From Candidatus Mediterraneibacter quadrami (GTDB lineage: Bacteria > Bacillota > Clostridia > Lachnospirales > Lachnospiraceae), in NCBI GenBank assembly GCA_019120575.1, contig DWUU01000024.1, positions 36,769 through 100,768 of the forward strand: a stretch of DNA of 64,000 bases, given 5' to 3'. Positions 1 through 64,000 of the stretch are shown here, piece after piece. The stretch's first letter is position 1, and every line of letters starts with the position of its first letter. The notes under the pieces are model-generated. The model was not told the DNA's origin and did not search any database. It saw only the letters and a list, made by a program, of their open reading frames with translations. The position numbers were made by a program, and so were the translations under genes.

Positions 1-551
1 TCCGGATGGGACAGGGTCAGATGGATCAGCAGATCCTGGATGTGTCCGGCCTCTGTCACCGGCGTCTTCAGGAACTTCCGCCTGGCCGGTACATTGTAGA
101 AGAGCTGGCGTACAAGGAAGGTGGTGCCGTTCGGCGCGCCGGTCTCTTCAAGCGTGATCTCTTTCCCGCCCTCGATCACATAGCGGGTGCCCAGTTCGGC
201 ATCCGGCGTTTTCGTGATCAGTTCGGTCTGCGTCACGGCCACGATGCTTGAGAGAGCCTCGCCCCGGAATCCCAGTGAGCGGATGTGAGCAATATCCTCC
301 ACGGTCCGGATCTTGCTTGTGGAATGCCGGAGGAAGGCGCTCCTCACCTCGTCATGTTCGATCCCGCATCCGTTGTCCATGATCCGGATCAGGGAGATCC
401 CGCCATCTTTGATCTCCACCGTCACGGATGTGGCTCCGGCGTCGATGGCATTTTCAACCAGTTCTTTCACGACCGAGGCCGGCCGTTCGATCACTTCTCC
501 GGCGGCGATCTTGTCGATCGTCACCTGGTCCAGTACCTGTATATGCGGCAT
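1..551 (-). CDS. mutL: DNA mismatch repair protein MutL, N-terminal part (runs off window start)
   Basis: Reverse-strand translation MPHIQVLDQVTIDKIAAGEVIERPASVVKELVENAIDAGAT... is the classic MutL GHKL N-terminus; sits downstream of mutS. Confidence 0.95.
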   Translation of the reverse strand, partial: MPHIQVLDQVTIDKIAAGEVIERPASVVKELVENAIDAGATSVTVEIKDGGISLIRIMDNGCGIEHDEVRSAFLRHSTSKIRTVEDIAHIRSLGFRGEALSSIVAVTQTELITKTPDAELGTRYVIEGGKEITLEETGAPNGTTFLVRQLFYNVPARRKFLKTPVTEAGHIQDLLIHLTLSHP

Positions 552-582
552 AGCCGTCTCCTTTCTTTCCGACCGGCCTGTT

Positions 583-3234
583 CTACCATCTGTTCTTCAG
601 CTTGTTCTGGAGCCTGTAGATGGTGTTCAGCGCGTCGATCGGCGTCATATTTCCGACGTCGAGGTTTTTCAGTTCCTCCAGCACGTCATCGTCTTTGACT
701 GTATCAAAGAGCGACATCTGGGCAATGTCCACCTCGTCGTATTTCTTCGCTTTCGGTTTCTTTCTGGAAACCCGGTCCCGCTCCGCGATCTCGCTGACGC
801 GGGTGGTGATATCCTCGTCGCTCAATTCCTCCACGATCTCTTTCGCCCGGCTGATCACCAGGTCCGGCACGCCCGCAAGCTTCGCCACCTGGATGCCGTA
901 GCTCTTATCCGCGCCGCCTTTGACGATCTTCCGGAGGAATACGATGTCATCACCTTTTTCTTTCACGGCGATGCAGTAATTATTCACATTGTCGATCTTG
1001 CCTTCCAGCTCGGTCAGTTCATGATAGTGGGTGGCGAAAAGCGTCTTGGCCCCGAGCAGCCGGCTGTCGCTTATATATTCCACCACCGCCCATGCGATGG
1101 AAAGGCCGTCAAAGGTACTTGTCCCCCGCCCAATCTCGTCCAGAATGAGCAGGCTTTTCGATGTGGCGTTCCGGAGGATGTTCGCCACTTCCGTCATCTC
1201 CACCATGAAGGTGCTCTGGCCGGACGCCAGATCATCCGACGCCCCGACCCTGGTAAAGATCCGGTCAGACAGGGCGATATTGGCGCTCTGCGCCGGGACA
1301 AAGGAGCCCACCTGGGCCATCAGGGCGATCAGGGCCGTCTGCCTCATATAAGTGGATTTACCTGCCATATTCGGTCCGGTGATAATAGAGATCCGGTGCT
1401 TCTTATCATCCAGGTATGTATCGTTGGAGATAAACATGTCATTGGGGATCATCTGCTCCACCACCGGGTGGCGGCCTTCCTTAATATCGATGACGCCCTT
1501 TTCATTGATCTTCGGCCGGGTGTAATTATTCCGCTCGGCCGTCAGCGCCAGGGAGGCGAATACATCCAGCGCCGCCACAGCCCGGGCCGTCTTCTGGATC
1601 CGCTCCACCTGGGCGGCCACCGTCTCGCGGACTTCCGTATAGATCTCATACTCCAGCGCATAAAGCTTATCTTCCGCCCCCAGGATCATGTCTTCCAGTT
1701 CTTTAAGTTCCGGCGTGATATAGCGCTCGGCGTTGGCTAGGGTCTGTTTTCTCGTATAATAATCCGGCACCATATCTTTATAGGAATTGGTCACTTCCAG
1801 ATAGTAACCGAATACTTTGTTGTATTTGATCCGCAGGTTCTTGATGCCCGTCTTTTCCCGCTCTTCATTCTCCAGCTTCGCCAGCCAGTCTTTGCCGTCG
1901 GATTTGGCGCGCCGGAGCTTGTCCACCTCTTCGTTGTACCCGTCCCGGATGATATTGCCTTCTTTCATGGCGATGGGCGGATCCTCCCGGATCGCATCCG
2001 TGATCAGGCTGCAGAGGTCTTCCAGCGGATCCAGGTCCTCACAGATCTCTCCCAGCAGGCTGCATCTCATATCCTGAAGGATGAGGCGGATGGGCGGCAG
2101 CATCTCCAGAGACGTCCGGAATGCCGTCAGATCACGGGGATTGGCCGTCCCGTAGGAGATCCGGGTGATCAGGCGCTCCAGGTCATAGACCGGCCCCATA
2201 TATTCCCGCAGCTCCTCCCGGGATATGGCCTGCTCTTTCAGTTCCTGCACCGCATCCAGCCGGCGCTCGATCTCCGCTTTCTCGATCAGCGGCTGCTCCA
2301 CATATTTGCGGAGCGTCCGGGCGCCCATTGCCGTCTTCGTCTTGTCCAGCACCCAGAGGAGGGAGCCCCTCTTCTGCTTTTCCCGGAGCGTCTCGCACAG
2401 CTCCAGGTTCCGCCGGGTCGAACTGTCCAGCATCATGTATTTCCCGGCCGCATAGGGCGTGATGTGGGTCAGGTTTGAGAGTTCATTCTTCTGCGTCTCC
2501 AGCAGATACTGGAGGAGCGCCCCCGCGCTGATAACGCCGCAGTCGTAGTCTGCAAGCCCCAGGCCGGCAAAAGATGAAACTTTAAAATGATCCAGCAGCT
2601 TCTGCCGGCACACCGCATCGTCAAAATACCAGGCGTCCAGAGAATAGATCGTAATGCCGAGCCGGTCTTTCATGCCGTCCAGATCCATGCCGCTCATGTA
2701 AAAGGCTTCGTTGCAGATGATCTCAGACGGCGCGAAACGGCAGATCTCGTCCATCAGTTTCCCGCTGTCCGTGAACTCGGTCACAAAATAGTCCCCGGTG
2801 GTGATATCCGCCACGGAAACGCCGTAGCGGTCCGCGATATAGACGATGCACATGATATAATTGTTCCGGGACTCATCAAGCGCCTGGGTGTCCAGGTTCG
2901 TCCCCGGCGTCACGATCCGCACAACCTCGCGCTTCACGATCCCTTTGGCTGTCTTCGGGTCTTCCACCTGCTCACAGATGGCCACCTTATAGCCTTTGGA
3001 CACCAGACGGTTCAGATATCCTTCCACAGCGTGATAAGGGACGCCGCACATGGGCGCCCGCTCTTCCTGTCCGCAGTTTTTCCCGGTAAGGGTGATCTCC
3101 AGTTCCCGGGACGCCGTCAGCGCGTCGTCGAAGAACATCTCATAAAAATCACCCAGCCTGTAAAAAAGGATGCAGTCCCGGTACTGGGACTTGGTCTCCA
3201 TATATTGTTTCATCATTGGTGTTAACTCAGCCAC
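583..3234 (-). CDS. mutS: DNA mismatch repair protein MutS
   Basis: 883 aa; TPMMKQYMETKSQYRDCILFYRLGDFYEMF and Walker A GPNMAGKSTYMRQ. Confidence 0.98.
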   Translation of the reverse strand: MAELTPMMKQYMETKSQYRDCILFYRLGDFYEMFFDDALTASRELEITLTGKNCGQEERAPMCGVPYHAVEGYLNRLVSKGYKVAICEQVEDPKTAKGIVKREVVRIVTPGTNLDTQALDESRNNYIMCIVYIADRYGVSVADITTGDYFVTEFTDSGKLMDEICRFAPSEIICNEAFYMSGMDLDGMKDRLGITIYSLDAWYFDDAVCRQKLLDHFKVSSFAGLGLADYDCGVISAGALLQYLLETQKNELSNLTHITPYAAGKYMMLDSSTRRNLELCETLREKQKRGSLLWVLDKTKTAMGARTLRKYVEQPLIEKAEIERRLDAVQELKEQAISREELREYMGPVYDLERLITRISYGTANPRDLTAFRTSLEMLPPIRLILQDMRCSLLGEICEDLDPLEDLCSLITDAIREDPPIAMKEGNIIRDGYNEEVDKLRRAKSDGKDWLAKLENEEREKTGIKNLRIKYNKVFGYYLEVTNSYKDMVPDYYTRKQTLANAERYITPELKELEDMILGAEDKLYALEYEIYTEVRETVAAQVERIQKTARAVAALDVFASLALTAERNNYTRPKINEKGVIDIKEGRHPVVEQMIPNDMFISNDTYLDDKKHRISIITGPNMAGKSTYMRQTALIALMAQVGSFVPAQSANIALSDRIFTRVGASDDLASGQSTFMVEMTEVANILRNATSKSLLILDEIGRGTSTFDGLSIAWAVVEYISDSRLLGAKTLFATHYHELTELEGKIDNVNNYCIAVKEKGDDIVFLRKIVKGGADKSYGIQVAKLAGVPDLVISRAKEIVEELSDEDITTRVSEIAERDRVSRKKPKAKKYDEVDIAQMSLFDTVKDDDVLEELKNLDVGNMTPIDALNTIYRLQNKLKNRW

Positions 3235-3367
3235 GTCTGTACTCCTTTATGTTCAGGACCCGCTCGCACAGTTCATGCGCGGGTCTTCATTTTCCGCGGA
3301 AGTATTATAGCATTTCTGAAAGTGGACTTCAACCGCCGGAACAAAAAAGCGATCCGCTCCGGTCCCC

Positions 3368-3793
3368 CTACAATACATGGAACCGTGGCATCTTTTCCCC
3401 GTACAGGAAATGGAGCAGATAGCCGCTCAGCAGGATCCCGAATGCGCACAGCCCGGAAAATATGACCGTAAACGGCAGGCAGATCTGCCCCATGAGCTGA
3501 AAGGGCTGGTCCGTATAGTCCCATACCTGCCAGGCCATGAATTTATTGACGATGATCCCTGTGATAAATTCGCAGGCCGTTACAAAGACCACGCACCATC
3601 CCACCTGTTTCCAGAGCGGTTCTTCCCAGTCCGTCCAGAGCCCCTGCTGGGCGAAAAACACAAAGCAGATCCCGCCCAGCAGGAACATGGACCAGTGGGA
3701 AAATCCCCGGAACAGCATTTCAAAAGTATAATAAAGGGCGCCGCCCAGTGTTCCAAGAAATAAATATTCACTCAGTCGTTTCACGATCCGCAA
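3368..3793 (-). CDS. putative ABC-transporter type IV / CmpB-like small membrane protein
   Basis: 141 aa, several hydrophobic helices, GxLGGALYYTFEMLFRGFSHWSMFLLGG pattern typical of the CmpB-like family. Confidence 0.6.
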   Translation of the reverse strand: MRIVKRLSEYLFLGTLGGALYYTFEMLFRGFSHWSMFLLGGICFVFFAQQGLWTDWEEPLWKQVGWCVVFVTACEFITGIIVNKFMAWQVWDYTDQPFQLMGQICLPFTVIFSGLCAFGILLSGYLLHFLYGEKMPRFHVL

Positions 3794-3840
3794 CCTCTCT
3801 TACAAGCATTCACAGATAGTCTGGACATAATTGAAACGAT

Positions 3841-5154
3841 CTATTCCTCTCGGAATTTTTTAATCTCCTCAAGCCGTTTTGCCGTCTCCTTCTCCTCGCC
3901 TTCCTGTGTCGGATGATAATAGACCCGGTCTTTTAAACTGTCCGGCATACACTGCATATGAGTCAGTTTTTCTTCCGTATCATGGGCGTACTCATACCCT
4001 TTCCCGTAGCCCTGTTCCCGCATCAGGCCGGTCACGCCGTTTCGGATCTGCAGGGGGACCGGCTCCGCGCGGAGCGTGCGCACATCCTTCTTCACCGCTT
4101 CACAGGCGGTATAGAGCGCATTTGATTTCGGCGCCATGGACAGGTAGACCACCGCATGGGTCAGATGCACATCGCATTCAGGCATCCCAAGAAAATGGCA
4201 GGCCTGATAGGCCGCAACGGCCACCTGGAGCGCCCGGCTGTCCGCCATGCCAACATCCTCGCTGGCAAAACGGATCAGACGCCTTGCGATATAGAGGGGA
4301 TTCTCGCCCCCTTCCAGCATCCGCATCATCCAGTAGACCGCCGCGTCCGGATCGCTGTTGCGCATGGACTTGTGCAGAGCCGAGATGAGGTTGTAATGCT
4401 CCTCCCCCGATTTGTCGTAGAGAAGGGATTTCCGGCTGATGCACTGGGACAGGCCTTCCGTCGTGATCCGGATCCCGCCGGCGCTGATCTCGCCGTTTAG
4501 CACCGCCATTTCCAGCGTATTGAGCGCGGTGCGGGCGTCGCCGTTTGCAAAGGCCGCAATGGCCCTTAAGTTTTCAGGGGATATCTCCACATTCTGGCTT
4601 CCGAATCCGGCCGGATTCTTCAGTGCATTTTCAAGAAGTCTGACCAGGTCGTCCTCCTCCAGCGCCTTCAGCACGAAGACGCGGCATCTGGAAAGGAGCG
4701 CGGCGTTGATCTCAAAAGACGGATTTTCGGTTGTGGCGCCGATCAGGATGATGCTCCCTTTCTCCACATACGGAAGAAAGGCGTCCTGCTGTGCTTTATT
4801 GAAACGATGGATCTCGTCCACAAAAAGCACGGTGCGCATCCCCACTCTGCGGCTCATTTCCGCCCGGTTCATGACTTCCTTTATCTCTTTGATCCCGCTG
4901 GTGACCGCGCTGAAATTAATAAATTCCGACTTTGTCCTGCCCGCGATGATGCTGGCCAGCGTCGTCTTGCCCACACCCGGCGGCCCCCAGAAGATCATGG
5001 AGGATATCTGATCCCGTTCGATCAGCTGGCGCAGGATCTTTCCCTCGCCGACCAGATGCTGCTGGCCCACAAAATCATCCAGGGAATCCGGCCTCAGACG
5101 GCTTGCCAGAGGCGACATTGTTCTGTTGCTCCCGAATAACGTCATCTGTTCCAT
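3841..5154 (-). CDS. rarA: replication-associated recombination protein A (RarA/MgsA AAA+ ATPase)
   Basis: PLASRLRPDSLDDFVGQQHLVGEGK, GPPGVGKTTLA; start set at MEQMTLFG rather than the longer ORF start. Confidence 0.93.
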   Translation of the reverse strand: MEQMTLFGSNRTMSPLASRLRPDSLDDFVGQQHLVGEGKILRQLIERDQISSMIFWGPPGVGKTTLASIIAGRTKSEFINFSAVTSGIKEIKEVMNRAEMSRRVGMRTVLFVDEIHRFNKAQQDAFLPYVEKGSIILIGATTENPSFEINAALLSRCRVFVLKALEEDDLVRLLENALKNPAGFGSQNVEISPENLRAIAAFANGDARTALNTLEMAVLNGEISAGGIRITTEGLSQCISRKSLLYDKSGEEHYNLISALHKSMRNSDPDAAVYWMMRMLEGGENPLYIARRLIRFASEDVGMADSRALQVAVAAYQACHFLGMPECDVHLTHAVVYLSMAPKSNALYTACEAVKKDVRTLRAEPVPLQIRNGVTGLMREQGYGKGYEYAHDTEEKLTHMQCMPDSLKDRVYYHPTQEGEEKETAKRLEEIKKFREE

Positions 5155-5273
5155 GGCTCTCTCCTTTCCGCTTGTCCGGAACATTCCTGCATCCCGGACG
5201 GATAAAAACAGACGTGCGGAAGTGCCCTTCTTAAGCAGCACCGCCACACGTCCTTTCTGGTTCGCTTTATGTC

Positions 5274-7361
5274 TTATTCAGCCACGTCGCGGATGCTGAA
5301 GCTGAATCTTCCCATCTTGTCTTTTCCGAGGCATACGGCTTTCACAACATCGCCGAGCGCAAGAACGTCTTCTACTTTGTTGACTCTCTGCTTCGCGATC
5401 TTGGAAATGTGTACAAGCCCCTCCTTGCCCGGTGCGAACTCAAGGAATGCACCGAACTCTTTAATGCTTACAACCTTGCCTTCAAATACCTGTCCGGCCT
5501 CAAAATCCGTAACGATCGTATGGATCAGCTTCGCCGCCTTGTCCATACCCTCTTTGTCCGTACCGCAGATGGATACGAATCCGTCGTCCTCGATATCGAT
5601 CTGGACGCCGGTCTGCTCGATGATGGCGTTGATCGTCTTGCCTCTCTGGCCGACCACATCGCCGATCTTCTGCGGATCGATCTGCATCTGGATGATCTTC
5701 GGCGCATACGGTCCGACTTCCGGTCTCGGCTCGGCGATGGCTTTGTTCATCACATCATCAATGATATGCAGTCTTGCCTTTCTTGTTGCGGCAATGGCCT
5801 CCTCGATGATCGGTCTTGTCAGGCCGTGGATCTTGATATCCATCTGGATCGCCGTGATACCCTTGTGCGTACCTGCAACCTTGAAGTCCATATCTCCGAA
5901 GAAGTCTTCCAGGCCCTGGATATCGGTGAGCACCAGATAATCGTCATCCGTCTCGCCTGTCACAAGTCCGCAGGAAATACCTGCCACGGCAGCCCTGATC
6001 GGCACGCCGGCGGTCATCAGCGACATACTGGATGCGCAGACGCTGGCCTGTGAGGTGGAGCCGTTGGATTCAAAGGTCTCGGATACCGTACGGATCGCGT
6101 ACGGGAATTCGGTCTCGCTCGGGAGCACCGGAATGAGCGCCCTCTCCGCAAGCGCCCCGTGTCCGATCTCGCGGCGTCCCGGTCCTCTGGACGGCTTCGT
6201 CTCGCCTACAGAATAGGACGGGAAATTGTAGTGGTGCATGTATCTCTTGGACGTAGCCGCCTCATCAAGGCCGTCCAGTCTCTGTGCCTCAGAAAGCGGC
6301 GCCAGCGTGGTCACCGTACAGATCTGGGTCTGTCCGCGGGTGAACATGGCGGATCCGTGCACTCTCGGGATCAGGTCAACCTCTGCGGCCAGCGGACGGA
6401 TCTGGTCGATGGCACGGCCGTCCGGACGCTTGTGGTCTTTCAGGATCATCTTTCTGACCGTCTTCTTCTGGTACTGGTATACCGCCTCGCCCAGCTTGTC
6501 CAGCCACTCTTCATTGTCGGCGAAAGCCTCGGCCAGCTTGTCGGTCAGCACGCGGATATTCTCTTCTCTCGTCTGTTTGTCATCGGTAAATACCGCCTCT
6601 TCCATCTCGGCCGGCGGCACGATCTTCTGGATCTCATCAAACAGTTCCCGGGGAACGGCAAAGCTCTGGTACTCGTGTTTCTCCTTGCCGCACTCTGCCA
6701 CGATCGTATCGAAAAATGCGATCACCTTCTGGTTCAGCTCGTGAGCCGCGAAGATGGCCTCGATCATCCGGTCTTCCGGGACCTCATTGGCGCCGGCCTC
6801 GATCATGATCACTTTCTCTTTTGTAGACGCAACCGTCAGCGCCAGATCGGAAGCCGCTCTCTGCGCTGCTGTCGGGTTAAATACAAACTCTCCGTCCACA
6901 AGGCCCACCTGTGTCGTGGAGATCGGGCCGTCGAACGGGATATCGGAAATGCTGGTCGCGATGGAAGCGCCGAGCATGGCGGTCAGCTCCGGGCTGCAGT
7001 CCTGATCCACAGCCATGACCAGATTCTCCAGTGTCACGTCATTTCTGTAATCCTTCGGGAAAAGCGGACGCATCGGGCGGTCGATGACACGGTCTGTCAG
7101 GATCGCATTCTCAGACGCCTTGCCCTCTCTCTTATTGAATCCGCCCGGGATCTTTCCTACAGAATACATTCTTTCATTGTATTCTACGCTTAAGGGGAAG
7201 AAATCGATCCCCTCTCTCGGTTTCTCTGATGCGGTCGCACAGCAGAGCACTGTTGTGTCGCCATAGTGCATCAGGACGGCGCCGTTGGCCTGTTTTGCAA
7301 CTCTTCCGACGTCCACGCGAAGCGTTCTGCCGGCCAGTTCCATTTCATACTTCCTGTACAT
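5274..7361 (-). CDS. pnp: polyribonucleotide nucleotidyltransferase (PNPase)
   Basis: RNase PH repeats, KH and S1 domains; start set at MYRKYEMELAGR. Confidence 0.97.
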   Translation of the reverse strand: MYRKYEMELAGRTLRVDVGRVAKQANGAVLMHYGDTTVLCCATASEKPREGIDFFPLSVEYNERMYSVGKIPGGFNKREGKASENAILTDRVIDRPMRPLFPKDYRNDVTLENLVMAVDQDCSPELTAMLGASIATSISDIPFDGPISTTQVGLVDGEFVFNPTAAQRAASDLALTVASTKEKVIMIEAGANEVPEDRMIEAIFAAHELNQKVIAFFDTIVAECGKEKHEYQSFAVPRELFDEIQKIVPPAEMEEAVFTDDKQTREENIRVLTDKLAEAFADNEEWLDKLGEAVYQYQKKTVRKMILKDHKRPDGRAIDQIRPLAAEVDLIPRVHGSAMFTRGQTQICTVTTLAPLSEAQRLDGLDEAATSKRYMHHYNFPSYSVGETKPSRGPGRREIGHGALAERALIPVLPSETEFPYAIRTVSETFESNGSTSQASVCASSMSLMTAGVPIRAAVAGISCGLVTGETDDDYLVLTDIQGLEDFFGDMDFKVAGTHKGITAIQMDIKIHGLTRPIIEEAIAATRKARLHIIDDVMNKAIAEPRPEVGPYAPKIIQMQIDPQKIGDVVGQRGKTINAIIEQTGVQIDIEDDGFVSICGTDKEGMDKAAKLIHTIVTDFEAGQVFEGKVVSIKEFGAFLEFAPGKEGLVHISKIAKQRVNKVEDVLALGDVVKAVCLGKDKMGRFSFSIRDVAE

Positions 7362-7538
7362 ATTGCTCTCCTTTTTGTATTTCTCTTTGTCCTGCAGACA
7401 GATGTCTCCGAAACTACTGAAAAACATACCGTAAAAAGAGCCTGTGTGCTTTTCAGTGGTCTCGGTTACGTTTAGCTGTCCGCAATCTTAAATATTATAC
7501 CACAGCGTTCGGTGTATAGCAATTATTAAATAGTAAAC

Positions 7539-7560
7539 GGGGCAGATTTCTCTGCCCCGC
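7539..7560 (-). terminator. Rho-independent terminator of rpsO
   Basis: CGGGGCAGA/TCTGCCCCG perfect stem just downstream of rpsO, U-rich follow-on on minus strand. Confidence 0.7.
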
Positions 7561-7590
7561 CTTTTCCTTTTTTCAGACCTGATCCTCTGA

Positions 7591-7857
7591 CTATTTTCTC
7601 AGTCCGAGTCTCTCGATCAGTGAACGGTATCTCTCGATATCGATCTTTCTCAGGTATGCAAGAAGACCTCTTCTCTGACCTACCATCTTAAGAAGACCTC
7701 TTCTGGAGTGGTGATCCTTCGGATTCGCCTTGAAGTGATCTGTAAGCTCGTTGATCCTTGCTGTAAGGATTGCGATCTGTACCTCCGGAGATCCTGTGTC
7801 TCCCTCTGTTCTTCCATACTCTTTGATGATTGCCTGTTTCTTCTCTTTTGCGATCAT
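7591..7857 (-). CDS. rpsO: 30S ribosomal protein S15
   Basis: [43 protein letters not shown]... Confidence 0.97.
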
Positions 7858-8014
7858 TTTCGCGTCCTCCTTATAAAACTTCTGATAAACGCCTGGCATT
7901 AAGCAACGGTCGGAGTGATCCGGTCACCGAACGCCGGCTTTTTTGTAACCTTGCACAGTATAGCATACGGTTCGCGGAATGTAAAGCTGTTTTTTTTGCG
8001 GATCCCGTCGGATT

Positions 8015-8905
8015 TTACAGACCGAAATACCGTTCCCCGTAACGCATGTCCCGCATCACATTCTCCTTCAGCTCCTCCACGGAACCGAACTTGGTCTCCG
8101 GCCGCTCAAAATCACAGAACTGCGCGGTGATCTCTTTGCCGTACGCGTCCCCCTCATAGCCGTAGACATACACTTCCAGGAGGCGCCGCTGCTCATCCGT
8201 CACCGTGGGCTTGATCCCTGCATTTCCGACCGCATTGTACCAGGTCCCGTCGATCTTCACCCGGCAGGCATAGACGCCGAACCGGGGCAGGATCTTGTGC
8301 TCCTCCGGCTCAATATTCATGGTCGGAAAGCCCAGGGTGCGACCCAGCTGCTTCCCGTGCCGGACGACGCCGGTGAGTTCATACGGATAGCCGAGCAGCG
8401 CCTCTGCCAGCTTCACATCGCCCTGGGCCAGCGCATCCTTGATATAGGTGCTGCTGATCACCGTGCCGAGATACCGTTCCTTATCCACCACGTCGACGGT
8501 ATAACCGTACCGGTCCGCAAATGATTCCAGCATCCGGGCATTTCCCCGTCTTCCCCGTCCGAAATTAAAGTCCGTTCCCACTACAAGATGTGCGGCATGG
8601 AGTTTTTTATACAGGACTTCTTCAATAAATGCTTCCGCTTCCATGGACATAAAGTCCCCGCTTAACGGCTGCTCGATCAGCCAGTCCGTCTTTCCGGAAA
8701 GATGCGCCCGACGTTCCCTGACGGTCATCAGAGAATCCCGGTGCATGTCAAAGGCGCAGACAACTGACTCGCAGCCGTCCCCGCTGTAGGAAAAAACCTT
8801 CTCCAGCAGTTTCTGATGCCCCCGGTGAAGTCCGTCAAACTTCCCGAGCGTGACCGCCGTCTTCCTGTTTCCGTCATATGCTTCGATCCCGCTGATCACT
8901 TTCAT
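8015..8905 (-). CDS. ribF: bifunctional riboflavin kinase/FAD synthetase
   Basis: GKFDGLHRGHQKLL, VVGTDFNFGRGRRGN, GKQLGRTLGFPTMNI; start at MKVISGIEAYDG. Confidence 0.95.
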   Translation of the reverse strand: MKVISGIEAYDGNRKTAVTLGKFDGLHRGHQKLLEKVFSYSGDGCESVVCAFDMHRDSLMTVRERRAHLSGKTDWLIEQPLSGDFMSMEAEAFIEEVLYKKLHAAHLVVGTDFNFGRGRRGNARMLESFADRYGYTVDVVDKERYLGTVISSTYIKDALAQGDVKLAEALLGYPYELTGVVRHGKQLGRTLGFPTMNIEPEEHKILPRFGVYACRVKIDGTWYNAVGNAGIKPTVTDEQRRLLEVYVYGYEGDAYGKEITAQFCDFERPETKFGSVEELKENVMRDMRYGERYFGL

Positions 8906-8924
8906 GCTGTCAACTCCTCGCTTC

Positions 8925-9875
8925 TCATTTGTCCGGCTGATCCGGATCATAGAACATTTTCTCCGGTCTGAACCGTTTTCCGGCCGGCTCATACCGGTAT
9001 ACGCCGACAAAGATCCCCCGGCTGTCATACAGGCGGACCTTTTCATTTTCTTCAAAAGCCGGACCTTCGACGCCGGCTGTGCCGGCATCCGTTCCCCGAA
9101 ACTCCACCGGACTCCCGTTATGTGCGAGCCGGTCATACGTTTCACAGATCTTAACCTCACGCATCCGGTCAAATACCCGGTCCGTGGGGATCAGGATCTC
9201 ATTAAGCCGGCCGGAACGGACCCGTTCTTCCACCCCGTCAAGCTTCCGGCTGTCCGCCAGGACAAAACCGCCGACCCGGGTTCGCAGGAGGGATTCCATG
9301 CATCCGCCGCATCCGAGCTTCTCCCCGATGTCATGACACAGGGTGCGGATGTAGGTTCCTTTGGAACATTCCACCTCCATGCGGATGCGCGGCAGGTCGA
9401 TCGAGATGATCCGGATTTTCCGGATCGACACCTTCCGGCTCTTCCGCTCTACCGTCTTTCCCTCGCGGGCCAGTTCGTACAGCTTCTTCCCGTTTACTTT
9501 CAGGGCGGAATACATGGGCGGAACCTGGTCATACTCTCCCTCAAAACTCATCACACAGGCGCCCGCCGCCTCCGGCGTAATCGCCCGGCCGTCCGATATC
9601 AGCGGCCGTTCGGAGAGAACCTGTCCGGTCACATCCTGGGTGTCCGTAGTCCTGCCGAGAAGAAGGACGGCTTCATACGTTTTGTCTTTGTCCGTAAGCA
9701 GATCGCAGACCTTTGTGGCCCGTCCGAGACAGACAGGGAGCACCCCCTCCGCGTCCGGATCAAGGGTGCCCGTATGTCCGATCTTTTTCTGCCCCACGAT
9801 CCCCCGCAGCTTTGCCACGACGTCGTGGGACGTATAACCTTTTTCTTTATAAATATTCAGGATTCCGCTGATCAT
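8925..9875 (-). CDS. truB: tRNA pseudouridine(55) synthase TruB
   Basis: GILNIYKEKGYTSHDVVAKLR, GHTGTLDPDAEGVLPVCLGRATK. Confidence 0.96.
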   Translation of the reverse strand: MISGILNIYKEKGYTSHDVVAKLRGIVGQKKIGHTGTLDPDAEGVLPVCLGRATKVCDLLTDKDKTYEAVLLLGRTTDTQDVTGQVLSERPLISDGRAITPEAAGACVMSFEGEYDQVPPMYSALKVNGKKLYELAREGKTVERKSRKVSIRKIRIISIDLPRIRMEVECSKGTYIRTLCHDIGEKLGCGGCMESLLRTRVGGFVLADSRKLDGVEERVRSGRLNEILIPTDRVFDRMREVKICETYDRLAHNGSPVEFRGTDAGTAGVEGPAFEENEKVRLYDSRGIFVGVYRYEPAGKRFRPEKMFYDPDQPDK

Positions 9876-10855
9876 TCTTCTGCATCCTGTTCTTCTGCTT
9901 TTTTGAACTGCAGTGCGATCCGTGCCGTAATATTATTGATCACGTCATAGCTGGTTCCTTCCATGGTCACACCGGCCGCGCGGACGTGGCCGCCGCCGCC
10001 GAAATACCGGGCGATCTCGCTCACATCCACAATCTTTTTCGACCGCAGGCTTACTTTGAACCGCTGGGGTGCCAGCTCATGAAGGAAAATAGCCACTTCC
10101 ACTCCTTTCGTCTGCCTGAGCTGGCTGACGATTCCTTCCAGATCGGCCGGTTCCGCCTGGAAAAAGTTCATGGAACGCTGGCGGATCACCGAAACAATGC
10201 ACCGCTTATCCATGATCAGCATGCTTTCCAGAAGCGCGCGGCCCAGCATCTGATTCTGGATATAGGTTTTCTCAAAATATGTCTTCTCAATGATCTCGCT
10301 CTGGTCAATGCCTTTGCGCATCAGTTTTGCCGCGATCTCCATCGTCTCCGGCGATGTACAGGAATACTGGAATACGCCCGTATCGTGGGCGATCCCCATA
10401 TACAGCGCCTCTGCGGACGCCCGGCTTATTTTCTCCTCATCAAGCAGTGTGAATACCAGTTCTGAAGAAGAACTTGCGTCGGGCACGATATAGTTGTGAT
10501 CGGCAAAGGCTTCATTGCTGATATGATGATCGATGCAGACCGTCTCCTTCGCATGCTCAAACAGGGGCTGCGAAAAGCCGAGCCGCTCTGTATCCCCGCA
10601 GTCAAGGCAGATAAAAAGATCGTAAACGTCATCTTCCCTGACTGTGGTCTTCACGTCTTCCGTCCCCTGAATGATCCGGTAGGCATCCGGCACGGATTCC
10701 AGGTAGACATCTGTCTGTACGGACGGGAACTGCTCCTTCAGATACAGGTACAGCCCCATGCATGAACCGATGCAGTCGCCGTCCGGACGGACATGGCCGC
10801 CCAGTGCGACGCTTCGCTTTCCTTTCATAACTTCATTTAAGACAATTTTATTCAT
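9872..10855 (-). CDS. nrnA: DHH/DHHA1 bifunctional oligoribonuclease / PAP phosphatase NrnA
   Basis: GHVRPDGDCIGS, CIDHHISN, GGGGHVRAAG. Confidence 0.92.
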   Translation of the reverse strand: MNKIVLNEVMKGKRSVALGGHVRPDGDCIGSCMGLYLYLKEQFPSVQTDVYLESVPDAYRIIQGTEDVKTTVREDDVYDLFICLDCGDTERLGFSQPLFEHAKETVCIDHHISNEAFADHNYIVPDASSSSELVFTLLDEEKISRASAEALYMGIAHDTGVFQYSCTSPETMEIAAKLMRKGIDQSEIIEKTYFEKTYIQNQMLGRALLESMLIMDKRCIVSVIRQRSMNFFQAEPADLEGIVSQLRQTKGVEVAIFLHELAPQRFKVSLRSKKIVDVSEIARYFGGGGHVRAAGVTMEGTSYDVINNITARIALQFKKAEEQDAEE

Positions 10856-11229
10856 TAATTCTCAGCTCCGTTATATGAATCTCGGTTTACTTCATCTATT
10901 TTTCTGCTGATATTTACGCCATATTCAATGGACTGGTCCGCAATAAACCGGATCTCCGGCGTATTGCGCATATTTACGGTCCGCGCAAGTTCACGGCGGA
11001 TATACCCTTCTGCGCTCTGCAGACCCTTAAGCGTATCCTGCCGTGCCTTCTCATCCCCCAGAACACTGATGTAGGCTTTGCACGTCTTCAGATCCGGAGC
11101 AACTTCCACCGCCACGACGGATGTCATCGGCGCGACTCTCGGATCCTTGATCCCGTTCTGAAGGATATTGCTCAGTTCTCTCTGCACTTCCGCATTGATC
11201 CGTGTGTTTTTGATACTGTTTTTTCTCAT
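10855..11229 (-). CDS. rbfA: ribosome-binding factor A
   Basis: RINAEVQRELSNILQNGIKDPRV; position in the nusA-infB operon. Confidence 0.95.
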   Translation of the reverse strand: MRKNSIKNTRINAEVQRELSNILQNGIKDPRVAPMTSVVAVEVAPDLKTCKAYISVLGDEKARQDTLKGLQSAEGYIRRELARTVNMRNTPEIRFIADQSIEYGVNISRKIDEVNRDSYNGAEN

Positions 11230-11260
11230 TGCCGCTCCTTTATATTTGTCTGCGTCAGGT

Positions 11261-13978
11261 TTATCTGCGCTCGATCTCAACCATCTTGTACGCCTCTACC
11301 TGATCGCCTTCTTTGATGTCATTGTAGTTTTCAAATACAAATCCGCACTCGTATCCGGATCTTACTTCCTTCACGTCGTCCTTGAAACGCTTCAGAGATG
11401 CAAGCGGTCCGTCGAATACGACGATTCCGTCGCGGATCAGACGGCAGGAACAGTTCCGTTCGAAAATACCGTCCTGAACGTAAGCGCCCGCGATGGTTCC
11501 CACGCCGGAAGCCTTGAATGTCTGACGGACTTCGGCGTGTCCGAGGATCTTCTCCTCGAATACCGGATCCAGCATGCCTTTCATGGCCGCCTCCACGTCT
11601 TCGATGGCATTGTAGATCACGCGGTAAAGCCGCACATCCACGCCCTCGCGCTCGGCGATATCTTTTGCGGTTGCATCCGGACGCACGTTGAATCCGATGA
11701 TGATGGCATTGGAGGCGGACGCAAGGATCACGTCAGACTCATTGATGGCGCCGACGCCGCCGTGGATCACCTTGATCACCACTTCATCATTGGAAAGCTT
11801 CAGAAGACTCTGCTTCAACGCTTCCACAGATCCCTGAACATCAGCCTTCACAACGATATCCAGTTCTTTTAAGCTGCCTTCCTGGATCTGGCTGAACAGG
11901 TCGTCAAGGGACATCCTGGACTTCGTCTCATCAAGCAGCTTCACTTTGTTCTGTGCGATAAAGGTCTCCGCAAAGCTTCTTGCCTCTTTCTCGTTCTCGC
12001 ATCCCACGAACACTTCACCTGCGTTCGGCACCTCATTGAGACCGAGAATCTCTACCGGCTGGGACGGTCCTGCTTCTCTGACGCGTCTTCCTTTGTCGTC
12101 CATCATCGCGCGGACACGTCCGTGTGCGCTTCCGGCCGCGATGGCGTCGCCCACATGAAGCGTACCTTTCTGTACAAGAACGGTCGCCACAGAACCTTTT
12201 CCTTTATCCAGCTCCGCCTCGATCACAAGGCCTCTTGCGGCACGGTCCGGGTTCGCTTTCAGTTCCATGACCTCCGCCGTGAGGAGGATCATCTCCAGAA
12301 GTTCCGGGATGCCTTCTTTGGTGTGTGCGGAAACCGGTACGAAGATCGTACTTCCGCCCCAGTCTTCAGGGATCAGCTCATACTCGGTCAGTTCCTGTTT
12401 CACACGCTCGATGTTTGCGCCCGGTTTATCAATCTTGTTGATGGCAACAATGATCTCGACGCCTGCCGCTCTGGCGTGGTTGATGGCCTCCACGGTCTGG
12501 GGCATCACGCCGTCGTCGGCAGCGACCACGAGGATGGCGATGTCCGTAGAGCTTGCGCCTCTCATACGCATGGCTGTGAACGCCTCATGTCCCGGTGTGT
12601 CAAGGAACGTGATCTTCTCTCCGTTTACCTCTACCATATATGCGCCGATATGCTGGGTAATTCCTCCGGCCTCGCGGTCGGTGACATTTGTATGGCGGAT
12701 GGCATCAAGAAGGGAGGTTTTACCGTGGTCTACGTGACCCATTACACATACGACCGGCGGACGTTTCACCATCAGGCTTTCGTCCTCTTCATCCTCTTTC
12801 AGCAGTTCTTCGATCACATCCACGACTTCCTCTTTCTCGCAGAGAACGTCAAATTCCAGTGCGATCTCTTCCGCCGTCTCGTAATCCACTTCCTGGTTCA
12901 CCGTATAAACTTTGCCCTGAAGGAACAGTTTTTTAATGATTACGGACGGAACGACTTTCATCTTATCCGCCAGTTCCTGGATCGTAAGAACCTCGGGGAT
13001 CGTGATCTGTTTGATCTTCTCCTCCTTCTTTTCCTGCTTCGGCTGCGGTTTCTTCACATCAGCAGTCTGCTTCTGTTTGCGGTTCTTTCTGCCTTTTCCC
13101 TCAAACGCTTCATCTCTGTATTCTTTCTTTTTGTTGTCACGCTCTTTGTCTTTTGCCTTGTTCCGCTGGTTCTTCTGCTGATCCATCATTGGAGCAGCCA
13201 CCTCATCCCTGCGGGAATCCCTCCGGTCATTTCTTCCTCCCGGAGCGCCGGAACGCTGATCGCGGCCGCCTCTCTCCTGACTGCCTGACCGCTCTGCGTT
13301 AAACGGCCGGCTGCCTCTTGCCGGTCTGTCTTCGCCGTTCCGGCGGGCCGGGCGTTGATCCTGTCTGGGCTGTCTGGACTCTGCACCCCGGTTCTCGCCG
13401 GACGGTCTGCCCTCTCCGGACGGACGTACCGGACGATCCTCCGCCGGACGTGCCGGACGATCTCCTGCCGGGCGTGCCGAACGGTCCCCTGCGGAACGTG
13501 CCGGGCGGTCTCCTGCCGGACGCGCCGGACGGTCTCCTGCCGGACGCGCCGGACGGTCCCCTGCCGGGCGTACCGGACGTTCTCCTGCCGGGCGTGCCGG
13601 GCGTGCCGGGCGTTCTCCTGCCGGACGTGCCGGACGCTCTCCTGCCGGACGTGCCGGACGCTGCTGGGGACGGGAGCCCTGGATCCGGCTGCTGTTCCTG
13701 GAGTTCTGGGGACGGATCACGAAGGCCAGGTTTTTCTTCTTCGGCGCGGCATTCTCCTTTGCCCCTTCCGCCTCAGCCGGCTTATCCGCCGCCCCGGCTT
13801 CTGATTTCTTCACCTCATGCTTCGAAGACATTTCACTGCGGATCTCATCGGCAACGCTGTCCTCCACCGCGCTCATGTGGTTCTTAACCTCCACATTTTT
13901 CTTCTGAAGCATTTCCACCAGTTCTTTATTCTCAATCCCCAGCTCTTTCGCCAGTTCATGTACCCTCATTTTCGTCAT
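11261..13978 (-). CDS. infB: translation initiation factor IF-2
   Basis: [26 protein letters not shown]; start at [14 protein letters not shown]. Confidence 0.97.
13412..13660 (-). repeat. in-frame 24-bp tandem repeat in infB encoding about ten RPARPAG(E/D) units
   Basis: [83 protein letters not shown]. Confidence 0.9.
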
Positions 13979-13991
13979 ACAAACTACCTCC

Positions 13992-14309
13992 TTATGCAAT
14001 CTGATTATTAAGCTCTTTCTGAATCCCGTCTGCAAAACCTTCGTCCAATATCGCCAGAGATGCACGGAATTCTTTTCCCATTGCATGCCCTAAGGTATCT
14101 TTATCTCCGTATATATAGATTGGAACTCTGTAAAATTTACACATATCCCGAAATTTCTTTTTCGTATTGTCTGAAGCATCCGACGCCACGATCACCAGTC
14201 TGGCGCGGCCTGATTTAACCTCACTCTCGGTCATCATCTCGCCGCTTGCGCACCGGCCGGCTTTCATGGCCAGACTGATCAGAGACAGCGCTTTATCACG
14301 TTTATTCAA
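13992..14309 (-). CDS. L7Ae/L30e/S12e family ribosomal/K-turn protein (YlxQ-like)
   Basis: 105 aa, LGLA-like [25 protein letters not shown]..., between infB and ylxR. Confidence 0.85.
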
Positions 14310-14574
14310 TCCCGTCCATCTCCTTTTCCAGTCTGTCGTACACCTCTTCCGGTATCTGCTGTCTGAATGAGCGCTCCAGCCCTCTGGACTTTACCGCTTT
14401 GCGGAAGCATTCCACCGAGCGGCAGATATAGGCGCCGCGCCCGTTCTTCTTCCCGTCTGCATCCACCAGGAACTCACCGGTCTCCGTCTTCAGTATACGC
14501 ATCAGGTCTTTTTTCGGCTTCATTTCACCGCACCCTACGCATTTTCTCATTGGGATTTTCTTCTTTACTGCCAA
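14302..14574 (-). CDS. ylxR: YlxR family RNA-binding protein
   Basis: MRKCVGCGEMKPKKDLMRI...GRGAYIC. Confidence 0.93.
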   Translation of the reverse strand: MAVKKKIPMRKCVGCGEMKPKKDLMRILKTETGEFLVDADGKKNGRGAYICRSVECFRKAVKSRGLERSFRQQIPEEVYDRLEKEMDGIE

Positions 14575-14591
14575 ATAATCCTCTCCTTCAG

Positions 14592-15764
14592 TCAGACATT
14601 GCTGTCCTCGTAGTTCTCTTCATAATCGTCGTAGTATTCATCATCATACGCTTCATCATAATCCCCGGTATAGCCTTCTTCACTCGTGATGCCGAGCTGC
14701 TCCATATAATTCTCCGGGAGATCTCCTGCCTCGATGGCCTGCGTCTCGCTCTTAATATCAATCTTGTAACCGGTAAGTTTTGCTGCAAGGCGGGCGTTCT
14801 GTCCTTCCTTGCCGATGGCGAGCGACAGCTGGTAGTCCGGCACGATGACATTGGCGATCTTCTCTTCCGGATCCGCCATGACAGAGATCACTTTCGCCGG
14901 GCTCAGCGCATTTTCAATCAGCAGCGCCGGGTTTTCATCCCAGTTGATGATATCGATCTTCTCGCCGCGGAGTTCCTGAACAACCGCATTTACCCTTGCC
15001 CCGTTAAGGCCTACGCACGCGCCCACCGGATCCACGTTCGGATCATTGGACCAGACAGCCATCTTCGTACGGGAGCCGGCCTCGCGGGCAATGCTCTTGA
15101 TCTCCACGGTTCCGTCCCGCACCTCGGCAACCTCCGCCTCAAAGAGACGCTTTACAAGTTCCGGATGGGTGCGTGACACGAGGATCTTCGGTCCGCGGGG
15201 CGTGTTTTTCACTTCAACCACATACAGCTTGATGCGGTCGGTCGGTTTGAACGTCTCGCCTTTGACCTGCTCGTTTTCCGTCAGCATGGCATCCGCTCTT
15301 CCGAGATTGATGCTGATATTCTTTCCGACATAACGCTGAACGATACCGGTCACAATATCTTTCTCTTTCTCAAAGTACTGATCAAATACGACTTTGCGCT
15401 CCTCCTCGCGAATCTTCTGGAGGATCAGGTTTTTCGCGTTCTGGGTCGCGATCCGGCCGAACTCTTTGGACTGAACCGGGATCTGCGCCACATCGCCGAC
15501 CTGAAGGGCCGGATCGATCTTCTCCGCGTCTTCCAGTGAGATCTCCAGCGCCGGGTTCTCCACTTCCTCCACTACATTTTTCTCCGCATATACAGCATAG
15601 TCGCATGTGTCGCGGTCCATGACAACTTTAATGTTGTCCGCGGTGCCGAAATGGTTCTTGCAGGCGCTCAGAAGCGAATTTTCAATCGCATCCATCATAA
15701 CGTCCCTGCTGATGTTTTTCTCCTTCTCGAGAATTGTCAATGCCTCCATTAACTCTGTGTTCAT
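14592..15764 (-). CDS. nusA: transcription termination/antitermination protein NusA
   Basis: S1-KH-KH: VGACVGLNGARVNAVVQELRGEKIDIINW, SLAIGKEGQNARLAAKLTGYKIDI. Confidence 0.97.
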   Translation of the reverse strand: MNTELMEALTILEKEKNISRDVMMDAIENSLLSACKNHFGTADNIKVVMDRDTCDYAVYAEKNVVEEVENPALEISLEDAEKIDPALQVGDVAQIPVQSKEFGRIATQNAKNLILQKIREEERKVVFDQYFEKEKDIVTGIVQRYVGKNISINLGRADAMLTENEQVKGETFKPTDRIKLYVVEVKNTPRGPKILVSRTHPELVKRLFEAEVAEVRDGTVEIKSIAREAGSRTKMAVWSNDPNVDPVGACVGLNGARVNAVVQELRGEKIDIINWDENPALLIENALSPAKVISVMADPEEKIANVIVPDYQLSLAIGKEGQNARLAAKLTGYKIDIKSETQAIEAGDLPENYMEQLGITSEEGYTGDYDEAYDDEYYDDYEENYEDSNV

Positions 15765-15787
15765 TCCTTGCTTCCTCCTGATATAAA

Positions 15788-16255
15788 TTAAAAATCCAAA
15801 GCCAGACGGATCAGCGCGATTTCGCTGCGCTCAAAAGTCTGTTCTGTATCATCTTCATAGGTGATCGTAACCGTGTTCTCATCATATGCCTTCAGAAGTC
15901 CGACAAATTCTTTCTGGTGGCTGATGGCACGGTACGTGCGTATCTCAACTTCCCTGCCGATGCTCCGGGCGAAATCCTTCTCCTTCTTCAGCGGCCGGCC
16001 AAGCCCCGGGGAGCTCACCTCAAATACGTAGGCATCCTCGATATAGTCTTTCTCATCCAGGATATCCGAGAAACGTCTGCTGACCGCCTCGCAGTCATCC
16101 ACCGTAATCCCGCCGGGCTTATCGATGTACGTCCTCAGATACCAGGTGCCGCCCTCTTTGACATACTCCACATCCACGAGCTCGAAGCCGAGTTCTGTGA
16201 CGACCGGCTCGATCAGCCGTTCGGTCGTCTGTTCATATTCCTCTCTTCTGGACAC
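15788..16255 (-). CDS. rimP: ribosome maturation factor RimP
   Basis: GFELVDVEYVKEGGTWYLRTYIDKPGGITVDDCEAVSR. Confidence 0.96.
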   Translation of the reverse strand: MSRREEYEQTTERLIEPVVTELGFELVDVEYVKEGGTWYLRTYIDKPGGITVDDCEAVSRRFSDILDEKDYIEDAYVFEVSSPGLGRPLKKEKDFARSIGREVEIRTYRAISHQKEFVGLLKAYDENTVTITYEDDTEQTFERSEIALIRLALDF

Positions 16256-16297
16256 TTTGCAACTTCCTTTCCGCGGTATTTTGCCGCACCAACAAAG

Positions 16298-16321
16298 AAG
16301 AGTGAACTTTCGTTCACTCTT
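16298..16321 (-). terminator. stem-loop between parC-like gene and rimP
   Basis: AAGAGTGAAC TTTC GTTCACTCTT perfect 10-bp stem. Confidence 0.55.
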
Positions 16322-16403
16322 CTGCCGGAATCTATTATGTAACTGTGGTTAGTATAGCACCGGCTTCCGGTAAATGCAAGGGGTTATTTCAAAAAAACTG
16401 CGA

Positions 16404-18647
16404 TTATCCGCGGTATTTCGTCCCCGCACCGTCCCGTTTCGCCTGCTTAAGCCGGTTCAGCGTCACTTCTTTATCATTATAGCTGATCTTTGTCTCCGTT
16501 CCCTCTTCAAACAGATAGACATGTTCCAGCTCATCTTTTTTCTGGAGCCGGATCCCCCGGACGCCCAGGGCGCCTTTCTTTTTCACCGGGATCTCGGAGG
16601 CCGGGAACCGGAGGAAATAGCCGTTCGCCGTCTGGAGCACCGCATTCTGGGTGTCATTTACGACTTTCACCTCGATCAGTCGGTCCTCATCCTGCAGCTT
16701 CGTGGCTGCGATAGTCCGTTTTGTAACCTGGAATTCCGCGCCTTCAACTTTCTTGATCATGCCTTTTGCCGTGGCAAAGAGGAGCCATGAGAACCGCATC
16801 TGCTCCGCATCGCACACCATGACGATCTGCTCGCTGGCCGTATCGTAGTTGCTGATATTGTCGAGCGGCGTACCCTTGTCCCGGAATTTTCCATAAGGAA
16901 CATCCAGCACTTTCACCTGGTGCATCTTTCCGGTGTCCGTGAAGACGCAGAGCCTTCCGGTGTTCATGCAGTGCACGATATACCGGTTCTCGCTGTCCGC
17001 CGCCTCCCTGTTCCGTTCATAGACCGACGTATCGATCGTTCTCGCATACCCGAAGCGGTCCATCAGGAATACCACTTCCTGCTCCTCGATCTTATTTTCT
17101 TCAAAGACCGCCTCCCCGGCATTTTCGATCACCGTGCGGCGCTTCCGGCCGTATTCTTTCTTATATGAATCCAGTTCATCCATGATCACGCCGGCCATGG
17201 AGTCATAATTATTCAGGATATCCTCGTACCGGGCGATGTTTTTCAGCGTCTGCTCGTGCTCCGCGCGCAGGGCCTGGATCTCAAGCCCGATCAGGCGGTA
17301 CAGGCGCATCTCCAGGATGGCTGTCGCCTGACGCTCCGTAAAGCGAAGCATGGACGCCATCTTTTTCGAGATATTGGATTTGAATTTAATATTGTCGGTC
17401 ACACCGTTCACAAGACATGCCCGGGCGTCTTTGACCGATTTACTTCCCCGGAGGATCTCGATCACCAGATCGATCACATCACAGGCTTTGATCAGGCCTT
17501 CCTGAACCTCGCTCTTCTCCCGCTCCTTTGCAAGCAGGGTCTGATATTTCCGCGTCGCCAGTTCAAACTGGAAGTCCACATGATATTCAATGATCTTCTT
17601 CAGTCCCAGCGTCTCCGGGCGCCCGTCCGCCACGGCCAGCATATTGACGCCGAAGGTGTCTTCCAGGCGGGTCTTCTTGTAGAGCATATTTTTCAGATTC
17701 TCCACATCCGCCCCGCGCTTCAGCTCCAGAACGATGCGGATCCCCTCTTTGGAAGACTGATTGGATATGTCAACGATATCCGTGGTCTTCTTCGATTCGA
17801 CCAGAGAAGCCACGTCATTGAGGAACTTGCTGATGCCGCTTCCGATCATCGTGTAGGGGATCTCACTGATCACCAGTTGTTTCTTCCCGCCTTTTAATTC
17901 TTCAACCTCCACTTTTCCGCGAATCCTGATCTTGCCCTGCCCGGTCTCATAGATCCCTGGAAGGTCGTCTTTGTTGACTACAATTCCGCCGGTCGGGAAA
18001 TCCGGTCCTTTGATATATTTCATCAGCTGCCGGGTGCTGATGGCGTCATTCTTCATATAGGCCTTGACCGCATCCACAACCTCTGCAAGATTATGGGTCG
18101 GGATGCTGGTCGCCATGCCGACGGCGATCCCCTCGGCCCCGTTTACGAGCAGGTTCGGGATCCGCATCGGAAGAACCAGCGGCTCCTTCTCCGTCTCGTC
18201 AAAGTTGGGCCCGAAGTCAATCACATTTTTATCCAGATCGGCCAGGCATACTTCCTGGGTAAACTTTGTCAGTCTGGCCTCCGTGTAACGCATGGCCGCG
18301 GCGCCGTCCCCCTCGATCGAACCGAAGTTTCCGTGGCCGTCCACCAGGATCTGCCCTTTCTTGAAATCCTGGGCCATGACAACCAGCGCTTCGTAGATCG
18401 AGCTGTCCCCGTGCGGATGGTATTTACCCATAGTGTCTCCAACGATGCGGGCGCATTTCCGATATGGTTTGTCATAGCGGATGCCCAGCTCGTACATATC
18501 GTAAAGGGTTCGCCGCTGTACCGGTTTGAGACCGTCGCGCACGTCCGGGAGGGCACGGGATATAATCACGCTCATGGCGTAATCAATATATGATTTTTTC
18601 ATAAGGTCGGAATATTCGGTCCTTATGATCTGTGTCTCGCTGTTCAT
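16404..18647 (-). CDS. parC: type IIA DNA topoisomerase subunit A (topoisomerase IV ParC-like)
   Basis: [44 protein letters not shown]; no canonical QRRGGKG GyrA box seen. Confidence 0.85.
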
Positions 18648-18694
18648 TCTATCTCTCCTTCATCCTCTGAGTCATTCCCGTCAGAGCCCTTTGC

Positions 18695-20617
18695 TCAGAC
18701 ATCCAGTTCCGCCTCTGTCGCATTTTCATAGATAAACGCGCGCCTCGGCGGGACCTCTGTGCCCATGAGCATCTCTGTCACGCTGGAGGCCATTCTGGCA
18801 TCCTCGATCTCAACCAGCTTCAGAAGCCGGCGCTCCGGATCCAGCGTAGTCTCCCAGAGCTGCTCTGCATCCATCTCGCCCAGACCTTTATAGCGCTGAA
18901 GCGTGAACGGCCCGGTATGATTCTTCCGGTAGCGTTCCAGCGCCTTATCGTCATAGAGGTACTCTTCCTCTCCGTTCTTCGGCATGGCCTTATAGAGCGG
19001 CGGCATGGCGATATAGACATGTCCCTCATAGATCAGCTCCGGCATAAACCGGTAGAACAGGGTCAGGAGCAGGGTGGAAATGTGGGCGCCGTCCACGTCC
19101 GCATCCGCCATGATAATGATCTTGTCGTAGCGGAGCTTCGTGATGTCGAAATCATTGCCGTATCCTTCGGAAAATCCGCATCCAAATGCATTGATCATCG
19201 TCTTGATCTCTGCGTTTGCAAGGATTTTGTCGATGCTTGCCTTCTCCACATTGAGGATCTTTCCGCGGATTGGAAGGATCGCCTGATAGTTCCGGTCCCG
19301 CGCCGTCTTGGCCGAACCGCCGGCGGAGTCACCCTCTACAATGAAGATCTCGCATTTCTTCGGATCGCGGCTCTCACAGTTGGCCAGTTTGCCGTTGCTG
19401 TCGAAGGAATATTTCTGCTTCGTCAGCAGATTGGTCTTCGCCTTCTCTTCCGTCTTCCGGATCTTCGCCGCTTTCTCCGCACTGGAGAGCACCGTCTTCA
19501 GCGTGTCCAGATTCCGGTCGAAATACCGGACGATTTCATCGCCGGACACTTTGCCAACCGCCTTCGCCGCGTCCGGGTTGTCCAGCTTGGTCTTCGTCTG
19601 CCCCTCAAACCGGGGATCCGGATGTTTGATCGAGATAATCGCAGTCATTCCGTTCCGGATATCCGCGCCGGTGAAATTTGCATCCTTTTCCTTCAGGATG
19701 CCAAGTTCCCGGGCATACTGGTTCATTACCGTTGTAAATGTGGTCTTGAATCCGGTCAGATGCGTGCCGCCCTCAGCGTTGTAGATATTGTTGCAGAAGC
19801 CGAGGACGTTCTCGTGGAATTCATTGACATACTGGAACGCCGCTTCCACTTCGATACCGTCTGCCGTGCCTTTAAAATAGACCGGCTCGTGCAGCGTATC
19901 TTTCTTCTTATTCAAATCTCTGATAAATCCCAGGATCCCATCCGGCTCATGGTACTCGATATGCTCCGGCTGTTCCAGGCGCTTATCGTCAAAAACGATC
20001 TTCAGCTCCGGATTCAGGTACGCCGTCTCGTGCAGCCGGCTCTTCACTTCCTCCGCACGGAACTTCGTTTTCTCAAAGATCGTATCGTCTGGGAGGAAGT
20101 TGATCGTCGTCCCGGTCTTTTTCGTTTTCCCGATCGTGGGCAGCAGACCCTTTTCCAGTTCAACCACCGGAATCCCCCGCTCATACCGGTCATGATGGAT
20201 GTATCCTTCCCGGCTGATCCGGACGTCCATATAAGCGGACAGCGCATTCACCACAGAGGAACCAACGCCGTGAAGTCCGCCGCTTGTCTTATAGGCTGCA
20301 TCATCGAACTTTCCGCCTGCATGGAGTGTGGTAAATACAAGTCTGGCAGCTGACACTCCTTTTTCATGCATGCCCACCGGCACCCCGCGCCCGTTGTCAG
20401 AAACCGTTGCAGACCCGTCTTTTTCAAGCGTCACATGGATCTCCGAACAATAACCGGCCAGATGCTCATCCACCGCATTATCCACGATCTCATAGATCAG
20501 ATGGTTCAGTCCTTTTGTGGAAACGCTTCCGATATACATTCCCGGACGTTTCCGGACGGCTTCCAGCCCTTCCAGCACCGTGATGCTTCCGGCATCATAT
20601 GTATTCTTCCCTGCCAT
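18695..20617 (-). CDS. parE: type IIA DNA topoisomerase subunit B (ParE/GyrB-like)
   Basis: LEGLEAVRKRPGMYIGS, VEGDSAGGSAKTARDRNYQAILPIRGKILN. Confidence 0.85.
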   Translation of the reverse strand: MAGKNTYDAGSITVLEGLEAVRKRPGMYIGSVSTKGLNHLIYEIVDNAVDEHLAGYCSEIHVTLEKDGSATVSDNGRGVPVGMHEKGVSAARLVFTTLHAGGKFDDAAYKTSGGLHGVGSSVVNALSAYMDVRISREGYIHHDRYERGIPVVELEKGLLPTIGKTKKTGTTINFLPDDTIFEKTKFRAEEVKSRLHETAYLNPELKIVFDDKRLEQPEHIEYHEPDGILGFIRDLNKKKDTLHEPVYFKGTADGIEVEAAFQYVNEFHENVLGFCNNIYNAEGGTHLTGFKTTFTTVMNQYARELGILKEKDANFTGADIRNGMTAIISIKHPDPRFEGQTKTKLDNPDAAKAVGKVSGDEIVRYFDRNLDTLKTVLSSAEKAAKIRKTEEKAKTNLLTKQKYSFDSNGKLANCESRDPKKCEIFIVEGDSAGGSAKTARDRNYQAILPIRGKILNVEKASIDKILANAEIKTMINAFGCGFSEGYGNDFDITKLRYDKIIIMADADVDGAHISTLLLTLFYRFMPELIYEGHVYIAMPPLYKAMPKNGEEEYLYDDKALERYRKNHTGPFTLQRYKGLGEMDAEQLWETTLDPERRLLKLVEIEDARMASSVTEMLMGTEVPPRRAFIYENATEAELDV

Positions 20618-20707
20618 TTACATTCTTCCTTTCGTTCTTCTACAAGTCCTGCCTGCAGAAATGCAGAACAATCCATCTGATACTATACCACAAGCAGTTG
20701 TGGTTTT

Positions 20708-21901
20708 TCAACTTGAAATAAGTACATCATACAGCAGTTCGGCAAGCGGCTCCATGGCATTTTTCATCTCTTCCACCGTATTCGTCTGCGCCCCTGCCTC
20801 CACCAGAAGCGTCTTCGGCAGAAGATGCATATTGTAACGGTAGGCTTTCAGATAAATATGCCGTGTAAATCCCGGATAGTACTTCTCCGCGGCAAGCTGC
20901 ATCTGCAGCGAAAAGGCAAGATTATCCTGAATATACGGATTTTTAAGATAGTCGATATCCCCGTTTGTCCTGGATCTGCTCAGTCCGTTGAAAAACATGA
21001 TCTTTGCCGTCGGCTTACTGTTAATCTCCGTGACCAGATGCGTACCCCTGGCAACCCCGTCCCGGTGAAGGTCGATCAGTACTTCAACGGACGGATGATC
21101 CTCCAGGATCTTTTCCACAGCCTCCCCCGCATATTCATAGGCCTTGCTCCGGTCAAGCTTTCCGCCGATCATATCATATACGCCTGTATCATGGATGGTT
21201 TCAATCCCTTTTTCATTCAGAAGTTCTGCCAGGTACGCCCCCACGCCCACAATACTTTCCGACGGATCTCTGGATTTTGAATCCGCAAACGTCTCCTGCG
21301 AATGGGTATGATAGATCAGAACCTTCGGGCCTTCTGTTTCTGTATCAATCTTCATACTCCTGCCAAGCAGGTCATCTGCATCAAGCTGGTCCGGACCGGT
21401 CACGGTGGAACTGTCCACCGTATAAAAATGCTCCAGAAGGTATTCATAATCCCGCAGTTTTTCAATGGAAATATCTGTTCCTGATACAGCCGGGGCGTCT
21501 GTTTTGTCCGAATGTTCTTCTTCCGGGATCTCGTCCGCCGCTTCGCCTTCTGAGCCCTGACCGTCCGCGGATACCTGTGCGTCCAGGATCCATGCCACCG
21601 TGTCTTCATCTTCCAGGACGGACTCCTGCCGGCTGTGCGTTTCAGCATAATCTACAAGGGGGATCCATTCAAGCGCCCGGTCCCGGACCCAGCTTCCCGG
21701 GTTCTCTTCGCCGGATCGTTCCGCCCGTTCCAGCACCGGAAGATACAGCTGCAGGGCCTGCTCCTGTAGCCATCCGTGCAGCCTGTACACCCGGCCCTCT
21801 CCGCCCGCCGCCAGACAGGTCCACAGAATCAGCAGCGCGGCGGATACTGCCGCCGCAGCCGCTTTCGTCTGTCTGGTGTTTGTCCTTATTGCATGCTTCA
21901 T
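20708..21901 (-). CDS. spoIIP: stage II sporulation protein P
   Basis: N-terminal TM; KVLIYHTHSQETF...DLHRDGV...LVEAGAQTNTVEEMKNAMEPLAELL. Confidence 0.92.
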   Translation of the reverse strand: MKHAIRTNTRQTKAAAAAVSAALLILWTCLAAGGEGRVYRLHGWLQEQALQLYLPVLERAERSGEENPGSWVRDRALEWIPLVDYAETHSRQESVLEDEDTVAWILDAQVSADGQGSEGEAADEIPEEEHSDKTDAPAVSGTDISIEKLRDYEYLLEHFYTVDSSTVTGPDQLDADDLLGRSMKIDTETEGPKVLIYHTHSQETFADSKSRDPSESIVGVGAYLAELLNEKGIETIHDTGVYDMIGGKLDRSKAYEYAGEAVEKILEDHPSVEVLIDLHRDGVARGTHLVTEINSKPTAKIMFFNGLSRSRTNGDIDYLKNPYIQDNLAFSLQMQLAAEKYYPGFTRHIYLKAYRYNMHLLPKTLLVEAGAQTNTVEEMKNAMEPLAELLYDVLISS

Positions 21902-21960
21902 ACAGCGGCAGCATCCCCTTCCCGCATATTCTCTGATATTGTATGCGGCGGATCCCGGGA

Positions 21961-22965
21961 TTATGCCTCAGCCGCATCCGTCTCCCGCCCGGCGGCAGAG
22001 AAAACCCGGTTCAGCGCCTCCGCTATCGTATGGCTGATCTGATGAATCATCTCGTCCACGTCTTTGGGCGCAACAAACATTCCGTTGAGATGCGGCGCGA
22101 TGTGTTCTTTTACAAATTCATACTTTTCAGCCGGACTGTAGGAACGGAGGACTTCACCTGCGCCTTTTAAAGAATCCGAGGATTCCAGTGCGGAGATAAA
22201 ATTTTCCATTGTGTCATTTACGATTGTCGCCGCATCGACCACTGTCGGCACGCCGATGCCGATTACCGGGACCCCCAGTGTCTTTTCCGTAAGACCACAC
22301 CGGTGGTTCCCCACGCCGGAACCTGGATGGATCCCTGTATCCGCAATCTGCACGGTGCGGTTCAGCCTTCTGCAGCTGCGGGCGGCCAGAGCGTCTATTG
22401 CGATGACAAGATCCGGGTGTGTCTCATTTACAATCCCCCTTACGATCTCCGTACTCTCCATTCCTGTCTGTCCCATGACTCCCGGAACAATAGCGCTGAC
22501 CACATTTACATGGTCTTCCCCCATCGCATACTTCCCGTACTCTCTGATAATATGTCTTGTCACATTCAGATGACCGGCCACACACGGGCCAAGTGCATCC
22601 GGCGTCACCGCCCGGTTTCCGAGTCCTGCCACAAGAACCGAAAGATCCTTCTCATTTCTCCCCGTATTCCGACGGATCAGTTCCCGGATATAACCACTCA
22701 GTCTGTCTGCAATATCCTGCTGCATCGCTTCGTCCGGCAGCGCCAGATTCGGGGTTTCAAGCGTCAGATAGCATCCCGCGGGCTTTCCCATCGCTTTCGC
22801 ACCGTTCTCCGTCCGGATCTCCACCCGCGTGACCCGGATCTCTTTTTCTTCATCATACTCTTCTTTCAGCACCACGCCCTGGATCTCCACATTATCTGCT
22901 TCGAACCTCTCCCGCTCTTCAAGCGCCAGATCCGTCCGCACGCTGTAATTTCTAATCATCGTCAA
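21961..22965 (-). CDS. gpr: GPR germination protease (spore protease)
   Basis: RNYSVRTDLALEERE, VLVAGLGNRAVTPDALGP, IAIDALAARSCRRLNRTVQIADTGIHPGSGVGNHR. Confidence 0.95.
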   Translation of the reverse strand: MTMIRNYSVRTDLALEERERFEADNVEIQGVVLKEEYDEEKEIRVTRVEIRTENGAKAMGKPAGCYLTLETPNLALPDEAMQQDIADRLSGYIRELIRRNTGRNEKDLSVLVAGLGNRAVTPDALGPCVAGHLNVTRHIIREYGKYAMGEDHVNVVSAIVPGVMGQTGMESTEIVRGIVNETHPDLVIAIDALAARSCRRLNRTVQIADTGIHPGSGVGNHRCGLTEKTLGVPVIGIGVPTVVDAATIVNDTMENFISALESSDSLKGAGEVLRSYSPAEKYEFVKEHIAPHLNGMFVAPKDVDEMIHQISHTIAEALNRVFSAAGRETDAAEA

Positions 22966-23023
22966 TCCTCCCGCTCATCGTTTCATACAGTGCTATTTTT
23001 TGCAGGATTTCTCAAATTATGTA

Positions 23024-23052
23024 TTGACATCACCAGAGCATTGTCATAAAAT
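23024..23052 (+). promoter_or_regulatory. sigma-A-like promoter of rpsT
   Basis: TTGACA - 17 nt - TAAAAT. Confidence 0.6.
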
Positions 23053-23146
23053 GAATGAGTATGTTCCAGCGGAGCGTCCGTGTCCGAATCTGCCGGAACA
23101 CATGAACACTATTTGAAAATTCATGTCATATTTGGAGGTGTACAGA

Positions 23147-23410
23147 TTGGCTAACATTAAGTCTGCTAAGAAAAGAATTTTAGTAAACGAGACAAAGGCT
23201 GCAAGAAATAAAGCAATCAAGTCTAAAGTGAAAACTGCCGTAAAGAAAGTTGACGCAGCAATCGCGGCAAAAGACGCTGAGGCAGCTAAGACTGCTCTTC
23301 ATGCAGCGATCGTGGAGATTTCAAAAGCCGGAACAAAAGGTGTTTACCACAAGAGAACGGTTTCCAGAAAGATCTCCCGTCTGTCCAAAGCTGTAAACAG
23401 CATTGCTTAA
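23147..23410 (+). CDS. rpsT: 30S ribosomal protein S20 (TTG start)
   Basis: (TTG)ANIKSAKKRILVNETKAARNKAIKSKVKTAVKK; GGAGGTG upstream of the TTG. Confidence 0.95.
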   Translation: MANIKSAKKRILVNETKAARNKAIKSKVKTAVKKVDAAIAAKDAEAAKTALHAAIVEISKAGTKGVYHKRTVSRKISRLSKAVNSIA

Positions 23411-23436
23411 TCATAGAAGATCATATAAAAAATACA

Positions 23437-23470
23437 GAGGCATCCGCACCGTCAGGCGGATGCCTCTTTT
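23437..23470 (+). terminator. Rho-independent terminator of rpsT, overlapping the 3' end of the MATE gene
   Basis: GAGGCATCCGC accgtcag GCGGATGCCTC TTTTAA. Confidence 0.85.
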
Positions 23471-24822
23471 AATGCCGGCCACACCGTGAACATCATGGTT
23501 ACAAAGCAGGCCGTTCCTCCGATCACATTGGACACCGGCTCCGCCCAGAACACGCCGTCCGTTCCCAGATTTCCGATCAGCGGCAGAAGAACCGTCAGAG
23601 GCACTACAATAATGACTTTCCTGAACAGGGAGAAAAATACCGCCTGCTTCGGCCGGTTCAGCGCCACATAGGTGGACTGGCCCACAAACTGCAGGGCCAT
23701 CATAAAGAATCCGCAGAAATAGATCTGCATGGCAGGGATCCCCCCTGTGATCAGCTCCTGTTCCTGCGTAAACAGATGCAGGAAAAACCGTGGTTCCACA
23801 AAGACAACCGCCCACACGACCAGGGAAAACCCGATCCCGACCGCTGTGATGAAGCGGATCGCGGTCCGCACTCTTCTGTAGCACCCGGCGCCGTAATTAT
23901 AGCCCATGACCGGCTGCGCTCCGGAAGTCAGTCCGTTCAGAGGGAGGCTGGCAATCTCCCGCACGGAATTGATCACAGTCATAATCCCCACATAAATATC
24001 CCCGCCAATTCTGGCAAGAACCGCATTGCACACGATCTGCACAGTTCCGTTTGTAACCGACATCACGAATCCGGAAGTCCCGAGAAAGGTAATCTCTTTC
24101 ACCAGCGAAAGCCTGATCTTCATAGATTCCCGGGTCAGTTTAAACAGCGCCTTCTTCCCGGTAAGGAAACAGAACACCCACACTGCGGACGCTCCCTGGG
24201 AGATGACCGTGGCGATGGCAGCCCCCTGCACGCCCATATCGAATCCGAAGATCAGAACCGGATCAAGAATGATATTCATGACTGCGCCGAGCAGCACTGT
24301 CATCATTCCCATTTTCCCGAAGCCCTGTGCATTGATAAAATTGTTCATTCCAAGACTCGTCATGACAAAAACCGTTCCAAGCAGATAAATCGTCAGATAT
24401 GCATCTGCATAGCGGAATGTCGCCTCACTCGCGCCGAACAGATAGAGAACCGGCTCTTTGAAGAACAGGAACAGAACCATCAGGGTCGCGCCGGTCAGCA
24501 GAAGCATGGAAAATGAATTGCCCATTACTTTCTGCGCACGGTCGTCCCGGTGCCCGCCCCGTGCAATGGAACAGAGCGGCGCCCCGCCCATTCCGAACAG
24601 ATTGGCGAAAGCGGAAATAATCGTGATGACCGGAAGGCACAGGCCGATGCCGGTAAGGGCCTGGGCCGACGCGTGGGGCAGATGTCCGATATAGATCCGG
24701 TCCACTACGCTGTAGAGCACATTGATAAGCTGTGCCAGCGTCATGGGCGCGGCCAGGCTCAGTATATGCCGCACCACGCTGCCTTTGCTGAAATCATTTC
24801 TTTCTTCTGTCTCTGCACTCAT
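23452..24822 (-). CDS. MATE family efflux transporter
   Basis: 456 aa, LAAPMTLAQLINVLYSVVDRIYIGHL, 12 TM-like. Confidence 0.92.
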   Translation of the reverse strand: MSAETEERNDFSKGSVVRHILSLAAPMTLAQLINVLYSVVDRIYIGHLPHASAQALTGIGLCLPVITIISAFANLFGMGGAPLCSIARGGHRDDRAQKVMGNSFSMLLLTGATLMVLFLFFKEPVLYLFGASEATFRYADAYLTIYLLGTVFVMTSLGMNNFINAQGFGKMGMMTVLLGAVMNIILDPVLIFGFDMGVQGAAIATVISQGASAVWVFCFLTGKKALFKLTRESMKIRLSLVKEITFLGTSGFVMSVTNGTVQIVCNAVLARIGGDIYVGIMTVINSVREIASLPLNGLTSGAQPVMGYNYGAGCYRRVRTAIRFITAVGIGFSLVVWAVVFVEPRFFLHLFTQEQELITGGIPAMQIYFCGFFMMALQFVGQSTYVALNRPKQAVFFSLFRKVIIVVPLTVLLPLIGNLGTDGVFWAEPVSNVIGGTACFVTMMFTVWPALKEASA

Positions 24823-24877
24823 TTCCCGATCTCCTTCCCCGCTTTGCCGGACGCTGACAGTCCGGACGGATGACGAA

Positions 24878-24903
24878 ACGCCCGGCAGAAATCTGCCGGG
24901 CGT
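24878..24903 (-). terminator. strong stem-loop downstream of ilvC
   Basis: ACGCCCGGCAGA aa TCTGCCGGGCGT perfect 12-bp arms. Confidence 0.7.
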
Positions 24904-24932
24904 TCCGCCGCTTACCTATTGTATGACGAATA

Positions 24933-25964
<1,032 letters not shown>

Positions 25965-25972
25965 CTAAAAAT

Positions 25973-26470
25973 TTAAAAATATGCTACATCCTTGCTTCCT
26001 CTGGAAAGACCTGTGATGCCGGTCCTTGCCAGCTCCAGTATCTCATATCCTTTCAGAAGATTCAGGAATGCTTCAAGTTTGTTCTGTGTACCGGTAAGCT
26101 CAACGATCAGGGAATCCTCCTCCACGTCAACGATCTTCGCACGGAACACATCCGCCACAGAGATGATCTCTCCCCGCTGAGATGCATTTGCACGGAGCTT
26201 GACCATGATCAGCTCGCGGCATACAGATTCTTCGTCCTTAAGCACCTTGATCGCCACCACATCCTCCAGCTTGCGGACCTGCTTCTCGATCTGCGAGAGG
26301 ATCAGCTCGTCTCCGGAAGAAACAACGGTGATGCGGGTGAATCTCGGGTCTGCCGTCATACCCGCCGTGATACTGTCAATGCTGTATCCGCGGCGGCTGA
26401 ACAGTCCCGCGATCCGGCTCAGGACTCCGGGATTATTGTCTACAAGTAAGGAAAACACCTGTTTTCTCAT
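25973..26470 (-). CDS. ilvN: acetolactate synthase small subunit
   Basis: FSLLVDNNPGVLSRIAGLFSRRGYSIDSITAG ACT domain. Confidence 0.95.
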   Translation of the reverse strand: MRKQVFSLLVDNNPGVLSRIAGLFSRRGYSIDSITAGMTADPRFTRITVVSSGDELILSQIEKQVRKLEDVVAIKVLKDEESVCRELIMVKLRANASQRGEIISVADVFRAKIVDVEEDSLIVELTGTQNKLEAFLNLLKGYEILELARTGITGLSRGSKDVAYF

Positions 26471-26494
26471 TCTATATTACTCCTTCCCGTCCTC

Positions 26495-26518
26495 AAAAAC
26501 AGATTGCGCTCTGTTTTT
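26495..26518 (-). promoter_or_regulatory. terminator-like hairpin at the predicted 5' end of the ilvNC transcript
   Basis: AAAAACAGA ttgcgc TCTGTTTTT, directly after the promoter at 26528-26556. Confidence 0.6.
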
Positions 26519-26527
26519 GTCTTATTT

Positions 26528-26556
26528 ATATTACCAATTAGGAGGGCCTTTGTCAA
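26528..26556 (-). promoter_or_regulatory. sigma-A-like promoter of ilvNC
   Basis: Minus strand TTGACA - 17 nt - TAATAT. Confidence 0.75.
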
Positions 26557-26576
26557 TACCTTTTCCTCCGCCCTTT

Positions 26577-26912
26577 TCATTCCGTCCGCTCAAAATGCCT
26601 GCCAACCCCGGCCAGAAGACGTGCAAAATAAAAACAAAGTTCCGGATCTGCGCCCGGATGCTCTTTCCGGATGTCATAATGCTGAACACCGATAAACATC
26701 CTGTGGGAAGCCGTCCAGTCTCTTTCCAGAACAGGAAAGAGATCCTCCCCGTCTTCGCTTCCTACATAAAAATAGATCTCAATATTATTTTTCATCGCGT
26801 CGAAACAATGATAAAAATATGGAAGGCTGTCCCCTTCCACTCCCCGGATAAACGCTGTCAGACGTTCAAGCTCACCCCGTAATTCCTGCAGTTCCTCTTT
26901 TTCCATTTTCAT
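26577..26912 (-). CDS. hypothetical protein (111 aa)
   Basis: Complete ORF in an otherwise open interval; no family recognised. Confidence 0.6.
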   Translation of the reverse strand: MKMEKEELQELRGELERLTAFIRGVEGDSLPYFYHCFDAMKNNIEIYFYVGSEDGEDLFPVLERDWTASHRMFIGVQHYDIRKEHPGADPELCFYFARLLAGVGRHFERTE

Positions 26913-27018
26913 TTTCTTTTTCCTCCGGCCCGTGCAGGAAACACCACATTGTAATGAGAAAGTATATCATACCATGACCGCCGCATATGAAAATGACAGA
27001 TATCATTGCATTTTTCTC

Positions 27019-27048
27019 TTGACAATTCATAAATTGTTGGTGTATATT
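27019..27048 (+). promoter_or_regulatory. promoter of tRNA-Thr
   Basis: TTGACA - 18 nt - TATATT, about 30 nt upstream of the tRNA. Confidence 0.7.
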
Positions 27049-27078
27049 AATGCTTGCGTGTTAAAGCATACGCAATAA

Positions 27079-27151
27079 GCTGTCTTGGCGCAGTCGGTAG
27101 CGCGTCGCCTTGGTAAGGCGGAGGCCGGGGGTTCAAGTCCCCTAGACAGCT
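27079..27151 (+). tRNA. tRNA-Thr (GGT)
   Basis: GCTGTCT...AGACAGC acceptor; anticodon loop TTGGTAA in TCGCC/GGCGG stem; GGTTCAAGTCC T-arm; followed by T-rich run. Confidence 0.93.
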
Positions 27152-27167
27152 TTATTTTTTTGTCCTT

Positions 27168-27614
27168 TTACAACTGATCCGAATCAAGAATGATGGTAAA
27201 AGGGCCGTCATTTACAAGGCACACAGCCATATCCGCCCCAAACACACCAGTCTGTACCTCAGGTACAGACTTTTTGCATTCCCGGATCACATACTCATAA
27301 AGCGCTTCCGCTTTCTCCGGGGAGCCGGCCTCGATAAAACTGGGCCGGTTTCCCTTTTTACAGTTTGCATATAAAGTAAACTGGGACACAAGGAGCAGGC
27401 TTCCGTTTACATCCGCAAGGGACAGATTGGTCTTCCCGTTCTCATCTTCAAAGATACGAAGCCCTGTCATTTTCCGGATCATTTTGTCAGCAACCTGTTC
27501 CGTATCGTTCTCAGAGACGCCGATCAGTACAAGAAACCCTTTTTCGATCTCTCCCGTTACATTTTCCTCTACTGTTACGGATGCATGTTTTACCCGCTGG
27601 ATCACAAATCTCAT
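27168..27614 (-). CDS. dtd: D-aminoacyl-tRNA deacylase
   Basis: [55 protein letters not shown]. Confidence 0.96.
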
Positions 27615-28507
27615 GGTTCATTCCTCTCTTCTGTGTGTTCGACGTTTCTCTTCTCTCCGACCCCGTAATGAATCAGTACCAGCAGTATCGCGGTAAGCGG
27701 GACGCAGCCGTAGATCAGCATCATCTGGACGATCTCCGGAAGGATCATTGACTCAAGTTCCACGCCGAGCGTGCCGAAGAAATTAAACAATGCATGGACC
27801 ATAACCGGAATGACCAGACTGCTGTAGCGCTCCGCCAGATAGCCGAGCAGGACGCCGATGCAGAATGCATAGATTCCCTGGACCAGATTGCCGTGATAGA
27901 TCCCGAACAGAACCGCCTGGATCAGATTGGCCGCCCAGAACCGTGCACCGCCCTTTTTCAGATAGTGAAGAATCAGGCCGCGGAACACCGTCTCTTCAAC
28001 CAGCGGCGGAAGGATCACTACCGCGAAGACCCATGTAAGAGAATAATCCGTTAATCCGGCGGATTCCACCATCTCCTCGTATGCCGCTACAGTTTCCGGA
28101 AGCATGAAGGCCAGAAATCCGATAATAATCGAAACGGCATGCTGTACTGCATAGGCTAGAACGAGCGTCCACAGAATCCCTGCAGGCGTGATCTTCTTTG
28201 TCTGGGCTCTGGCAAAGGAAGCCGCGCCGTCTCTTCTGACCACTTCAAGCCAGTACCACAGGATAAAGGCAACAGCCGGAACCGTATATATGACACAGGA
28301 AACCAGATTCATATGATCAAGCAGGAACCAGTAGCCTGCCGAAAGACCTTCGCCCCCTCTTAGAAACAGGCCGAACAGGCTGACCACCGCCGCCAGCACG
28401 ATCGAGCCGCCGTAAAGCAGTATCAGCATCAGTACGAAAACCGATGCAGCCAACAGGTAATTTACATGTTTTTTCATCTTCTCATCTCCCGGTATTTTAA
28501 TCCGCAT
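27611..28507 (-). CDS. CPBP family intramembrane glutamic endopeptidase
   Basis: [39 protein letters not shown]. Confidence 0.9.
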
Positions 28508-29117
28508 TCCGGATCATTTTCTCTGCTTTATTGCGGATCCGCTGGATCGCATTGTCGATCGATTTCGGCGGCTTTTCCAGTATTTCCGCGATCTTTCTGT
28601 AATCGGTCCCCATAAGATGGAGATACAGTACATGGTTCTCCAGCGGACTGAGCTTCTCTTTCAGCTGTTCGATAAAGATCTCTGTGTATTCCCTGCTGAA
28701 ATAAAGCGCCGCCGGATCGGATTCCTTCTCGGTTCCGATGGTGTCAATCAGAGGAAGCTTCTTCCCGTCCCGGCGGACTTCGCTCTCCTCATAGAGCGAC
28801 ACATAGGAGTTCAGCGGAATATGCTTTTTCCTCTTTGACGCTTCGATGGCGCTGTACATCTGACGGGACACGCACAGCTGGGCGAAACTGCTGAAAGAAT
28901 TGCCGGCGGACGGGTCATAGTCCCGCACCGCCTTGATCAGTCCGATCATCCCCTCCTGGATCAGGTCTTCCGTCTCGCCGCCGAAGAGATACATGGCGCG
29001 GGCTTTCTTCCGGACCATGGATTTGTATTTATCCATAATATAGTCCGTCACCGCGGTATCGCCCTTTTTCAGTTCACGGATGAGCTGTTCATCCGTCATT
29101 GAATCATATTTACTCAT
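28497..29117 (-). CDS. sigH: RNA polymerase sporulation sigma factor SigH
   Basis: DYIMDKYKSMVRKKARAMYLFGGETEDLIQEGMIGLIKAVRDYDP. Confidence 0.93.
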   Translation of the reverse strand: MSKYDSMTDEQLIRELKKGDTAVTDYIMDKYKSMVRKKARAMYLFGGETEDLIQEGMIGLIKAVRDYDPSAGNSFSSFAQLCVSRQMYSAIEASKRKKHIPLNSYVSLYEESEVRRDGKKLPLIDTIGTEKESDPAALYFSREYTEIFIEQLKEKLSPLENHVLYLHLMGTDYRKIAEILEKPPKSIDNAIQRIRNKAEKMIRNAD

Positions 29118-29118
29118 C

Positions 29119-29910
29119 TTATTTCTGAATCCTCTGTCTCACGATCTCATAGGCCAGCACACCGCCCGCCACCGAGGCGTTTAACGATGTGATCTCGCCT
29201 TTCATCGGGATCGACGCGATATAGTCGCATTTTTCTTTTACCAGCCTGCTCACGCCCTGTCCCTCGCTTCCGACCACCAGTCCGATCGGGCCGGTCAGGT
29301 TCAGGTCGTACATCTGCGCTCCGTCCATATCCGCACAGACAAACCAGAGTCCCTTTTCTTTCAGTTCATCAATCGTTTTCGCCAGGTTCGTCACTTTGGC
29401 GACCGGTGTATAATTGAGCGCGCCGGCGGATGCCTTGGCAACCGTGGCCGTCAGTCCCGATGCGCGCCGCTTCGGGATGATCACGCCGTGCGCTCCTGCC
29501 GTATTAGCGGTACGGATGATGGCGCCCAGATTATGCGGATCCTCGATCCCGTCCAGAAGAATCAGGAACGGATCTTCATTCTTCTGCGCAGCCGCTTCCA
29601 GCATATCTGATACCTCCGCATAAGAATAGGCTGCCGCCCAGGCGATCACGCCCTGATGGCGTCCGGTCTCGCTCAGCTGATTCAGACGTTCCTTTTCCAC
29701 AAAGGTCAGGACTGCGCCATGCTTTTTGGCTTCCCGCACGATTGTGCGGACCGGGCCGTCCTGGCATCCGTCAAGGACGAATACCTTATCGATGGTCCGT
29801 CCGGAACGGAACGCCTCGATCACCGCATTCCGGCCTTCGATCACCAGCGTGTGTCCGCTTTCACTCAGATTTTCCGTCTGCTCTCTCTCTGTCTCACGCA
29901 TGATTTCCAT
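29119..29910 (-). CDS. rlmB: 23S rRNA (guanosine-2'-O-)-methyltransferase RlmB (SpoU family)
   Basis: LDGIEDPHNLGAIIRTANTAGAHGVIIPKRR, LVVGSEGQGVSRLV. Confidence 0.93.
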   Translation of the reverse strand: MEIMRETEREQTENLSESGHTLVIEGRNAVIEAFRSGRTIDKVFVLDGCQDGPVRTIVREAKKHGAVLTFVEKERLNQLSETGRHQGVIAWAAAYSYAEVSDMLEAAAQKNEDPFLILLDGIEDPHNLGAIIRTANTAGAHGVIIPKRRASGLTATVAKASAGALNYTPVAKVTNLAKTIDELKEKGLWFVCADMDGAQMYDLNLTGPIGLVVGSEGQGVSRLVKEKCDYIASIPMKGEITSLNASVAGGVLAYEIVRQRIQK

Positions 29911-30364
29911 CCTCTTCTGCTTCCTTCTGTTCCATACTGTTAAGTCCCACCGTCACAAGCTCTGTCAGCCGCTCATATCTGCCGGTCAGATACAGATACC
30001 CGATCAGCGCCTCGAAACCGGTCGCCCTGCGGTAGTCCGTGATGGACTGGTTCTTGGCAGGCGACACGCTCCGTGCGTTCCGGCCCCGGCGGTAGACCCC
30101 GTGTTCCTCTTCGTCAAGCTGTTCCTGGATGCTTCGCATCATGTAGGACTGGGCCGACGCCTGCACATACCTGCTGGTTTCCTCATGGAGCTTGTGCACC
30201 TGGCGGTTCCCTTTTCCCGTTACCATCAGTTTGATGATCAGGTCAAACACACAGTCCCCGATATACGCAAGCACGAGCGATGAACTCATCTTCGGGTCCA
30301 CCGCATTCATGCCGGGAATTGATCTTATATAATGTTCCAGTCCGTATTCTATGCTTTTTTCCAT
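29894..30364 (-). CDS. mrnC: Mini-ribonuclease 3
   Basis: [17 protein letters not shown]...[15 protein letters not shown]. Confidence 0.93.
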
Positions 30365-31755
30365 TTTACTCCTTCTCGTGTATCCTCCAGGATAATGCCT
30401 CTGGCCAGCAGTTCATCCCTGATCTGGTCTGCAAGAGCGAAATCCCGTTCTTTTCTCGCCGCCTGACGCTTCTCGATCATCGCCTCGATCTCTTCGTCAA
30501 GCATCTCCTCTTTCTTCTCGATAATGATGCCCAGCACGTCCGTCAGGCTTTCAAGCCTCTTATAAAGGCTGTCCAGATATTCTTTTGAGCGGGTCCCGTC
30601 TGCCGTCGTATTGATATATTTCACAAGTTCGAATACCGCGGCGATGGCGTCCGCCGTATTAAAGTCATCATCCATTGCGCGCTCGAAACTATTGGCATAC
30701 TCCTGCGTCTTCAGGAACAGTTCTTTTTCTTCATCCGTCATACGCTCTGCAGACGCATTGCCTGCGAGGAACTTCAGATTGTCCGCCGCGGTAAGGATGC
30801 GCTCCAGTCCGTTCTTCGCCGCCTCCATCAGCTCCGCGCTGAAGTTAAGCGGACTTCTGTAATGTGCGCTGAGCATGAAGAACCGGAGGACCTGAAGATC
30901 ATATTTCTCGCTGATCTCGCGGACTGTAAAGAAGTTGCCCAGTGATTTTGACATTTTCCGGTTGTCAATGTTCAGGAAGCCGTTATGCATCCAGTAGCGG
31001 GCGAACTCCTTGCCGTTGGCCGCCTCGCTCTGCGCGATCTCATTTTCATGATGCGGGAAAATAAGGTCCTCGCCGCCTGCATGAATGTCGATCTGCTCGC
31101 CCAGATATTTCTTGGACATCTCGGAGCACTCGATATGCCAGCCCGGACGGCCTTCGCTCCACGGGGACTCCCATGCCGGCTCCCCCTCTTTCTTCGGCTT
31201 CCAGAGCACGAAATCCAGGGGATCTTCCTTCTCATCCTCGCCGGTTACAAGAAGGGTGCGTCCGCCGGACTGCAGGTCATCCAGGTTCTTGTGGGAAAGC
31301 TTGCCGTAATCCCTGAACTTCCGGGTGCGGTAGTAAACCGTTCCGTTCTTCTCATAAGCATAGCCTTTATCAATCAGTGTCCGGATCATATCCACCATGC
31401 CGCAGATCTCCTCCGTCGCCAGAGGATTCTTTGTCGCCGGTTTGATATTCATGGCATCCATGTCTTTTTTGCATTCCTCGATGTAGCGTTTGGAGATCAC
31501 TTCAGCGGTCGTGCCTTCCTCGATCGCCTTTTTAATAATCTTATCATCCACATCTGTAAAATTAGACACGAAATTCACATCATATCCTTTGTACTCAAAA
31601 TATCTGCGCACCGTATCAAATACGATCATCGGACGCGCATTACCGATGTGGATCAGGTTGTACACGGTGGGGCCGCATACGTACATCTTTACCTTTCCCT
31701 CCTCGAGCGGTGTGAACTCTTCTTTTCGTTTTGACATTGTATTATAAATCTTCAT
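30349..31755 (-). CDS. cysS: cysteinyl-tRNA synthetase
   Basis: [34 protein letters not shown]. Confidence 0.98.
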
Positions 31756-32428
31756 CGTCTTCTCCTTTCTTCTCTATACAGCGCATCTCCCGCATCATAC
31801 TCTTTAACTTGCTGTGCAACCGGAGATTCTCCTCATGCAGCCGCCGGATGTCTTCCAGCACCGGGTCGGGCAGATGCACCTGGTCCATGTCGAACCGGGG
31901 GATTTTCCGGTTGTCCATCCGGACGATCCGCCCGGGAACGCCGACAACCGTACAGTTGGGCGGAACTTCCTCCAGCACCACGGATCCCGCCCCGATCTTC
32001 GAATTTTCGCCAATGGTAAAAGATCCGAGGATCTTTGCCCCGGCACTTACCATTACATTGTCTTCAAGGGTCGGGTGGCGTTTGCCCTGTTCTTTGCCGG
32101 TTCCGCCAAGAGTGACTCCCTGATACAGCGTCACATTGTCGCCGATGACCGTGGTCTCACCGATGATGACGCCGCTCCCGTGATCGATAAAAAGACCTTT
32201 TCCGATGGTTGCTCCGGGGTGGATCTCAATGCCGGTCTTACGGGCCCCGCGCTGGGAAATCCATCTGGCCCAGAAATAATGTCCCTTAAGATACAGTTTG
32301 TGGGCGACCCGGTACCGGAGGATCACCCGGAAGCTCGGATAAAGGAATACTTCCATATTTGATTTGATAGCCGGATCCCGTTCGCGAATCACCTGTATTT
32401 CTTCTCTTATATATGATATTATACCCAT
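31742..32428 (-). CDS. cysE: serine O-acetyltransferase
   Basis: LbH hexapeptide repeats; [43 protein letters not shown]. Confidence 0.95.
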
Positions 32429-32455
32429 TCTGCTCTCCTGTGGATGTCTTCGTTT

Positions 32456-33634
32456 TTATACAATCTCATTCAGAAACACCTTTGTAAGACGGGTGATTTT
32501 ATCAAGCTCTTCCGCAAGATGTTCCGAAAGGATCACGCCTTCCTGTCCGGACAGCCCGCCTGCGTCAGTCCGGCCGAAAAGAAATTCTGTCAGGGCGCTG
32601 ATAGGAATCACGCCCTCCGAATCCTCCGTCTCGCGCACATGGATCTCCTGCTCATCTTCAGCGCTTGAGATCTGCCATACACGGCTGTTCCCATGGATCA
32701 GCGGATCTATCACTGCAAAACTGCACCGCATGGCAATGCCCTGCGGAACAGTCATGACCTGCAGCAGCTCTTCCAGCCGGATGATCCGCGCCATAATGAC
32801 CGGTTTCTTTTTAACCGCATCCTCCTCACCGCAGGCGTATACGACCGCTTCACTGCAGTCCGGACTGCCTTCATCAGTAGTCTTATGCGGCTGTGCCTTA
32901 AGCAGCTCCCGGACCGATCTCCGATATGCCGCTTCGTATCCCGGAAGATACAGCGGCTCGCGTATCTCAAGTCGTCCTTCTGACGCGTAGGCGTACATGC
33001 CCTTCATGGAGCCGTTTTCCCGGATCAGCCGCACGCCGCCCCGCTCGCTCATCTGCTCCATGATCATCGTCTGGTAGTACGCCCCGTCTCTTTCGGCGTA
33101 CACCTGCCATTTTACCGCAAAATGCCCGTTAAAGAAAGAGGCCATTTCTTCGGCATCCCAGAGCATGGCATCGGTGAATGTGCAGTCATCACTCTGACGC
33201 CCGTCCGCATCCGGCTCATTTTCCAGGGAAACCCTTCCGATATTCTGCGTATAGATAAAGCGGAAATCATAGGGCGTGTAGATTGCTTCTGCGGCAGGCA
33301 TCAGAAAGGTAAACGGCATTTTCTTCGCATACATGTCGTTCAGCGCCCTGCGAAGAAGCGCCCCCATATACCCCCGTCCTCTGTACGGCTCCCGGGTTGC
33401 CACCGCGATGATATAGGCGCCCGGAAAGGAAGCATTTTCGATTTTCAGTGTGTATGGATTAAGCTGAAGCATGGAGCAGATCTGCCCGTCTTCCTCCACC
33501 GTGTAGATCTCATTGTCCCGCGTCTTGATATAGTAATAATAATCAAGAAAAGTCTTTGTGTCATCCGCAAAGACTTCTTCCCACAACGGGCGCGTATTTC
33601 CATGCTCTTCCTGAGTAAGTTTACGAAGGATCAT
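32456..33634 (-). CDS. GNAT family N-acetyltransferase (Eis-like, about 390 aa)
   Basis: VATREPYRGRGYMGALLRRAL; C-terminal SCP2-like region. Confidence 0.85.
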   Translation of the reverse strand: MILRKLTQEEHGNTRPLWEEVFADDTKTFLDYYYYIKTRDNEIYTVEEDGQICSMLQLNPYTLKIENASFPGAYIIAVATREPYRGRGYMGALLRRALNDMYAKKMPFTFLMPAAEAIYTPYDFRFIYTQNIGRVSLENEPDADGRQSDDCTFTDAMLWDAEEMASFFNGHFAVKWQVYAERDGAYYQTMIMEQMSERGGVRLIRENGSMKGMYAYASEGRLEIREPLYLPGYEAAYRRSVRELLKAQPHKTTDEGSPDCSEAVVYACGEEDAVKKKPVIMARIIRLEELLQVMTVPQGIAMRCSFAVIDPLIHGNSRVWQISSAEDEQEIHVRETEDSEGVIPISALTEFLFGRTDAGGLSGQEGVILSEHLAEELDKITRLTKVFLNEIV

Positions 33635-33651
33635 TTCTCCGCCCTTCCCCT

Positions 33652-34125
33652 TTATATCTGTTCCAGAAGGCACACCGCATGGGCGGATATGCCAGCTCCG
33701 CTTCCTGTAAATCCAAGCCCCTCTTCCGTCGTCGCCTTCACGCCGACCTGGTCCGGACGGATCTTCAGCGCACTTGCAATATTTTCCCGCATCTGATCAA
33801 TGTGGGGCCGCATCTTCGGTTTCTGCGCGATGATCGTCGCGTCAATATTGCCGATTGCATATCCGCTGTCAGCGAGAAGCTTTCCGACATGCTCCAGCAG
33901 ACGGATGCTGGAGATTCCCTCATAGGCCGGATCCGTATCCGGGAAATGACTCCCGATGTCTCCTAGCGCAGCCGCGCCGAGAAGCGCGTCCATGATCGCA
34001 TGCACCAGGACGTCCGCATCCGAATGTCCCAGAAGCCCCTTTTCATATGGAATATCCACACCGCCCATGATCAGTTTCCTTCCGGCTGACAGCCGGTGCA
34101 CATCATAGCCCATTCCGATCCGCAT
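33652..34125 (-). CDS. ispF: 2-C-methyl-D-erythritol 2,4-cyclodiphosphate synthase
   Basis: [40 protein letters not shown]. Confidence 0.97.
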
Positions 34126-34127
34126 AC

Positions 34128-34868
34128 TTATTTCTCCTCATAATCATTTTCAATCTCATCCGCGTGGTCGTCTTTCTCTTCCTCTGTCACTTCAAGGATT
34201 TCGATATTCAAAGCGCCGGCTCTGAGTTTCTCTTTTTCTGCAGCTTCTGACATTTCTGCAGCGGCGTCCGATTCAGCTGCATCGGTTTCTGCATGATCAG
34301 CATGCTCATCCGCCTCATCTGCATTCTTTTCCGGAATATCCGCATCGTCTTCCGGTTCGGCCGAATCGCTTTCCGGAGCTGCCGGACCATCTTCTGACTC
34401 TGCAGCCGCGTCCTTAGGAGCGTCCGATTCATCCGCTCCCGCTTTCTGAACTTCGGCGTCGACTGCTGGCTCATCCGCTTCATTTCCCGAAGCAGCCGGG
34501 GCATTTTCAGATTCAGATGATTCATCCTCCGCCGGGCTGTTCTCTTCCGGAGCAGTCAGTGCCACAGGCTGTACATTGCTGTCACCTGGAACAAATTGCT
34601 GAATTTCCGGTTCATCCAGTTCTTCCGCTTTTTCCGCCTTTTTCATTTTAAAATTTCTGAACAGACCGGGCATGCGGATGCCCAGAATTTTCAACAGACT
34701 GTGTATCGCACAGACCGCGCCGACGATCACAAATATGACCGCGATCACGCTTATGAGCACCATATTGCTCGGTCTCTCTTTATACATCTGGTACAGCAGG
34801 CTGACACCTAGATAAGTAAGCCAGCCGCCAAGCACCAGACGGAATGCGTAACTTGATTTCTGATTCAT
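34128..34868 (-). CDS. two-TM membrane protein with long acidic low-complexity C-terminal tail
   Basis: N-terminal hydrophobic helices followed by D/E/A/S-rich tail. Confidence 0.7.
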
Positions 34869-34955
34869 GACTTTATCCTCCGTAACAATTCTGTGGACTA
34901 TTCTATCATAACTTGAATTGTAATTCCAGTTTATAGCGGTTAAGGTTCGTTAATT

Positions 34956-35366
34956 TTAAGAGCTTTGAAGCTTTTCATTGTATACGGATATTGTCTTGCC
35001 CTTCCGGAATTCGTGGAGAAGCTGAAGTTTTATATTATAGATTTCAGCAATTACCGCCGCTTTCCATTCCGGAATACCAATTTCTGCATATAATTCTCTG
35101 ACTTCCGCCCGAGACGGCAGCAGGTCTTCTCTCACAATATTTCGGTTTTTTACTTTTTTCAGAAGTTTTTCTTCCCGGCTGTATAAGCTTGTGATTTCTC
35201 TGTCAAGTATGTCAGCTCTTGTATAGGGTGTTTTTCTGTTTTCATTGTAAAACATACTGTTTCCGGAATCATAGATAGGGGCAGGGCCGATAATCTTCAT
35301 TGTATCCGGATCTCTGAGTATGCCGAAATTCTGAAGATGTTCATCGGTATTGCTGATTATGAAATA
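34956..35366 (-). pseudogene. C-terminal remnant of a HipA-like kinase-fold protein
   Basis: Open frame starts after an in-frame TAA: YFIISNTDEHLQNFGILRDPDTMKIIGPAPIYDSGNSMFY...; NTDxHxxNFG matches the HipA catalytic loop, N-terminal lobe missing. Confidence 0.65.
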
Positions 35367-35407
35367 TTATTTACGAATTATAACATACTTGTAAGACGAA
35401 GAAAAGC

Positions 35408-35428
35408 TGTCACATAGTGTGGCAGCAT
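35408..35428 (-). terminator. probable terminator of the STAS-to-psd operon
   Basis: Stem GCTGTCACA tag TGTGGCAGC, U-rich on minus strand. Confidence 0.5.
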
Positions 35429-35444
35429 TAAAAAAATCGCATTC

Positions 35445-35559
35445 CTATTTTTCTATTTCTATCCAGTCAAATTTCAGTCCTTCCCTGCGTGGGTGCTTTG
35501 TGTCTTCCGCTTCCAGCCACTGTGCCTGTGCATTACCATCCGCACTGTCACTTTCATAA
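35445..35559 (-). pseudogene. short C-terminal coding remnant (about 37 aa) after psd
   Basis: Frame YESDSADGNAQAQWLEAEDTKHPRREGLKFDWIEIEK* with no start or upstream body. Confidence 0.35.
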
Positions 35560-36453
35560 TTAGTGTACGAGCATCTCTGTCTCCCGCGCATGCGCTGCTG
35601 TTCCGATGCGTTCCCCCATCCTTACCAGCGTCTCCACCTGTTCTCTGCTGTTCTTGATAATATCAGCATCGAGACGGATCCTGTCTTTTTCAAATCCAAG
35701 TATTACTGTAGATCCGCCGAACTCAAAATATCCTTTTTCCTCACCCCGGGATACGAGTGTCTCGCCGTGGCGGTTGCATATCTTACCCACCAGCATCGCG
35801 CCGACTTCCATCATCAGCACCGTGCCAAACCCGGCAGTTTCCAGAACGCTGTATTCTCTTGTATTCTCCCTGTAAACCGGCACTTCATCAACTGCGAATG
35901 GATTAACGCTGTGAAATACGCCTTTAATATGGACGTTTTTTGATTTCCTGCCATCCGCTATGTAACAGTAATGGTGGTAGTCATCAACCGTCAGCCGGAA
36001 GACAAGCAGCATACCGCCCTCGTATTTCTCAGCAAGCTTTCCATTTCTGAGAAGGCTCCGCAATGTATAAACGCTGTGTTTAATGCGGAATCGGCTGCCT
36101 TCCCTGACCGGAATGCATAGAAGTTTGGCGTCGCACGGGCTGATCAGGATTTCTTTTCCGGCACATACCGGCCGTTTTCCGGGAAGCAGCTTTCTGCGAA
36201 AGAATGCATTGTACGATGAAAAATACCTTTCCTCATAATCAGACAGGTCGATCCGGTATTTTTTTACTGCCGCCCCTGCCAGAAAGGATGACAGTTTCGT
36301 GTTCAAAAAACGTCCGGCTATTCCGGAGACAACCGGCTGAACAAGGGGCTTCATCAGAAGCCGTCCGGCCAGTGTACCGTACAAAAGCCGCAAAATCCGG
36401 TCCTGCTTTTCATTTCCTGTTATTTCGTTGCCCCTTCGGTCCCTGTATCTCAT
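35560..36453 (-). CDS. psd: phosphatidylserine decarboxylase
   Basis: ISPCDAKLLCIPV, VDDYHHYCYIADG, GSTVILGFEKDRI (GST cleavage motif). Confidence 0.93.
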   Translation of the reverse strand: MRYRDRRGNEITGNEKQDRILRLLYGTLAGRLLMKPLVQPVVSGIAGRFLNTKLSSFLAGAAVKKYRIDLSDYEERYFSSYNAFFRRKLLPGKRPVCAGKEILISPCDAKLLCIPVREGSRFRIKHSVYTLRSLLRNGKLAEKYEGGMLLVFRLTVDDYHHYCYIADGRKSKNVHIKGVFHSVNPFAVDEVPVYRENTREYSVLETAGFGTVLMMEVGAMLVGKICNRHGETLVSRGEEKGYFEFGGSTVILGFEKDRIRLDADIIKNSREQVETLVRMGERIGTAAHARETEMLVH

Positions 36454-36473
36454 GATTGTCTTTTCATCCTTTT

Positions 36474-37094
36474 CTAAATTCCTGCAGATATACAGATCAG
36501 CAGAGCAATGATGTCTGTGAGCATCAGTCCTCCCGCCACAGCCGGATGGGTTTTCGGAAGCGGAAAGTCAATGATATAGAAAATTCCGGTTATGACCAGC
36601 ATTGCCCCGAGCGCTGTCACAAAGACTGTGCCGGAAGTCCAGAGCCGGAGAAAATATACAAGGGGCAGGATCGCAGACATAAATGTGACCGGCAGACCGT
36701 GGTAATATCGCTTTTTGTCTTTCTCCGCTCCTCTGCATTCTTCCAGCATATTAAACCATGCCAGACGGATCACTGCACAAAAGCAATAGAAAATCAGGAT
36801 CCCCGTCCCTATCATTCCCCTGACGCCAAGTGAATAGCACAAAACAGCAGGAAAGACTCCGAAACTCACGACATCACAGAGTGAATCCAGCTGGATCCCG
36901 AAATGATGTTCTTCCGCAGTCCTGTCTTTCTTGGTCCGTGCGACGATCCCGTCCACACAGTCACAGAATCCAGCAAACATCAGACACGCGACCGCGATCG
37001 TGGGCTCTCCTTCCAGCGAAAATGTTATCCCTGTAACGGCAGACGCCATACCAAGACAGGTCAGCCATATCGTATAATTATAGTAGCCTAACAT
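36474..37094 (-). CDS. pssA: CDP-diacylglycerol--serine O-phosphatidyltransferase
   Basis: FAGFCDCVDGIVAR...FGIQLDSLCDVVSFGVFPA (CDP-alcohol phosphotransferase motif). Confidence 0.93.
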   Translation of the reverse strand: MLGYYNYTIWLTCLGMASAVTGITFSLEGEPTIAVACLMFAGFCDCVDGIVARTKKDRTAEEHHFGIQLDSLCDVVSFGVFPAVLCYSLGVRGMIGTGILIFYCFCAVIRLAWFNMLEECRGAEKDKKRYYHGLPVTFMSAILPLVYFLRLWTSGTVFVTALGAMLVITGIFYIIDFPLPKTHPAVAGGLMLTDIIALLICISAGI

Positions 37095-37115
37095 TGTTCA
37101 TTCCTTTCTCTGTTA

Positions 37116-38159
37116 TCAGATCACATATCTCAAAAAGGTCGCCACCTCACCCAGCACATAGTGGATAATGCACAGGCCCCAGATATTGCGCTGTCTGTTG
37201 TACAGCATTCCGAGCGCCCCCAGCAGGATCGATGCTGCCAGCATATACGGCAGTCCATAGTGGATATGCATGACGCCGAATGCCAGGGAAGATACAAATA
37301 CAGACATGCCCATGGCGTGTTTCCCGCTGAACACCCGGTTCAGGTTTTCCTGCATAACCCCCCTTGCCAGAAATTCCTGCAGGACTGCCGTTGCGGGATA
37401 GAAAATATCGGCAACGGTTCCTGCGCTCCAGTCCCAGAAAGGCGCACCCTCCGGGAAGAATCCAGGCGCGACACGAAGCAGGAGCACTTTCCCGCCAACC
37501 ATAACAACGGTTCCGATCACGGTGATCCATGCAGCCGGGACAAATGTCTTCCGGGCGTCTGTGATCCGCAGGCCGATATCATTAAAGGAAAAGCTTGTCG
37601 TTTTCAGGATGATCACAAACATAACCACAGAAATACATTCGATCACAATGCTCATCACCCACCCGGGCGGTTCTATGCCCATAAAACGGAGCAGACTCCA
37701 CAAAAACAGATAGCCGCAGATGCACGTCATCATCACCGCAAATACTGTGGACGACTCTCTTCGCTGACGGTTGATGTGTACGAGATCCGTGATGTCTGTA
37801 AATACAACCACGACTCCGACCCTCTCCGTTCCGCTTTCACCGGACAGAAAAGAGGAGGTCATGTTAAAATACTTCATGCCGCCGCCCGGGATCTTATAAG
37901 CCGCCTCTCCGGAATGGGCATTCTCCTTATCATAGACGGCGTCCAGCACAAACTGATGGAATCCGTCATTTGTTTCATCTGTTTCCTCCGCCAGAAAAGC
38001 CAGACTGTACTTCTGCCCTTCCGGACTGTCTTTTTTCCCCAGCAATGCGCGTCCGTTTTCATTTAAATATAAAATACTTCCTTTCGCGTCCAATACCAGA
38101 ACGCCCTCATTCATATCCCTTAATATCCGCGGAATGATTCTGTTTTCTTCCTTCAGCAT
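37116..38159 (-). CDS. PAS domain - CPBP (CAAX-protease-like) membrane protein
   Basis: N-terminal PAS (ILRDMNEGVLVLDAKGSILYLNENGRALLG...VVVVFTDITDLVHI) fused to CPBP region (LQEFLARGVMQENL, FGVMHIHYGL). Confidence 0.85.
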   Translation of the reverse strand: MLKEENRIIPRILRDMNEGVLVLDAKGSILYLNENGRALLGKKDSPEGQKYSLAFLAEETDETNDGFHQFVLDAVYDKENAHSGEAAYKIPGGGMKYFNMTSSFLSGESGTERVGVVVVFTDITDLVHINRQRRESSTVFAVMMTCICGYLFLWSLLRFMGIEPPGWVMSIVIECISVVMFVIILKTTSFSFNDIGLRITDARKTFVPAAWITVIGTVVMVGGKVLLLRVAPGFFPEGAPFWDWSAGTVADIFYPATAVLQEFLARGVMQENLNRVFSGKHAMGMSVFVSSLAFGVMHIHYGLPYMLAASILLGALGMLYNRQRNIWGLCIIHYVLGEVATFLRYVI

Positions 38160-38182
38160 TTAAGACCCTCCCCGGGAAACCG

Positions 38183-39772
38183 TTATCTTTTATTTCTTAA
38201 ACATCGTACGTCCAGCATTCCCAGCCTGCCTGACACAGCCACCGCAGTCACCTGCAGACAGGTCAGATTATTGGCTGTCATGACAAAATCGATCAGCGAG
38301 TTGATCGCCACCGCCAACGCGACGGCCTCTACCGGTATGCCAAGCTGCGTGAACATGACCGTATAACAGGTCAGTGCTCCTCCCGGTATGGGCGGTGCAG
38401 CCATTGCTAAAAGCCCGACTACGATTACCTTCGTAACAAGCCAGGGTAATGTAATGGCAACGCCATAGTTTTCCGCCATGCACAGACAGACAACAGAAAA
38501 TCCGAAAGCAGCAGCCGGCTTGAAGATCACCTGTCCAAGCGGGACTGCAAAATGGGAGAGATTCTGCGGGATCCCCAGTTCCTTTTCACAGGTCTCCATA
38601 TTTGTCGCAAAGGCCGCTGCAGAGGACGCCGTGGTTATTCCGATCAGGAAAGTCGGAAGCAGTTTCCTGATCAGTGTCCGAAACGCCACTTTATAGCGAA
38701 CAGACAGAACAGCCATAAACACAAGGCTGATAAGTGTACACCCGCCAAACGCGATGATCAGTGCCTTGACAATTCCTGTGATCTCCGAGTCAAAATCAGA
38801 TCCCATCAAACCGAAAAGACTGAAAAAGACAAAAACAGAGATCAGCCCTCCGATCGCTTCCATGAGGAGCTGCACCACTTCATTCATCTGCTCAATAACC
38901 GCCCGTGTAGCCGAAACCCGGTCACCCAGTATCAGAAGAGCGATTCCCACCGCCGCGCCCAGAAATATAATCTGCAGCGTATTGCCATCTAAAAACGGCG
39001 ATATAATATCTGACGGTACTATATCAAGAACGATCTGATAGATCTCGGAAAATCCTCCCACTGCTGTATTTTCGATTGCCAGCTCTGTCCGGAAAAGCCA
39101 CGAAACGCCAACAGCCGTCAGTGTACCTGTAAGAAAGGTCAGTGCAATGAAACGGACGATCACGATCTTTCCAATCCGTTCCATAACGGTCATATCTCCG
39201 ATATTGAAGATGCCCCAGCAGATTGCAAGAAATATCATCGGCGAAGATATGCTCCGCAGCAGGTTCAGGATCAGCGTGAATAGCGGATCCGTCACTGCCC
39301 GGATGCCGTTCTGCACATCAGACGGGAATACCCTCTGCAGCAGGCCAAGGACAACAGCTGACAAAATAGCGATCAGCAGCTTCTGCATCTGCCCCATCTT
39401 CTGTCTGGCGGGCGGATTGACTGTCAGACAGTTTTCGCCCCTTTTATAACTTCTGACAAGCGTAAGACCTGCCTGCGCAAGGAGTCGGCTGGAAAACATC
39501 AGATTTTCCAGTCCTTCGTCAGACCGGATCTCACGTCCCTCAATACGGATTTCGACCACCTGTTTTCCCATCCGCCTGCCCGTGAGAAACGTAACCGGTG
39601 CATTTTCAAGAAACGACAGCCAGCTCTCCAGTATTTCCTCCAGCGAAATGCGCAGTCTCAGCACATCTTTCCGGTCAACTTCCATTTCTGTCAGAGCTGC
39701 TGAAAATTCCTGTGAAATTTTATCTATACCTTCTGCCGAGAGCAGATAACTTTTCTTCTCCACTTCTGCCAA
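38183..39772 (-). CDS. SLC1 (dicarboxylate/amino acid:cation symporter)-fold protein with N-terminal GHKL-like extension
   Basis: C-terminal about 400 aa with SLC1 features (GITTASSAAAFATN, VPLGQVIF, PPIPGGAL, SLIDFVMTANNLT); N-terminal about 120 aa soluble extension. Confidence 0.85.
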   Translation of the reverse strand: MAEVEKKSYLLSAEGIDKISQEFSAALTEMEVDRKDVLRLRISLEEILESWLSFLENAPVTFLTGRRMGKQVVEIRIEGREIRSDEGLENLMFSSRLLAQAGLTLVRSYKRGENCLTVNPPARQKMGQMQKLLIAILSAVVLGLLQRVFPSDVQNGIRAVTDPLFTLILNLLRSISSPMIFLAICWGIFNIGDMTVMERIGKIVIVRFIALTFLTGTLTAVGVSWLFRTELAIENTAVGGFSEIYQIVLDIVPSDIISPFLDGNTLQIIFLGAAVGIALLILGDRVSATRAVIEQMNEVVQLLMEAIGGLISVFVFFSLFGLMGSDFDSEITGIVKALIIAFGGCTLISLVFMAVLSVRYKVAFRTLIRKLLPTFLIGITTASSAAAFATNMETCEKELGIPQNLSHFAVPLGQVIFKPAAAFGFSVVCLCMAENYGVAITLPWLVTKVIVVGLLAMAAPPIPGGALTCYTVMFTQLGIPVEAVALAVAINSLIDFVMTANNLTCLQVTAVAVSGRLGMLDVRCLRNKR

Positions 39773-39792
39773 TTTGACCTGTTATTCCTTCC

Positions 39793-42636
39793 TTATCTTT
39801 TTTTCTTTATAATCAGGCGGTTCCAGCCCTCTGAATACTCATACGTCACCTCGTCCATGGTCTTTTTAACCATGAAAATACCAAGCCCGCCGATCTCCCG
39901 CTCTTCCGCCGAAAGTGTGATATCCGGATCATCCTGTTCAAGAGGATTATACGGCCTTCCATCATCCGTAAATACAAGCATGATCAGGCTGTCATCCACT
40001 GAGCATTCAACGGTGGCTTTTGTGGCACCGCTGTAGAGCCGGATATTGGAATATATTTCATCCACTGCAATGTTCATTTTCATCGCGGTATTCACAGGCA
40101 CTTCCGCCCGGTCAAGGGTCTGCTCTACAAAGTCGAGTACCGCCTGCATATTATCCTCTTTCGGATCAATTGTGATCATGTGCTTCGGGATCATCCTCAG
40201 GCAAAGCATGGTCATGTCATCAAACTGCGGCGCATCGCCCACAAACGCATCTACATCCTGCTTTACCCCACGGCAGACGTTCCCCGCATCCGCACCGGCC
40301 AGGCGGTTCAGAACATTCTTTAATCTCTCATCCCCGTAAAGCCGGTTATGGACGTCTGTCGCCTCGGTCACACCGTCTGTATAGAGAAATATTTCGTCCC
40401 CGGGTGCCAGTTCAAATTCACCGCTCCTGTATTTTACGCTGTCCAGGCCGCCGAGGACGAAACCGGGACGCGACCTGAAGAATTCGTAGCTTCCGTTCTG
40501 ATGTCTGATCAGCGGCGGATTATGCCCAGCATTCGCGAATTGAACCATATGTGTTTTAAAATTCAGGATCCCCATCCAGCAGGTCACGAACATTTCCGCT
40601 TCATTATTTTCACACAGGGCTGTATTCGCGCTTGAGAGTATTTTCGCGACATCACTCTCTTTGTCCGCGTAACTCTTGAGCAGCGTTTTTGCCTTCATCA
40701 TAAACATGGCGGCTGATATCCCTTTACCGGACACGTCGGCCATCAGAAATGCAAGACGGTTCTCATCCAGAAGATAGAAATCGTAAAAATCCCCGCCCAC
40801 TTCTCTTGCCGTATCCATTGTCGCATGGATGTCAAAATCCGTCCGTTCCGGATAAGGCGGGAATACAGACGGAAGCGTAGAAAACTGGATCGTCTTTGCA
40901 AATTCCAGCTCATTATCGATCCGTGCCGCCGCCTCTGCAATATAGCCCTTAAGCGTATCGACGGTAGAATTGATATCATCGGAAAGGGATACAAACTCTT
41001 CATTCGTCCGGACATCCACAGAAACATTCAGATTTCCGCCTGTGATCTCTTCCAGGGACCTGTTGATCCGCTGGATATTTTCTACCACCAGTTTTTTTAC
41101 AAGAAAATAGATCAGCACAAACAGACCGGCGAACACGAGGATTTCAATAAAAATCGTAATATACAGAGAAACATCGCGGCCAAATACGACCTCCGACACC
41201 GGCATGACGCCGATAATATAATATCCTTCTGCAACGTCGTACATCAGATAACATTCTTCCCCGTACACTTTCTCTGTCAGCAGTCTGCCTCCGCCTTCCG
41301 GGCTCCACTTTTCTCTGCTTCCGCTCTCGCTGTTCAGGCCCAGATGCTGCCGGATCCCCGTTACACCCAGATTCATTCCCTCATGACCGGCCGGATCGCT
41401 TACCAGATTGAAATCTTCATTCGCGATAAGCATAAAACCGTTTTCTCCTACATGGCGGTTTCTCGTAAGGCCTGTCACCTGTTCATCAATATCCCTCTGA
41501 AATCTCTTGGAATCATATCCCACCTGGACAAAACCGCCGCCGTCCAGAACAGCGCCGGCATATTTCATCGACACGCCGCCGTAAGAAACTGTCTGATATC
41601 TCTGTACCAGCTCTTCTTCTCCATTCAGCAGGGTCATAAATTCTTCCGACTGCTCTCCGCTGCTCATATCAAAATCCAGATATTCCGGCGTTGTGCTTGC
41701 GACAATGATTCCACGGTCATTCACAACATTGATCTCGGAAACATCATTTTCTTTCAGGAGCGCGAAAAGCGTGCTTTCTTCAAAATTGCCGGTTCGTTCC
41801 AGATCATCCCGTATTTCACGTGTCAGTTCCAGCAGATTTTCATCCGATGCATCATTAATGTCGGCCCTTACATCTTTAATGTACAGAGAAAGCATCTCAT
41901 CCGCGTCATCTACCGCAAGCCTTGTCTGCAGCATGTAGATGAACAGACTGGAAACCGCAAAAGCCAGTACGACACAGAACGTCAGCCAGCGTGAGAACGC
42001 CTGCGCCAGCTGAAGCCTGTATTTTTTCCGCCCGGCCCGGCTAAGTTCCCCTGCAAGAACGGATACTGCAAACATAGCCAGCGTTACGGATCCCGCGTTC
42101 AGCACGATCATCGGTACGGCATAGCGTTCCACCAGAATGAACGACTGCCGCACATCCCCCATATTGCCGGAAAATACAAGAAGCATATTGACCACTTCCA
42201 ACACAGTTCCCGATGCCAGCCCATAGCACCAGACAGGTCGTTTATCATCAAAAAGCCACTTTCTGAGCGCCGCGCCCAGGATACCTGCAAAAACTGTAGT
42301 GAGGCTTGCGCTGACCCCTGTGTAAGCTCCGACATCACACAGTGCGGCTATATATCGCTCTGCGCCTCCGGTCACCCCGGCTAGAACACCTGCCGGCGCA
42401 CCGAAAACAAGGCCTGCGCACAAAGGAGCCGCATCTCTGGCGCTGATAAGGACTCCATTTGAGGAAATCCCCGACTCTGTGGCAAATACAGCGATCAGAC
42501 CGAATACCAGACCATATATGACCTGTTTGTACATTCCCGGCATCTGTGCAAACCTGGATTTTTTGCCGCACTGATAAAAAAGAACCGATGCTGCCGCAGG
42601 GCAGAGGGCTGCCGGCAATACCTGTATGCATGACAT
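39793..42636 (-). CDS. membrane-sensor SpoIIE/RsbU-type PP2C phosphatase: 5TM-Lyt-like + Cache-like + HAMP + PP2C + C-terminal GHKL (RsbW-like) domain
   Basis: GAPAGVLAGVTGGAERY (5TMR-Lyt), MADVSGKGISAAMF and DDMTMLCLRM (PP2C), VDEIYSN...DDGRPYNP...GGLGIFMVKKTMD (GHKL); start moved to the ATG preceded by GAGGAGGTATTGT. Confidence 0.9.
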   Translation of the reverse strand: MSCIQVLPAALCPAAASVLFYQCGKKSRFAQMPGMYKQVIYGLVFGLIAVFATESGISSNGVLISARDAAPLCAGLVFGAPAGVLAGVTGGAERYIAALCDVGAYTGVSASLTTVFAGILGAALRKWLFDDKRPVWCYGLASGTVLEVVNMLLVFSGNMGDVRQSFILVERYAVPMIVLNAGSVTLAMFAVSVLAGELSRAGRKKYRLQLAQAFSRWLTFCVVLAFAVSSLFIYMLQTRLAVDDADEMLSLYIKDVRADINDASDENLLELTREIRDDLERTGNFEESTLFALLKENDVSEINVVNDRGIIVASTTPEYLDFDMSSGEQSEEFMTLLNGEEELVQRYQTVSYGGVSMKYAGAVLDGGGFVQVGYDSKRFQRDIDEQVTGLTRNRHVGENGFMLIANEDFNLVSDPAGHEGMNLGVTGIRQHLGLNSESGSREKWSPEGGGRLLTEKVYGEECYLMYDVAEGYYIIGVMPVSEVVFGRDVSLYITIFIEILVFAGLFVLIYFLVKKLVVENIQRINRSLEEITGGNLNVSVDVRTNEEFVSLSDDINSTVDTLKGYIAEAAARIDNELEFAKTIQFSTLPSVFPPYPERTDFDIHATMDTAREVGGDFYDFYLLDENRLAFLMADVSGKGISAAMFMMKAKTLLKSYADKESDVAKILSSANTALCENNEAEMFVTCWMGILNFKTHMVQFANAGHNPPLIRHQNGSYEFFRSRPGFVLGGLDSVKYRSGEFELAPGDEIFLYTDGVTEATDVHNRLYGDERLKNVLNRLAGADAGNVCRGVKQDVDAFVGDAPQFDDMTMLCLRMIPKHMITIDPKEDNMQAVLDFVEQTLDRAEVPVNTAMKMNIAVDEIYSNIRLYSGATKATVECSVDDSLIMLVFTDDGRPYNPLEQDDPDITLSAEEREIGGLGIFMVKKTMDEVTYEYSEGWNRLIIKKKR

Positions 42637-42661
42637 ACAATACCTCCTCTTCAGAGAGAGG

Positions 42662-42958
42662 TTACTCAATGTTTAAAATATCAACGAACCCCGTAACCTC
42701 GAATACTTCCATAACCACGTCGCCCACATTTTTAAGCGTCATCTTTCCCTGTCTGTTCATGATCTTCTGCATGGCAAGAAGCACGCGAAGCCCGGCAGAC
42801 GAGATATACTCCAATTTCCCGAAATCAAGTACAAGATCCGTTATACCGTCAATACTGTTCCGGAGTTCTTCCTCCATCTGCGGAGAGGTCGTAGTGTCAA
42901 GCCGTCCCTCCACCGCAACGGTTAAAGCAGTTCCATTTAAAGTTTTCTGAATCTCCAT
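42662..42958 (-). CDS. STAS domain anti-sigma factor antagonist (RsbV/SpoIIAA-like)
   Basis: GRLDTTTSPQMEEEL...LDFGKLEYISSAGLRVLL (phospho-acceptor Ser motif); RBS GGAGG. Confidence 0.93.
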   Translation of the reverse strand: MEIQKTLNGTALTVAVEGRLDTTTSPQMEEELRNSIDGITDLVLDFGKLEYISSAGLRVLLAMQKIMNRQGKMTLKNVGDVVMEVFEVTGFVDILNIE

Positions 42959-43084
42959 AATCTACCTCCGCATTTGCATATTTTCCCAGTCATACGTTTG
43001 AAAATGATACTACTGTTATCTGTTTTATATTCAGAGAAATACGAAATTGGTCGAAATCATTCCGAAATTGGTCGTTTTCAGGAA

Positions 43085-43107
43085 AACAAAAGACCGCCCG
43101 AAGGCGG
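43085..43107 (-). terminator. terminator of the GHKL kinase/LytTR pair, upstream of the STAS operon
   Basis: CCGCC cgaa GGCGG stem followed by TTTTGTTTT on minus strand. Confidence 0.75.
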
Positions 43108-43126
43108 CCGTAGAGAATTACAGATT

Positions 43127-44413
43127 TTATATTTTTGAATTAAGGATGACGCAGGCTGTGCAGATATTCCCGCTGATTTTATAACTGAGTTCACCATGAT
43201 ACCGTTCAGCCGACGTGACAATACTGTCTATGCCGGTTCCCCGGTAAACCGGCATTCCGTTTTCCAGTTTAAAACCGACATAACAGGGATTACTTACAAC
43301 GATCACTGTTTTCTTCCCTACATCTTTAATGTTCACCCGGACACTCCCATGAACTTCCGTCTTAATACAGGCATGAAACGCATTTTCTAGAAGGTTGGCA
43401 AGTATGGCTACAAAGTCTGAATCTGCAATTTCAGACCGGGACGGAGTATCTGCCCGGGCTGTGAATTCGATTCCAGCCTCTTTCGCCTTCCCTGCGTAAG
43501 AACTCAGTATTCCGTTGACCATAACATGGGGACACCAGGCATGGGGAGTCTCAATCTCATCCTTTTCACGGCCGAGATAACGCAGAATTCCTTCCGTGTC
43601 TCCCAGCCGCGCCATCATGGCGATCTGTTCATCGTGGTGACGCTTGTCGTGACGGATGCGACGGGTCTCCTGCTCTGCTTTGCTGACAGATTCGATGTAC
43701 GATGTCAGATACTCGATATTCTGTTTTGCAAGCTCTGCCCTTGCTTCCTTTCGCATATAATATATATTGCTGATGCTCAGGATATTAACCGCGGCAAATG
43801 TACACACAATTATCAGAAAGAAAGTCAACGTATCAGAGCGGATCCCTTCATCCAGTCGGATCCTGTTCAGAAGCAGCATAAATACAATCAGATACAATAC
43901 TGAAATCCAGCACAGCATTCTCCAGCTTTTTCCACGGGATCCGCTGACTTCGCGGATAAGAGGCCTTCCGTATTTGCGGTACAGGAGCAGGACCGGCAGA
44001 TAGATTGCCATATAAAATGCAGCGCGGACAACATACAGCTTCGGCTCGGCACAGTCCGGGAAAAACATATAACTCAGGAAGATCGTAATCGACCAGACAA
44101 TGGAGAACACACAGGCATATGTAACCCACAGGTAGCATTTTTTCCAGAATCCGTCCGCAGAGACACAGATAAATGTTATCAGATAATACAGATAAGCGAA
44201 TATAAAAGGAACCGGCAGTATAAGCGGTTCCGGCAGAAGTCCGAAACCCAGATAGATATCCAGCAGGAGCACGATCCCTGCCAGCGCCCACACAGCCACC
44301 GTCTTTTTCACAGAATATCTCCTCTCCTGCAGGGAGACCGCTGCCAGCATATGAACGATATAAATCGCTGTTCCGATAAAAAAAACGGTTTTGATATATT
44401 GAAGATCCAGCAT
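43127..44413 (-). CDS. GHKL (AgrC-like) sensor histidine kinase
   Basis: 6-7 TM N-terminus, RRIRHDKRHHDEQIAMMARLGD, LANLLENAFHAC. Confidence 0.9.
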   Translation of the reverse strand: MLDLQYIKTVFFIGTAIYIVHMLAAVSLQERRYSVKKTVAVWALAGIVLLLDIYLGFGLLPEPLILPVPFIFAYLYYLITFICVSADGFWKKCYLWVTYACVFSIVWSITIFLSYMFFPDCAEPKLYVVRAAFYMAIYLPVLLLYRKYGRPLIREVSGSRGKSWRMLCWISVLYLIVFMLLLNRIRLDEGIRSDTLTFFLIIVCTFAAVNILSISNIYYMRKEARAELAKQNIEYLTSYIESVSKAEQETRRIRHDKRHHDEQIAMMARLGDTEGILRYLGREKDEIETPHAWCPHVMVNGILSSYAGKAKEAGIEFTARADTPSRSEIADSDFVAILANLLENAFHACIKTEVHGSVRVNIKDVGKKTVIVVSNPCYVGFKLENGMPVYRGTGIDSIVTSAERYHGELSYKISGNICTACVILNSKI

Positions 44414-45141
44414 CAGCTTTCCGCCTCCTTCAGATAAAAATCAAAATACGCCTGTTTTATCCTCGTGCGCAGCCTGCGCGGAACAGGAATGCGTACATTG
44501 TTATCCATCACAAGATCCATACCGGAAAAGCAGCGCACATGACGCAGGTTGACTATATAGGAAACTCCGCAGGCCACCATGCCCCTGTCCTCCGGCAGAT
44601 ATTCCTGCAGACGGGCAGAAGAAAGCCGGGTCATCCTCTCTTCTCCAGATGTGAGGAAAAACACCCGGCACTTATCCCGGGTCTCCACATAGAGAATATC
44701 TTCAAGCGCGATGCGGTGCACTTCCCCCTCGGTTGGGAGAAGGATCCAGGTCCGTTCACGGCGTCTGGCGATCACACGATCAAGAGAATCATTGAATTTT
44801 TCCTGTGTATAAGGCTTCCGGATATAATCAGCGGCATGAATTGAGAATGCATCTACAGCATAATCAGAACTGTTGGTGAGAAAGATAATGTCTGTGCTCT
44901 CACTGCATCGGAGAATATCCCGCGCCAGCTCTGTTCCAAGCATTCCGGGCATGCAGATATCCAGCAGCGCAATATCCGGGCCGCCTTTTTTTTCAAAAGC
45001 ATCCAGCATCTCAAAAGCAGATGAATATGTATCAAACAAGATACCGTATTCCCGGTGTTCCTCTGCGTAGATCCTCAGATTTCCGGCAATCAGTTCTCTG
45101 TCTCTGGCATCATCATCACAAATCGAGATCTTAAGCATCAT
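44413..45141 (-). CDS. LytTR family response regulator
   Basis: ISICDDDARDREL...ALLDICMPGMLG; C-terminal LytTR DNA-binding domain. Confidence 0.92.
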   Translation of the reverse strand: MMLKISICDDDARDRELIAGNLRIYAEEHREYGILFDTYSSAFEMLDAFEKKGGPDIALLDICMPGMLGTELARDILRCSESTDIIFLTNSSDYAVDAFSIHAADYIRKPYTQEKFNDSLDRVIARRRERTWILLPTEGEVHRIALEDILYVETRDKCRVFFLTSGEERMTRLSSARLQEYLPEDRGMVACGVSYIVNLRHVRCFSGMDLVMDNNVRIPVPRRLRTRIKQAYFDFYLKEAES

Positions 45142-45165
45142 TCCGTTCTCCCTGATCATTAACTA

Positions 45166-45191
45166 TAGAAAAAAGCCCGTAAAAACGGGCT
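45166..45191 (-). terminator. terminator of the tRNA-Val/tRNA-Met transcript
   Basis: AGCCCG ttttta CGGGCT TTTTTT on minus strand. Confidence 0.85.
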
Positions 45192-45199
45192 CCTGCGAG

Positions 45200-45273
45200 T
45201 AGCGGAAACTGGATTTGAACCAGCGACACCACGGGTATGAACCGTGTGCTCTAGCCAACTGAGCTATTCCGCC
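45200..45273 (-). tRNA. tRNA-Met (CAT, elongator-like; tRNA-Ile2 not excluded)
   Basis: Minus strand GGCGGAATAGCTCAGTTGGCTAGAGCACACGGTTCATACCCGTGGTGTCGCTGGTTCAAATCCAGTTTCCGCTA; anticodon CAT. Confidence 0.9.
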
Positions 45274-45288
45274 GTATTAAATTAACTA

Positions 45289-45361
45289 TGGGGCCTATAG
45301 GGCTCGAACCTATGACCCTCTGCTTGTAAGGCAGATGCTCTCCCAGCTGAGCTAAGACCCC
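45289..45361 (-). tRNA. tRNA-Val (TAC)
   Basis: Minus strand GGGGTCTTAGCTCAGCTGGGAGAGCATCTGCCTTACAAGCAGAGGGTCATAGGTTCGAGCCCTATAGGCCCCA. Confidence 0.95.
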
Positions 45362-45404
45362 ATATTATGCGGGTTCCGGTTTCTTTCCCGCAACCCGCTT
45401 TGCT

Positions 45405-45434
45405 ATTATACTATTAACTTCCGACAGATGTCAA
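45405..45434 (-). promoter_or_regulatory. consensus promoter of the tRNA-Val/tRNA-Met operon
   Basis: Minus strand TTGACA - 18 nt - TATAAT. Confidence 0.85.
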
Positions 45435-45449
45435 CTGTTTTTTTACATT

Positions 45450-48400
45450 TTATTTAAAATATTTCACACCCGACTCGAAGATCTTCAGATCCTGTTCTCC
45501 GTAGATGTTGACAGCGACCGAAGCGTCGCGGCGTTCGGAGTGCGCCATCTTGCCCAGGATCCTTCCGTCCGGGCTGGTGATGCCCTCGATCGCGCTGTAG
45601 GATCCGTTGATGTTCCACTCTTCATCCATGGAGCTTACGCCTTCCGGATCACAGTACTGGGTCGCGACCTGTCCGTTCTCGAAGAGACGTCTGATCCACT
45701 CTTCATTTGCCACAAACCGTCCTTCTCCGTGTGATGCCGGGTTGGTGTATACGCCGCCCAGCTTCGCTTCCTGAAGCCACGGGGACTTGTTGGATACAAC
45801 TTTCGTGTAGACCATTTTTGAGATATGGCGTCCGATGGTGTTGTACGTCAGTGTCGGTGAATCTTCGGTCTGTCCGGTGATCTCGCCGTACGGAACCAGT
45901 CCCAGCTTGATCAGAGCCTGGAATCCGTTGCAGATGCCGAGCGCAAGGCCGTCGCGCTCGTTGAGGAGCTTCTCCACCGCCTCTTTGATCTTCGCGTTCT
46001 GGAATGCGGTTGCGAAGAACTTGGCGGAACCGTCCGGCTCGTCTCCGGCGCTGAATCCGCCCGGGAACATGATCATCTGAGCCTGGCCGATGGCCTTCTC
46101 AAATTCTTCCACGGATGAACGGATATCCTCTGCATCCAGATTGCGGAACACCCTCGTAATGACGCGTGCGCCTGCGTGCTCAAACGCCTTTCTGCTGTCA
46201 TACTCGCAGTTGGTTCCCGGGAATACCGGGATAAATACGGTCGGCTTGCCGATCTTATGACTGCAGATATGGATATCAGACGTTTTGTACGGCTCATTGT
46301 CCACCGTCTGCGCTCTGCTCTCCTCGGATTTCGTCGCAAACACTTTTTCCAGTGTGCCGGTCCATGCCTGAAGCGCCTCTCCCATGCTGATCTGTGTATC
46401 TGCATATTCGAAGCCGTCACGGTCTGTCACCTCGCCGATCACGGTGTAGCTGATCTGCAGATTACCCACCTGTCCGTCTGCAACTTCCGCGATAAGATCT
46501 CCGAAAGCCGGCGCGAAGAGATCCCGCGGATCCATGCTGTGCTCCAGCTTCACACCCATCTTATTGCCGAATGCCATGCGGCTGACCGCTGCGATCACGC
46601 CGTGGCGATCCGGTACGTAAGCGGACACGATGCGTCCGGCACGGATGTCCTCCGTGAATTTTGCGTACTGTTCCATAACCTTATCGTACTTCGGCAGGTC
46701 ATATTCATCTTTTTCAATGCGGAGCCATACAAGTTTATTGCCCGCTTTCTTCAGCTCCGGCGTAATGATTTCACTGTCATGGGCCATATCCACGGCAAAG
46801 GATACCAGGGTCGGCGGTACGTCGATATCCTGGAATGTTCCGGACATACTGTCCTTTCCGCCGATGGACGGCAGGCCGTAGCCGATCTGTGCGGCATATG
46901 CGCCCAGCAGGGCCGCGAAAGGCTGGCTCCAGCGCTTCGGATCTTCGGTCATCCTGCGGAAATACTCCTGGAATGTGAACCGGATCCCGTGGAAGTCGCC
47001 GCCTGCAGCCACGATCTTTGCAATGGATTCCGTTACGGCATATACGGCGCCGTGGTACGGGCTCCAGCTTGACAGATAGGGATCAAAGCCGTAGCTCATC
47101 ATGGAGACGCTGTCGGTCTTGCCGTTGAGGACCGGGACTTTTGCCACCATGGCCTGGGTCTCTGTGAGCTGGTATTTTCCGCCGTGAGGCATGAATACGG
47201 AGCCGGCGCCGATGGAGCCGTCAAACATCTCCACAAGCCCCTTCTGGGAGCAGACATTCAGATCGCTCAGCGTATTGAGCCATGCGGCTTTTACGTCTGT
47301 AATCTCATCTCTGCGGAACAGTGTGTCTGCGTGGGACGGGATCTCCACTTCCACATCCGTCTCCTGGTGCGCGCCATTTGTGTTCAGGAACGCTCTGGAG
47401 AGATTTACAATCTCTTTTCCTCTCCAGATCAGGACAAGCCTGGGCTCTTCCGTGACAACGGCAACCTTCGTGGCCTCCAGATTTTCCTCTGCGGCGTAAG
47501 CCATGAACTGATCCACGTCCTTCGGGTCAACCACGACCGCCATACGCTCCTGGGATTCGGAGATGGCGATCTCCGTCCCGTCAAGGCCGGCATATTTCTT
47601 CGGAACTTTATCCAGTTCAATGCGAAGGCCGTCCGCCAGCTCGCCGATTGCCACGGACACGCCGCCCGCGCCGAAGTCGTTGCACTTCTTGATGAGGCAG
47701 CTTACTTCCTCGCGGCGGAACAGACGCTGGATCTTGCGCTCTGTAGGCGGATTTCCCTTCTGTACTTCCGCGCCGCATGTCTCGATTGATTCTACCGTAT
47801 GAACCTTGGAGGATCCGGTTGCGCCGCCGCAGCCGTCGCGTCCGGTCCGGCCGCCGAGCAGGATGATGATGTCGCCCGGATCGGAATTCTCACGGATCAC
47901 GGCGCGTCTCGGAGCCGCGCCCAGCACAGCGCCGATCTCCATACGTTTCGCCACATAGTCCGGATGATAGATCTCTTTTACAAGCCCTGTCGCAAGGCCG
48001 ATCTGGTTGCCGTAGGAACTGTATCCGTGGGCCGCCTCGCGCACCAGCTTCTTCTGGGGCAGCTTGCCCTTTAAGGTGTCTTTCACGGAGACCGTCGGAT
48101 CTGCTGCGCCGGTCACGCGCATGGCCTGATATACATAGGTCCGTCCGGAAAGGGGATCGCGGATCGCACCGCCCAGACAGGTGGCCGCGCCGCCGAAAGG
48201 CTCGATCTCTGTGGGGTGGTTGTGGGTCTCGTTCTTGAAATTGATGAGCCACTCCTCTTCCACGCCGTCCACTTTAATCGGAACAACGATGCTGCATGCA
48301 TTGATCTCATCGGACTCTTCCTGGTCCTGAAGCTTCCCTTCCCGTTTCAGCCGGCGCATCGCCATGAGCGCCAGATCCATCAGGCAGACGAACTTGTCCT

Positions 48401-49205
48401 CTCGTCCGGCGAAGATCTCGCTGTGGTCTTTCAAGTACTGGCGGTACGTATCCTCGATCGGCTGACGGTAGTCACCGTCGTCGAATTTTACATTTTTCAG
48501 TTCCGTGGAAAATGTTGTATGGCGGCAGTGATCCGACCAGTACGTATCAAGCACGCGGATCTCCGTCATCGTCGGATCGCGATCCTCTTCACCTTTATAA
48601 TAATTCTGGATATGAAGGAAGTCCCTGAATGTCATGGCGAGGCCGAGCGAATCATAGAGTTCCTTCAGCTCAGCCTCCGACATGTCCTTGAATCCGTCAA
48701 ACACGGCGATATCAGCCGGGTCGTCAAATACCGTGACAAGGGTGTCCGGTTTCCCGGGCGCCGCTTCTCTGGAATCGACCGGGTTGATGCAGTGTTCCTT
48801 GATTGCCTCGAATTCCGCATCGGAAATGCCGCCTTCGATCACGTAGGTGGTCGCCATCCGGACGACCGGCGCCTCATCCTCATTGATAAAACGGATGCAC
48901 TGCTCCGCAGAATCTGCTCTCTGATCGAACTGTCCGGGAAGATATTCCACGGAAAAGCTGCGGCTTCCCTCATCCGCAGGGAAAGTCTCCTTATAAAGGA
49001 TATCAACCGGCGGCTCTGCAAACACGCCGCTGCATGCCTTCTCAAATGTCTCATCGGAAATATTCTCCACATCATAACGGATCAGCACCCGGACGCCTGT
49101 GACATCCATGATTCCGAGATACCGTCTGATCTCATGGCGGAGCGCTTTGGCCGCAACAGCATAATCCGGTTTCTTTTCAACGTATACTCGTTTTACACCG
49201 CTCAT
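45450..49205 (-). CDS. purL: phosphoribosylformylglycinamidine synthase, fused large and glutaminase domains
   Basis: About 1250 aa; WSDHCRHTTF, NFKNETHNHPTEIEPFGGAATCLGGAIRD, C-terminal GATase PGTNCEYDS...GICNGFQALIKLG. Confidence 0.97.
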   Translation of the reverse strand: MSGVKRVYVEKKPDYAVAAKALRHEIRRYLGIMDVTGVRVLIRYDVENISDETFEKACSGVFAEPPVDILYKETFPADEGSRSFSVEYLPGQFDQRADSAEQCIRFINEDEAPVVRMATTYVIEGGISDAEFEAIKEHCINPVDSREAAPGKPDTLVTVFDDPADIAVFDGFKDMSEAELKELYDSLGLAMTFRDFLHIQNYYKGEEDRDPTMTEIRVLDTYWSDHCRHTTFSTELKNVKFDDGDYRQPIEDTYRQYLKDHSEIFAGREDKFVCLMDLALMAMRRLKREGKLQDQEESDEINACSIVVPIKVDGVEEEWLINFKNETHNHPTEIEPFGGAATCLGGAIRDPLSGRTYVYQAMRVTGAADPTVSVKDTLKGKLPQKKLVREAAHGYSSYGNQIGLATGLVKEIYHPDYVAKRMEIGAVLGAAPRRAVIRENSDPGDIIILLGGRTGRDGCGGATGSSKVHTVESIETCGAEVQKGNPPTERKIQRLFRREEVSCLIKKCNDFGAGGVSVAIGELADGLRIELDKVPKKYAGLDGTEIAISESQERMAVVVDPKDVDQFMAYAAEENLEATKVAVVTEEPRLVLIWRGKEIVNLSRAFLNTNGAHQETDVEVEIPSHADTLFRRDEITDVKAAWLNTLSDLNVCSQKGLVEMFDGSIGAGSVFMPHGGKYQLTETQAMVAKVPVLNGKTDSVSMMSYGFDPYLSSWSPYHGAVYAVTESIAKIVAAGGDFHGIRFTFQEYFRRMTEDPKRWSQPFAALLGAYAAQIGYGLPSIGGKDSMSGTFQDIDVPPTLVSFAVDMAHDSEIITPELKKAGNKLVWLRIEKDEYDLPKYDKVMEQYAKFTEDIRAGRIVSAYVPDRHGVIAAVSRMAFGNKMGVKLEHSMDPRDLFAPAFGDLIAEVADGQVGNLQISYTVIGEVTDRDGFEYADTQISMGEALQAWTGTLEKVFATKSEESRAQTVDNEPYKTSDIHICSHKIGKPTVFIPVFPGTNCEYDSRKAFEHAGARVITRVFRNLDAEDIRSSVEEFEKAIGQAQMIMFPGGFSAGDEPDGSAKFFATAFQNAKIKEAVEKLLNERDGLALGICNGFQALIKLGLVPYGEITGQTEDSPTLTYNTIGRHISKMVYTKVVSNKSPWLQEAKLGGVYTNPASHGEGRFVANEEWIRRLFENGQVATQYCDPEGVSSMDEEWNINGSYSAIEGITSPDGRILGKMAHSERRDASVAVNIYGEQDLKIFESGVKYFK

Positions 49206-49322
49206 ATTTGTTCTCCTTTTCATTCATAGTCATAAGTGTGTATCCTTAAGCATCTGTCTGTATCGTACCATAATTCACATCATTAGTACAATTAATATAA
49301 TTAAAGTTAGTTATAAGTCGTA

Positions 49323-50021
49323 CTAATTTCTTTTCTTCTTCATGATCCGGGGGATGAAACTGAGGACCAGAAGCACGGCGAGCAGCCCGGCAAATATACA
49401 TCCGATCCGCACGACAAAATCAAAAAACAGTCCTTCCGGCAGCATCCGGATCATATAATCTTCCGCCGGGTCGAAGATCCACAGGTCGTTGTCGAAAAAG
49501 ATGTGATGAAATCTGACAAACACGGCGTTAAAATCAACCGCACATGCGATCCCCAGGAACAGAAGCGCGGCCGCTGTAACGGCAAGCGCCGCCTGATAGC
49601 CGGCCGGTATCACTTTCTTCAGATCCGCTTTTGTAAAGATAAGCAGCAGGACGCAGAGGACTGCGGCCGCCAGTGCGCCGGTCCGGATGTTGAGCCCGCC
49701 GATAAAGAGATCCCGGACTTCCCCCATATGAAACCGGTCCTGCTCATTGAAGAAATCCTGCTCCCGGCCGTCCACCGTGGTGATGACGGACAGGGTGTCC
49801 CCCTCGCCCCGGAGATAGGCCATCATCTGCCGGGTCACATCCATGGCGTCATCCATGGTCATATCAAGGTCTGAGAGCACGTCATATTTTTCATATTCCT
49901 GCCTGTAAACATCAAAGTCCGCGTACATCGCAATTTCAAAGCTTGTGATGAGAAGCGCGGCGATCAGGGCAAACCCGAGGATCAGTCCGGCTCCGTAATG
50001 TATGATTTTCCTGCTTTTCAT
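49323..50021 (-). CDS. TIGR01906 family membrane protein
   Basis: 232 aa; 5-TM topology with extracytoplasmic FxxQxRFHMGEVRDLF motif. Confidence 0.75.
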   Translation of the reverse strand: MKSRKIIHYGAGLILGFALIAALLITSFEIAMYADFDVYRQEYEKYDVLSDLDMTMDDAMDVTRQMMAYLRGEGDTLSVITTVDGREQDFFNEQDRFHMGEVRDLFIGGLNIRTGALAAAVLCVLLLIFTKADLKKVIPAGYQAALAVTAAALLFLGIACAVDFNAVFVRFHHIFFDNDLWIFDPAEDYMIRMLPEGLFFDFVVRIGCIFAGLLAVLLVLSFIPRIMKKKRN

Positions 50022-50107
50022 AGGATCTTCCGGTCCTTTCTTAATAGTATTGTAATTATCTTCTGTTTAGCTTATAATAGACCCAGTATTTATTAGGAGG
50101 TCTAATA

Positions 50108-50998
50108 ATGATTGATATAAATTATGAGCTTTACAAGGTGTTTTACCACGTGGCTTCCACCCTGAACTTTTCCGAGGCTTCGAAGCAGCTTTTCATATCC
50201 CAGTCCGCTGTAAGCCAGTCGATCAAAACGCTGGAGCGAAAACTGGACCAGACCCTCTTTATCCGGAGCACGAAGAAAGTCCAGCTCACCCCGGAGGGTG
50301 AGATCCTCATGCGCCATATCGAACCGGCCATGAACCTGATCCAGAAAGGCGAAGCCCAGCTCATCGACGCCTCCTCCACCGGGGGCCAGATCCGGATCGG
50401 CGCCAGCGACACCATCTGCCGCTATTTCCTGATCCCCTATCTGGAGCGCTTCCATAAGGCATTCCCCGGCGCCCACATTAAAGTCGTCAACCAGACTTCC
50501 ATGAAATGCGCGGAGTTGCTGCGGAACGGCCTTGTCGACCTGATCGTCGTGAACTATCCGAACAACTGCCTTGATTCCGCCGCTTCTGTCTTAAGGATCC
50601 GGAAGTTCCGCGATGCGTTTGTGGCCGGGACTCCGTTTACGGAACTGAAGGACCGGACGGTTACATTTTCGGAGCTTCTCCACTACCCGATCCTCATGCT
50701 GGATAAAAACAGCACGACGAATGAATTCCTTCATCAGGTATTCCAGCAGCATCAGCTGGACCTGGTCCCGGAGATTGAGCTGACCAGCAACGATCTGCTG
50801 CTGGATCTGGCCCGGATCGGCCTGGGCATCGCCTTTGTCCCGGATTACTGCATCCGTGACAACAGCAAAGACCTCTTTGTGCTGAAGACGAAGGAAGAGC
50901 TTCCCGCCCGCGAACTGGCTGTGGCCTACAACGAACATCTTCCGCTCACACGCGCTTCCGCGGAATTTCTCAGCTATTTCCAGAACGATTCAATCTGA
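50108..50998 (+). CDS. LysR family transcriptional regulator
   Basis: INYELYKVFYHVASTLNFSEASKQLFISQSAVSQSIKTLERKL HTH. Confidence 0.95.
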   Translation: MIDINYELYKVFYHVASTLNFSEASKQLFISQSAVSQSIKTLERKLDQTLFIRSTKKVQLTPEGEILMRHIEPAMNLIQKGEAQLIDASSTGGQIRIGASDTICRYFLIPYLERFHKAFPGAHIKVVNQTSMKCAELLRNGLVDLIVVNYPNNCLDSAASVLRIRKFRDAFVAGTPFTELKDRTVTFSELLHYPILMLDKNSTTNEFLHQVFQQHQLDLVPEIELTSNDLLLDLARIGLGIAFVPDYCIRDNSKDLFVLKTKEELPARELAVAYNEHLPLTRASAEFLSYFQNDSI

Positions 50999-53358
50999 TC
51001 CTCCAGGGTGGACGCGGTACAGATCCGGCAGTCCGCCCATTCTCTCGGAAAGATTTCCCGGTACCGGCTGCCCGAGAAACGGGAGTCAAGGAGCAGGACG
51101 ATTCCCCGGTCCGTCTCTGTCCGGATCACTCTTCCCGCCGACTGGAGCACTTTGTTCATGCCGGGATAGAGGTAGGCATACGAAAATCCGTCCATTCCCC
51201 TGGCTTCAAAATATCCTTTTATGATCTCCCGGTCCGTGCACACCTGGGGCAGACCGGTCCCGACCACAACCGCCCCGATGAGCCGGTCTTCCGTCAGATC
51301 GATTCCCTCGGAGAACACGCCGCCCATCACGCAGAATGCGGCCAGCGGCCTCTCCCGCTCCTGTTCAAACTCCGCCAGGAAATCCTCTTTTTCATTTTCC
51401 CGCATATTCTGGGACTGCACGATCAGATCCACATCCGGCCCCGTATCCAGAAAAGCCTCATATACATTTTCAAGGAACCGGTAGGACGGGAAAAAGATCA
51501 TATAGTTCCCCTTCTTCCCGCCGACCGCCGTGCGGATGTATTCCGCGATCCGCCGGTACATTCCCGCATCGCGCATGGTATACCGGGTCGTCACGTCCGT
51601 CCCCTGTATCAGAAGCATATTCTCCCGCGGGAACGGGGACTGCGCGTAAATCGCATAGTCGTCTTTCTCTACGGACAGAAGACTCTTATAATAATGGATC
51701 GGAAGCAGTGTGGCTGAAAAGAAGACCGTACCCGAACCGTATTCCAGATAATTCTGCAGATTCGCTGCCGGATTGACGCAGAACAGCCTCACTTTGAACC
51801 GCCCGTTCTCTTCCAGTTCCGAGTAGATCACATAGTTTTCATCCATCTCATCATGAATATTGACAAAGGACCGCACCTGGAAATACAGGTTCAGGATCTT
51901 TTCCCTCAGCTCCTCATCAACGGGCTCTTCCATGACCCGCTCCATTTCCGTCAGGAGATTCATCAGTTTAAGCGCAATGTGGGACACGCTGTCGAGGATC
52001 CGGTAATCTTCACATTCCCGCTTCAGCTCCAGAAACAGCCGATTGACGTCCCCCAGCCTCTTCGCCAGCTTTCCGTCCAGAATCCGGACTTCTTTCCTCA
52101 GTTCCAGGAAATCCTCCTTATACAGCGCCGCGCTGTACATCTCCCGCCCGCGTTCCACCAGATTGTGGGCCTCGTCAATCAGGAAAATATAATTTCCGCT
52201 GCCGCCCTCTGAGAAAAACCGCTTCAGATGGGCATTCGGATCAAACACATAATTGTAATCACAGATCACGGCGTCGACCCAGGTGGATATATCCAGCGCC
52301 AGTTCGAAGGGGCAGACCCGGAATCTCTCCGCCTGCGCCTCTATGACCGGCCGGCTGATCTCGTCCCCGCGCATGAGCATGTCATAGACCGCGTCGTTTA
52401 CCCGGTCAAAATGGCCTTTCGCGTAGGGGCAGGCATCCGGATTGCATACCGCTTCATCACAGAAGCAGATCTTCTCCTTTGCCGTAAGGGTGATCACCTT
52501 CATCTGGAGCCCCTGTTCCTGCATCGTCCGGAAGGCCTGCTCTGCGGCGGTCCTTGCGATGGTCTTGGCGGTCAGGTAAAAGATCTTGTCGCCCAGTCCC
52601 TCACCTACAGCCTTAACCGCCGGGAACACGGTGGAGATGGTTTTGCCGACGCCGGTGGGCGCCTGGATGAAAAGCTTCTTTTTCCGGAGGATTGTGCGGT
52701 ACACGGCAGCCGCCACGTCTTTCTGCCCGGTCCGGTAGGAAAAGGGAAATTCACTGGCCCGGATCGAGGCGTCCCGCTTTTTCGCCCATTCGATCTGGAA
52801 CCTGGCCCATTTCTCATACTGTCCGGTCAGATCCCCGAACCACTGTTCCAGCTCTTCCAGGGAATATTCTTCTGTAAATCTCCGGATCTCCTCTGTGTCA
52901 AGATGACAGTAGGTCATCTGCACGCCGATCCTTTTCAGGCCGCTCTGCGACGCATACATATACGCGTAACATTTCGCCTGCGCAAGATGCACCGGAACCG
53001 GCTCTTCGATCCGTTCCAGATCCCGGAGCACGCCTTTGATCTCGTCGATCAGCACTTCATTTTCTTTCTCTTTTTCACGGATAATGACGCCGTCCGCCCG
53101 GCCTTCCACCCGGAGCGTGAATCCGTTGCAGTGCACTTCCGTCTTCATCGGAATTTCCGCATGATAGTCCGACCCCATGCTGCGCTGGATCTTCCGGTGG
53201 AGACGGCCGCCCATGAGCATCGCTTCCCGCTCCATTCCGCCGGATGTCCGATTGTCAATATCCCCGCTTCTCAGAATGAATTCCACAAGATTCCGGACTG
53301 AGACGCGGATTATCTTTTCGTTTTCTGATCCCACTTGCTGTTCACCATCTGAATACAA
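50974..53358 (-). CDS. XPD/DinG-type Fe-S superfamily 2 helicase with N-terminal PD-(D/E)XK (Cas4-like) nuclease-type region
   Basis: APTGVGKTIS Walker A; Cys cluster CFCDEAVCNPDACPY; DEAH (FLIDEAHNL); N-terminal GRADGVI...VLIDEIKG...QAKCYAYMYA. Confidence 0.87.
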   Translation of the reverse strand: MYSDGEQQVGSENEKIIRVSVRNLVEFILRSGDIDNRTSGGMEREAMLMGGRLHRKIQRSMGSDYHAEIPMKTEVHCNGFTLRVEGRADGVIIREKEKENEVLIDEIKGVLRDLERIEEPVPVHLAQAKCYAYMYASQSGLKRIGVQMTYCHLDTEEIRRFTEEYSLEELEQWFGDLTGQYEKWARFQIEWAKKRDASIRASEFPFSYRTGQKDVAAAVYRTILRKKKLFIQAPTGVGKTISTVFPAVKAVGEGLGDKIFYLTAKTIARTAAEQAFRTMQEQGLQMKVITLTAKEKICFCDEAVCNPDACPYAKGHFDRVNDAVYDMLMRGDEISRPVIEAQAERFRVCPFELALDISTWVDAVICDYNYVFDPNAHLKRFFSEGGSGNYIFLIDEAHNLVERGREMYSAALYKEDFLELRKEVRILDGKLAKRLGDVNRLFLELKRECEDYRILDSVSHIALKLMNLLTEMERVMEEPVDEELREKILNLYFQVRSFVNIHDEMDENYVIYSELEENGRFKVRLFCVNPAANLQNYLEYGSGTVFFSATLLPIHYYKSLLSVEKDDYAIYAQSPFPRENMLLIQGTDVTTRYTMRDAGMYRRIAEYIRTAVGGKKGNYMIFFPSYRFLENVYEAFLDTGPDVDLIVQSQNMRENEKEDFLAEFEQERERPLAAFCVMGGVFSEGIDLTEDRLIGAVVVGTGLPQVCTDREIIKGYFEARGMDGFSYAYLYPGMNKVLQSAGRVIRTETDRGIVLLLDSRFSGSRYREIFPREWADCRICTASTLEDQIESFWK

Positions 53359-53365
53359 TCATAAA

Positions 53366-53402
53366 ATACAGCAGACCGGGGTTCAACCTCTGTCTGCTGT
53401 AT
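53366..53402 (-). terminator. terminator of the ptsHI operon
   Basis: ATACAGCAGAC ... GTCTGCTGTAT 11-bp arms followed by TTTTATG on minus strand. Confidence 0.7.
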
Positions 53403-53440
53403 GAAAATGACATATATTGAATCTGATTTCCAATTCAGTC

Positions 53441-55063
53441 CTACTCGCACTGTCTGATCCGGTTTCTCAGCGGAAGCACCATGGACGGGGATACGGACAG
53501 TTCGTCCAGTCCCATCTTCAGGAACTCTTCCGTAAGCTCCAGATCTGCGCCGAGTTCGCCGCAGATGCCGATCCATGCGCCTTCCGCATGGGCGCTCTCG
53601 GCTGCCATCCGGATCATCCGAAGTACCGCCGGATGATGCGGATCATAGAACTCGTCGAGTTTGGAATTCTGCCGGTCGATTGCCAGTGTATACTGGGTCA
53701 GATCGTTCGTACCGACGCTGAAGAAATCAACTTCCTTCGCCAGTTCGCGGCTGACCATAACGGACGCAGGCGTCTCGATCATGATGCCAAGCTCCACATC
53801 CTCTTTATACGGGATGCCTTCGCTCTTAAGTTCCTCTTTCACCTCGGCGATGATCTCTTTGATCTTCTGCACCTCTTTCACAGAGATGATCATCGGGAAC
53901 ATAATGGAAATGTTTCCGAATACCGCCGCACGGTAAAGAGCGCGAAGCTGTGTCTTGAAGATCTCCGGCCTGGTCAGGCAGATCCGGATCGCACGGTAGC
54001 CGAGCGCCGGGTTCTCCTCTTTGTCAAGCCCGAAATAATCCACCTGCTTGTCCGCTCCGATATCGAGGGTACGGATGATGACTTTCTTGCCGGCCATGCT
54101 CTCCGCCACTTTCTTATATACGGCGAACTGCTGCTCTTCCGTCGGGAAGTCTGAATTCTCAAGATAGAGGAATTCGCTCCGGAAAAGCCCGATGCCGCCG
54201 GCATCGTTTTTAAGTACGGCGCCAAGATCAGACACATTGCCGATATTGGCGTAAACATTGATCTTCTGTCCGCTCTTTGTGACATTTTCCTTGCCCTTAA
54301 GCTGCTCCAGAAGGGCTCTCTGCTCCAGATCCTTCGCCCGTTTCTCCTGCATCGCCTTCATCGTCTCCTCATCCGGCTCGATGTAGAGGGTGCCGGTAAA
54401 TCCGTCGATGATGGCGTCTTTTCCATTGTACTCTGCTTTCAGGTCCTCGCCCAGGCCGATCACAGCCGGGATATTCATGGTGCGCGCCAGGATCGCCGTA
54501 TGGGAATTGGATGATCCGTACATGGTCGCGAAACCGAGCACCTTGCTCTTGTCAAGCTGCACCGTCTCGCTGGGCGCCAGATCATCCGCCGCGATGATGC
54601 ACGGCTCGTTCATTTCCCTGATCCCGGTATCCGCACCGCTTAAAATGTTGAGAACACGCTCGGACACATCTTTCACATCTGCCGCGCGGCCCTGCATATA
54701 TGCGTCTTCCATTGCAGAGAACATGGCCGCGAAGTTATCCGCTGTGGTGGCAACCGCATACTCTGCATTGACTTCCTGGGTCCGGATGATATTTTCAATG
54801 GACTCAAGATAATCCAGATCCTCCAGCATCATCTGATGGATCTCAAAGATCATGGCATTGGCCTCGCCCACGTCTTCCAGGGCTTTTTCGTAAAGTCCTT
54901 TAAGCTGCTCCACTGCCGTGTCTTTTGCATCCTGAAACCGCTTCCATTCTGCATCCACATCATCGACGCGCTCTCTCTTGATCGCTTTGTCGTTTCTCTG
55001 GTAGAACAAAATCTTACCGATCGATACGCCGCCGAATACACTTTTACCGCTAATCGTAATCAT
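53441..55063 (-). CDS. ptsI: phosphoenolpyruvate--protein phosphotransferase (PTS enzyme I)
   Basis: GSSNSHTAILARTMNIPAVIG, GIGLFRSEFLYL, SVGTNDLTQYTLAIDR. Confidence 0.98.
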   Translation of the reverse strand: MITISGKSVFGGVSIGKILFYQRNDKAIKRERVDDVDAEWKRFQDAKDTAVEQLKGLYEKALEDVGEANAMIFEIHQMMLEDLDYLESIENIIRTQEVNAEYAVATTADNFAAMFSAMEDAYMQGRAADVKDVSERVLNILSGADTGIREMNEPCIIAADDLAPSETVQLDKSKVLGFATMYGSSNSHTAILARTMNIPAVIGLGEDLKAEYNGKDAIIDGFTGTLYIEPDEETMKAMQEKRAKDLEQRALLEQLKGKENVTKSGQKINVYANIGNVSDLGAVLKNDAGGIGLFRSEFLYLENSDFPTEEQQFAVYKKVAESMAGKKVIIRTLDIGADKQVDYFGLDKEENPALGYRAIRICLTRPEIFKTQLRALYRAAVFGNISIMFPMIISVKEVQKIKEIIAEVKEELKSEGIPYKEDVELGIMIETPASVMVSRELAKEVDFFSVGTNDLTQYTLAIDRQNSKLDEFYDPHHPAVLRMIRMAAESAHAEGAWIGICGELGADLELTEEFLKMGLDELSVSPSMVLPLRNRIRQCE

Positions 55064-55098
55064 AACCGATCAAATCTCCTTATATTACCTGATCTGAA

Positions 55099-55356
55099 TT
55101 ATAAATTCTCTTTGAAGAATGTCTCCAGCTCTGCAGCCGCCGTATCTTCGTCAGCGCCTTCCACTGTGATCGTAACTTCCTCGCCCGTCTTTACGCCGAG
55201 TCCCATAACGCCGAAGATCCTCTTCGCGTCCGCGCTCTTCTCGCCTTTTGCGATCTTAACGGATGACTGATAGCCTGCCGCCTGTTTTACAAGGATTCCC
55301 GCCGGTCTTGCGTGGATTCCCTCCGGGTCTGTGATCACATATTTGAACTCTTTCAT
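55099..55356 (-). CDS. ptsH: HPr family phosphocarrier protein
   Basis: DPEGIHARPAGILVKQAAGYQSSVKI...SIFGVMGLGVK-like. Confidence 0.95.
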   Translation of the reverse strand: MKEFKYVITDPEGIHARPAGILVKQAAGYQSSVKIAKGEKSADAKRIFGVMGLGVKTGEEVTITVEGADEDTAAAELETFFKENL

Positions 55357-55437
55357 TTTCAGGTTCCTCCTTTGATTATCATTCCTCAACTAGTATATAA
55401 CACATTGTCTGAATTTTCAATTGGAGATTGACCCGAC

Positions 55438-56364
55438 TCAGTCAAAAAGCGGGGTTGAGAGATACCGTTCGCCCGTGTCCGGAAGCAGGGCCACGATCAG
55501 CTTCCCTTTGTTCTCCGTTTTTCGGGCTTCCCGGATGGCCGTGTGAAGCGCCGCGCCGGAAGTAATGCCGGTCAGGATCCCTTCTCTTGTGGCCAGAAGC
55601 CGTGACGCCGCATAGGCCTCCTCTTCGGTCACCCGGCTGATGGAATCATAGATCTCCGTATCAAGGATCTCGGGCACGAATCCCGCGCCGATCCCCTGCA
55701 GACCATGGGGGCCCGGATTTCCGCCGGAGAGGACCGGGGATTTATCCGGTTCCGCGACAATCACTTTCACGGACGCATTTTTCTCTTTCAGGAAACGTCC
55801 GACGCCGCTAACCGTGCCGCCGGTTCCCGCTCCTGCGATGAATATGTCAACGGTGCCGTCGGTATCCTCCCAGATCTCCGGGCCGGTCGTCCGGTAGTGG
55901 GCGTCCGGATTGGCCGGATTTACAAACTGTCCGAGGATAACCGCATTCTCCATCTCTTTCTCCAGCCCGGCGGCTTTTTCGATGGCGCCCTTCATGCCCT
56001 TTGCTCCTTCTGTCAGCACGATCTGCGCGCCGTATCCGAGCAGCAGCTTCCGGCGCTCAATGCTCATGGTCTCCGGCATGACGAATATGGCCTTATATCC
56101 TTTTGACGCAGCCACCGATGCGAGACCGATCCCTGTGTTGCCGCTGGTGGGCTCGATAAGCGTCGCGCCCGGGCGGATCTTGCCTTTCGTTTCCGCATCC
56201 TCGATCATACTGAGCGCCGCCCGGTCCTTCACGCTCCCTGCCGGATTAAAATATTCAAGCTTCACCAGGACTCTGGCTTTCAGTTCCAGGTCCCGCTCCA
56301 GGTTCTTTACTTCCAGGAGCGGCGTTCTTCCGATCAGTTCTGTTACACTTCCATATATTTTCAT
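55438..56364 (-). CDS. cysK: cysteine synthase A (O-acetylserine sulfhydrylase)
   Basis: FNPAGSVKDRAALSMIEDAE, EPTSGNTGIGLASVAA, GAGTGGTVSGVGRFLK. Confidence 0.97.
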   Translation of the reverse strand: MKIYGSVTELIGRTPLLEVKNLERDLELKARVLVKLEYFNPAGSVKDRAALSMIEDAETKGKIRPGATLIEPTSGNTGIGLASVAASKGYKAIFVMPETMSIERRKLLLGYGAQIVLTEGAKGMKGAIEKAAGLEKEMENAVILGQFVNPANPDAHYRTTGPEIWEDTDGTVDIFIAGAGTGGTVSGVGRFLKEKNASVKVIVAEPDKSPVLSGGNPGPHGLQGIGAGFVPEILDTEIYDSISRVTEEEAYAASRLLATREGILTGITSGAALHTAIREARKTENKGKLIVALLPDTGERYLSTPLFD

Positions 56365-56480
56365 GTTTTGATCTCCTTTCTTCGCCAGAACGGCCTTTCC
56401 TATTATTTTAATCAGAAAATGTTCAGATTACAACTTCCCGTAAACTTTTGTGTAATTTTACAGAATCGACAAGAATCTCG

Positions 56481-56509
56481 TTGACTTTGATTGTTAAACA
56501 TGCTACACT
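56481..56509 (+). promoter_or_regulatory. promoter of csp
   Basis: TTGACT - 17 nt - TACACT. Confidence 0.6.
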
Positions 56510-56579
56510 AAGTCAGTATTGGATCCTGTAGCGGACCATACAGCAACTTATTTATTTATTCTTAATGGAGGGTAACACA

Positions 56580-56777
56580 ATGACAGGTACAGTGAAGTGG
56601 TTTAACAACCAGAAGGGCTACGGATTCATCTCCGATTCTGAGGGCAACGATATCTTCGTACACTACTCAGGTCTTGTTATGGATGGATTCAAGACACTGG
56701 AAGAAGGCCAGGCTGTCGAATTCGAAGTGACAGAAGGCGCAAAAGGACCGCAGGCAACAAATGTAGTAAAACTTTAA
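56580..56777 (+). CDS. cold-shock domain protein (CspA family)
   Basis: [32 protein letters not shown]. Confidence 0.97.
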
Positions 56778-56856
56778 TCAGATTTTTATGTACCTTTTAA
56801 TATATAACCGACTAGATTTATATTAAAAAGCATTACAGAAAAACAGATTAAAAAGG

Positions 56857-56893
56857 CAAACGCCCGTCAGCCGGAAGACTGATACGGGCGTTT
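56857..56893. terminator. convergent terminator between csp and the ACT-domain gene
   Basis: AAACGCCCGT ... ACGGGCGTTT with flanking A/T tracts. Confidence 0.8.
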
Positions 56894-56913
56894 CTTTATT
56901 GTCTGTTTTCTGA

Positions 56914-57357
56914 TCAGATTTTTATGTTTGATACATAGGCCTCCGGCGCTTCCCATACGTCGAACCCGCTGCCTCTTAAAATGTCCACAACCCTCGCCGG
57001 GTCGTCGCATTTCAGGACTGCGGACGCATCAACGCCGTTGGCGAAGGCGTACATGTACTCGATATTGACCTCGCCTTCCACGATCTGGTGCATGGCGCGG
57101 CTTAAGGAGCCGGTCTCATGCGGCACGCGAAGCGCCACCACATCGGTGAGCATGGCGGTGATGCCGTTTTCTTTGAGCACCGCCTTTCCTTTGTTCGGAT
57201 CCGACACGATCATGCGGAGCATGCCGTACTCCGTCGTATCCGCCAGGCTTAACGCCACGATATTCACATCATTTCCCGCAAGAACAGAAAGCACCTCGTC
57301 GAGCCGTCCTTCGCGGTTCTCAAGAAATACAGATAACTGCTGAATCGTAATTCCCAT
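56914..57357 (-). CDS. tandem ACT-domain protein
   Basis: MGITIQQLSVFLENREGRLDEVLSVLAGNDVNIVALSLADTTEYGMLRMIVSDP. Confidence 0.9.
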   Translation of the reverse strand: MGITIQQLSVFLENREGRLDEVLSVLAGNDVNIVALSLADTTEYGMLRMIVSDPNKGKAVLKENGITAMLTDVVALRVPHETGSLSRAMHQIVEGEVNIEYMYAFANGVDASAVLKCDDPARVVDILRGSGFDVWEAPEAYVSNIKI

Positions 57358-57374
57358 AACTTCTACCTCCTGTC

Positions 57375-58706
57375 TTACAGACCTCTGTTGTCGATCACGC
57401 GGACAGCCTTGCCCTCGCTTCGCTGGATCGTCTTCGGCTCTACCAGTTTCACACGCACGGATACGCCCAGCGCCTGTTTGAGTACTGCACCGATCTTCGT
57501 TCTCAGAGCGTCGAGTTTACGGATCTCATCCGAGAATACCCGTTCATCCACTTCCACCATGACGGTCAGGACGTCCATATTGTTCTCCCGGTCAACGATC
57601 ATCATGTAGTGCGGTGCGACCACGCCGCCCATGGAAAGAAGGGCGGTCTCGACCTGGGTCGGGAATACATTGACGCCGCGGATGACTTTCATATCGTCGG
57701 TTCTTCCGGTGAATTTGGAAATCCTCGGAAGGGTTCTGCCGCATGCGCACGGACTGTGATCAATGCTGGTCAGATCCTTCGTGCGGTAGCGGAGAAGCGG
57801 CATCGCTTCTTTCGCAAGGGTGGTGAATACAAGTTCTCCTGTCTCGCCGTCCGCACATTTCTCGTGGGTCGCCGGATTGAGGACTTCCGGATAGAAATAA
57901 TCAACATGTACATGAAGGCCAGCCTTGTGAATGCAGTCCTGAGCCACGCCCGGTCCGGTGATCTCGCACAGACCGTAAATGTCGAAGCAGTTGATGTTCA
58001 GAATGCTTTCAATCTTCTTGCGCATCTCCTCCGTCCAGGGCTCTGCGCCGTGGATCCCGGCTTTCAGCTTCATATGGTCCACGAGCCCCGCCTCCTGGAT
58101 GGACTCCGCCAGATAGAGGGCATAGGACGGCGTACACGCAAATGCGGTCGCGCCCAGATCCTCCATAACCATCATCTGACGCTTCGTGTTGCCGGCGGAC
58201 ATGGGGATCGCCGTGGCACCCAGCGCCTTCGCGCCGTAATCCAGGCCCATTCCTCCGGTGAAAAGACCATATCCATAGCATACATGGATAATATCCTCTT
58301 TCGTGAGTCCGGCCATGGTCAGGTTACGCGCCACACACTCGCCCCACACGTCCACGTCTTTCTGAGAATAAGGCGCGATGGTCAGTTTTCCGGTCGTTCC
58401 GGATGTTCCCTGCACACGGGCCACATCGCTCATGGGGATGGCGAGAAGGCCGAAAGGATAATTATCCCGCAGGTCTTCCTTTGTGGTAAACGGAAGCTTC
58501 TCGATGTCTTCTATAGATTTGATATCCCCCGGCTCCACGCCTCTCTGCTGCATTTTTTTGCGGTAGAAAGGCACGTTTTCATACACCCTTTTTACCACGT
58601 CCACCAGTCTCTCGCTCTGCAGGGCCGCCATCTCGTCCCTGCTCATACACTCGATCTTCGGATCACGGATGCGCTCCACCCAGTTCTCCAGTGCTACTCC
58701 TGCCAT
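57375..58706 (-). CDS. paaK: phenylacetate--CoA ligase family protein (copy 2)
   Basis: VQGTSGTTGKLTIAPYSQKD, YGLCEITGPGVAQDC. Confidence 0.93.
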   Translation of the reverse strand: MAGVALENWVERIRDPKIECMSRDEMAALQSERLVDVVKRVYENVPFYRKKMQQRGVEPGDIKSIEDIEKLPFTTKEDLRDNYPFGLLAIPMSDVARVQGTSGTTGKLTIAPYSQKDVDVWGECVARNLTMAGLTKEDIIHVCYGYGLFTGGMGLDYGAKALGATAIPMSAGNTKRQMMVMEDLGATAFACTPSYALYLAESIQEAGLVDHMKLKAGIHGAEPWTEEMRKKIESILNINCFDIYGLCEITGPGVAQDCIHKAGLHVHVDYFYPEVLNPATHEKCADGETGELVFTTLAKEAMPLLRYRTKDLTSIDHSPCACGRTLPRISKFTGRTDDMKVIRGVNVFPTQVETALLSMGGVVAPHYMMIVDRENNMDVLTVMVEVDERVFSDEIRKLDALRTKIGAVLKQALGVSVRVKLVEPKTIQRSEGKAVRVIDNRGL

Positions 58707-58733
58707 TTGTTTCTTCTCCTTTAAATCAATGTA

Positions 58734-59162
58734 TTATAATTCATCTTCCTCAATGAGCTTTACATTTGCCGCTCTGAGTACATTTTCCGCCTTCTCATAG
58801 TCATCTGTGCTAAATACCATGACCGGAGCTTTTCCTTCGCGGATCACAAAAGAGTAGATATAATTGACATTGATCTCGCCGTCGGCAAGGATCGAAAGCA
58901 TCTGGTTTAAGTTGCCCTTCTCATCTTTCAATTCCGCCCCGATCACCTCGCTGATCCGGGTAACGAAGCCTTCCTTCGTCAGACTTTCCTTTGCCTGTAC
59001 GGGATCGTCTACTACAAGGCGCATAATGCCGAATTCCGGCGTGTCAAATGTAGAGATCGCCCTGATATTCACATGCGCCTCATTGAGCACAGAGGTTACC
59101 TTCATCATGCTGCCCGGCTGATTTTCCACAAAAACGGATATCTGCCTGATCATTGTTATCAC
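58734..59162 (-). CDS. tandem ACT-domain protein
   Basis: IRQISVFVENQPGSMMKVTSVLNEAHVNIRAISTFDTPEFGIMRLVVDDP. Confidence 0.9.
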   Translation of the reverse strand: MITMIRQISVFVENQPGSMMKVTSVLNEAHVNIRAISTFDTPEFGIMRLVVDDPVQAKESLTKEGFVTRISEVIGAELKDEKGNLNQMLSILADGEINVNYIYSFVIREGKAPVMVFSTDDYEKAENVLRAANVKLIEEDEL

Positions 59163-59188
59163 CGCCTTTCCCCGCCTGATTTTATAGG

Positions 59189-59761
59189 TTATTTCAGGTT
59201 ATATCCCACGTCAAAAGCTTTTTTATTGATCTCAATGGTCTTCGGCGGCACGGTCTTCCCGATCACCTCGTACCACTGCTCTTTCGTAAAGTCCATGTGC
59301 TGCGCCGCAACCCCGAGCACAATCAGGTTGAACACTTTCGGGTTGCCCAGCTTCCGGGACTCTTCCGTCGCATCCACCTTATATACTTTATAGTCTTTTT
59401 CCAGATCCTCAAGGATATGTTCCGGATACTGCGCATTTCCGATCACGACCGGCATCGGATCAATCCGCCAGTCATTGACCACCAGCGCGCCGTCTTTTTT
59501 CAGAAAATGTGCGTACCGGAGCGCTTCCAGGCGCTCAAAGGCAATGATGACATCTGCCTGTCCTTCTTCTACAATCGGCTCCGCCACTTTGTCGCCGTAG
59601 CGCACGAATGTCACCACGCTTCCGCCCCGCTGCGCCATACCGTGCACTTCAGAAAGCTTTACGTCATAGCCTGCCGCAATGGCAAGTCCGCCGAGGATCC
59701 GGCTGGTAAGCAGGGTTCCCTGTCCGCCTACGCCGACGATCATGATATTTTTTACTGCCAT
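59189..59761 (-). CDS. iorB: indolepyruvate oxidoreductase subunit beta
   Basis: NIMIVGVGGQGTLLTSRILGGLAIAAGYDVKLSEVHGMAQRGGSVVTFVRYG. Confidence 0.93.
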   Translation of the reverse strand: MAVKNIMIVGVGGQGTLLTSRILGGLAIAAGYDVKLSEVHGMAQRGGSVVTFVRYGDKVAEPIVEEGQADVIIAFERLEALRYAHFLKKDGALVVNDWRIDPMPVVIGNAQYPEHILEDLEKDYKVYKVDATEESRKLGNPKVFNLIVLGVAAQHMDFTKEQWYEVIGKTVPPKTIEINKKAFDVGYNLK

Positions 59762-59762
59762 T

Positions 59763-61520
59763 TTACTCCCCCTCCCTTACAAGCTCTATTGCGTCAAATT
59801 TACACAGGTCTTTGCAGAGCCCGCATCCGGTGCACATTGTATCGTCGATGCGGATCGTGCCGTCCGGGTTCTTTGTCATGGCCGGACATCCAGGCTTCAT
59901 GCAGGCGCCGCATTTCTTACATTTATCCGCATGAGCCGTATAAAGCGGTTTCTTCCTCTTATCAAGAAGAACGCACGGCGTCTTTGTAATGATCACCGAG
60001 ATCTCATCTTTCGCCACTTCCTCTTTAATCGTCTTCTCGAGAAGCGGCAGGTCGAACGCATTGATCTCGTATACATTTTTAATGCCCATGGCTTTGCAGA
60101 TGCCCGGAATGCTGATGGCATAAGTCAGATCGCCCTGCAGCGTCTTCCCGGTCGCCGCATGGTCCTGGTGTCCGGTCATGCCGGTGGTGGAGTTGTCCAG
60201 GATGATCACAGTTCCGGTTGCTTTGTTATAAACCATGTTCATCAGGGAGTTCACGCCGGTGTGCATGAATGTGGAATCTCCGATCACGGCTACCCAGTTC
60301 TTGATATAGTCTTTGCCTTTTGCCTTCTCCATGCCGTGCAGGGTGGAGATGCTGGAGCCCATGCACATGGTCGTATCGATCACGCTCAGCGGTGCGACCG
60401 CTCCGAGGGTGTAGCATCCGATATCGCCCGCCGCATGCATTTTCAGCCGGTTCAGCGTATAGAATACGCTGCGGTGCGGACATCCCGGACAGAGGATCGG
60501 CGGTCTTCCCGGCGCAGCCGACGGTTCTTGGATGTCAGGATCTTCTTTGAGGATCGCCTGTCTCAGCATATTCGCGCTGTACTCGCCCTGAACGGTCAGG
60601 ATCTCCTTGCCGATGCACTTGATGCCCCAGGATTTCACCTGCTCCTCGATCACCGGATCCAGTTCTTCCACGATATATAAGGTCTCAACTTTGGATGCAA
60701 AGTCTTCGATCATCTTTCTCGGAAGCGGATTGACCATTCCAAGCTTCAGGACAGACGCCTCCGGCATGGCCTCTTTCACATACTGATACGGGATGCCGCT
60801 TGTGATAACGCCGATCTTCGTTTCATTCATTTCCACCCGGTTAATGGGCAGGCTGTTCGCCGCTTCTGCAAGCTCCAGGTTGCGCTTCTCGATCTCTACA
60901 TGACGGAGCTTCGCATTGCCCGGCATCATAACATTTTTCTGGATGTTTTTCACGTAGGGCTTATCTTCCGGAACCACACGCTCCTGAAGCTCCACCAGCC
61001 CCTGAGAATGGGCAAGGCGGGTCGTGGTGCGGAAGATGAACGGACGGTCAAACTGCTCGCTCAGCTCAAAAGCCGCTTTAAAGTAATCTTTCGCCTCCGC
61101 GCTATCGGACGGCTCGATTACCGGGATCTGCGCCGCTCTCGCCACCATTCTTGTATCCTGCTCGTTCTGGGAGCTGTAAAGTCCCGGGTCATCGGCAACG
61201 ACAATCACAAGGCCGCCGTTGACGCCCATGTAGGATACGGAATACAGCGGATCCGCCGCCACATTCAGCCCCACATGCTTCATGCAGGCCATAGCGCGCA
61301 CGCCGGAAAGACTCGCTCCGACCGCCACTTCGGTGGCCACCTTCTCATTCGGCGCCCACTCCTCATATACATCATCCCGGTACTGCACCAGATATTCGCT
61401 GATCTCCGTACTCGGAGTCCCCGGATACGCGGAAGACACTTTCACTCCCGCTTCATATGCCCCGCGGGCAATGGCTTCATTGCCCAGCATGATCACTTTG
61501 TCTGCCATATCATAAACCAT
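59763..61520 (-). CDS. iorA: indolepyruvate:ferredoxin oxidoreductase subunit alpha
   Basis: VKVSSAYPGTPSTEISEYL, LCPGCPHRSVFYTL, two 4Fe-4S motifs CKKCGACMKPGCPA and CTGCGLCKDLC. Confidence 0.95.
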   Translation of the reverse strand: MVYDMADKVIMLGNEAIARGAYEAGVKVSSAYPGTPSTEISEYLVQYRDDVYEEWAPNEKVATEVAVGASLSGVRAMACMKHVGLNVAADPLYSVSYMGVNGGLVIVVADDPGLYSSQNEQDTRMVARAAQIPVIEPSDSAEAKDYFKAAFELSEQFDRPFIFRTTTRLAHSQGLVELQERVVPEDKPYVKNIQKNVMMPGNAKLRHVEIEKRNLELAEAANSLPINRVEMNETKIGVITSGIPYQYVKEAMPEASVLKLGMVNPLPRKMIEDFASKVETLYIVEELDPVIEEQVKSWGIKCIGKEILTVQGEYSANMLRQAILKEDPDIQEPSAAPGRPPILCPGCPHRSVFYTLNRLKMHAAGDIGCYTLGAVAPLSVIDTTMCMGSSISTLHGMEKAKGKDYIKNWVAVIGDSTFMHTGVNSLMNMVYNKATGTVIILDNSTTGMTGHQDHAATGKTLQGDLTYAISIPGICKAMGIKNVYEINAFDLPLLEKTIKEEVAKDEISVIITKTPCVLLDKRKKPLYTAHADKCKKCGACMKPGCPAMTKNPDGTIRIDDTMCTGCGLCKDLCKFDAIELVREGE

Positions 61521-62820
61521 CCTTTCGTAAATCTGTCACCCGTTTTGCCTTGCCCTCGAAACGCTTCAGGGAATTGGGCGCCACCAGACGGATCTGGGTC
61601 GCCAGTCCGAGCTGCGCCTTCAGAGCCTTCTTGATCCGTGCCTCCAGCTCGCTCAGTTTGCCGTAGCTGTCAAGCAGGCGGTCATCGATCAGCTCAACGG
61701 TGATCGTCATGACATCCAGCCGGTTCCTGCGCTCTACAAGAATCTCATAGTGCGGGCCGATCTCTTCGATCTTGAGGAGTACTTCCTCGATCTGGGTCGG
61801 GAATACATTCACGCCGCGGATCACGAGCATGTCGTCCGCGCGTCCGGAAATATTCTCCATCCGGCAGGTCGTACGGCCGCATTTGCACGGTTCGTACATC
61901 AGACGGGTCAGATCGCCCGTGCGGTATCTTACAAGGGGAAGGGCCTCTTTGCCCAGACAGGTCACAACAAGCTCGCCCAGTTCCCCCGGCGGGAGCACTT
62001 CCTCGGTCTCCGGATCAATGACTTCCGGGATGAACCAGTCTTCGTTGATATGCATGCCGCACAGTTCGCTGCACTCTCCTGCCACGCCCGGGCCGCACAG
62101 TTCGCTCATTCCGTAGTTCTGGGTGCAGAAGAACTGCTCGCCCCAGACTTTATGCATCTCATCGCGCATGGGCTCTGTCATGCCTTCGCCGCCGAAGAGT
62201 CCGATGCGGAGTTTCAAGTCTTTCTGCGGATCGATTCCCCGGTTGCGGATCTCCTCGCCCAGATGCAGGGCGTAGGACGGCGTCGCCACCAGAAGGGTCA
62301 CGCCCATATCCTGAAGGAACATGATCTGCTTGTTCGTATTTCCGGAAGACATGGGGATCACGGATGCACCCACCTTCTCCAGTCCTCCGTGGAGTCCGAG
62401 GGCTCCCGTAAATGTCCCGTATCCGAATGAGATCTGCGCCACATCCTCCGCCGACGCGCCGCCCATGCAGGCGATGCGCGCCACGTTATTGAGCCACATG
62501 TCCAGATCATTCCTCGTATATCCGACAACCGTCGGCTTTCCCGTCGTACCGGAACTTGCGTGATAACGCACGATCTCTTTCTTATCCACTGCAAAAAGCC
62601 CGTCCGGGTAGTTGTCCCGGAAATCAGCCTTATATGTAAACGGCAGCCTTTTCAGGTCATCCAGCGAACGGATGTCCTCCGGCTTAACCTTCGCCGCGTC
62701 CATCTTGTCGCGGTAGGGTTTCACTCTGTCATAAATATAGCGGACCGTACCCTTCAGCTTCGCGTACTGAATCGCTTCGATCTCGTCTCTTGGCAGAGTC
62801 TCTTCCTTTGCCCATATCAT
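61510..62820 (-). CDS. paaK: phenylacetate--CoA ligase (copy 1)
   Basis: YHASSGTTGKPTVVGYTRNDLDMW, NYGMSELCGPGVAGEC; start at MIWAKEE. Confidence 0.95.
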   Translation of the reverse strand: MIWAKEETLPRDEIEAIQYAKLKGTVRYIYDRVKPYRDKMDAAKVKPEDIRSLDDLKRLPFTYKADFRDNYPDGLFAVDKKEIVRYHASSGTTGKPTVVGYTRNDLDMWLNNVARIACMGGASAEDVAQISFGYGTFTGALGLHGGLEKVGASVIPMSSGNTNKQIMFLQDMGVTLLVATPSYALHLGEEIRNRGIDPQKDLKLRIGLFGGEGMTEPMRDEMHKVWGEQFFCTQNYGMSELCGPGVAGECSELCGMHINEDWFIPEVIDPETEEVLPPGELGELVVTCLGKEALPLVRYRTGDLTRLMYEPCKCGRTTCRMENISGRADDMLVIRGVNVFPTQIEEVLLKIEEIGPHYEILVERRNRLDVMTITVELIDDRLLDSYGKLSELEARIKKALKAQLGLATQIRLVAPNSLKRFEGKAKRVTDLRKDGL

Positions 62821-62974
62821 CGTATGCGCCCTCCTTTGATTAAACATATGCCTTTGGATAGTATAACACAATACTTTGACGATTTAAAGTGGAAAATTCA
62901 TATTTGAAATATTGTACCTCAATAAGCACTTGAAGAGCTGTCCGAGAGTTGTATGGATTCGGACGTCCATGAAT

Positions 62975-63224
62975 ATACGGTCAAAACAAAGAATTGTTGT
63001 TTCCCGACGGTGCAAAATCAAATCGTTCTACAGTCGGAATTCCAATATTGTAAAATCAGACTGTACAGTTTAACTCGAATATACGATCAAAAATCAAAGT
63101 TTCTTGATTTGAACCGTATAAACCATTCAGAATATACAGTCGGGAATCAAGATTTCCGAAACCCGACGGTATAGGCTGCTGAATATGTACAGTCGGATAA
63201 TTAAAAAATAATTTTCCGACTGTA
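62975..63224. repeat. array of five imperfect palindromic (stem-loop) units with about 53-bp period, consensus arm GAATATACAGTCGG
   Basis: Hairpins at about 62976-63012, 63029-63065, 63080-63120, 63133-63173 and 63188-63224, separated by 12-16 nt. Confidence 0.8.
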
Positions 63225-63267
63225 TTCCAACTTTAAATTCACCTGAATTCATCTGCTTCAGAAGCAT

Positions 63268-64000
63268 CTACCGGTTCTTGTGCAGCAGTTCCAGTACCTG
63301 CGCCAGTTCTTCCGCCCCGATCTGTCCCGGCGCAGATGTCTTTCCGACAGCTCCGAATGTTACCGCCGAGCCGAAGGTTTCCCCGCACAGGCGGCTCATC
63401 AGGCCGACGCCACCCATGGACATGGTAATGAGCGGGCGTTCTGCATAAAGCCGCGTCATTTCTTCCGTTGCGGAAAGAAGAGTTAACACGTCTCTGCTGT
63501 TCTTCGGCATCACGGCGATCTTCAGAATATCCGCGCCAAGCTCCTGCATCTTTATGAATCGTACTATAATCTCTTCTTTCGATGGTGTGGCGTGAAAATC
63601 ATGATTGGATGCGATCACTTTCACGCCGTGGCTGTGGGCCGCGTCGATCACGGTCCGCACCGCATCGTCCCCGGTAAACAGTTCCACATCCACCAGATCC
63701 ACGCAGCCGGATGCAGCCGCCTGACGGTTCAGCTCGATATAGCTCGCAGGATCAATCTCCTTCTCTCCGCCCTCTCCGGCAGTACGGAAAGTAAATAGAA
63801 TCGGCATATCTCCCAGGATCATGCGAAGCTCTTTCAGCATCTCCCCGGTTTTCTGTTCATCGAATATATCTTCATACCAGTCTGCGCGCCACTCTGCCAG
63901 ATCCGCTGCGGATCCAGGGATACGCTTCGCTGCATCCAAGATCGCAGTTCTGTCAGTTCCAACGATCGGAACGCATATTTTCGGAATCCCGGCGCCTATA
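63268..64000 (-). CDS. aroD: type I 3-dehydroquinate dehydratase, 5' end beyond the window
   Basis: IGAGIPKICVPIVGTDRTAILDAAKRIPGSAADLAEWRADWYEDI... runs to the window edge; the listed TTG start at 63939 is internal. Confidence 0.93.
   Translation of the reverse strand, partial: IGAGIPKICVPIVGTDRTAILDAAKRIPGSAADLAEWRADWYEDIFDEQKTGEMLKELRMILGDMPILFTFRTAGEGGEKEIDPASYIELNRQAAASGCVDLVDVELFTGDDAVRTVIDAAHSHGVKVIASNHDFHATPSKEEIIVRFIKMQELGADILKIAVMPKNSRDVLTLLSATEEMTRLYAERPLITMSMGGVGLMSRLCGETFGSAVTFGAVGKTSAPGQIGAEELAQVLELLHKNR

What the first reader, a model, noticed from the sequence alone, without database searches (positions are those of the whole stretch)
35560..42958. Candidate undescribed system: partner-switching sensor operon wired to an SLC1-like membrane protein, a PAS-CPBP protein and PE synthesis
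Seen directly: six minus-strand genes with 20-25 bp gaps in the order STAS, 5TM/Cache/HAMP/PP2C/GHKL phosphatase, GHKL-like-SLC1 protein, PAS-CPBP protein, pssA, psd. A terminator precedes it (43085-43107) and a probable one follows (35408-35428). Established: STAS/PP2C/RsbW-type GHKL proteins form partner-switching cascades that usually control a sigma factor (RsbVWU, SpoIIAA/AB/E). No sigma factor is encoded here. Inference: the phospho-STAS output may control the adjacent membrane protein, or phosphatidylethanolamine synthesis, through the GHKL-like extension, rather than transcription.
Basis: partly seen in the sequence, partly recalled or inferred. Interest (0 to 1): 0.85.

Follow-up and report, generated by a model that had tools for sequence, protein, structure and literature searches.

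The report
Partner-switching circuit that controls membrane transporters
A gut bacterium carries a phosphorylation switch normally used to control genes, but here its receiver domain is built into a membrane transporter, and relatives have put the same domain onto three unrelated transporter types, which points to a so far undescribed way for bacteria to control transport directly.

Summary
The operon is real: STAS, 5TM/HAMP/PP2C/GHKL, GHKL-SLC1, PAS-CPBP, pssA and psd, with 20-25 bp gaps. A model of that domain matches only SpoIIAB, RsbW and UsfX at E<=1e-3, but its ATP-site motifs are gone, so it looks like a pseudokinase. The same kind of degenerate GHKL domain is fused to MATE exporters and ABC amino-acid importers in related STAS/PP2C clusters. 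All 20 sampled genomes with GHKL-SLC1 carry the STAS (22 of 77 with unfused SLC1 do). STAS or PP2C lies within 10 kb of 36 of 67 fused SLC1 genes, against 0 of 20 unfused controls. The PE-synthesis part recurs in one other species (PP2C, PAS-CPBP, pssA, psd, GHKL-SLC1). A 21-bp-period tandem repeat precedes the operon in the window and three relatives. Best reading: a partner-switching relay whose output is a transporter, not a sigma factor. Direct STAS binding, the direction of signalling and the ligand are inferred. Control of PE synthesis through GHKL is not shown. Novelty: new variant of a known kind.

The parts
44413..45159 (-). LytTR response regulator, probably the transcriptional regulator of the operon
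   Evidence: Pfam Response_reg and LytTR; RR/HK pairs also lie directly upstream of the module in L119 and L120
43127..44413 (-). AgrC-like membrane GHKL histidine kinase, partner of the LytTR regulator
   Evidence: Pfam HATPase_c_5, weak AgrC match
43092..43109 (-). intrinsic terminator between the two-component pair and the operon
43042..43072 (-). putative operator: ACCAATTTCG-N11-ACCAATTTCG, 21-bp period
   Evidence: conserved upstream of the operon in L119, L120 and L177; the only hits at <=2 mismatches in 2.44 Mb
42662..42958 (-). STAS protein (98 aa), RsbV/SpoIIAA-like, conserved phospho-acceptor Ser in YISSAGLR
   Evidence: Pfam, TIGR00377, PDB matches to RsbV/SpoIIAA
39793..42636 (-). 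sensor phosphatase/kinase: 5TM-LYT, putative extracytoplasmic sensor, HAMP, PP2C (SpoIIE), C-terminal catalytic-type GHKL
   Evidence: start corrected to the ATG at 42636
40192..40767 (-). PP2C/SpoIIE domain with GGDFYD, ADVSGKG, LYTDG and DDMT motifs
   Evidence: Pfam SpoIIE 1.4e-52; motifs read from sequence
39805..40161 (-). C-terminal GHKL domain with intact N-box, DxG and GGLG: predicted STAS kinase
38183..39772 (-). GHKL-SLC1 fusion protein (529 aa)
39413..39772 (-). N-terminal GHKL pseudokinase domain (about residues 1-120) lacking N-box Asn, DxG and GGLG
   Evidence: hhalign 98.5%, E 1.6e-15; model pLDDT 86.7; Foldseek hits at E<=1e-3 all SpoIIAB/RsbW/UsfX
38231..39382 (-). SLC1 transporter domain with altered Na+/substrate sites (NMDGT to FKPAA; R397 and D405 equivalents lost)
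37116..38159 (-). PAS-CPBP membrane protein; first Glu of the EExxxR motif is Gln
36474..37094 (-). pssA-like CDP-diacylglycerol-serine O-phosphatidyltransferase
   Evidence: Pfam CDP-OH_P_transf; TIGR00473 below cut-off
35560..36453 (-). psd phosphatidylserine decarboxylase, the only one found in the assembly, with FGGST cleavage motif
35406..35426 (-). possible terminator hairpin after psd
   Evidence: z -2.0

Best explanation
This is a complete partner-switching relay whose output is a membrane transporter instead of a sigma factor. SHOWN by sequence or predicted structure: a membrane receptor-phosphatase with a catalytic-type GHKL kinase domain on the same chain; a STAS protein with the phospho-serine; and an SLC1 transporter bearing an RsbW/SpoIIAB-fold domain that has lost its ATP-site motifs. 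INFERRED: an extracytoplasmic ligand sets PP2C activity; the C-terminal GHKL phosphorylates STAS and PP2C reverses it; unphosphorylated STAS docks on the GHKL pseudokinase of SLC1 as RsbV docks on RsbW, and so opens or closes amino-acid transport. The LytTR two-component pair next door probably sets transcription through the tandem repeat operator. PAS-CPBP, pssA and psd are co-expressed cargo: phosphatidylserine and PE synthesis, possibly fed by serine or a related neutral amino acid taken up by the SLC1 protein. In relatives the cargo differs (GH3, lysyl-PG-synthase-like, NRPS) and MATE and ABC transporters carry equivalent receivers.
For: The SLC1 N-domain is GHKL: hhalign 98.5%, E 1.6e-15; Foldseek hits at E<=1e-3 are only SpoIIAB, RsbW and UsfX. 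Motifs are lost in SLC1- and ABC-fused domains and kept in PP2C-fused and free ones. GHKL-SLC1 genomes: 20 of 20 carry the STAS against 22 of 77 with unfused SLC1 (p 1e-10). MATE-size GHKL fusions: 27 of 27 (p 2e-15). STAS or PP2C within 10 kb in 36 of 67 fused loci and 0 of 20 unfused controls. MATE-GHKL, ABC-GHKL and GHKL-SLC1 share operons with STAS and PP2C (L184, L120, L137, L146). Own genome: the only other STAS is SpoIIAA beside SpoIIAB and a sigma gene. Window-like gene set in L177. Shared operator.
Against: No binding, phosphorylation or transport has been measured, and no complex could be modelled here. 21 of 67 GHKL-SLC1 loci show no module gene within reach, though many lie on short contigs. 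In L177 no STAS was found within the captured stretch. The SLC1 clade has lost the canonical Na+ ligands, so transport itself is uncertain. PAS-CPBP is rare (6 of 250 genera in the family sample, no other genome of 392 in the class sample) and pssA/psd linkage was seen in only two loci.
Confidence: 0.6

Rival explanations
1. The flow is reversed: the SLC1 protein is a substrate receptor (transceptor) that uses its GHKL domain to capture STAS or to pair with the kinase GHKL, so that transport state feeds into the STAS switch, whose output lies elsewhere.
For: The canonical Na+ ligands and the side-chain-carboxylate Arg are lost in this SLC1 clade while D394 and T398 equivalents remain; the closest solved relatives are ancestral uncoupled aspartate transporters. 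Transporters acting as co-sensors of signalling proteins are known, e.g. DctA with DcuS (PMC5703999 abstract).
Against: A second GHKL-SLC1 clade keeps NMDG and the TM8 Asp. Exporters (MATE) and importers (ABC) carry the same domain, which is easier to explain as a common output than a common sensor. The phosphatase already has its own membrane sensor. No other output is encoded.
Confidence: 0.2
2. Classical transcriptional partner switching: the STAS controls a sigma factor through an anti-sigma kinase encoded elsewhere (for example SpoIIAB), and the transporter, CPBP and lipid genes are merely co-transcribed.
For: STAS, PP2C and GHKL are the standard Rsb/SpoIIA parts; ten sigma-factor genes exist in the assembly; an ECF-like sigma sits inside the related locus L035.
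Against: No sigma factor in the operon. SpoIIAB has its own STAS beside it; the other RsbW-like gene lies among Fe-S genes without a sigma factor in the stretch read. It does not explain why GHKL domains are fused to three transporter types only where the STAS exists.
Confidence: 0.1
3. The GHKL domain on SLC1 is a structural relic or assembly domain, and the clustering reflects only joint transcription of an amino-acid/lipid gene cluster.
For: It has lost its ATP site and diverges fast (about 12% identity to the kinase set).
Against: It is kept in about 76 loci of several families with invariant residues (E45, G79, Y109, G112, N114), absent from the unfused SLC1 genes checked, and co-occurs with STAS even when not adjacent.
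Confidence: 0.1

Closest known systems
RsbVWU / SpoIIAA-AB-E partner switching (Bacillus)
   Same: STAS with phospho-Ser, PP2C phosphatase, GHKL Ser kinase; the SLC1 N-domain has the RsbW/SpoIIAB fold
   Different: No sigma factor; kinase and phosphatase on one chain; an additional catalytically dead GHKL fused to a transporter
SiaABCD of Pseudomonas aeruginosa (PMC7647112, PMC8457831)
   Same: HAMP-PP2C phosphatase, kinase and STAS-like switch with a non-sigma output (activation of a diguanylate cyclase)
   Different: The output enzyme has no GHKL receiver; target is c-di-GMP synthesis, not transport
MlaB-MlaF (PMC7367683) and SLC26/SulP STAS domains
   Same: A STAS domain acts on a membrane transporter; the MlaB phosphosite equivalent lies in the interface
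   Different: STAS binds the ABC ATPase directly or is itself fused; no GHKL receiver and no demonstrated kinase/phosphatase pair
SLC1 transporters (GltPh, GltTk, SstT, ancestral uncoupled aspartate transporter 9bh0)
   Same: SLC1 fold; HP1 serines and TM8 Asp/Thr kept
   Different: NMDGT, R397 and D405 equivalents lost in the window clade; N-terminal GHKL domain
CPBP/Rce1-type intramembrane proteins
   Same: Rce1-like domain; FxxxH and distal His present
   Different: EExxxR reads QExxxR in all seven aligned; N-terminal PAS domain

Membership tests
Rsb/SpoIIA partner-switching system | STAS protein with conserved phospho-acceptor Ser/Thr | tested here: met
   S53/S54 invariant in A2; matches RsbV and SpoIIAA structures
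Rsb/SpoIIA partner-switching system | PP2C (SpoIIE-type) phosphatase with metal-site motifs | tested here: met
   Pfam SpoIIE 1.4e-52; GGDFYD, ADVSGKG, LYTDG, DDMT in sequence
Rsb/SpoIIA partner-switching system | GHKL Ser kinase with N-box, DxG and GxG | tested here: met
   C-terminal domain of the PP2C protein
Rsb/SpoIIA partner-switching system | Sigma factor (or other target) bound by the kinase and encoded in or near the locus | tested here: not met
   No sigma factor in the operon; ten elsewhere, the nearest SigH-like
Rsb/SpoIIA partner-switching system | Phosphorylation-dependent exchange of partners | not testable with these tools
   needs biochemistry
GHKL kinase family (for the SLC1 N-domain) | RsbW/SpoIIAB-type fold | tested here: met
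GHKL kinase family (for the SLC1 N-domain) | ATP-binding N-box Asn, DxG, GGLG | tested here: not met
   Lost in all fused SLC1 aligned; the window has S at the N-box Asn
SLC1 Na+-coupled transporter | SLC1 fold | tested here: met
   Pfam SDF, Foldseek
SLC1 Na+-coupled transporter | NMDGT, TM8 D405 and substrate Arg | tested here: not met
   FKPAA, Leu and Met in the window
CPBP intramembrane protease | EExxxR, FxxxH and distal His | tested here: not met
   QEFLAR in all seven; the other motifs present
PE synthesis (PssA + Psd) | CDP-alcohol motif DGxxAR...GxxxDxxxD and Psd GGST cleavage site | tested here: met
   DGIVAR...GIQLDSLCD (longer spacer) and FGGST in sequence; Pfam; TIGR/NCBI equivalog cut-offs not reached

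The most novel reading that the evidence does not exclude
A portable GHKL pseudokinase acts as a STAS receiver that turns unrelated transporters (SLC1, MATE, ABC amino-acid importers) into phospho-switched ones. In gut Clostridia these circuits govern uptake of amino acids, their attachment to lipids or acyl groups (pssA/psd, lysyl-PG-synthase-like, GH3, C-A-T-R NRPS) and export of the products.
Probability: 0.35. Interest if true: 0.9.

Novelty: new variant of a known kind. Interest (0 to 1): 0.78.

Why it matters
Partner switching is mainly known as a way to control sigma factors; a few systems control an enzyme. Here its receiver domain is built into transporters of at least three superfamilies across gut Clostridia, and in the family sampled always in genomes that have the STAS. 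If STAS binds these domains, this is a direct, fast, post-translational control of uptake and export by an extracellular signal. It would also make testable how STAS domains regulate transporters, an open question for SLC26 and MlaB, and it links the control to amino-acid-derived lipids and amides made by gut bacteria.

Tried and rejected
A first profile scan of genomes with an alignment of 11 distant fusions failed for lack of conserved stretches; a closer set worked. Conservation of pssA/psd as a general part of the system was rejected: only the window and L177 have it. A general role of PAS-CPBP was rejected: it is rare. A sigma factor as target was looked for in the operon and near the other RsbW-like genes of the genome and not found. 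The 'D(G1)' column printed is shifted by one residue; the alignment is what supports the DxG statement. Literature searches for a published description of GHKL-transporter fusions or this locus found none in the library, which does not cover most subscription journals. Complex modelling (STAS with GHKL) was not possible with the structure tool.

Full report
1. Observation. Pfam gives STAS; 5TM-5TMR_LYT + weak HAMP + SpoIIE + HATPase_c_2; SDF (SLC1); PAS + Rce1-like CPBP; CDP-OH_P_transf; and PS_Dcarbxylase. With the PP2C start moved to the ATG at 42636, which has an AGGAGG just upstream, the gaps are 20-25 bp. A strong terminator (43092-43109, z -3.5) separates the operon from an upstream AgrC-like kinase/LytTR regulator pair. 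A weaker hairpin (35406-35426, z -2.0) follows psd. The assembly is 2.19 Mb and 94% complete.

2. The SLC1 extension is an RsbW-type domain without its catalytic motifs. Pfam does not see it. A profile of catalytic GHKL domains only (PP2C-fused, free, APH-fused) finds most SLC1 N-domains in register, though weakly. Profile-profile comparison is clear: 98.5%, E 1.6e-15. A five-model AlphaFold2 prediction of the window's residues 1-126 with 30 relatives has pLDDT 86.7 and pTM 0.81; its 15 PDB matches at E<=0.001 are all SpoIIAB, RsbW or UsfX, many in complex with their STAS or sigma partners. In the combined alignment the PP2C-fused, free and APH-fused domains keep the E..N N-box, DxG and GGLG. 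All SLC1- and ABC-fused ones have lost the Asn, the Asp and GGLG, and the MATE-fused ones are partly degraded. So the kinase of the circuit is most likely the C-terminal GHKL of the phosphatase protein, and the SLC1 domain is most likely a non-catalytic receiver (inference from motifs).

3. The same kind of module sits on other transporters. In STAS/PP2C clusters of the family I found MATE exporters with a C-terminal GHKL (Pfam MatE + HATPase_c_2 in L035, L101, L105, L114 and L119; MatE in L049) and ABC amino-acid importers with a C-terminal GHKL (SBP-BPD-ABC-GHKL chains of about 900-1140 aa and ABC-GHKL of about 360-390 aa). Profile-profile scores tie the ABC and MATE domains to the same superfamily. 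One operon (L184) holds GHKL-SLC1, an ABC permease, ABC-GHKL, STAS, MATE-GHKL, a GH3 enzyme, PP2C and a free GHKL in a row; L120, L123, L124, L128, L131, L137, L138, L142, L144 and L146 show similar sets.

4. More than chance. Among 250 genomes of the family, one per genus, all 20 with a GHKL-SLC1 frame (own genome included) have a close relative of the window STAS, against 22 of 77 genomes with only unfused SLC1 and 40 of 153 with none (hypergeometric 1e-10 without the own genome). Independently, 27 of 27 genomes with a 570-645 aa GHKL-bearing frame of MATE size are STAS-positive (p 2e-15); that these frames are MATE was verified for some, not all. Shared ancestry inflates such p-values, so local linkage matters more: a STAS or PP2C gene lies within 10 kb of 36 of 67 GHKL-SLC1 genes with enough flank, and of 0 of 20 unfused SLC1 genes taken from STAS-positive genomes. 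About 0.005 STAS genes per 20 kb would be expected by chance.

5. Reach. A search of 85,488 species genomes gave 79 loci, about 76 of them fusions: Lachnospiraceae, Oscillospiraceae and other Clostridia, plus MAGs labelled Spirochaetales or Sphaerochaeta, whose binning or horizontal transfer I did not check. The closest are L119 (Oscillibacter sp. MSJ-31, 68%) and L120 (Sphaerochaeta MAG, 69%). In the window's own genus only 3 of 57 other species have the fusion, so the module is patchy and probably mobile over evolutionary time.

6. The lipid part. L177 (Ca. Limiplasma stercoravium) has PP2C (72% identity), PAS-CPBP (76%), pssA (65%), psd (71%) and then GHKL-SLC1 (42%) on one strand, the first four close-packed. 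So the PE-synthesis genes are not a one-strain accident, but they are not general either. Psd occurs once in the assembly. PAS-CPBP recurs beside PP2C in L115 and in the same cluster in L035; all seven aligned copies read QExxxR where proteases have EExxxR, so it may be inactive as a protease (the role of that Glu is from my own knowledge of Rce1). Other cargo in related loci also joins amino acids to lipids or acyl groups: lysyl-PG-synthase-like genes (L067, L115, L186), GH3 (L069, L077, L105, L184), and a C-A-T-R NRPS (L151; same-sized genes in L178 and L188). This suggests, without proving, a common theme of amino-acid-derived lipids or amides.

7. The transporter. In the window's clade NMDGT reads FKPAA, the substrate Arg and the last TM8 Asp are lost, while the TM8 Asp/Glu and Thr that contact the amino group are kept (numbering by alignment to a solved SLC1 chain). 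A second clade of GHKL-SLC1 keeps NMDG and the TM8 Asp. The nearest solved relatives are ancestral uncoupled aspartate transporters. The window protein is therefore likely either a Na+-independent transporter of a neutral amino acid or a receptor.

8. Transcription. ACCAATTTCG-N11-ACCAATTTCG lies between the LytTR pair and STAS. At <=2 mismatches it occurs four times in 2.44 Mb of fetched sequence: the window, L119, L120 and L177, each time upstream of the operon and in its direction. Other spacings tested gave none at <=4 mismatches. At <=5 mismatches the shuffled halves give an average of five hits, so only the four tight matches count. The spacing fits LytTR direct repeats (own knowledge); binding is inferred.

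9. Mechanism and rivals. Best supported: receptor-phosphatase and kinase set STAS phosphorylation, and unphosphorylated STAS acts on the transporter through its GHKL receiver (0.6). Rivals: reversed flow with SLC1 as sensor (0.2), an unseen sigma factor (0.1), a relic domain with clustering by co-expression (0.1). No step of binding, phosphorylation or transport was measured.

10. Known or new. Partner switching (Rsb, SpoIIA), non-sigma outputs (SiaABCD: PMC7647112, PMC8457831) and STAS action on transporters (MlaB: PMC7367683; SLC26) are known. A review of STAS-only proteins does not mention SLC1 or fusions of this kind (PMC8256260). I found no description of GHKL receivers on SLC1, MATE and ABC transporters in the library searched. 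I rate it a new variant of a known kind with high interest.

Noticed in passing
L151:4215-8468 (Lachnospiraceae 1XD21-87); same-sized genes in L178 and L188: A 1418-aa NRPS with Condensation, AMP-binding, PP-binding and NAD_binding_4 (reductase) domains lies between STAS and PP2C, beside ABC-GHKL and GHKL-SLC1.
   Followed up: partly
L076:8487-10391: A STAS domain fused to an AMP-binding (acyl/aminoacyl ligase) enzyme in a STAS/PP2C/GHKL cluster.
   Followed up: partly
L083:1780-3387, L103:6226-7803, L092:1-1398, L044:9043-10230: STAS-APH(-GHKL) fusions: a small-molecule-kinase-like enzyme carrying STAS and, in three of the four, a catalytic-type GHKL domain.
   Followed up: partly
L105:7123-8862, L069:3615-5213, L184:16995-18665: GH3 acyl-amido-synthetase-like genes beside MATE-GHKL; function in gut bacteria unknown to me.
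   Followed up: no
L112:8512-9282 and L192 (Ca. Mediterraneibacter pullicola): GHKL-SLC1 is interrupted by a stop codon here while PP2C and STAS are open: a broken copy or an assembly error.
   Followed up: no
L113:3627-4400, L114:7076-7912, L112:9331-10218: A gene of about 240-320 aa with no Pfam match lies upstream of GHKL-SLC1 in about 11 of the 67 loci.
   Followed up: partly
L184:11615-12118: A cyclic-nucleotide-binding-domain protein follows GHKL-SLC1; similar-sized genes follow it in several other Lachnospiraceae loci.
   Followed up: partly
L150, L152, L153, L156, L161, L162: Two GHKL-SLC1 genes in tandem or nearly so, preceded in most of these loci by ABC importer and ABC-GHKL genes.
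   Followed up: no
L120, L176, L181, L148: GHKL-SLC1 modules in MAGs labelled Sphaerochaeta, Spirochaetales and Methanocorpusculaceae: horizontal transfer or misbinning.
   Followed up: no
L115:10895-11842: A 316-aa protein with no Pfam match but a C-terminal GHKL-like domain, next to EamA, a lysyl-PG-synthase-like gene, PP2C and PAS-CPBP.
   Followed up: partly
L200 (G000 contig C13, about 22.4 kb): A second RsbW-like GHKL gene lies among iron-sulfur-protein genes with no STAS or sigma factor in the stretch read.
   Followed up: partly
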